Origin: Candidatus Woykebacteria bacterium GWB1_45_5
GTDB taxonomy: Bacteria > Patescibacteriota > Microgenomatia > Woykebacterales > RBG-16-39-9b
Length of the DNA: 25,586 nucleotides
Direction of reading: 5' to 3'
Assembly (NCBI GenBank): GCA_001816645.1
Contig: MHCO01000038.1
Location: 6,358-31,943 of the forward strand
Within the stretch, counting starts at the first letter, position 1; every line of letters starts with the position of its first letter. A program made the position numbers and the translations under genes. The notes under the pieces are model-generated. The model ran no database searches and was not told where the DNA came from. It was given only the letters and a program-made list of their open reading frames with translations. Below are positions 1 through 25,586 of this stretch, piece after piece.

Positions 1-1
1 G

Positions 2-307
2 CTTGCCACGGTTTGTTATACTAATGATTCGTGGATTAAAGAATACACAGGCTATTTCAATGGGGGTCAAATTCAAAATGATAAAATCATTAAACTTTGG
101 AGCCGTACCTACAATTCAGTATCTAAAGATTTTAATGATTTCAAAAATCGGGTTGGTACAACAGAAAATAACAAGGAAATCAGTTCTAAAATTGCTGCGC
201 TGGTGTCTGGAATAATGTTATCTGAGTACTTCATCGGGTATAAATTACACCAAGGTGTATCTGAAGAGATAAATAAATTTAAAACTTTATTAGAAACGGG
301 TGTTTGA
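2..307 (+). CDS. C-terminal fragment of an unidentified protein
   Basis: An open frame enters from the left edge and stops at TGA 305-307, giving 101 residues with no start inside the window. The stop overlaps the next ATG (TGATG), as expected for coupled genes. The fragment is mostly helical-looking and charged, with a hydrophobic stretch (SKIAALVSGIMLSEYFIG) near the end. That stretch faintly resembles the helix closing ThiF/MoeB-type E1 adenylation domains, but no cysteine or nucleotide-binding motif is visible, so I do not assign a function. Its position just upstream of sugar genes suggests it belongs to the same operon. The competing open frame starting at base 3 is a shadow. Confidence 0.7.
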   Translation, partial: LATVCYTNDSWIKEYTGYFNGGQIQNDKIIKLWSRTYNSVSKDFNDFKNRVGTTENNKEISSKIAALVSGIMLSEYFIGYKLHQGVSEEINKFKTLLETGV

Positions 308-1227
308 TGAAAAAATTCGTGGTTTTTGGAGCGAACGGTTTTATAGGTTCTAATTTGGTCGAGAGATTGACTGAGAATGCTAAAGTTTTTGCAGTCGACC
401 TTTATTCTAGGCCAGCCTGCTTCAAAGCCAGTAATAATATTGAAATAATCAAGGCTGATATAGCCAAAGAATCGAAAATCATCAGTGATCTTGGAACGAA
501 GGAGCTAAACGGCGTTGTTTGGGCTGTTGGCGGCATGATTCCCGCCGACAAGTTAGACCACAAAGTAACTATTTTCGAGATGCTTGAACCTACTGTAAGG
601 TTATTAAAGAGGTTTATGGAGCGGGGTATACCGATAGTACTAACTTCGAGCGCCGGGATGCTGTATCGTCCAAAAGCAACTAGGCTAAATGAAAACGACG
701 AAGTTGATCCATGGACTTGGTATGGACTGCAAAAGTTAATAATTGAAAAATCTTTGAGGATGCTTTCTAAGAGTGTCAATAACAGTCTTGTGAAAATACT
801 GAGAATAACAAGTGTATATGGCGAAAGGCAACCAACCGATAGGGATCAGGGTGTCATCGCGAAATTATTTAGAAGCGCTCTCAAGAAGGAGCCCTTTGTA
901 CTTTATGGTTCTGAAAGCGCCAGAAGGGAGTATGTTTATGTAGGCGACCTAGCCAAAATAATTGAAATCCTTTTAACCAAGGATATGAAGTATCCAATTT
1001 ACAACGTATCAACTGGGACAGGCAAGACATTAAGAGAAGTCAGAAAAATTATAGAGAGGGTGACCGGAAATAAAATTGAGATTATTCGAAAAGAAAAACG
1101 AGATATTGATCCCAATCATATTGACGTTTCAAACGCAAGACTACTAAAAGAACTAAAAGGATTTCAGTTCACTAGCCTAGAAGAAGGCCTCCAAAAAACC
1201 TACGACTGGTATAAGAAGTCACTATGA
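307..1227 (+). CDS. NAD(P)-dependent sugar epimerase/dehydratase (extended SDR)
   Basis: This 306-residue protein is an extended short-chain dehydrogenase/reductase that would oxidise, epimerise or dehydrate a nucleotide sugar in the cytoplasm. It has the Rossmann NAD-binding motif GANGFIG at residues 8-14, an SSAG strand end at 114-117 that carries the catalytic Ser, and the Y139-x3-K143 pair (YGLQK). A later REYVYVGDL segment matches the substrate-side loop of this family. Length is normal for GalE/RmlB-type enzymes. The ATG at 307 overlaps the previous stop; a TTG at 304 would add one residue and is less likely. The gene overlaps the next glycosyltransferase by 4 bases (ATGA), so the two are probably coupled. 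The exact sugar substrate cannot be read from the sequence. Confidence 0.88.
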   Translation: MKKFVVFGANGFIGSNLVERLTENAKVFAVDLYSRPACFKASNNIEIIKADIAKESKIISDLGTKELNGVVWAVGGMIPADKLDHKVTIFEMLEPTVRLLKRFMERGIPIVLTSSAGMLYRPKATRLNENDEVDPWTWYGLQKLIIEKSLRMLSKSVNNSLVKILRITSVYGERQPTDRDQGVIAKLFRSALKKEPFVLYGSESARREYVYVGDLAKIIEILLTKDMKYPIYNVSTGTGKTLREVRKIIERVTGNKIEIIRKEKRDIDPNHIDVSNARLLKELKGFQFTSLEEGLQKTYDWYKKSL

Positions 1228-2420
1228 AAGTATTATATCTGACCCATCAGTATTTTCCATATTTTTATACCGGAACAGAGCTCTTGACCGACAATTTGAG
1301 TCGTTACATGCGATTATTGGGGGTTTCTACAGAGGTTTGGGCTTATAATTTGGATGAACCAAGGGAAGATGAAATTGACCGAACTAATTATAGAGGAATA
1401 CCTGTTACTTTTTTCTCGCACCATAATAGCGACCCGTTTCGTGACTGGAAGATGTATAGGGACAACAAAGCTAGGAAAAATTTAATCGAAAGGTTATTAA
1501 AAGAAACTAAACCAGATATTTTGCATGTCACCCACGCTTCCCGAATGGGGGATATAATCGGAATGGCTTACGGCATCGGGATTCCCTACATCTCTACTTT
1601 AACAGATTTTTGGTTACTGTGCCCCAGAGCGTCTTTGATCAGGGCGAACGGTGATTTATGCCTGGGACCGGAAGGGGGAGAGGCTTGCGGTAAGTATTGT
1701 TATGAAAACTTAGGAGATCAGATGATTAAGCGGTGCAGAGATGTGAGGGACTATTTTGATAAGGCTTCGAAGGTAACCTTCGCGTCAAATTTTCTTAGAA
1801 GTATGTTCGAGCGAAGCGACATCGACACAGCCAACTGGATTAATATTAGACATGGGTACAACCCGTCGGCAAAAAGGAAGCGAACGAAGGATAACTTTTA
1901 CAGATTTGCTTTTACAGGAACCCTGCAACCGAATAAAGGGGCCCACTTGGTTATAGAGGCATTTAAAAAATTGGTGGACCAAAAGGCTAGATTGGCGGTG
2001 TACGGTGAGTTTAAACATAGCGAAAAATATAGCAATTATTGCTCTGAACTAGCAAAAGGCGACAAACGGATAGAATTCAGAGGAAAATATAATCACACAA
2101 AGTTGGCTGGGGAGTTCGCTGATATTGACTGTGTTGTAGTACCTTCAAATTGGTTTGAACCTTTTCCGTTTACTTTAACTAGTGCTATTTCTTATGGGTT
2201 TGAAGTTATAGGATCCAGAATTGGTGGGATACCGGAAATAATTGGGGAGGAGAATGCTGAAAATCTCTTTAACCCAGGAGATATCGATGACTTGTCAGAA
2301 AAAATGGGCTTAAAACTAAAAAAGGGAAAAAATGGCCAATCTGGGCTGTTTTATGACCAAACAGTTGAAACCGAAGGGTTTAAATATTTTCAACTATACA
2401 AATATCTCGTGGGAAAATGA
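1224..2420 (+). CDS. GT4-family glycosyltransferase
   Basis: This 398-residue retaining glycosyltransferase with a GT-B fold would transfer a sugar from a nucleotide donor to a growing glycan at the inner face of the membrane. The N-terminal domain opens with a strand followed by a glycine/threonine loop (THQYFPYFYTGTE). A cysteine-rich CPRASL...C...C..YC segment near residues 135-165 is common in GT4 enzymes of O-antigen clusters. The C-terminal donor domain has FTGTLQPNKGAHLVIEAF and then EPFPFTLTSAISYG. In that motif the first Glu (E312) of the usual EX7E pair is present but the second is Ser (S320). The gene overlaps the upstream epimerase by ATGA and lies 3 bases before the next gene. 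Acceptor and donor are unknown. Confidence 0.88.
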   Translation: MKVLYLTHQYFPYFYTGTELLTDNLSRYMRLLGVSTEVWAYNLDEPREDEIDRTNYRGIPVTFFSHHNSDPFRDWKMYRDNKARKNLIERLLKETKPDILHVTHASRMGDIIGMAYGIGIPYISTLTDFWLLCPRASLIRANGDLCLGPEGGEACGKYCYENLGDQMIKRCRDVRDYFDKASKVTFASNFLRSMFERSDIDTANWINIRHGYNPSAKRKRTKDNFYRFAFTGTLQPNKGAHLVIEAFKKLVDQKARLAVYGEFKHSEKYSNYCSELAKGDKRIEFRGKYNHTKLAGEFADIDCVVVPSNWFEPFPFTLTSAISYGFEVIGSRIGGIPEIIGEENAENLFNPGDIDDLSEKMGLKLKKGKNGQSGLFYDQTVETEGFKYFQLYKYLVGK

Positions 2421-2423
2421 AAT

Positions 2424-5234
2424 ATGATAAGAAAACTCTTTAGTTTAATTGGAAAAAACAAAATCCCAATTCTGACTGCGCTTGTCATAATTTTAGTTTT
2501 TGGTTTTCTCTTCAGAGACGTGCTTTTCTTTGGAAAAACTCTAAGAGGGGAGCCCTTTGCGGGCGGAGTAGTTCCAAGCGGGCCAGCTTCTTATACCGGT
2601 GATACAAATATCTACCGGTTTTTAGCGGATCCTGGTGCTTCATCTTGGAATGACAATCCTCCATTTGTCATTGCCGCGAACCAGATAAAGGAGGGTTACT
2701 TCCCTTGGTGGAACCCATTCAGTGCTACTGGAACTCCCATATTTGCCGATCTTCTATCTGGGGTAACATTCCCTCTGAAATGGCCTTTGATTTTTGATCC
2801 TAGCCCATTCATGTTCGATATGTTCTCATTGGTAAGGCTTTTTCTTGGCATCGCATTCACGTATTTATTTTTGAGACTGCTCAAGATCAACCGTTGGGTA
2901 GCTGCCACGGGAGCTTTCACTTTTGGACTCTCCGGAGCATTGATACGTTATGCTAACATGGAGCATCTCAGCATTGATGCTTTAATACCCTTCTCTTTAT
3001 TCTGCATAGAATATTTTATTCAAAAAAGAACTAGATGGTCTTGGTTTTTACTTTTTTTATCGTTACTATTACCAGTTTTAGCAGCTTTTCCAGAGGCAAA
3101 TGTCTTTGCCGCGACGCTTACCTATCTTTATTTCTTGTTTAGAGCTTGGCAAGAGGATAAAAAGTTCGATCTTATCAAGAAATTTATTGCTGCTAATGTT
3201 TTAGCATTTCTTATAGCCGCACCACTTTTGCTTTCCCTCTTTCAATTTATTTCTCAAGCTTGGACTGCTCACAGCTTGGACAGGCAGCTTGGTTTACATT
3301 CAGTCCCACTTTCTTTGTTATTTTCAGTGGTTACACCTTGGGTATTTAATACAAGTTTTTCTACGGTGTTGAAAATTATTCAATTTGGCCAGTTAGGCTG
3401 GTTTGGTGGGTCCATCCTGATTTTAGGTATTTTAGGTATATTCACACGAGGTTACAAAAAACATATTGGTGTATTTTTTGCTGCTTACGGGATTATTTCT
3501 CTATTAAAAACTTTTGGTGTTTGGCCGGTTTCCTTGATAGGACATTTGCCGATCTACAATCAATTGATTTTCCCAAAATACAATCAACCGGCTATAACGA
3601 TCTCCTTTGTTTTATCAGCAGCGATATTTATAAATTATTTGTATGAGAAAGGTTCTAAGTTTAAATATTTGCTAGGCGGGGTTTCGATTTACTTATTCAC
3701 ATTTGGATTGTTCTTCCTAATGAGTTATAAACTTTGGTTTGATTTGGTCATTGATAGACTCCACTTATCTTTGACAATAAACTATCTGCTGACGTTTGCC
3801 GTTTTTGGTTTATTTACCGTATTAGCTTTCGCTATTTTAATTGCTATCGCCGCCTTGATTAAATTCAAAAACAGTCGACTTATAATCGCTTTTGTTCTCC
3901 TTATTATTTCAGTTGAGGCTTTGTTGAACTTTCCTAAGGTGTTTCCAGAAAGAGACGCTGGTTATGTTCCGGTCAAATATGTTTCTGCAGTTCAGAAAAA
4001 TGTTGGTAACAATTATAGAATAGCAGGGAAAGATTACGTTCTTTATACACAAATCGCAGGAGTATACGGGATAAGAGATATCAGACATTTAGACGCTATC
4101 TATTTTAATGACTACATGGAGTTTTTAAGGATTATCGATCCTGAAGTTTTTGACCGTTTCGTAACTCTAAATGAGAACTGGTTGACGAAGCCACAGGTGC
4201 TAAGAATGTTGGGTGTGAAAAATATTCTTTCGATCTCACCTATCGAGGAAAATGGATTGAGCAACCTTCCTACTTTGGGAATACCAAAGGAAGCTTACAC
4301 GATTTCTGGCTCTGGCCGTGAGATCTTCTTTTTACACCCGCCTGTGTCAAAAGATATCTCCTTAACGATCCCAAGTGGGACTGCCGCCGTTTATTTCTTT
4401 TTAGCAATGAATCCTGCAGTGTGGGATGTGAGCAACGGAGATGGGGTAAAGTTGAGTCTGATTACCTCGCAAGGCGTGTCAAAAGAAATTACGATCGATC
4501 CTAAAAATAATCCTAATGACAGAATTTGGCATAAGGTGGAATTTCCAGTTTCTAGTGGGCAAGTGAATTTGCATCTTACTGTTGATGGATTAGATTCTAT
4601 AACGTTTGATTGGACTGGGATGAGTGACTTCTATTCAAAAGACTTCGCCGAAAACTATAGTAAATTTTACGTTCCCACTAAAGGGTTTCCAATAATCCAA
4701 GATAGTTATTCAATCCGTTCTTATGATGTTATTGGTGCTAACCAAATCGCCTATTTCCCTAAGCAGGTTGATTTTGTGAATGCTAAGGATTTTGAAAGCG
4801 AATTTAAAAAACAGCTGGATAGTATTGATCAGATTTCTGTGGCTTTATCTGACAGCGGAAAGAAAGAAGTGGTGACCCAAGATTTTGAATTGCAACCGAA
4901 AGTAGATCAAAAAATAAATGGGGATACGGAAGTTTCGTTACCTAAAGACCACCCGCCGTACTTGTTTATTTCCGTACCACACACCAAAGATACACGAGTA
5001 ACAAACCAAGAAAGGGAGAATTTGGCTTTTTACAAATCTAATCTTGCCTTTTTATTAGTTAAGCTGAACCCAGACGATGAAAAAATTTTTCTTTCCAATT
5101 CACCTTCTAACAACACAAAAATGATTTTCCTAGGATTAACTTCTACTGGGGTTTTTCTTGTAGCCATCTACCTAGTAGTCTTTAATAAGTTCAAATTTTG
5201 GTTGCCTTGGCGTAAAGTGAAAAATAGAATTTGA
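2424..5234 (+). CDS. YfhO-like multi-pass membrane protein (putative GT-C glycosyltransferase)
   Basis: This 936-residue protein has about a dozen predicted membrane segments. The first is near residues 14-30, and most of the rest fall between about 125 and 500. A large outside-facing soluble region follows (about 520-890), then a last membrane helix at about 899-920 and a basic tail. The first loop holds GDTN (D60) and PWWNPF (94-99) followed by G-T-P, the pattern seen in YfhO-type proteins. Some members of that family glycosylate cell-wall polymers using lipid-linked sugars, which fits the neighbouring GT and GtrA genes. The function here is inferred from family and context, and the donor lipid is unknown. 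Its 3' end overlaps the convergent methyltransferase by 44 bases. Confidence 0.8.
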   Translation: MIRKLFSLIGKNKIPILTALVIILVFGFLFRDVLFFGKTLRGEPFAGGVVPSGPASYTGDTNIYRFLADPGASSWNDNPPFVIAANQIKEGYFPWWNPFSATGTPIFADLLSGVTFPLKWPLIFDPSPFMFDMFSLVRLFLGIAFTYLFLRLLKINRWVAATGAFTFGLSGALIRYANMEHLSIDALIPFSLFCIEYFIQKRTRWSWFLLFLSLLLPVLAAFPEANVFAATLTYLYFLFRAWQEDKKFDLIKKFIAANVLAFLIAAPLLLSLFQFISQAWTAHSLDRQLGLHSVPLSLLFSVVTPWVFNTSFSTVLKIIQFGQLGWFGGSILILGILGIFTRGYKKHIGVFFAAYGIISLLKTFGVWPVSLIGHLPIYNQLIFPKYNQPAITISFVLSAAIFINYLYEKGSKFKYLLGGVSIYLFTFGLFFLMSYKLWFDLVIDRLHLSLTINYLLTFAVFGLFTVLAFAILIAIAALIKFKNSRLIIAFVLLIISVEALLNFPKVFPERDAGYVPVKYVSAVQKNVGNNYRIAGKDYVLYTQIAGVYGIRDIRHLDAIYFNDYMEFLRIIDPEVFDRFVTLNENWLTKPQVLRMLGVKNILSISPIEENGLSNLPTLGIPKEAYTISGSGREIFFLHPPVSKDISLTIPSGTAAVYFFLAMNPAVWDVSNGDGVKLSLITSQGVSKEITIDPKNNPNDRIWHKVEFPVSSGQVNLHLTVDGLDSITFDWTGMSDFYSKDFAENYSKFYVPTKGFPIIQDSYSIRSYDVIGANQIAYFPKQVDFVNAKDFESEFKKQLDSIDQISVALSDSGKKEVVTQDFELQPKVDQKINGDTEVSLPKDHPPYLFISVPHTKDTRVTNQERENLAFYKSNLAFLLVKLNPDDEKIFLSNSPSNNTKMIFLGLTSTGVFLVAIYLVVFNKFKFWLPWRKVKNRI

Positions 5235-5790
5235 TTCTTTTCAACATAATATTTCGTGGCCGAAACCCAGCTTTCACCAACATCGGCCACAAGGTTTTTT
5301 CATCGTAGTACATCTTATGGTCGTCCATTTCCTGATGAGCCAGAGGATCCTTTCTTTTGAAGGCGAGCCACTCAAGAATAGGTTTGCCCAGCCACGTAGG
5401 AACGATTACTTGAAGAGTCCCGTTTTTCCTCAAAACTCTAAAACACTCATCAAGGATTTCTTGAGGACTCCATAGATGTTCCAAGCCGTTAATTATTGTA
5501 ATATTATCAAAGCTTTCGGGAGCAAAATCTAATTTTTTTTCGATCACTGATTCAAGTAATTCAATCCTCGTCTCCTTCAAATAAGGATTTAGTTTTAAAT
5601 CTAACGAGACAAACCTACTAATTTTTGGGTTACTTATCTCTCTTGCCTGCAACGGAGAATTGTAGCCGCAAAGTAAATCTAGCCAGGAACCCTGAACCAA
5701 ATTCTTCGAGACAAGTCGGTTGGACATCTTAAGAGAGAGTCTACCCAACAAAGATAGCGTCCTATCATCACATGATTCTTTTCTACTCAT
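5191..5790 (-). CDS. Class I SAM-dependent methyltransferase
   Basis: This 199-residue protein is a Rossmann-like methyltransferase. Motif I is LDLLCGYNSPL (37-47), followed by an acidic strand end (SLDLKLNP), a FDNITIINGLEHL motif IV region and FRVLRKNGTLQVIVP, typical of the Methyltransf_11 group. It probably methylates a sugar or lipid-linked glycan intermediate. I chose the ATG at 5790, which overlaps the upstream GtrA stop (TAATG) and is preceded by the purine-rich AAGGGGGTGG. A GTG at 5799 would add three residues. It is the last gene of the minus-strand unit, and its 3' 44 bases lie inside the convergent YfhO-like gene. The substrate is not known. Confidence 0.85.
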   Translation of the reverse strand: MSRKESCDDRTLSLLGRLSLKMSNRLVSKNLVQGSWLDLLCGYNSPLQAREISNPKISRFVSLDLKLNPYLKETRIELLESVIEKKLDFAPESFDNITIINGLEHLWSPQEILDECFRVLRKNGTLQVIVPTWLGKPILEWLAFKRKDPLAHQEMDDHKMYYDEKTLWPMLVKAGFRPRNIMLKRIKFYFSLYAKATKI

Positions 5791-6224
5791 TAAACCCACC
5801 CCCTTCGAAAAGTTATATATTTGTTCATCAAAAAATTCCAGGAAAAAACTATGAATTTAGTGATAACTGCTGCTTCTAAATACCATAAGTTCAGAAACTC
5901 AACGAATATGTAGAGAAAAGATATTTCCCAGACTACCCCGGAACCCGTTATAAAAAGAAAAACCAAATAACGTAATTCGTTCTTTCCCCCTTTATGCCTA
6001 AAAGTAAACCTTTTTTGGAGAAAAAATCCTAAGGTAACGATCAAAATAAATGCTATTGCGGCGGCCAATAAATACCAGATTTTTAAAAACTCAACTAAAA
6101 TGTACAGGATAATAATGTCTAGAACCGCGCAGGTGCCTCCAATAATTAAATAGGTGAGAGGTTGCCTTAACTGTTCATTGCGATTAATAAAATAATAAGT
6201 TTTTAAGCCTAAAGTTTTGATCAT
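5790..6224 (-). CDS. GtrA-family membrane protein
   Basis: This 144-residue protein has four predicted membrane helices (about 22-45, 50-69, 85-110 and 115-133). The GtrA family signature appears twice: FLQKRFTFR at 68-76 after helix 2 and FLMNKYITFR at 131-140 after helix 4. GtrA-type proteins are thought to help flip or stabilise polyprenyl-phosphate-linked sugars for transfer outside the cell. The nearby DPM1-like GT2, which would make such a lipid-linked sugar, fits that role. The start codon directly abuts the stop of the upstream epimerase, and the stop overlaps the next methyltransferase start, so the unit is tightly coupled. Family assignment is firm; the transported sugar is unknown. 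Confidence 0.92.
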   Translation of the reverse strand: MIKTLGLKTYYFINRNEQLRQPLTYLIIGGTCAVLDIIILYILVEFLKIWYLLAAAIAFILIVTLGFFLQKRFTFRHKGGKNELRYLVFLFITGSGVVWEISFLYIFVEFLNLWYLEAAVITKFIVFSWNFLMNKYITFRRGWV

Positions 6225-7169
6225 TTATTTTAGTAATTGCGGATTTTCTTTAAGATACCTTATTGTTTTTCTTATTCCTTCTTCGATTGAAGTTTTTGGT
6301 TGCCAGCCAAACTTATCTAATTTTCCCGTTGATAAATGAACGAAATAATTATCACCCTTCCAGCCTATTTTTCCTCCGAGATACTTCTTTTCTAACTTAA
6401 CTTCCAATTCGTCTAAAATAATATTAACCGTCTGGTCTACAGTCAAAATCTCGGTGTGGCCCAAATTATAGATGTTTATCTGTTCTTTGGCCTTTTCAAT
6501 AATAGTAAAAATTGCATCTATGCCGTCTTTCACATAAAGAGAGGATTTTTTGGGCGTGCCGTCAGAAAGAAGTTCCAGTTGTTTGGGATTTTCTTTAAGT
6601 TTTTTCATTAAGTCGTAAATAATCCCGTGGGTGTATCTTTCTCCTATCCAAGAGACAAAGCGAAAAATGTAAGCTTTCCAATCGTAGTAACCAGCGTAGG
6701 TGTGGATATAACTTTCCGCAGCAGCTTTGGTTGCTCCGTAAAGCGAGGTTGGTTGAAAAGGGGAATCTTCCGGTGTTGGATGCACCGTCGCATCTCCATA
6801 AACAGAAGAGGTGGAAGGAAAAGCTATGTTTTTTATACCGTTTTTTAACATTGTTTCTAAAACATTTTGAGTGGCTTCTAGGTTTTGGACATGATCGATC
6901 TCGTGATTTTCAAAACCACTTCTTACATCAGCATGAGCTGCAAAATGAAAAACAAAGTCAACTTCTCGCAAGGATTTATTTAATAAATCTTTATCTAACA
7001 CGTCGCCCTGAACGAGTTTGAAATTTGGATTTTCTTGGTGGTGTTGGACGAACAATTCTTTTCCAGTGGAAAAGTTGTCATAGACGACAACTTGACCACC
7101 GCGCTTTATTAATTCATCTGCGACGTGGCTGCCGATGAATCCTGCTCCACCAGTGACTAAATACTTCAT
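6225..7169 (-). CDS. NAD-dependent epimerase, GalE-like (extended SDR)
   Basis: This 314-residue protein matches the UDP-hexose 4-epimerase group. It has GGAGFIG (7-13) for NAD, an acidic residue ending strand 2 (VVYDNFSTG), HFAAHADV (75-82), the STSSVYG catalytic segment (119-125) and Y144-x3-K148. A C-terminal GWQPKTSIEEGI is characteristic of the family. It would interconvert UDP- or other NDP-sugars at C4 for the neighbouring transferases. The substrate could be glucose/galactose, their N-acetyl forms or the uronic acids, and I cannot choose among them. It overlaps the upstream GT2 by 4 bases (ATGA) and abuts the GtrA gene. Confidence 0.9.
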   Translation of the reverse strand: MKYLVTGGAGFIGSHVADELIKRGGQVVVYDNFSTGKELFVQHHQENPNFKLVQGDVLDKDLLNKSLREVDFVFHFAAHADVRSGFENHEIDHVQNLEATQNVLETMLKNGIKNIAFPSTSSVYGDATVHPTPEDSPFQPTSLYGATKAAAESYIHTYAGYYDWKAYIFRFVSWIGERYTHGIIYDLMKKLKENPKQLELLSDGTPKKSSLYVKDGIDAIFTIIEKAKEQINIYNLGHTEILTVDQTVNIILDELEVKLEKKYLGGKIGWKGDNYFVHLSTGKLDKFGWQPKTSIEEGIRKTIRYLKENPQLLK

Positions 7170-7936
7170 TTTTTTACAAAACTTTCTAATGGTGTAAATC
7201 TATACTTAATAATAATACGTAGAGCGTTCATCCCGTCTCTAAAAATTTTTATTTTCTTACCATGCTTATTTCCTCTTGCTTTGAATTTTACCGGGACCTC
7301 ATAAGGTTTGTAACCTAATCTAATCAGTTTACATACTAATTCCCAATCCAGCCCAAAGTATTCTTCCGTAAGTTTTAATCTGCCGATTAACGATTTCCTG
7401 ACCACTTTAAACATTGTAGTCGCGTCAGTTATTTTAATCCAGTATAAGAGATTGAAAAAATTGTGTATTACAACACCTCCAATATTTAATATCTCCGCAT
7501 ATAACTTTTCTCCCTCACCAAAATCTCTTACTCTCCATTTTTGTCTGCCATATATTCCTAAGTTTCTGGAACCAAGAACGAAGTCTGACTTACCATCAAT
7601 AAGAGGTTTTACTAAAGATTCATAATCGGATACGTCATATTCTAAATCTGCATCTTGTATAAGAATAAAATCGCCGGTCGCGTGTTCAAGGCCAAGTCTT
7701 ACAGCTGAACTTTTTCCAGAAGGTTTATCTTGATAATAGACTTTTTCTATTTTATTCTTCTTGCAGAAGTCTCGAACTATTTCTTTTGTCCCATCTGTGC
7801 TATTACTTTCTACAATAATTATTTCCTTGCCAAATTTATCATTTTTATATCTATGGACTCTTTCAAGAGCTTGAAAGGCAGTGGCTGATTCGTTGAAGAT
7901 AGGAATAATAATTGATAAAACAGGCTTACTTTTCAT
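7166..7936 (-). CDS. GT2-family glycosyltransferase, DPM1/GtrB-like
   Basis: This 256-residue GT-A-fold enzyme has the N-terminal SIIIPIFNES motif (8-17), EIIIVESNSTDGT (38-50) and the metal/nucleotide-binding DAD at 95-97 (QDADLEYD), followed by GSRN. This order is typical of dolichol/polyprenyl-phosphate mannosyl- or glucosyltransferases (DPM1, GtrB). There is no C-terminal membrane pair, so the protein is probably peripheral. With GtrA two genes downstream, the likely role is making a polyprenyl-phosphate-linked sugar at the inner membrane face. It overlaps the upstream methyltransferase by 11 bases and the downstream epimerase by 4. The sugar is not determined. Confidence 0.88.
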   Translation of the reverse strand: MKSKPVLSIIIPIFNESATAFQALERVHRYKNDKFGKEIIIVESNSTDGTKEIVRDFCKKNKIEKVYYQDKPSGKSSAVRLGLEHATGDFILIQDADLEYDVSDYESLVKPLIDGKSDFVLGSRNLGIYGRQKWRVRDFGEGEKLYAEILNIGGVVIHNFFNLLYWIKITDATTMFKVVRKSLIGRLKLTEEYFGLDWELVCKLIRLGYKPYEVPVKFKARGNKHGKKIKIFRDGMNALRIIIKYRFTPLESFVKK

Positions 7937-8822
7937 TTTTCAATACAACTAGCATGGAATCATCACTGATTTTAAAGTTGAAGTTAATATATTTAATTTT
8001 TGTTAGTATTCTTGAAAAAGCTAAAAAAGCAAACTTGTGACCCAATTGTCTAACAAAATAATGTAGGTTTACGGTTTTTTGAAACGGTATAAATTTTAAA
8101 TACTGTAGCCCAGCTTTTTTAGCTAAGAGTTCCATTGATTTGCCAGAGAAACAGTGAATGTGTTCAATATGGTAAGCGGTCCAATACTGCTTAAATACCC
8201 TTCTTTTCCATGAATCAATATTGGGCGTGATAATTAAGATAGTTCCAGACGGAGTTAAGATACTTTTTGCCTTCTTTAAGGTCTGTGAAGGATCTTTTAC
8301 GTGTTCGATAAAATCGAACATAGTAATCAAATCAAACTTTTTATTGAAACTATACGTTTCAAATCCGTCGTTAATTATTCTATTTCTGCCAACCATGTCT
8401 TGTGCTTGCTTTGCTATATCGCTAAACAATTCTATTCCGTAGGCGTCTATTTTTTGCTTTAATAGATGGCCCACCAGAAATCCTTTAGCGCAACCGACAT
8501 CCAAATAAGAGCGAACATCTGCTGGTTGTATGTAGCTTAGTGCCCTCTCCAAGTCAAGAACTTTAAAATTTCGTACGGAGGGATCATTAAAAGCCTCGAA
8601 GTAGGCTGAATCAGTTGAACTTTCTATATCTTTAAAAGTTGGAATTGGGTACATTAGATCAGTGTTGCATTTTTGGCAATGGTAAATCGAAAACCCCTTT
8701 TTAAAAGGGTGTAATACTTTTACTGGGCTTCTACAAATTCTGCAATTTTTGATGGCGTTTGGATGAGTGTTTTCCAATGAAATAGTATCCAATCCAAAAT
8801 ATGCCCCGCTGGAAAAGGGCAC
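7926..8822 (-). CDS. SAM-dependent methyltransferase with N-terminal zinc-ribbon
   Basis: This 298-residue protein begins with a CX2C...CX2C zinc-ribbon (C27, C30, C49, C52), followed by a class I methyltransferase domain. Motif I is YLDVGCAKGFL (106-116) and the acidic ribose-binding residue is near E131. FDLITMFDFIEHV, and then a GTILIITPN strand, match Methyltransf_23 enzymes common in O-antigen and capsule loci. The probable target is a sugar or glycan end. I keep the GTG at 8822 because a TATAAT box lies 6 bases upstream of it, the same arrangement as at other unit starts in the window. In-frame TTG codons at 8792 and 8777 are alternatives. It is the first gene of the five-gene minus-strand unit. 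Confidence 0.82.
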   Translation of the reverse strand: MPFSSGAYFGLDTISLENTHPNAIKNCRICRSPVKVLHPFKKGFSIYHCQKCNTDLMYPIPTFKDIESSTDSAYFEAFNDPSVRNFKVLDLERALSYIQPADVRSYLDVGCAKGFLVGHLLKQKIDAYGIELFSDIAKQAQDMVGRNRIINDGFETYSFNKKFDLITMFDFIEHVKDPSQTLKKAKSILTPSGTILIITPNIDSWKRRVFKQYWTAYHIEHIHCFSGKSMELLAKKAGLQYLKFIPFQKTVNLHYFVRQLGHKFAFLAFSRILTKIKYINFNFKISDDSMLVVLKNEK

Positions 8823-8828
8823 GGTTTT

Positions 8829-8862
8829 ATTATAGAATAGGTGAAATTTTGGAGCAAGTCAA
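8829..8862 (-). promoter_or_regulatory. Promoter for the minus-strand methyltransferase/GT2/epimerase/GtrA unit
   Basis: On the minus strand there is TTGACT (8862-8857), then a 17-base gap to TATTCT (8839-8834). A perfect TATAAT overlaps that box at 8834-8829. Either -10 box would place the transcript start at or just before the GTG at 8822, with no Shine-Dalgarno sequence between. No equally good plus-strand promoter for the gene at 8901 is visible in this spacer. Confidence 0.55.
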
Positions 8863-8900
8863 TTTTAGTCTCCACGAGTTTTATTTGTAAAAGCGGTGTT

Positions 8901-9494
8901 ATGAAAAACAAAGCGGTTTTTTTCGATCGTGACGGGACCATCCTGGAGATGGTTTACAACGAAGAGACTGAAATTATTGATTCTCCAAGCAGGCCGAATG
9001 AGGTTAGATTATCCCCTGGGAGTATTGATGTATTAAAGCAGTTAAAGTCGCTAGGTTATTTGTTGGTTTTAATCTCAAATCAACCAGGAATAGGGATAAA
9101 AAAGCTGACGGAACAAAATTTCGAAAAAATAAGACGAAAATTTAATGAAGAACTAGAGAAGGGTGGAGTTAAACTGGAAAAAGAGTACTACTGCTTTCAT
9201 CACCCATTCGCTCAAATTGAAGAGTATCGAAAGAAATGCAACTGTCGCAAACCAGGAATCAAGTTCTTCAAGGATGCTGAAGAAGAATTTAACATTGATC
9301 TTTCAAAAAGCTGGGCCATCGGAGATGGAGTGAATGATATTTTGGCGGGCGACAAGGCCGGCACAAAAACAATTTTAATTGCTAATCTTTTGGAATCAGC
9401 TTATTTGTCGATAATCGAAGACAAGTTAAAAGGCGTAAAACCAGATTTTATTGTCAAAAAACCAAAAGAAATAATTTCGATTATTAGAGAATAA
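8901..9494 (+). CDS. gmhB: HAD phosphatase, D-glycero-D-manno-heptose 1,7-bisphosphate 7-phosphatase type (GmhB-like)
   Basis: This 197-residue HAD-superfamily phosphatase has the DxD nucleophile motif FFDRDGT (D9, D11), the second motif SNQPGIG (S59), a zinc site of GmhB spacing (C98, H100, C113, C115), K117, and GDGVND (D142, D146). GmhB removes the 7-phosphate from heptose bisphosphate. The histidinol-phosphate phosphatase HisB-N shares this fold, but the flanking heptose genes favour GmhB. The ATG at 8901 puts the HAD motif at its usual distance from the N-terminus; a GTG at 8841 would add a 20-residue tail with no counterpart in the family. It is followed 11 bases later by the guanylyltransferase. 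In the pathway it acts between the kinase and the guanylyltransferase. Confidence 0.85.
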   Translation: MKNKAVFFDRDGTILEMVYNEETEIIDSPSRPNEVRLSPGSIDVLKQLKSLGYLLVLISNQPGIGIKKLTEQNFEKIRRKFNEELEKGGVKLEKEYYCFHHPFAQIEEYRKKCNCRKPGIKFFKDAEEEFNIDLSKSWAIGDGVNDILAGDKAGTKTILIANLLESAYLSIIEDKLKGVKPDFIVKKPKEIISIIRE

Positions 9495-9505
9495 ACGGTG
9501 GTTGA

Positions 9506-10243
9506 ATGAAAAAACCAAAGGTAATAATTGTCGCTGGAGGAAAGGGAGAAAGGTTGCGACCCCTTACCGAAAAAACAGCCAAGCCGATGGTCAAAGTCGG
9601 CGGCAAACCAATCTTAGAGTACAATTTGGATCTTTTCAAAAAATACGGATTTAAAGATTTCATTTTTGCACTCTGTTATCTACCAGAAACAATCACCTTC
9701 TATTTTGGCGATGGGAAAAAATTCGGGGTTGATATCGACTATACCTACGAAGATCCAACACAGCCTTTAGGTACTGCCGGAGCAATAACTTTGGCCAAGG
9801 ATAAAGTGAGCGATACCTTCATCGTCACTTATGGAGACAGTATAAGAGTTGTAGATGTCTGGAAGATGTGGAATTTTCACAAAGAAAAAGGGTCTTTCGC
9901 GACGATTTGTGTTTATAAACGTTTTGGTCCAGATCCAAAGAGTATGATTATTTTTGACTCGAGCGGTCGAATTAAAGAATTCAAGGAGAGGCCAAGGCCA
10001 GAGGATATAAAGGAGAACTTTGTTTGGGCAAATTCTGCTCTCTACGTCTTTGAGCCAGGGATTTTTGATTACATAGATGAAGGTATGCTGGTGGATTTTG
10101 GAAAAGATGTTTTCCCTAGATTGTTAAGTGATGGAAAAAAAGTTTTAGCTTTTCCAATGGAAGGTTATTTTGTTGATATTGGAAATAAAGAAAAGCTGGG
10201 AAAAGCCAATGAAGATTTTAAAAAGGGTTTGATAAGGATCTAA
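9506..10243 (+). CDS. hddC: Nucleotidyltransferase, probable heptose-1-phosphate guanylyltransferase (HddC-like)
   Basis: This 245-residue NTP_transferase enzyme activates a sugar 1-phosphate with a nucleotide. The N-terminal signature is VAGGKGERLRPLT (9-21), then KPMVKVGGKPILEY, PLGTAGAI, YGDS and FKERP, with VDIGNKEKL near the end. It lacks the extra domain of ManC or RmlA. By sequence alone it could be a mannose- or glucose-1-phosphate nucleotidyltransferase. The heptose-specific meaning rests on its neighbours: GmhB before it and GmhA and an HddA-type kinase convergent after it. In that case it would make GDP-D-glycero-alpha-D-manno-heptose. The stop overlaps the stop of the convergent isomerase by 4 bases. 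Confidence 0.8.
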   Translation: MKKPKVIIVAGGKGERLRPLTEKTAKPMVKVGGKPILEYNLDLFKKYGFKDFIFALCYLPETITFYFGDGKKFGVDIDYTYEDPTQPLGTAGAITLAKDKVSDTFIVTYGDSIRVVDVWKMWNFHKEKGSFATICVYKRFGPDPKSMIIFDSSGRIKEFKERPRPEDIKENFVWANSALYVFEPGIFDYIDEGMLVDFGKDVFPRLLSDGKKVLAFPMEGYFVDIGNKEKLGKANEDFKKGLIRI

Positions 10244-10827
10244 ATTTTATCTTCCTTAAAGCCGGGGTAGTTGACGATGCCGTGCCAGATGACGGTCTGA
10301 AATCCTTCGGCAAAGGGGGTAATCATTTTGTCCGAAACTACCGGGACCATGATGCAAACATCGGCGAGCTTTTTTGTATGACCACCCTCACGGCTAACAA
10401 TTCCAAGGATTGTCGCACCAATCTTCTTGGCATAATCTAGGGCCGAGACAATATTTGCGCTGATGTTTTTTTCTTTATTGCCGCCGCCAACCGAAAGGAC
10501 CATCACAGCATCATTTTTGGTTAAGTTGCTTCCTTTTAGCCACTCGACAAAGACCGAGTCCCAGCCATCATCATTGGTTCTGGCGGTAAGTTCGGAGACA
10601 TTATCAATTGGAGTATAAGCTTCGATTCCAGCAATTTTCCGAAAATCATTAACAGCGTGCGAGCAATTGCCCGCGCTGCCACCGACGCCTAGAAGAAAAA
10701 GACGACCGCCTTTTTTCTTGACCTCCAAAAGTAGTTCAATAGTTTTATCGATGTCTTCAACCGATAATTTTTCGATTACCGATTTAGCCCCTTCTAGATA
10801 TTCTTGAGTGTAATATGATTTCAACAT
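10240..10827 (-). CDS. gmhA: SIS-domain sedoheptulose-7-phosphate isomerase (GmhA-like)
   Basis: This 195-residue protein is a SIS-fold isomerase that would convert sedoheptulose 7-phosphate to D-glycero-D-manno-heptose 7-phosphate. Family signatures are GVGGSAGNCSH (47-57), TNDDGWDSVF (84-93) and LSVGGGNKEKN (111-121), the last at the usual SGNSxN phosphate loop. Aligned by eye to E. coli GmhA, the histidines H57 and H182 match H61 and H180. The usual Glu65 is Asp here (D61), and the usual Gln of the C-terminal helix is Glu (E174). This may be a family-typical variant or a changed metal site. The gene follows the kinase by 6 bases in a three-gene minus-strand unit headed by a transaldolase. 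Confidence 0.82.
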   Translation of the reverse strand: MLKSYYTQEYLEGAKSVIEKLSVEDIDKTIELLLEVKKKGGRLFLLGVGGSAGNCSHAVNDFRKIAGIEAYTPIDNVSELTARTNDDGWDSVFVEWLKGSNLTKNDAVMVLSVGGGNKEKNISANIVSALDYAKKIGATILGIVSREGGHTKKLADVCIMVPVVSDKMITPFAEGFQTVIWHGIVNYPGFKEDKI

Positions 10828-10833
10828 AAGCTT

Positions 10834-11895
10834 TTAGGACAGATTGATTAAAACTTTAGTCCCTTCCCAGTCAAAGCGGACTCTTCGCTCTTCCAGTCCC
10901 AATTTCGCCATCCGAGCGCGGAATGTTGCCTGGCCTGTTGGGACATAAAAAACCAACCAACCACCGCCACCGGCGCCGATTATCTTTCCACCAAGCGCGC
11001 CGGCTTTGATTGCCTCCTCGTACCATTCATCAATTTTGCTCGTGCTCACTTTATCAGAAAGCTTCTTTTTAATCAACCAATGAGTGTGGAAAGTTTTGCC
11101 AAAATCATCAATATGTTTTTTTAGCAGTAGTTTCTTGGCGTACTGGCCCAAATCCTTGATCTCGTCCAACGCCTTGATGACTACGTCGGAAACTTTGGTT
11201 TTTTTACTTTCCGCTTTTTTCTTTTGATCGGCAAGAACAGAGGATGCGTCTCTTTGCATTCCGGTCCGAAAGTAGAGAAGATTGCTTTCTAGCTTAGCAA
11301 TTGTGTGCAGGTGCAAGTTTAAAGGTTCGATAAATACCTCCCCTTTTTTATCAATTTCGAAGTAATTTATGCCTCCCAGAGCGGCGATATATTGATCATT
11401 CGGTCCGATTGGGTGTTTCATTTTATCGATCTCGATTACACAGGCTTCTTTGGCTAAAACTAATGGCGATACATGCTCTCGTTTATAAGTGTGGAGGGCA
11501 TTTAGTAAACTCACTTCAAAAGCCCCCGAGCCGCCCAGACCGCTTCTTGCCGAGGCGTCAGCGGCTGTGCTTAGTTCAATTCCTCTTTTGATATCGGTTA
11601 GTTTGAGGGCCTCGCGGATAATTGGGTTGGCGATCTTTCGGTAGTCATAAGTCATAATAGCCTCAAAGCCATGAGAGGCTTTGATCAATTTTGGATCCTC
11701 GGTTTTATTTAGAAAGACAAAAACATATTTGTTGATTGCTCCGGAGATCCAAGCGCCGCCCTTTAATTTGGAATACCAAAGCACATCAGTCCCACCGCCG
11801 CCTAGAACAATTCGCATTGGACTTTGGGTGATAATTGTTGCTCTTTCTCGAAGAGTATAATCGGGGAGGCTACTTGCCTTTGAGTTTTGCACCAT
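10834..11895 (-). CDS. hddA: GHMP sugar kinase, D-glycero-D-manno-heptose 7-phosphate kinase type (HddA-like)
   Basis: This 353-residue GHMP kinase would phosphorylate C1 of heptose 7-phosphate with ATP. It has PMRIVLGGGGTD (26-37), the ATP loop SGLGGSGAFE (118-127), a GPNDQY segment (164-169) and the C-terminal GGKIIGAGGGGWLVFY (302-317). These match HddA of the GDP-heptose route rather than the PfkB-type HldE kinase of the ADP-heptose route. The ATG at 11895 overlaps the transaldolase gene by 26 bases, giving about 20 residues ahead of the first motif. A later start is possible but no other ATG lies before PMRIV. The fucokinase/GalK relatives in the same superfamily are less likely given the isomerase and phosphatase next door. 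Confidence 0.84.
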   Translation of the reverse strand: MVQNSKASSLPDYTLRERATIITQSPMRIVLGGGGTDVLWYSKLKGGAWISGAINKYVFVFLNKTEDPKLIKASHGFEAIMTYDYRKIANPIIREALKLTDIKRGIELSTAADASARSGLGGSGAFEVSLLNALHTYKREHVSPLVLAKEACVIEIDKMKHPIGPNDQYIAALGGINYFEIDKKGEVFIEPLNLHLHTIAKLESNLLYFRTGMQRDASSVLADQKKKAESKKTKVSDVVIKALDEIKDLGQYAKKLLLKKHIDDFGKTFHTHWLIKKKLSDKVSTSKIDEWYEEAIKAGALGGKIIGAGGGGWLVFYVPTGQATFRARMAKLGLEERRVRFDWEGTKVLINLS

Positions 11896-12583
11896 CGTCT
11901 AAAAACATCTGGACAGTTTCTTTTGTGTAAGGATGAATCAAAAATACTTTCATCAGATCTGGAACTACGGTGATGATGTCGCATCCGGCCAAGAGCCATT
12001 CGGTGATGTTGTAGGCTTCTCGGCTGGAGGCGGCGATGATTTTGGCTTCCGGGGCATGTAAATCAAGTAGATCCCGCAATTTTCTAAACTCGAAAGAGGC
12101 ATCATGGCCGATGTTGGCAACTCGGCCGCCGAATAAGGAGACGTAGGTTGCTCCGGCTAAAGCGGCCATCAGCCCTTGGATCGGAGACATAATCGCGGTG
12201 CAGTTGATCTTTACACCGGCCACCGCAAGTTTATTGATAACCTCAAGATAATAAAGCTCACCCGCTGGTCCGTGCACTGGTACTTTTACGACCACATTTC
12301 TTGCCCAACCAGCCAGCTCTTTGGCTTGACTGATCATCTCCTTGGGGTCATTGCTCGTTACCTCCAGGCTTATCGGAAAGGGATCAATTAATTTCGCGAG
12401 TCTTAAAGAGTGTTTCTTGACCTCTACTTCATTGGTGGCAAACTTTTCCTTAAACATGATCGTGGGATTTGTGGTCACGCCACTTATGACACCCATCTTC
12501 AGAAAAGTTTCGATTACTTCTGGGTCGCTGGTATCAATAAAAAGAGGACTAATAGGTTTGTTTTTATTTCTAACTTCCGCCAT
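11870..12583 (-). CDS. Transaldolase family enzyme
   Basis: This 237-residue protein belongs to the short transaldolase/FSA group. The motifs are FIDTSD (15-20), GVTTNPTIM (35-43), SLEVTS (72-77), VVVKVPV with the Schiff-base lysine K100, and NCTAIMSPIQGLMAALAGA, followed by YVSLFGGRVANIGHDA and AASSREA. A transaldolase exchanges a dihydroxyacetone unit between sugar phosphates and can form sedoheptulose 7-phosphate from fructose 6-phosphate and erythrose 4-phosphate. Because it heads the unit with the GmhA and HddA genes, it probably supplies their substrate. I chose the ATG at 12583; an upstream start at 12613 would cover the predicted promoter and add ten residues with no family counterpart. 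A fructose-6-phosphate aldolase role is possible. Confidence 0.86.
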   Translation of the reverse strand: MAEVRNKNKPISPLFIDTSDPEVIETFLKMGVISGVTTNPTIMFKEKFATNEVEVKKHSLRLAKLIDPFPISLEVTSNDPKEMISQAKELAGWARNVVVKVPVHGPAGELYYLEVINKLAVAGVKINCTAIMSPIQGLMAALAGATYVSLFGGRVANIGHDASFEFRKLRDLLDLHAPEAKIIAASSREAYNITEWLLAGCDIITVVPDLMKVFLIHPYTKETVQMFLDDGAKLKGK

Positions 12584-12595
12584 TTTTGTAAATTT

Positions 12596-12624
12596 ACTAT
12601 AACGTAGAAGCAAACAAAAAGCAA
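12596..12624 (-). promoter_or_regulatory. Promoter for transaldolase/hddA/gmhA unit
   Basis: The minus strand reads TTGCTT (12624-12619), a 17-base spacer, then TATAGT (12601-12596). The expected transcript start lies only a few bases before the ATG at 12583, and no Shine-Dalgarno sequence is present. It shares a 97-base spacer with a divergent plus-strand promoter. Confidence 0.6.
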
Positions 12625-12643
12625 GGGAGCTGTTTGGATGATT

Positions 12644-12673
12644 TTGTCGATCCTTTCGTTTGTGTGGTAAAAT
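12644..12673 (+). promoter_or_regulatory. Promoter for the rml operon
   Basis: TTGTCG (12644-12649) is followed after 18 bases by TAAAAT (12668-12673). The TG at 12665-12666 makes it an extended -10. The box ends 7 bases before the rmlA ATG, so transcription should start at or next to the start codon, and there is no ribosome binding site. Confidence 0.6.
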
Positions 12674-12680
12674 TGGCTTT

Positions 12681-13436
12681 ATGAAAGGTGTAATATTAGC
12701 AGGGGGTTTAGGAACCAGACTTTATCCACTAACCCATGCCACAAATAAACATCTTCTTCCGGTTTTTGATCAACCGATGGTTTATTATCCAATTCAGACC
12801 TTGGTCCGGGCCGATATCAAAAATATTATGGTGGTGACTGGTGGCCCATATGCTGGAGATTTTATCCGAGTGCTTCAAAACGGTGAAGATTTTGGTGTCG
12901 AGCATCTGGAGTACGCCTATCAGGAAGATGGGGAAGGTGGGATCGCCGACGCTTTGCGGCTTTGCGAGGACTTCGCCGACGGTGAGGGGATTACGGTAAT
13001 TTTGGGCGATAACTGTACTGACGCTAATATTTCGAAAGAGGTTAAAAATTTTAAAGGGGGAGCATTGATTTTCCTGAAAGAGGTACCAGACCCACGCCGC
13101 TTTGGTGTGCCGGTTTTTGACAAGAGTGGCAAAAAAATTATTAAAATTGAAGAAAAGCCAAAAGATCCAAAAAGCAACTACGCGGTCACTGGTCTTTATG
13201 TTTATGATAATAAAGTTTTCGGATACATCCGGAAAATTAAACCATCGAGGCGGGGTCAGCTAGAGATTACCGATGTTAACAACCTTTATCTAAAGGCCGG
13301 CAAGTTGGATTGGTCGGTTTTGCGCGGTTTTTGGTCGGATGCCGGAACTGCTGAAAGCCTTTATCGGACAGGCGTTTATTGGGCTAGAAAAATATTGGGT
13401 AAAAAAGAAAAAAACCTAACTAACTTTGATGATTAA
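12681..13436 (+). CDS. rmlA: Glucose-1-phosphate thymidylyltransferase (RmlA)
   Basis: This 251-residue enzyme joins dTTP and glucose 1-phosphate to give dTDP-glucose, the first step toward dTDP-L-rhamnose. Signatures are LAGGLGTRLYPLT (6-18), the HLLPVFDQPMVYYP block typical of RmlA, QEDGEGGIADAL, LGDN and the IEEKPKDPKSNYAVTGLYVYD region. RGQLEITDVNNLYL and FWSDAGTAESL follow. It is shorter than E. coli RmlA (about 290) because the C-terminal extension is missing, as in the short RmlA form. The ATG at 12681 follows the promoter directly. The gene overlaps the cupin gene by 8 bases. The rml gene order here is A, C, B, D. Confidence 0.92.
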   Translation: MKGVILAGGLGTRLYPLTHATNKHLLPVFDQPMVYYPIQTLVRADIKNIMVVTGGPYAGDFIRVLQNGEDFGVEHLEYAYQEDGEGGIADALRLCEDFADGEGITVILGDNCTDANISKEVKNFKGGALIFLKEVPDPRRFGVPVFDKSGKKIIKIEEKPKDPKSNYAVTGLYVYDNKVFGYIRKIKPSRRGQLEITDVNNLYLKAGKLDWSVLRGFWSDAGTAESLYRTGVYWARKILGKKEKNLTNFDD

Positions 13437-13878
13437 AGAAATAAAAATTGAAAGCGTAAAAAAGGTAAAAACCCTTGATTTGGAAGGCCGCGAAAACGGT
13501 TTTTTACAAGAGCTTTTCAAAGAAGGGGAAAAGACAGTTGTCTATCTTTCGGCAGCGAAGCCTGGTGCCTTTAAAGGTTATCATCTCCACCGTGTTCGAG
13601 CGGCAAGATATGTTTGTATTAAGGGTAAGATGAAAATAATTCTTTACAAACCGAGGAGGCTAAATGGTAAAGTGAAGTATGAGCTTGAGGAACATATTTT
13701 GGATTCCTCTCAACCCTCTAGATTATTTATTCCAAACAACACTGCCACCGGTTTAGTAAATATTGGAGAAGAAGAAGCGTGGCTAATAAACTATCCCGAC
13801 CCCCCTTATGACCCAAATCTTAAGGACGAGCAAGTAGAATATACCAAAGAAGAGTTGGAGAGGGGTGTTGTCAAATAA
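13429..13878 (+). CDS. rmlC: RmlC-like cupin, putative dTDP-4-dehydrorhamnose 3,5-epimerase
   Basis: This 149-residue cupin sits between rmlA and rmlB and no other RmlC candidate is in the window. It carries KGYHLHRVRAARYV (49-62), which aligns with the RmlC GLHYQ segment so that H52 matches the catalytic histidine. LFIPNNTATGLVNIG and NYPDPPYDP follow, as in the second half of the RmlC barrel. It is shorter than typical RmlC (about 180) and I cannot place the C-terminal aspartate of the canonical His-Asp dyad. It could therefore be a divergent 3,5-epimerase or a related 3,4-ketoisomerase/WxcM-type cupin. Context favours rhamnose synthesis because rmlB and rmlD follow. The ATG at 13429 is preferred over the TTG at 13426. 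Confidence 0.72.
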   Translation: MIKEIKIESVKKVKTLDLEGRENGFLQELFKEGEKTVVYLSAAKPGAFKGYHLHRVRAARYVCIKGKMKIILYKPRRLNGKVKYELEEHILDSSQPSRLFIPNNTATGLVNIGEEEAWLINYPDPPYDPNLKDEQVEYTKEELERGVVK

Positions 13879-13879
13879 T

Positions 13880-14887
13880 ATGAGACTACTTGTGACGGGC
13901 GGCGCGGGTTTCATGGGAAGCGACTTCGTCCGATATTGGGTGAAAAGGTACCCTAGGGATCAGGTGTTGGTTTTGGATAAACTGACCTACGCCGGGAATT
14001 TGGAAAATCTTAGGGATATTGAGGATCGTTCTAACTATAAATTCATTAAGGGTGATATTTGCGACGGCGAATTGGTAAACAAGGTGATAAAAGGCGCCAA
14101 TATTGTAGTTCATTTCGCTGCCGAATCTCACGTCGACCGCTCGATTTTAGATCCAAGCCCATTTATTAAAACAAACATCTTAGGTACCCAGGTATTATTG
14201 GAAGCGGTTTTGAAAAACAAGGTAAGAAGATTTCATCACGTGTCAACTGACGAGGTCTTTGGTGCGCTACCTCTAAAATCAAAAGAAAAATTTAAGGCCG
14301 ATTCGCCATATAATCCAAGGAGTCCTTATGCTGCTTCAAAGGCAGCCGCCGATCACCTGGTTAGAGCTTATTTCACAACCTACGGCTTACCCGTCACAAT
14401 TACTAACTCATCGAACAATTTTGGTCCGTATCATTTTCCTGAAAAGTTTATTCCTTTAACAATCACTAATGCTTTTGAAAATAAAAAAATCCCAATTTAT
14501 GGCGACGGCCTCTATGTCCGGGATTGGCTCTTTGTTGAAGATCACACCCGAGCCTGCGAATTAGCCTTAAAAAAGGGTAAAGAAGGAGCAACGTATTTAG
14601 TTTCGGCTGATAATGAATACCCTAATATCGAGATCGCCAAAAAAATCTTAAAGATTCTAGGGAAAGACGCTTCTTTGCTAGAATTTGTGAAAGATCGTCC
14701 TGGTCACGATCGAAGGTACGCTTTGGATGCGGCGGAAATTAAGAAACTCGGATTCAAACCAAAATATTCATTTGACGATGCTCTAAGACTCACGGTTAGT
14801 TGGTTTAAAGAAAATCAACGTTGGTGGCGTCGCGTTAAAAATAAGGAATACTTAAAGTACTACGAACAACAATATGTCCAGCGGTAA
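13880..14887 (+). CDS. rmlB: dTDP-glucose 4,6-dehydratase (RmlB)
   Basis: This 335-residue extended SDR removes water from dTDP-glucose to give dTDP-4-keto-6-deoxyglucose. The sequence shows GGAGFMG (7-13), LDKLTYAGN (32-40) that is typical of RmlB, HFAAESHVDRS (78-88), the catalytic T123-D124-E125 (STDEVFG), and Y150-x3-K154. SNNFGPYHFPEKFIPL and DWLFVEDH follow, then the RPGHDRRYALD signature near residue 277. Length is close to the family norm. The ATG at 13880 lies one base after the cupin stop; an in-frame start at 13865 would add five residues with no role. It overlaps rmlD by 14 bases. Confidence 0.94.
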   Translation: MRLLVTGGAGFMGSDFVRYWVKRYPRDQVLVLDKLTYAGNLENLRDIEDRSNYKFIKGDICDGELVNKVIKGANIVVHFAAESHVDRSILDPSPFIKTNILGTQVLLEAVLKNKVRRFHHVSTDEVFGALPLKSKEKFKADSPYNPRSPYAASKAAADHLVRAYFTTYGLPVTITNSSNNFGPYHFPEKFIPLTITNAFENKKIPIYGDGLYVRDWLFVEDHTRACELALKKGKEGATYLVSADNEYPNIEIAKKILKILGKDASLLEFVKDRPGHDRRYALDAAEIKKLGFKPKYSFDDALRLTVSWFKENQRWWRRVKNKEYLKYYEQQYVQR

Positions 14888-15779
14888 AAAGAAAATACTA
14901 GTAACCGGAGCAAATGGACAGCTGGGGCAGGAGATTGTCAGAGTATTTGAAAAAGACTGGGCTGTGATTGCTAGCGACACCAATAATCTTGATATAACCA
15001 ACAAAAGCCAAGTTAAACAAGTAATTAATAAAGAAAAACCAGTTTTGGTTATCCACTGCGCGGCTTGGACTAATGTTGATGCGGCAGTGGAAAACCCAGA
15101 AGGAGCGATGAGAGTCAACGGCGATGGAACGAGAAATATCTGCGAAGCATTTAGAAAAGTCCAAGGACGACAGACTACGGACCACGGTGGTCAGTTGACT
15201 GTGGACTATCGACCGATCTTTGTTTACATTTCTACGAACGAAGTTTTTGACGGCGAAAAGAAAACACCTTACCGAGAAGAGGATAAGCCTAATCCGATCA
15301 ATTCTTACGGAAAATCTAAACTGGCCGGTGAAAAATATTGTCAAGCAATCTTAGGAAAAAATTGTCTAATTGCTCGCTCTTCTTGGCTCTACGGCCCGGC
15401 ATCGGAAAATAATTTTCCGAACAAAATTCTAAGGAAAGCTAAGGAGCAGGGTTTTTTGAAGGTTACGAGTGATGAGGTTGCTACACCAACCTATGCCCCG
15501 GATTTAGCGAAAGGAGTCAGGGAACTCGTTAAAAAGAATGCTTTAGGGATTTTCCACCTGGTTAATGAGGGGCAGACATCAAGGTATGATTGGGCTAAAC
15601 AGATTGTTAAGGAGAAGAAATTAAATGTATCAGTTGAACCGATTAAGCTGGGCAGTTTTTCCAGACCTTCAAAACCACCAAAATATTCTGTCCTAGCCAA
15701 TACAAGGGCCAAAAAAGTTGGGGTAGTGCTTCGGGATTGGCAGCAGGCTTCCAGGGAATACTTAAGTAAGCTCACTTAA
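14874..15779 (+). CDS. rmlD: dTDP-4-dehydrorhamnose reductase (RmlD)
   Basis: This 301-residue SDR carries out the last step of dTDP-L-rhamnose synthesis, reducing the 4-keto group with NAD(P)H. Family marks are VTGANGQLGQE (10-20), HCAAWTNVDAAVENP (61-75), RVNGDGTRN (80-88), STNEVFDG (120-127, usually STDYVFDG) and Y145-x3-K149. ARSSWLYG and a SDEVATPTYAPDLA segment follow. Residues about 96-113 form an extra loop just before the catalytic strand. It is encoded by a repeat-rich stretch and looks like an in-frame insertion. The rest of the enzyme is intact, so it is probably active. It is the last gene of the rml unit, and a hairpin overlaps its stop codon. Confidence 0.92.
   Translation: MSSGKKKILVTGANGQLGQEIVRVFEKDWAVIASDTNNLDITNKSQVKQVINKEKPVLVIHCAAWTNVDAAVENPEGAMRVNGDGTRNICEAFRKVQGRQTTDHGGQLTVDYRPIFVYISTNEVFDGEKKTPYREEDKPNPINSYGKSKLAGEKYCQAILGKNCLIARSSWLYGPASENNFPNKILRKAKEQGFLKVTSDEVATPTYAPDLAKGVRELVKKNALGIFHLVNEGQTSRYDWAKQIVKEKKLNVSVEPIKLGSFSRPSKPPKYSVLANTRAKKVGVVLRDWQQASREYLSKLT
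15159..15212 (+). repeat. In-frame repeat-like insertion in rmlD
   Basis: This stretch encodes a polar loop (VQGRQTTDHGGQLTVDYR) absent from the expected RmlD core. It contains the near-perfect palindrome GACCAC-G-GTGGTC (15180-15192). Two related 12-mers, GACTACGGACCA and GACTGTGGACTA, flank its centre. Length is a multiple of three, so the frame survives. Boundaries are approximate. Confidence 0.5.
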
Positions 15780-15788
15780 GCACTTTTT
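15761..15788 (+). terminator. Possible weak intrinsic terminator after rmlD
   Basis: CTTAAGT (15761-15767) and ACTTAAG (15774-15780) form a 7-bp stem with a 6-base loop, followed by CAC and five T residues. The stem is AT-rich and includes the rmlD stop codon, so its strength is doubtful. It sits at the right place to end the rml transcript. Confidence 0.35.
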
Positions 15789-15813
15789 AAACCATCAATC
15801 TTTACGAACCCCA

Positions 15814-15819
15814 TATAAT
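15814..15819 (+). promoter_or_regulatory. Candidate -10 box before the double GT2 gene
   Basis: A perfect TATAAT lies 35 bases before the ATG at 15855 in a 75-base spacer. No convincing -35 or extended -10 TG accompanies it, and no Shine-Dalgarno precedes the ATG. It is weaker than the other promoter calls and could be chance in AT-rich DNA. Confidence 0.3.
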
Positions 15820-15854
15820 GAGAATAAACTAATAGTTGCCTTACCTTATTAACT

Positions 15855-17636
15855 ATGTGGTTATATTTGAAGAAAGCAATATTTGTCTGGAGGGTGCAGG
15901 GTTTAAAAGGGCTTTTAACCCGTACCTATTATTTTTTTAAAAAAAGATCTCCCGGCGAAAGAAATCTGTATTTAAATTGGATAAAAAAGAATGAGCCTTC
16001 CCACTTAGGGTTGAAGGAACAAATGAGAAAAGCAAACAATTTAGCAAAAAAACCTCTCTTTAGCATCATCACCGCTACGTTTAATGTTTCACCAGAAATA
16101 TTTAAAGAGACTTTTGAGTCAGCCATAAGCCAAACTTATGGTAACTGGGAATGGTGTTTAGTTGATGGCTCTAGCGACATTAAAATAAAAAAATTTATCA
16201 AAGATTTAGCTGTTCAGGATAAAAGAATAAAATTTAAATCGCTGGATAAAAATTTGGGAATTGCCGAAAACTTCAACAAAGCAGCTAATATAGCTGGTGG
16301 CGATTACATAGCGTTTTTAGATCATGATGATTTACTGCGGCCATCTGCTCTTTTTGAAGTAGCCGCCGGATTAAATAAACAGGAGGCAGATTTTATTTAT
16401 TCGGACGAGGATAAGGTTGCTAATGGAAAGCGTTTTGATCCGTTTTTTAAACCTGACTGGTCACCCCATTTGTTGACCTCGTTCAATTATATAAACCACC
16501 TCACAGTTATGAGTAGGGAATTGTTCAAAAATGTCGGTGGTTTTCGGGAAGGTTTTGATGGAGCCCAGGATTATGATCTTTATCTTCGGGCAACAGGACA
16601 GGCTAAAAATATTTTACATATACCAAAGGTGCTTTACAGTTGGCGGAGAACTAAAGGTTCGACGGCGGCTGGTTTTTTTGAAAAAGGCTACGCGCAAGAA
16701 TCCGGTAAAAAGGTCCTAGAGTCTTATTTAAGGGAGAATAAAATTGCTGGAGTAGTAGAGGAAACCCCTTACCCAGGAATTTATCGGGTAAGACGAAGGC
16801 TTCTAAAAGAACCAGAAATATCAATTATTATTCCGACTCAAGATAAAAAAGACTATTTAGAAAGATGCGTCGATTCAATTTTTAAAAGCAGCTATAAAAA
16901 TTTCGAAATAATAATCGTCAACAACCAAAGTCAGAGGCTAGACACTTTAAATTATTTACGCCAACTTTCTAAAAATAAAAAAATAAAGATTTTAAATTAT
17001 GAAAAACCATTCGATTTCTCGGCGATTAATAATTTTGCTGTAGCAAAAACTAAAAACCCTTATATTTTATTTTTAAATAACGATACACAGGTAATAACTT
17101 CCGATTGGCTTGAATCAATGCTTGAGATTGTTCAAGACGAAAAAGTAGGGGTTGTTGCGCCAAAGCTTCTTTTTCCCAACGGAACTGCCCAGAATTTCGG
17201 GGTAGTGGTTGGGTTAGGCGGTATAGCCGGAAGTGTCTTTCAAGGTTATCCGAGAGAACACCCAGGCTACTGGGGGAATTTAGTGACAATTAGAGATGTT
17301 TCGGCGGTCTCGGCAGCGGCTATGCTTGTGAAGAGGAAAGTCTTTGAACAAGTTAGTGGTTTTGATGAGAATTTAAAAATCGCCTTTAATGATATTGACT
17401 TCTGCCTAAAGGTAGGAGAGAAGGGTTACTATGTAGTGGTGACTCCGTATGCTGAACTTTACCACTGGGAGTCCGTAACCAGGGGGCGTGAGTATTCGGG
17501 CGAAAAGCTAAATCAATTCAGGAAAGAAATAAACCATTTTGCTAAAAAATGGAAAAAAGTATTGGGGGCTGGTGACCCGTTTTATAATAGAAACCTTTCA
17601 TTAATACACCCTGATTATAGGATCAATGATGGATAA
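15855..17636 (+). CDS. Tandem two-domain GT2 glycosyltransferase
   Basis: This 593-residue protein carries two GT-A glycosyltransferase domains. The first begins at LFSIITATFN (68-77), with VDGSSD and the DHDD metal motif at 156-159. WRRTKGSTA closes it near 263-271. The second begins at EISIIIPTQD (321-330), with IIVNNQS and LNND (407-410), then SAVSAAAMLVKRKVF and FNDIDFCLKVGEKGY. A leader of about 65 residues with a W/K-rich start precedes the first domain. Such double GT2 proteins, often called O-antigen or rhamnosyltransferases, extend glycans with two activities or a repeated one. With both rhamnose donors made nearby, rhamnosyl transfer is plausible but not shown. It overlaps the next GT2 by 11 bases. 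Confidence 0.9.
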   Translation: MWLYLKKAIFVWRVQGLKGLLTRTYYFFKKRSPGERNLYLNWIKKNEPSHLGLKEQMRKANNLAKKPLFSIITATFNVSPEIFKETFESAISQTYGNWEWCLVDGSSDIKIKKFIKDLAVQDKRIKFKSLDKNLGIAENFNKAANIAGGDYIAFLDHDDLLRPSALFEVAAGLNKQEADFIYSDEDKVANGKRFDPFFKPDWSPHLLTSFNYINHLTVMSRELFKNVGGFREGFDGAQDYDLYLRATGQAKNILHIPKVLYSWRRTKGSTAAGFFEKGYAQESGKKVLESYLRENKIAGVVEETPYPGIYRVRRRLLKEPEISIIIPTQDKKDYLERCVDSIFKSSYKNFEIIIVNNQSQRLDTLNYLRQLSKNKKIKILNYEKPFDFSAINNFAVAKTKNPYILFLNNDTQVITSDWLESMLEIVQDEKVGVVAPKLLFPNGTAQNFGVVVGLGGIAGSVFQGYPREHPGYWGNLVTIRDVSAVSAAAMLVKRKVFEQVSGFDENLKIAFNDIDFCLKVGEKGYYVVVTPYAELYHWESVTRGREYSGEKLNQFRKEINHFAKKWKKVLGAGDPFYNRNLSLIHPDYRINDG

Positions 17637-18468
17637 AATTACTTTTATTATAGTGACTTGGAATTCGTCAGGGACGATAGATGGATGTTTAAAAAGGTTA
17701 GAAAAGCTAAAGGTTGAAGTGTGGGTGGTCGATAATAATTCTTCGGATGATACAGTCAGCAAAGTAAAAGAATACCCCCAGGTAAAGCTAATTAAAAATA
17801 AGTCCAATTTGGGTTTTGCGACAGCTAACAATGTTGTCTTGAAGAAAGTAATAAGCGAATTTGTGTTTTTGCTAAATCCTGATGCCCAATTGGTTGGTGC
17901 TGCGTTGGCCGAGATGATTAAGTTTATGGAAAAGAATAAAGACGTTGGGATTTTGGGACCGAAGCTCTTAAATCCTGACGGGAGCCTCCAAAGAGAAATG
18001 ACACCTTTTCCTGGTTTATTAGATCAGATCTTGATTCTACTAAGGTTACATCGGCTACCTTGGTTTAGGAATTTGGTTTATCCGAATTACGATTATAATA
18101 AAACGCAGGAGGCGCCCCATTTGATGGGATCAGCTTTATTGGTTAGAAAAGAAGTCTTTGAAAAAGTCGGGGCATTTGATGAAAATTTCTTTTTATGGTT
18201 TGAGGAAACCGATTTAGAAAAAAGAGCTAAAGAGGCTGGATTTAAAATAATTTACTACCCAAAGGCGCAGGTTAAACACCTAAGGTCCACCTCGATAAAA
18301 AAGATAAATCCCCTGAAACGACAAGCCATTTGGAACAAAAGCTTACGTTACTATTTCAAGAAGCATAAATCAAGGTTGGAACAACTAATTTTAGAACCAT
18401 TTATTTACATAAGTTTCCTGCCAGCGCTTTTACTAGTAGTAAAGGAGAAAATTAGATTGAGGACGTGA
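17626..18468 (+). CDS. GT2-family glycosyltransferase, WbbL/rhamnosyltransferase-like
   Basis: This 280-residue protein has the order seen in WbbL-type rhamnosyltransferases. FIIVTWNSSGTI (7-18) comes first, then WVVDNNSSDDT (33-43), SNLGFATANN (60-69) and the NPDA metal motif (84-87). LMGSALLVRKEVFEKVGAFDE and FEETDLEKRAKEAGF follow. A hydrophobic segment near the C-terminus (about 255-272) may anchor it to the membrane. It would add a sugar, likely rhamnose given the rml operon just upstream, to a lipid-linked glycan. Two adjacent ATG codons (17626 and 17629) are possible starts; AGGA lies a few bases before them. It is the last gene of its unit. Confidence 0.86.
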   Translation: MMDKITFIIVTWNSSGTIDGCLKRLEKLKVEVWVVDNNSSDDTVSKVKEYPQVKLIKNKSNLGFATANNVVLKKVISEFVFLLNPDAQLVGAALAEMIKFMEKNKDVGILGPKLLNPDGSLQREMTPFPGLLDQILILLRLHRLPWFRNLVYPNYDYNKTQEAPHLMGSALLVRKEVFEKVGAFDENFFLWFEETDLEKRAKEAGFKIIYYPKAQVKHLRSTSIKKINPLKRQAIWNKSLRYYFKKHKSRLEQLILEPFIYISFLPALLLVVKEKIRLRT

Positions 18469-18487
18469 GAATTGCATAAGCCATTCT

Positions 18488-18512
18488 AGTGGTCGTAGCA
18501 AGCGATCAAGTA
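18488..18512 (+). repeat. Conserved intergenic box, copy 1 (no stem-loop)
   Basis: The sequence reads AGTGGTCGTAGCAAGCG followed by ATCA and AGTA. It matches the boxes at 22802 and 25137 in order and spacing and lies in the same place, between a stop codon and an extended -10 promoter. Unlike the other two copies, the segment that follows is AT-only and has no matching right arm. Confidence 0.5.
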
Positions 18513-18540
18513 AATTTAAATGTTAGATTTATTTTATTTG

Positions 18541-18549
18541 TGTTAAAAT
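18541..18549 (+). promoter_or_regulatory. Extended -10 promoter for the rmd/gmd/GT4 unit
   Basis: TGTTAAAAT has the TG of an extended -10 followed by TAAAAT (18544-18549). The box ends 10 bases before the ATG at 18560, so the leader would be about 3 bases. No ribosome binding site is present and no clear -35 is needed for this promoter type. Confidence 0.55.
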
Positions 18550-18559
18550 TCTTGGATCT

Positions 18560-19507
18560 ATGAAAGTCTTGGTTACTGGTATATCTGGTTTTGTCGGCCC
18601 CCATCTGGCCGAATTTTTATTGGAAAAAAAGTTTAGGGTGACAGGTACGGTTAAAGATAGAAGCGAGAACACTCTAAATTTTGGAAATCGGATAGAAATA
18701 TTTAGTGGAGATCTCTTGAGTGGAGAGTTTGTGTACAATTTAGTAAAAAAAAGTAAACCTGATCTTACCTTTCATCTAGCAGCATTTACTAGTCCAGCAG
18801 AAAGTTTTGAAGATCCGACGAAAGTTGTTATTAATAATGTCCAGATAACAATAAACCTTTTGGAAGCGTTAAGGAAGGTGGGTAAAACAGATTCAAGGAC
18901 TTTAATAGTGGGATCAGCTGATGAATATGGTTTGGTTCAAGAGAGGGACAACCCGGTTAAAGAAGATGCTCCTTTGAGGCCTGTAAACCCCTACGCCGTA
19001 TCAAAGGTGGCCCAAGATTTTTTAGGACTTCAGTATCACCTAGCCTATAAACTTAATACTATTCGTGTTCGTCCCGGTAACCAAATCGGACCAGGCCAAA
19101 GGACTGATTTTGTCATCTCGTCTTTTGCTAAACAAGTAGCCGATGCAGAAAAAGGCAAGCAACGTCCAGTAATTAAAGTCGGTAACTTAGAAGTCGTCCG
19201 TGATTTTACGGATGTTCGTGATATGATAAAAGCTTACCTCTTAGCGGTTTTGCAGGGAAAGCCTGGTGAGGTATACAATTTAGGATCTGGTTTTGGTCTA
19301 GCGATTCGGGAGGTTTTGAATAGACTGGTAAGTCTTTCAAAAGTTAAGTTAAAGATTAAAAAAGATCCAGCAAGAATAAGGCCCCTAGATGTTCCAAAAC
19401 TAATTATTGATGCTTCAAAATTTAAAGAATTAACAGGTTGGCAGCCAAAAATTAAGATTGAGCAGACGCTAAAGGATGTTTTAAATTATTGGAGGGAAAA
19501 TGCCTAA
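18560..19507 (+). CDS. rmd: GDP-4-keto-6-deoxy-D-mannose reductase (Rmd-like)
   Basis: This 315-residue SDR probably reduces the product of the next gene (gmd) to GDP-D-rhamnose. It shows GISGFVG (7-13), FHLAAFTSPAESF (71-83), S119 in GSADEYG, and Y145-x3-K149 (PYAVSK). The RVRPGNQIGPGQ segment is the equivalent of the RPFNHTGPGQ motif that marks Rmd enzymes, and DFTDVRDMIKAY and GEVYNLGSG also fit. A fucose-forming epimerase/reductase (Fcl) usually has different residues around this motif, so Rmd is preferred, though GDP-talose or related products cannot be excluded. It overlaps gmd by 8 bases, and a GGAGG site within its end serves gmd. Confidence 0.82.
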   Translation: MKVLVTGISGFVGPHLAEFLLEKKFRVTGTVKDRSENTLNFGNRIEIFSGDLLSGEFVYNLVKKSKPDLTFHLAAFTSPAESFEDPTKVVINNVQITINLLEALRKVGKTDSRTLIVGSADEYGLVQERDNPVKEDAPLRPVNPYAVSKVAQDFLGLQYHLAYKLNTIRVRPGNQIGPGQRTDFVISSFAKQVADAEKGKQRPVIKVGNLEVVRDFTDVRDMIKAYLLAVLQGKPGEVYNLGSGFGLAIREVLNRLVSLSKVKLKIKKDPARIRPLDVPKLIIDASKFKELTGWQPKIKIEQTLKDVLNYWRENA

Positions 19508-20483
19508 AACCAAAAAACAGAAAGTAGCACTAATAACTGGTATTACTGGTCAGGACGGCTCCTACTTAGCAGAGTTTCTTCTAGGAAAGGGCTACAAAGT
19601 TTACGGTATCACTAGGCGTACCTCCACAATGAATTTTGGCCGGATTCAGCACCTCATTGGGAAGCTAGAACTTATCCAAGCCGATCTTCTTGACCAACAC
19701 TCTCTGACAAACGCTGTTTTTGAAGCTCAGCCAGATGAGGTTTACAATTTAGCGGCTCAATCTTTTGTTCCTACTTCCTGGTCGCAACCAGTTCTTACTG
19801 GCGAATTTACTGCCCTTGGGGTAACTAGAGTGTTGGAAGCAATCAGACTTGCCAAACCTAATACAAAATTTTATCAGGCTTCTTCCTCAGAGATGTTTGG
19901 TAATGTAAAAGAGACTCCCCAAAATGAAAATACCCCCTTTTACCCCAGAAGTCCTTACGGAATTGCTAAAGTTTATGGACATTGGATCGCCGTAAACTAC
20001 CGGGAAAGCTACGATATATTTGCTGTCTCAGGAATTTTGTTTAATCACGAATCACCAAGGCGGGGGTTAGAATTTGTTACAAGAAAAATAAGTAACGGGG
20101 TTGCTAAGATTTATCTAGGCAAACAAAAAGATCTACATTTAGGTAATTTATACGCACATCGCGATTGGGGGTTTGCTGGTGACTATGTGCAGGCTATGTG
20201 GTTGATGCTGCAACAAAAGAAACCAGACGATTTCGTTGTTGGTACAGGTAAAAGCCATTCAGTTAGAGATTTGGTGAAAAAGGCATTTAAAGTAGTTGGA
20301 ATTGAAAATTGGGAAGAGTATGTGGTGGTTGACCAAAAATTACTTAGACCGGCAGAGGTGGATAAATTAGTAGCAGACTCCACCAAAGCTAGAAAGTTAC
20401 TTGGTTGGAGACCAAAGGTAAGCCTTGAGAAATTAATAGAAATGATGGTTAAAGCCGACATTGAATATGAAAGTCGTAATTGA
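19500..20483 (+). CDS. gmd: GDP-mannose 4,6-dehydratase (Gmd)
   Basis: This 327-residue SDR dehydrates GDP-mannose to GDP-4-keto-6-deoxymannose. It has the Gmd-specific GITGQDGSYLAE (14-25), the RRTSTMNFGRI loop (39-49) that binds cofactor and contacts the neighbouring subunit, and NLAAQSFVPTSW (83-94). The catalytic SSSEMFGN (128-135, E131), Y153-x3-K157 (YGIAK) and NHESPRRG are also present, followed by LGNLYAHRDWGFAGDYV. It is shorter than E. coli Gmd (373) but complete at both ends. A strong Shine-Dalgarno, GGAGG at 19491-19495, precedes the ATG. Its substrate would come from the mannose-1-phosphate guanylyltransferase at 24042, and the partner reductase is immediately upstream. Confidence 0.95.
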   Translation: MPKTKKQKVALITGITGQDGSYLAEFLLGKGYKVYGITRRTSTMNFGRIQHLIGKLELIQADLLDQHSLTNAVFEAQPDEVYNLAAQSFVPTSWSQPVLTGEFTALGVTRVLEAIRLAKPNTKFYQASSSEMFGNVKETPQNENTPFYPRSPYGIAKVYGHWIAVNYRESYDIFAVSGILFNHESPRRGLEFVTRKISNGVAKIYLGKQKDLHLGNLYAHRDWGFAGDYVQAMWLMLQQKKPDDFVVGTGKSHSVRDLVKKAFKVVGIENWEEYVVVDQKLLRPAEVDKLVADSTKARKLLGWRPKVSLEKLIEMMVKADIEYESRN

Positions 20484-21615
20484 TGCTAGGTTTTATGGAC
20501 CGGAAGGAGCGGGGCTCGGAAAATACGTCGAAAAGCTCCTTGAGTATTTAGAGCAGCTTGATAAAGAAACCGAATATTTTATTTTTCTTAGAAAAGAAAA
20601 TTTTCACTTATATAAACCAACCGCGCCAAATTTCAAAAAAGTCTTAGCCGACGCCCGTTGGTATTCACTAAAAGAGCAGGTACTTCTACCAATTACTTTG
20701 GCAAAAATAAAGCCAGATTTGACTCATTTTGCCCATTACAACATCCCATTTTTTTGGGCCGGTAAATTCATTGTCACCATTTATGATTTAACTAAGACCG
20801 AGTTTGGCAAACAGGCGTCGAACATAAAAAACCCAGCGGTCTATCTGACTAAGCAAACTATCTATAACCTGGTGCTTAAGCGGGCGATTAAAAACTCGCT
20901 TAAAATTATTGCCGGATCGGAAAGCACGAAGAACAAATTGATCAGCTGGTTTAAAGTGGATGATAAAAAAATCAAGACTATTTACGCGGGTCCGGACGAA
21001 CTATTTGTTGATAATGAAAAAACAATCAACACTGAAGAAGTCAAAGAGGTTGCTAATCGTTATCACATCCAACAGCCGTTTGTTATTTATGTTGGTAATG
21101 CCTTTCCTTATAAGAATTTGGTGATTGTTTTGAGAGCACTAAAACTACTTGATAAAAAAATTAGTTTTGTTTACACGTCTTCGCGGAATGTTTTTGTGGA
21201 TAAACTAGCTGCGCAAGCAAAGGAACTTGGTGTTGGGAATCGATTAATTACTACTGGCTTTGTACCAAACGAACACCTAGCCGCTTTATACAAATTAGCA
21301 GCTTGTCTTGTTTTTCCATCACTTTCCGAGGGTTTTGGTTTGCCCGGGGTGGAAGCAATGGCTAGTAGATGCCCAGTGGTTTGCTCAGACATTGACGTGT
21401 TCAAGGAAGTTTACAACGAGGCCGCTTTATATTTTGATCCTAATTCAGCTAGTGATTTGACTAACAAAATCAACTTAGTTATAAACGGGTCAGATTTAAG
21501 AAAAGACCTTATCAATAAGGGTCTGGAGCAAGCGGGTAAATATTCTTGGCGAAAGTTGGCCATCGAAACCTTAGGTCTCTATAAAAAGGTTATCACGGAA
21601 GGGGTTGATAAGTGA
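20467..21615 (+). CDS. GT4-family glycosyltransferase, first tandem paralogue
   Basis: This 382-residue GT-B enzyme begins VVIDARFYGPEGAGLGKYVEK, a glycine loop common in mannosyl/rhamnosyl GT4 enzymes. The donor domain has YVGNAFPYKNL, the GFVPNEHLAALYKLA region and the intact EX7E motif (SEGFGLPGVEAMA). The ATG at 20467 is chosen; a TTG at 20461 would add two residues. The gene overlaps gmd by 17 bases and the next gene by 4 (GTGA). Nearly every block of the sequence recurs in the next gene, so the pair arose by tandem duplication. The gmd neighbour suggests a GDP-mannose or GDP-rhamnose donor, which is inference only. Confidence 0.88.
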   Translation: MKVVIDARFYGPEGAGLGKYVEKLLEYLEQLDKETEYFIFLRKENFHLYKPTAPNFKKVLADARWYSLKEQVLLPITLAKIKPDLTHFAHYNIPFFWAGKFIVTIYDLTKTEFGKQASNIKNPAVYLTKQTIYNLVLKRAIKNSLKIIAGSESTKNKLISWFKVDDKKIKTIYAGPDELFVDNEKTINTEEVKEVANRYHIQQPFVIYVGNAFPYKNLVIVLRALKLLDKKISFVYTSSRNVFVDKLAAQAKELGVGNRLITTGFVPNEHLAALYKLAACLVFPSLSEGFGLPGVEAMASRCPVVCSDIDVFKEVYNEAALYFDPNSASDLTNKINLVINGSDLRKDLINKGLEQAGKYSWRKLAIETLGLYKKVITEGVDK

Positions 21616-22781
21616 GGATTGGTCTTGACGCTCGAAATTATGGCCCAGAAGGTACAGGTATCGGTAGATACATCGAGAAACTTCTGGAAAATCTCCAAAA
21701 GTTAGACAATCAAAATGAGTATTTTGTTTTCTTGAGAAAAGATAACTTCCATCTTTTTAATCCAACTGCTGTCAACTTCAAAAAAGTTATAGCCGAAGCT
21801 TGGTGGTATTCTCTTAAGGAACAACTACTACTTCCGGCAGTTTTGATGAGACTGAAGCTGGATTTGGTTCATTTTCCTCATTTCAACATCCCACTCCTTT
21901 ATCCTGGGAAATTTGTGGTGACGATTCACGACGTCATCAAAAGCGAGTTCAAAGGCGCTTCAGCGACGACGCGAAGCTTACCGATATATTATTTGAAACA
22001 TTTTGGCTACGAAGTGACGATTCGTCAGGCGGTAAGGAGGGCGAAGAAAATATTTACCCCTTCCAATTTTGTGAAAAAGAAATTGGTTAACAGTTTTGGA
22101 TTACCCGGCGAAAAAATTGTCGTCACCCCCGAAGCAGCGGACGAGCTGTTTGTTCAAGCTGGTAAGCAAGAAGTCCCTGAAGGACGGGCTCGGCAAGTTT
22201 TAGCTACCTACGGAATCAAAAAATCATTTATCCTTTATGTTGGTAACGCCTTTCCCTACAAAAATCTAGAAAATCTTTTACTTGCATTACCATCACTTAA
22301 TAAAAAGATTTATTTGGTTTATGTTGGCGACCGTAATGTTTTTGTAGAAAGATTGATTGAGAAGGCAAAAAAGATCGGTGTCGACAACCGCTTGATCGCC
22401 GCTGGTTTTGTACCAAACGAAGATTTGGCAATTCTTTATAAATTGGCAGAGTGTTTCGTTTTCCCCTCACTTTCCGAAGGTTTTGGCCTGCCAGGAATTG
22501 AGGCAATGGCAGCAGGTTGTCCGGTAGTTTGTTCGAATATTCCGGTGTTTAAAGAAGTTTATGGTGATGCAGCAGTGTATTTCGATCCGAAAAAACCGAA
22601 AGAGATCGCGGAAAAAATAGAATTAATAATTAAGAATGCACCCTCCTCCGCTAAAGCTTCGGCGGGCAGGGAATTCAGAATTCAATTGATAAAGAAAGGG
22701 TTTGAGCAAGTGAAAAAATATTCTTGGAAAAAATTGGCCGAACAGACGCTTCAAGTTTATAAGTCCGTAGCCTCCGATTAG
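21612..22781 (+). CDS. GT4-family glycosyltransferase, second tandem paralogue
   Basis: This 389-residue protein is a close paralogue of the preceding gene: IGLDARNYGPEGTGIGRYIEK at the start, WYSLKEQLLLP, YVGNAFPYKNLENLL and an intact EX7E motif (SEGFGLPGIEAMAAG). Compared with its twin it carries an extra run of about ten residues near the C-terminus (APSSAKASAGRE), encoded by a GC-rich palindromic element. The start is GTG at 21612, overlapping the upstream TGA; a purine-rich GGAAGGGG lies about 10 bases before it. It probably adds a different sugar or linkage from its twin. It is the last gene of the rmd/gmd unit. Confidence 0.87.
   Translation: MRIGLDARNYGPEGTGIGRYIEKLLENLQKLDNQNEYFVFLRKDNFHLFNPTAVNFKKVIAEAWWYSLKEQLLLPAVLMRLKLDLVHFPHFNIPLLYPGKFVVTIHDVIKSEFKGASATTRSLPIYYLKHFGYEVTIRQAVRRAKKIFTPSNFVKKKLVNSFGLPGEKIVVTPEAADELFVQAGKQEVPEGRARQVLATYGIKKSFILYVGNAFPYKNLENLLLALPSLNKKIYLVYVGDRNVFVERLIEKAKKIGVDNRLIAAGFVPNEDLAILYKLAECFVFPSLSEGFGLPGIEAMAAGCPVVCSNIPVFKEVYGDAAVYFDPKKPKEIAEKIELIIKNAPSSAKASAGREFRIQLIKKGFEQVKKYSWKKLAEQTLQVYKSVASD
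22641..22671 (+). repeat. GC-rich palindromic element inserted in a GT4 gene
   Basis: Arms CCCT(CCT)CCGC (22641-22651) and GCGG(GC)AGGG (22662-22671) can pair as two 4-bp stems around a TAAAGCTTCG loop. It is GC-rich in AT-rich surroundings, and the adjacent tandem paralogue lacks it. Its core resembles short palindromic repeats I recall from CPR genomes; that recollection is not checked here. Confidence 0.6.
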
Positions 22782-22801
22782 CAAAGATGATTAGCCCACA
22801 A

Positions 22802-22869
22802 AGTGGTCGCAGCACGCGGAGTATTCGGCTTCGGCACGAAGTGCGGACGGCATAGAATACGAGCGTGCT
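22802..22869 (+). repeat. Conserved intergenic box with large stem-loop, copy 2
   Basis: The box AGTGGTCGCAGC + ACGCGG + AGTA starts at 22802. AGCACGC (22811-22817) pairs with GCGTGCT (22863-22869), and after a small internal loop GTATTC (22821-22826) pairs with GAATAC (22855-22860). An inner hairpin CTTCG-GCA-CGAAG lies at 22829-22841. The right arm runs into the TATAAT promoter box. GATTAG and CACAA upstream also recur before copy 3. No T-run follows, so it is not a normal terminator. Confidence 0.6.
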
Positions 22870-22874
22870 ATAAT
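22866..22874 (+). promoter_or_regulatory. Extended -10 promoter for GT4/manC unit
   Basis: TGCTATAAT is a perfect extended -10 (TATAAT at 22869-22874). It ends 7 bases before the ATG at 22882, leaving no room for a leader or ribosome binding site. The stem-loop just upstream shares its last bases. Confidence 0.65.
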
Positions 22875-22881
22875 TATCCTT

Positions 22882-24069
22882 ATGAAACAACCAAAGATTG
22901 CTCTTGTTCACGATTATTTCAATCAGTATGGCGGTGGAGAGCGAGTACTGCAGTCTTTAAATGAGATTTGGCCGGACGCGCCGATTTACACTTCTATTTA
23001 TGACAAAGACCTAATGCAGGGTTGGCTCGGGATAAACAAATCTTTAATTAAAACCAATTTAATTTCCAAGCTTCCGTTCAGCAATTATTTAGTAAAGCAT
23101 TATTTTGCCATTTACCCACTTGCCTTCCGCCTCCAAAATGTTGGTGATGCCGATATAATCTTAAGTGACACCTCTTACGCATCGAAATTCGCCCGAGGTA
23201 AAAAAGACTCCATCCACATTTGCTACATTTTTACCCCACCCAGGTTTCTTTGGGGTTACGACACCGAGTTGACTCGTTACTACAGCAAGCCGTTCGACAA
23301 GGTTTTAAGCCCCCTATACAGCTTAGTTGTTCCACCAGTAAAAAAAGTCCTAAGGAAGCTGGATTATAACGCGGCTCAAAAAGTAAATTTTTTTATTTCC
23401 ATCTCCAAAGAGGTTCAAGCTCGGATAAAGAAACATTATGGTCGGGATTCAGTAGTGATTTACCCACCAGTGGATATCTCGCGGTTCGCGAAAGTATCAA
23501 GTATACGAGGACGTATTTTTGAAGAATCAAAAAGCAAGGATCAAGTGTCAAGTAAACAAAATTTTTATCTCGTTGTGTCAAGACTTGGGGGGTACAAAAA
23601 AGTCGATATTGTTGTTGAGGCTTTTAACAAGCTTGGACTACCGTTAAAAATCGTGGGGGAAGGACCGCAGTTTAATTATTTAAAATCGATCGCGAAAGGT
23701 AATGTTGAGCTTCTTGGCCGAAGGAGCGATGAAGAAGCGACCCATCTTTTCCAATCCTGCACGGCTTTGATTTTCCCTACCTATGAAGATTTTGGGATTG
23801 TGCCGGTGGAAGCGATGGCAGCTGGCAGACCAGTAATTGCCTATCGGCGAGGCGGCGCTTTGGAGACAGTAGTTGAAGGCGTTACGGGGGAATTTTTTGA
23901 TAAGCAGACGAGCGATGCTATAATTAAGCTAGTTACGAAATTTAATCCCGGTAAGTATGATTCCAAAGCCTGCATCCGGCAGGCTAAAAAATTCTCTAAA
24001 GAAGAATTTAAACGTAAAATTAAGTTTTTTGTGGAGGAAGCGTGGCAAAAGCAGAAAACTACATTGTAA
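22882..24069 (+). CDS. GT4-family glycosyltransferase, WbaZ/mannosyltransferase-like
   Basis: This 395-residue GT-B enzyme begins IALVHDYFNQYGGGERVLQ, the glycine-rich loop typical of WbaZ-like mannosyltransferases. DTSYASKFAR, ICYIFTPPRFLWGYD and IYPPVDISRF follow. The donor half has YLVVSRLGGYKKVDIVVEAF, LPLKIVGEGPQ and an intact EX7E motif (YEDFGIVPVEAMAAGRP). Between ISRFAK and QNFYLVVSR there is an extra polar run of about 20 residues encoded by repeated AAGTATCAAG/GATCAAG-like DNA. It overlaps manC by 28 bases. The adjacent GDP-mannose gene makes GDP-mannose a likely donor. The ATG at 22882 follows the promoter directly. Confidence 0.88.
   Translation: MKQPKIALVHDYFNQYGGGERVLQSLNEIWPDAPIYTSIYDKDLMQGWLGINKSLIKTNLISKLPFSNYLVKHYFAIYPLAFRLQNVGDADIILSDTSYASKFARGKKDSIHICYIFTPPRFLWGYDTELTRYYSKPFDKVLSPLYSLVVPPVKKVLRKLDYNAAQKVNFFISISKEVQARIKKHYGRDSVVIYPPVDISRFAKVSSIRGRIFEESKSKDQVSSKQNFYLVVSRLGGYKKVDIVVEAFNKLGLPLKIVGEGPQFNYLKSIAKGNVELLGRRSDEEATHLFQSCTALIFPTYEDFGIVPVEAMAAGRPVIAYRRGGALETVVEGVTGEFFDKQTSDAIIKLVTKFNPGKYDSKACIRQAKKFSKEEFKRKIKFFVEEAWQKQKTTL
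23491..23555 (+). repeat. In-frame short-repeat insertion in a GT4 gene
   Basis: The stretch contains repeated related units (AAGTATCAAGTATAC, GGATCAAG, TGTCAAGTA) and encodes a polar, lysine/serine-rich linker between the two GT-B halves. The flanking protein blocks are conserved and in frame. Boundaries are approximate. Confidence 0.5.
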
Positions 24070-25127
24070 TTTTAGCTGGTGGGGGCGGTACCAGACTTTG
24101 GCCGAAATCTCGGAAGAGTGCGCCAAAACAATTTTTAAAACTCGTTGACAGTAAGACCCTTTTTCAAGAGACTGTTGCTAGGGTGACTGGGGCTTTCCCC
24201 CTTCCCCATATTTTTGTTGTCAGTAACAGGGAATTTGTCGCCGAGATTAAAAAAGAGGTGCCAGATTTGCCACCAGAAAATATTTTAATTGAACCTTCGC
24301 CAAAAAACACCGCTGCTGCCGCTGGTTTGGCGGCTGCCTACATCGCTAGGAAAAACCCGCAGGCAATAGTCACGACCTTGGCGGCGGACCACTACATCAA
24401 AGAAAAAGCGGAATTCTTAAAAGTTCTTTCCGTCTCGCAAAAAGCAGCCGTCAATGGTAATTACATTGTTACCATCGGCATTCACCCGACCCATGCTCAT
24501 ACTGGCCTGGGTTATATTCATGTCGGTAAGGAAGCCTTCCGGATTCGGAAAAACCCAGTATTTAAAGTTAAAGAGTTTAAAGAAAAGCCCGATCACACCA
24601 CCGCCCACGCTTACTATTCATCTGGCGAATACTTTTGGAATGCGAACATGAACACTTATAAGGCAGAAGCGATCTTAGACGCGATCGAAAGGTATTCCCC
24701 CCATCTTTATAAGGTTTTAGAAAAAGTTAAGCAAGGTGCTACGCATAAAGAAATCGAGTCAGCTTGGTATCTTTTGCCTCCCGAACCAATCGATACCGCA
24801 ATTTTAGAAAAATCAAAAAATGTTCTGGTGGTGCCAGGTGACTTTTCCTGGTTTGATGTGGGAGATTGGTCAACTCTCCACACAATTTTATCTTCTGAGC
24901 CTGACTGGAACGTGTTGCTCGGAGAAGAAGCACCCGAACATATCGGTGTCGACACGGAAGGCTGCTTAATACACGGCACCGGTCGCCTGATCGCCACGCT
25001 TGGTTTAAAAGATTTGATAATTATTGATACGCCGGATGTGCTTTTGATATGTCCAAAAGAGAAGTCTCAGGAGGTAAGAAAGCTTGTCGAAAAGCTAACT
25101 AATGAAAGAAAGCACCAGTTTCTGTGA
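24042..25127 (+). CDS. manC: Mannose-1-phosphate guanylyltransferase (ManC/GMP type, no isomerase domain)
   Basis: This 361-residue enzyme makes GDP-mannose from GTP and mannose 1-phosphate. The signature LAGGGGTRLWPKSRKSAPKQ (11-30) is diagnostic for the group. EPSPKNTAAA, LAADHYI, GYIHVG, FKEKPD, FWNANMN and GDFSWFDVGDW follow. It ends without the phosphomannose isomerase cupin found in bifunctional ManC/AlgA. The GTG at 24042 is supported by a strong GGAGGA (24033-24038) three bases upstream, and it starts inside the previous gene. Its product feeds gmd at 19500 and probably the GT4 enzymes. No phosphomannomutase is in the window, so that step must be encoded elsewhere. Confidence 0.94.
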   Translation: MAKAENYIVILAGGGGTRLWPKSRKSAPKQFLKLVDSKTLFQETVARVTGAFPLPHIFVVSNREFVAEIKKEVPDLPPENILIEPSPKNTAAAAGLAAAYIARKNPQAIVTTLAADHYIKEKAEFLKVLSVSQKAAVNGNYIVTIGIHPTHAHTGLGYIHVGKEAFRIRKNPVFKVKEFKEKPDHTTAHAYYSSGEYFWNANMNTYKAEAILDAIERYSPHLYKVLEKVKQGATHKEIESAWYLLPPEPIDTAILEKSKNVLVVPGDFSWFDVGDWSTLHTILSSEPDWNVLLGEEAPEHIGVDTEGCLIHGTGRLIATLGLKDLIIIDTPDVLLICPKEKSQEVRKLVEKLTNERKHQFL

Positions 25128-25136
25128 TTAGGCACA

Positions 25137-25205
25137 AGGTGACGCAGCATGCGAGAGTACCCAAATTTTTGAAGCGAATGCGAAAACATTCGATTACGGA
25201 GCGTG
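25137..25205 (+). repeat. Conserved intergenic box with stem-loop, copy 3
   Basis: The box (AGGTGACGCAGCATGCG, then AGA and GTA) lies just after the manC stop. CATGC (25148-25152) pairs with GCGTG (25201-25205) with one G-T pair, GTA (25157-25159) pairs with TAC (25195-25197), and an inner hairpin CGAATG/CATTCG has a 6-base loop (25175-25192). The layout matches copy 2, and the right arm again abuts the -10 box. Confidence 0.6.
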
Positions 25206-25212
25206 GTATAAT
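25204..25212 (+). promoter_or_regulatory. Extended -10 promoter for the sugar-phosphate transferase gene
   Basis: TGGTATAAT (TATAAT at 25207-25212) ends only 5 bases before the ATG at 25218. A transcript from it would start on or next to the start codon. No ribosome binding site is present. Confidence 0.65.
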
Positions 25213-25217
25213 TTTCT

Positions 25218-25586
25218 ATGTGGTATTTCTTTATTAAAAGGGTCATGGATTTTTCCGGCGCGCTGATCGGGCTAATTGTTACAGCGCCTCTTTTTTTAAT
25301 TATCGTCATTGCGATTAAGCTTGAATCGGATGGACCAATCTTTGCTGATATCCCTGAAAGAGTTGGGAAGGAAGGTAAAATCTTTCGAATGTTTAAATTT
25401 CGCTCGATGATAAAAGAGGCTCACAATCTTTTGCGATCTGACCCAAAATTTAAAAAGATCTACAAACAATATAAGAAAAATAGCTTTAAGGTGAAAACAG
25501 ACACCGACCCAAGGATTACTGAGGTAGGCAGGTTTTTAAGAAAAACTTCGCTGGATGAGTTGCCGCAACTAATCAATGTTCTTAAA
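25218..25586 (+). CDS. Polyprenyl-phosphate sugar-1-phosphate transferase (bacterial sugar transferase family), 5' part
   Basis: The first 123 codons of a bacterial sugar transferase are present and the gene runs off the right edge. Enzymes of this family (WbaP, WcaJ, PglC) move a sugar 1-phosphate from a nucleotide sugar to undecaprenyl phosphate and so begin glycan assembly. The fragment starts KRVMDFSGALIGLIV (7-21), a single hydrophobic re-entrant or membrane helix with PLFLIIVIAIKLESDGPIF. It continues with FRMFKFRSM (60-68), DPRITEVGRFLRKTSLDELPQ and INVLK. It lacks the extra N-terminal membrane domain of full-length WbaP, so it is the short PglC-like form. The donor sugar is unknown. 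Confidence 0.92.
   Translation, partial: MWYFFIKRVMDFSGALIGLIVTAPLFLIIVIAIKLESDGPIFADIPERVGKEGKIFRMFKFRSMIKEAHNLLRSDPKFKKIYKQYKKNSFKVKTDTDPRITEVGRFLRKTSLDELPQLINVLK

Follow-up and report, generated by a model that had tools for sequence, protein, structure and literature searches.

A probable REP/REPIN-like palindromic repeat of Woykebacteria-type CPR genomes, some copies of which are predicted to be fused to leaderless promoters

The described systems closest to the repeat reported here are the REP sequences and REPINs, for which the accessible parts of three sources (PMC3733652, PMC8266576, PMC3116915) report a GTAG tetranucleotide, or one close to it, at the hairpin foot, the RAYT, and cleavage by TnpA-REP at CT; the first of them also names a UvrD/REP helicase among REP-decorated proteins (PMC3733652). 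The accessible part of a further source (PMC10969869) covers Rickettsia palindromic elements (RPE), which, like CGTC-tagged REPs, have in-frame copies within genes and no known dedicated transposase, as well as Correia elements (CREE/NEMIS) and other promoter-bearing MITEs, small mobile repeats that can equip the following gene with a sigma-70-like promoter. The main text of a REP survey (PMC12306157) mentions neither Patescibacteria nor Candidate Phyla nor Microgenomates, and a limited survey of the open-licence literature, covering titles and abstract openings, yielded no description of such elements in CPR bacteria. The repeat was studied in a window of 25,586 nucleotides, the whole stretch of DNA that was analysed, from Candidatus Woykebacteria bacterium GWB1_45_5, and was then followed through the genome and its relatives. 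If the reading proposed below is true, a REP-like population in reduced CPR genomes extends into promoters, half tRNA genes and protein sequence. The movement of REP-like DNA where a RAYT is unseen, and the origin of leaderless promoters, could be examined on this element.

The plan of the element is TAG-[hairpin 1]-GC-[hairpin 2]-CT, i.e., two tandem hairpins spanning about 30-120 bp in total. By a looser pattern and inspection, three subtypes were distinguished, namely A (GNAGTA..TACGA), B (GAGAGTA..TACGGA) and a short form C, and covariance models were built from type C (R1, 10 sequences), type A (R2, 8 sequences) and type B (R3, 9 sequences). The window holds exactly two exact occurrences of the core CGCAGCANGCG; allowing two mismatches gave no excess there (6 found, 6.8 expected). 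The two copies in the window each start with TTAG and continue with a small hairpin, the GC linker and then a larger hairpin, the 3' arm of which enters TGnTATAAT, and both are predicted to be of the promoter-fused kind:

22791..22871, + strand: element copy 1 (type A), from TTAG to TAT; R2 score 92.5 bits, covariation of type A
22794..22808, + strand: hairpin 1 of copy 1, by folding and R2 alignment
22811..22869, + strand: hairpin 2 of copy 1, with AGCACGC / GCGTGCT as outer arms, by folding and R2 alignment
22866..22874, + strand: predicted extended -10 TGCTATAAT, made of the 3' arm of copy 1 plus flank; exact match, ATG 7 nt past the hexamer
22882..24069, + strand: glycosyltransferase gene, predicted leaderless; ORF, Pfam PF00534
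25128..25209, + strand: element copy 2 (type B), from TTAG to TAT; R3 score 70.1 bits over 25144-25209, covariation of type B
25131..25143, + strand: hairpin 1 of copy 2, by a weak R1 alignment (14.6 bits)
25146..25207, + strand: hairpin 2 of copy 2, with AGCATGC / GCGTGGT as outer arms and one pair broken, by R3 alignment
25204..25212, + strand: predicted extended -10 TGGTATAAT of copy 2; exact match, ATG 5 nt past the hexamer
25218..25586, + strand: sugar transferase gene, predicted leaderless, running off the window; ORF, Pfam PF02397

A sequence-only reading of this DNA had described a conserved box and stem-loop in these two spacers, and its details were recovered: the common letters, the purine internal loop, the inner GTA/TAC stem and GTGnTATAAT were all found, the outer stems CACGC/GCGTG and CATGC/GCGTG are present, and the C/T change in one arm preserves a G-U pair. 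The folding of copy 1 beats 200 of 200 shuffles (z -3.0). The own fold of copy 2 is unremarkable, with 150 of 200 shuffles as good (z +0.7), and the structure of this copy therefore rests on its family (R3, 70 bits); one pair of its outer stem is broken by a C-to-G change. The description of the spacers as repeated applies to these two within the window, and a possible third was not scored by the models: at 18483-18506, CATTCTAGTGGTCGTAGCAAGCGATC resembles hairpin 1 plus linker and may be a degraded copy before the gene at 18560, with no score from any of R1, R2 and R3.

In each of the three subtypes, TAG stands at one end and CTA at the opposite one, and both strands show the same plan because GC and TA read alike on both. 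Paired cells amount to 94.3% in type A, 92.8% in type B and 79.2% in type C, compared with 17-50% once the partners are slid; as the structures were derived from the same sequences, they have an advantage over these slid-partner controls. Two-sided changes at pairs exceed shuffles in types A, B and C, which bears out the compensating changes that had been anticipated. Further pair types in A showed no excess (487 of 500 shuffles reach the observed value). The outer arms vary from AGCACGC to AGGATCC, AGCATTC and others. At three loci of relatives (L113, L123, L125), short type C units lie in tandem, head to tail.

In the 882 kb draft genome, CGCAGCANGCG gave 12 exact matches compared with one for its reversed control, and finding these 12 core copies led to rejection of the idea of a lone leader or riboswitch. 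The covariance-model search that had been suggested for the genome and its relatives turned out positive. It returned 36 matches for R1 and 41 for R2 (E up to 1) and 31 for R3 (E up to 0.05) in the own genome (G000), from which 24 of 36 R1 rows (12 weaker ones dropped), 29 of 41 R2 rows (3 repeats and 9 weaker ones dropped) and 19 of 31 R3 rows (12 repeats dropped) were kept, i.e., 72 rows or, minus one overlap, 71 places. For relatives of the same family, 83 rows were hand-picked from 39, 50 and 77 match rows, with same-place repeats and a few weak rows dropped. The combined set comprises 154 rows and 153 distinct copies; left-end counts use 113 copies, the R3 rows being without the 5' end. 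R3 matches per family genome number 31 in G000, 9 in G001, 24 in G002, none in G003 and G004, 2 in G005 and 23 in G006. Beyond this family the element was not seen in wide searches with R1 and R3, whose stricter filters lose weak matches: R1 matched 6 of the 7 family genomes and none of the 87 others searched, and R3 matched 5 of 187 genomes, all five among the 7 family members (0 of 180 outside). Among GTDB r220 contigs, 8 stretches contain the exact core pattern, including 2 of Candidatus Woykebacteria and 5 from two other MAGs; a match in a Myxococcales contig was judged to be due to chance, as it comprises 26 nt only. Likewise set aside was the one stretch from a viral scan, which covers only model positions 18-36 of 38.

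By a mechanical ORF call, 8 of the 71 own-genome copies overlap an ORF of at least 75 aa, and three of these were inspected (L063, the helicase treated below, L065 and L004). The CTP synthase at L065 was rejected as an interrupted gene, its conserved start lying after the element. At L004, a copy (1484-1564) and the N-terminal leader of a prepilin-like ORF (951-1589, - strand) overlap, and the translation of the copy may therefore belong to the leader.

The positions of individual copies carry the case for movement. A UvrD-type helicase in G000 and G002, which represent two genera, contains an in-frame element of about 23-25 residues that is missing from homologues in three other genera. Homologues without the element were found within the family in G001, G003 and G004 and outside it in G012, G016 and G026; the search at E 1e-60 gave no match in G005, G006, G007, G008, G009 and G011, and the alignment left out G017, which matched. 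At L001, L010 and L012, a truncated tRNA 5' half directly upstream of an intact tRNA gene contains the element in its D-loop, in antisense orientation, a theme which recurs at L085 (G000), at L118 and L180 (G002) and at L206 (G006). In addition, copies are nested within other copies at L064, L174 and L189. These three kinds of sites, i.e., half tRNA genes, other copies and the one helicase gene, contradict the expectation that every copy lies between a stop codon and a start codon. A PfkB-type gene has a promoter copy in G000 and G002 and none at its promoter in G005 or G006, where one 12-bit R3 match at L230 of G006 (E 0.3) is located elsewhere than upstream of the gene; no match to this gene was obtained in G001, G003 and G004. 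Read by eye from relatives and duplicates rather than from strain pairs, the tRNA and nested cases fit a TAG...CT unit inserted between G/T and A with no duplication. They point against a target-duplication (TA) reading, for which the promoter-repeat cases are ambiguous, again by eye. The base before TAG is T in 49%, G in 29%, C in 15% and A in 7% of the 104 of 113 left ends with TAG or TAA in place. The element is structured and dispersed, and it is very probably mobile. As side observations on the half-tRNA loci of G000, G002 and G006, the element often sits in the D-loop region of the half, the 5' ends of half and intact gene differ, and the tRNA-Trp halves of G002 and G006 are alike but carry different elements.

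Compared with REP/REPIN (BIME) systems as presented in the accessible parts of PMC3733652, PMC8266576 and PMC3116915, the element shares a TAG-type tag, mismatched stems, inverted pairs and an arrangement in tandem and nested clusters, mostly between genes. It likewise has conserved hairpins in many copies, and it possesses two inverted hairpins, which would constitute the moving unit. Its tag is usually TAG with a free preceding base and not a strict GTAG; its two hairpins are joined by GC alone, and a subset of copies is predicted to make leaderless extended -10 promoters. A RAYT was not found in 6 of the 7 element-family genomes, all of them drafts: the Y1 transposase (PF01797) is absent from G000 and 5 of its 6 relatives at 83-97% completeness. 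The single Y1 transposase of the family occurs in G005 and was rejected as the mobiliser, being flanked by a different, GTAG-type repeat and having no R1 match at its locus. This Y1/RAYT-like gene (L126:1282-1866, - strand) is bracketed by GTAGCTTCAAGCCCGGGGCTTGA, a REP of the GTAG type that has no relation to the element. An IS110-type protein (PF02371) was discarded as well, as it is found only in G004, where R1 and R3 find no copy. With CGTC-tagged REPs and RPE the element has in common the in-frame gene copies and the lack of a known dedicated transposase mentioned above, but it ends in TAG and CTA rather than CGTC, and the sequence families are unrelated as far as seen. Like Correia elements and promoter-bearing MITEs, it may supply a promoter to the next gene; here, however, the promoter would be completed by the flank. 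By analogy, the element would work like a REPIN and its fused subset like a promoter-bearing MITE. Since the tests for a resident RAYT and for long terminal inverted repeats failed, it is not filed as a proven member of either group.

The proposed link to leaderless promoters fits a subset fused to a -10 box before an ATG and does not extend to the family as a whole, as only 15 of the 153 copies pass the test. Exact TATAAT stands at the 3' junction of 13 of 153 copies, where composition would predict 4.4 (p 5e-4), and at none of 113 left ends; in 10 of these 13 copies an ATG lies 5-8 nt beyond the hexamer. With one mismatch allowed, the hexamer is found at 45 of 153 right and 6 of 113 left ends. 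The 15 copies with a predicted fused leaderless-type start are distributed over G000 (8), G006 (4), G002 (2) and G001 (1). TGn is present in 14 of them versus 40 of the 138 others, within types A and B in 13 of 14 versus 40 of 86, and at 16 of 46 leaderless -10 boxes without the element. Leaderless starts look usual here: among 316 ORF starts from the extracted loci and the window, element-fused starts included, 23 of the 33 exact TATAAT hexamers precede the ATG by 6-9 nt, and at 46 element-free starts a -10-like box precedes it by 5-9 nt. The right flanks of 151 copies favour AT followed by T-rich letters, and target choice may therefore explain part of the TATAAT excess. Nearby -35/-10 pairs by a loose rule differ weakly between right (15 of 153) and left ends (8 of 113). 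By prediction from sequence, a minority of copies appear to have been co-opted into leaderless promoters, and most copies show no promoter fusion.

These observations are best explained if the element is non-coding and mobile, a palindromic repeat of REP/REPIN-like kind that belongs to a CPR family of Woykebacteria type and has some promoter-fused copies; a probability of roughly 0.6 is assigned to this reading. The element would move as folded single-stranded DNA by means of an HUH-type (TnpA-REP-like) enzyme that may be lost, unsampled or too diverged, and the TAG...CT unit would enter between G/T and A without target duplication. Where the element lands in A/T-rich sequence ahead of an ATG, hairpin 2 would contribute its 3' arm (..TGC T) and the flank the remainder of the extended -10 TGnTATAAT, which could drive a leaderless mRNA, and promoter-forming copies would be kept. 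Far more tentative, and rather doubtful, is the stronger claim of a family-specific CPR mobile hairpin that serves as a promoter donor for leaderless genes, targets A/T-rich sites such as -10 boxes, contributes TGn from its arm and takes a RAYT-free route undescribed for REP-like DNA. Correia, ERIC and RUP elements have target habits of their own, e.g., a TA target duplication, and the TA...TA ends of many copies would agree with a MITE of this sort, TA-[element]-TA, moved by a cut-and-paste (DDE) transposase; promoter-bearing MITEs within or between genes are known, according to the accessible part of PMC10969869. This is nevertheless unlikely, as terminal inverted repeats of 15-30 bp are absent, the two hairpins differ, and only TAG...CTA is inverted (by eye). 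A TA duplication finds no clear support and would leave an extra T relative to the usual tRNA letters in L001, L010 and L012, likewise by eye.

Less probable still is an immobile cis-regulatory site or structured RNA, such as an operator, a leader or an mRNA end element, kept by function. Conserved internal loops, covariation and copies at promoters of homologous genes across different genera would suit it, but copies in half tRNA genes, in the helicase gene and in other copies do not, the flanking genes are unrelated, and an Rfam search returned three matches (E up to 5), none of them at the element. The outer stems favour G-U over A-C by 18 to 6 in a motif-anchored count of 78 copies, which hints that one strand may act as RNA, but the models themselves favour G-U; an earlier pairing count chose arms by pairing score and is therefore biased to G-U. 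A terminator or insulator that stops read-through into the next unit is the least probable reading, very unlikely despite the strong hairpins and the T-rich right flanks of many copies. No T-run stands 3' of either window copy, as had been noted from the sequence, the copies at L130, L173 and L200 come after a separate terminator-like hairpin with its own T-run (by eye), and positions in tRNA halves and coding sequence are a misfit. The interpretation of the sequence-only reading is accordingly partly supported: its regulator-site and read-through-block options are possible for single copies and leave the insertions unexplained, and its third option, a palindromic repeat that spreads and brings a promoter with it, is the best fit among those it offered.

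Apart from this element, a second repeat family was observed, consisting of palindromic promoter-like units of the form ATCTCG..TTGTTTCTC..GCGAGATATAAT which are sometimes arrayed. It occurs at L022, L023, L027, L040, L054, L057, L059 and L060 of G000, at L103 and L125 of G002 and at L107 of G006, and type C or B elements sit immediately before its TTGTTT part.
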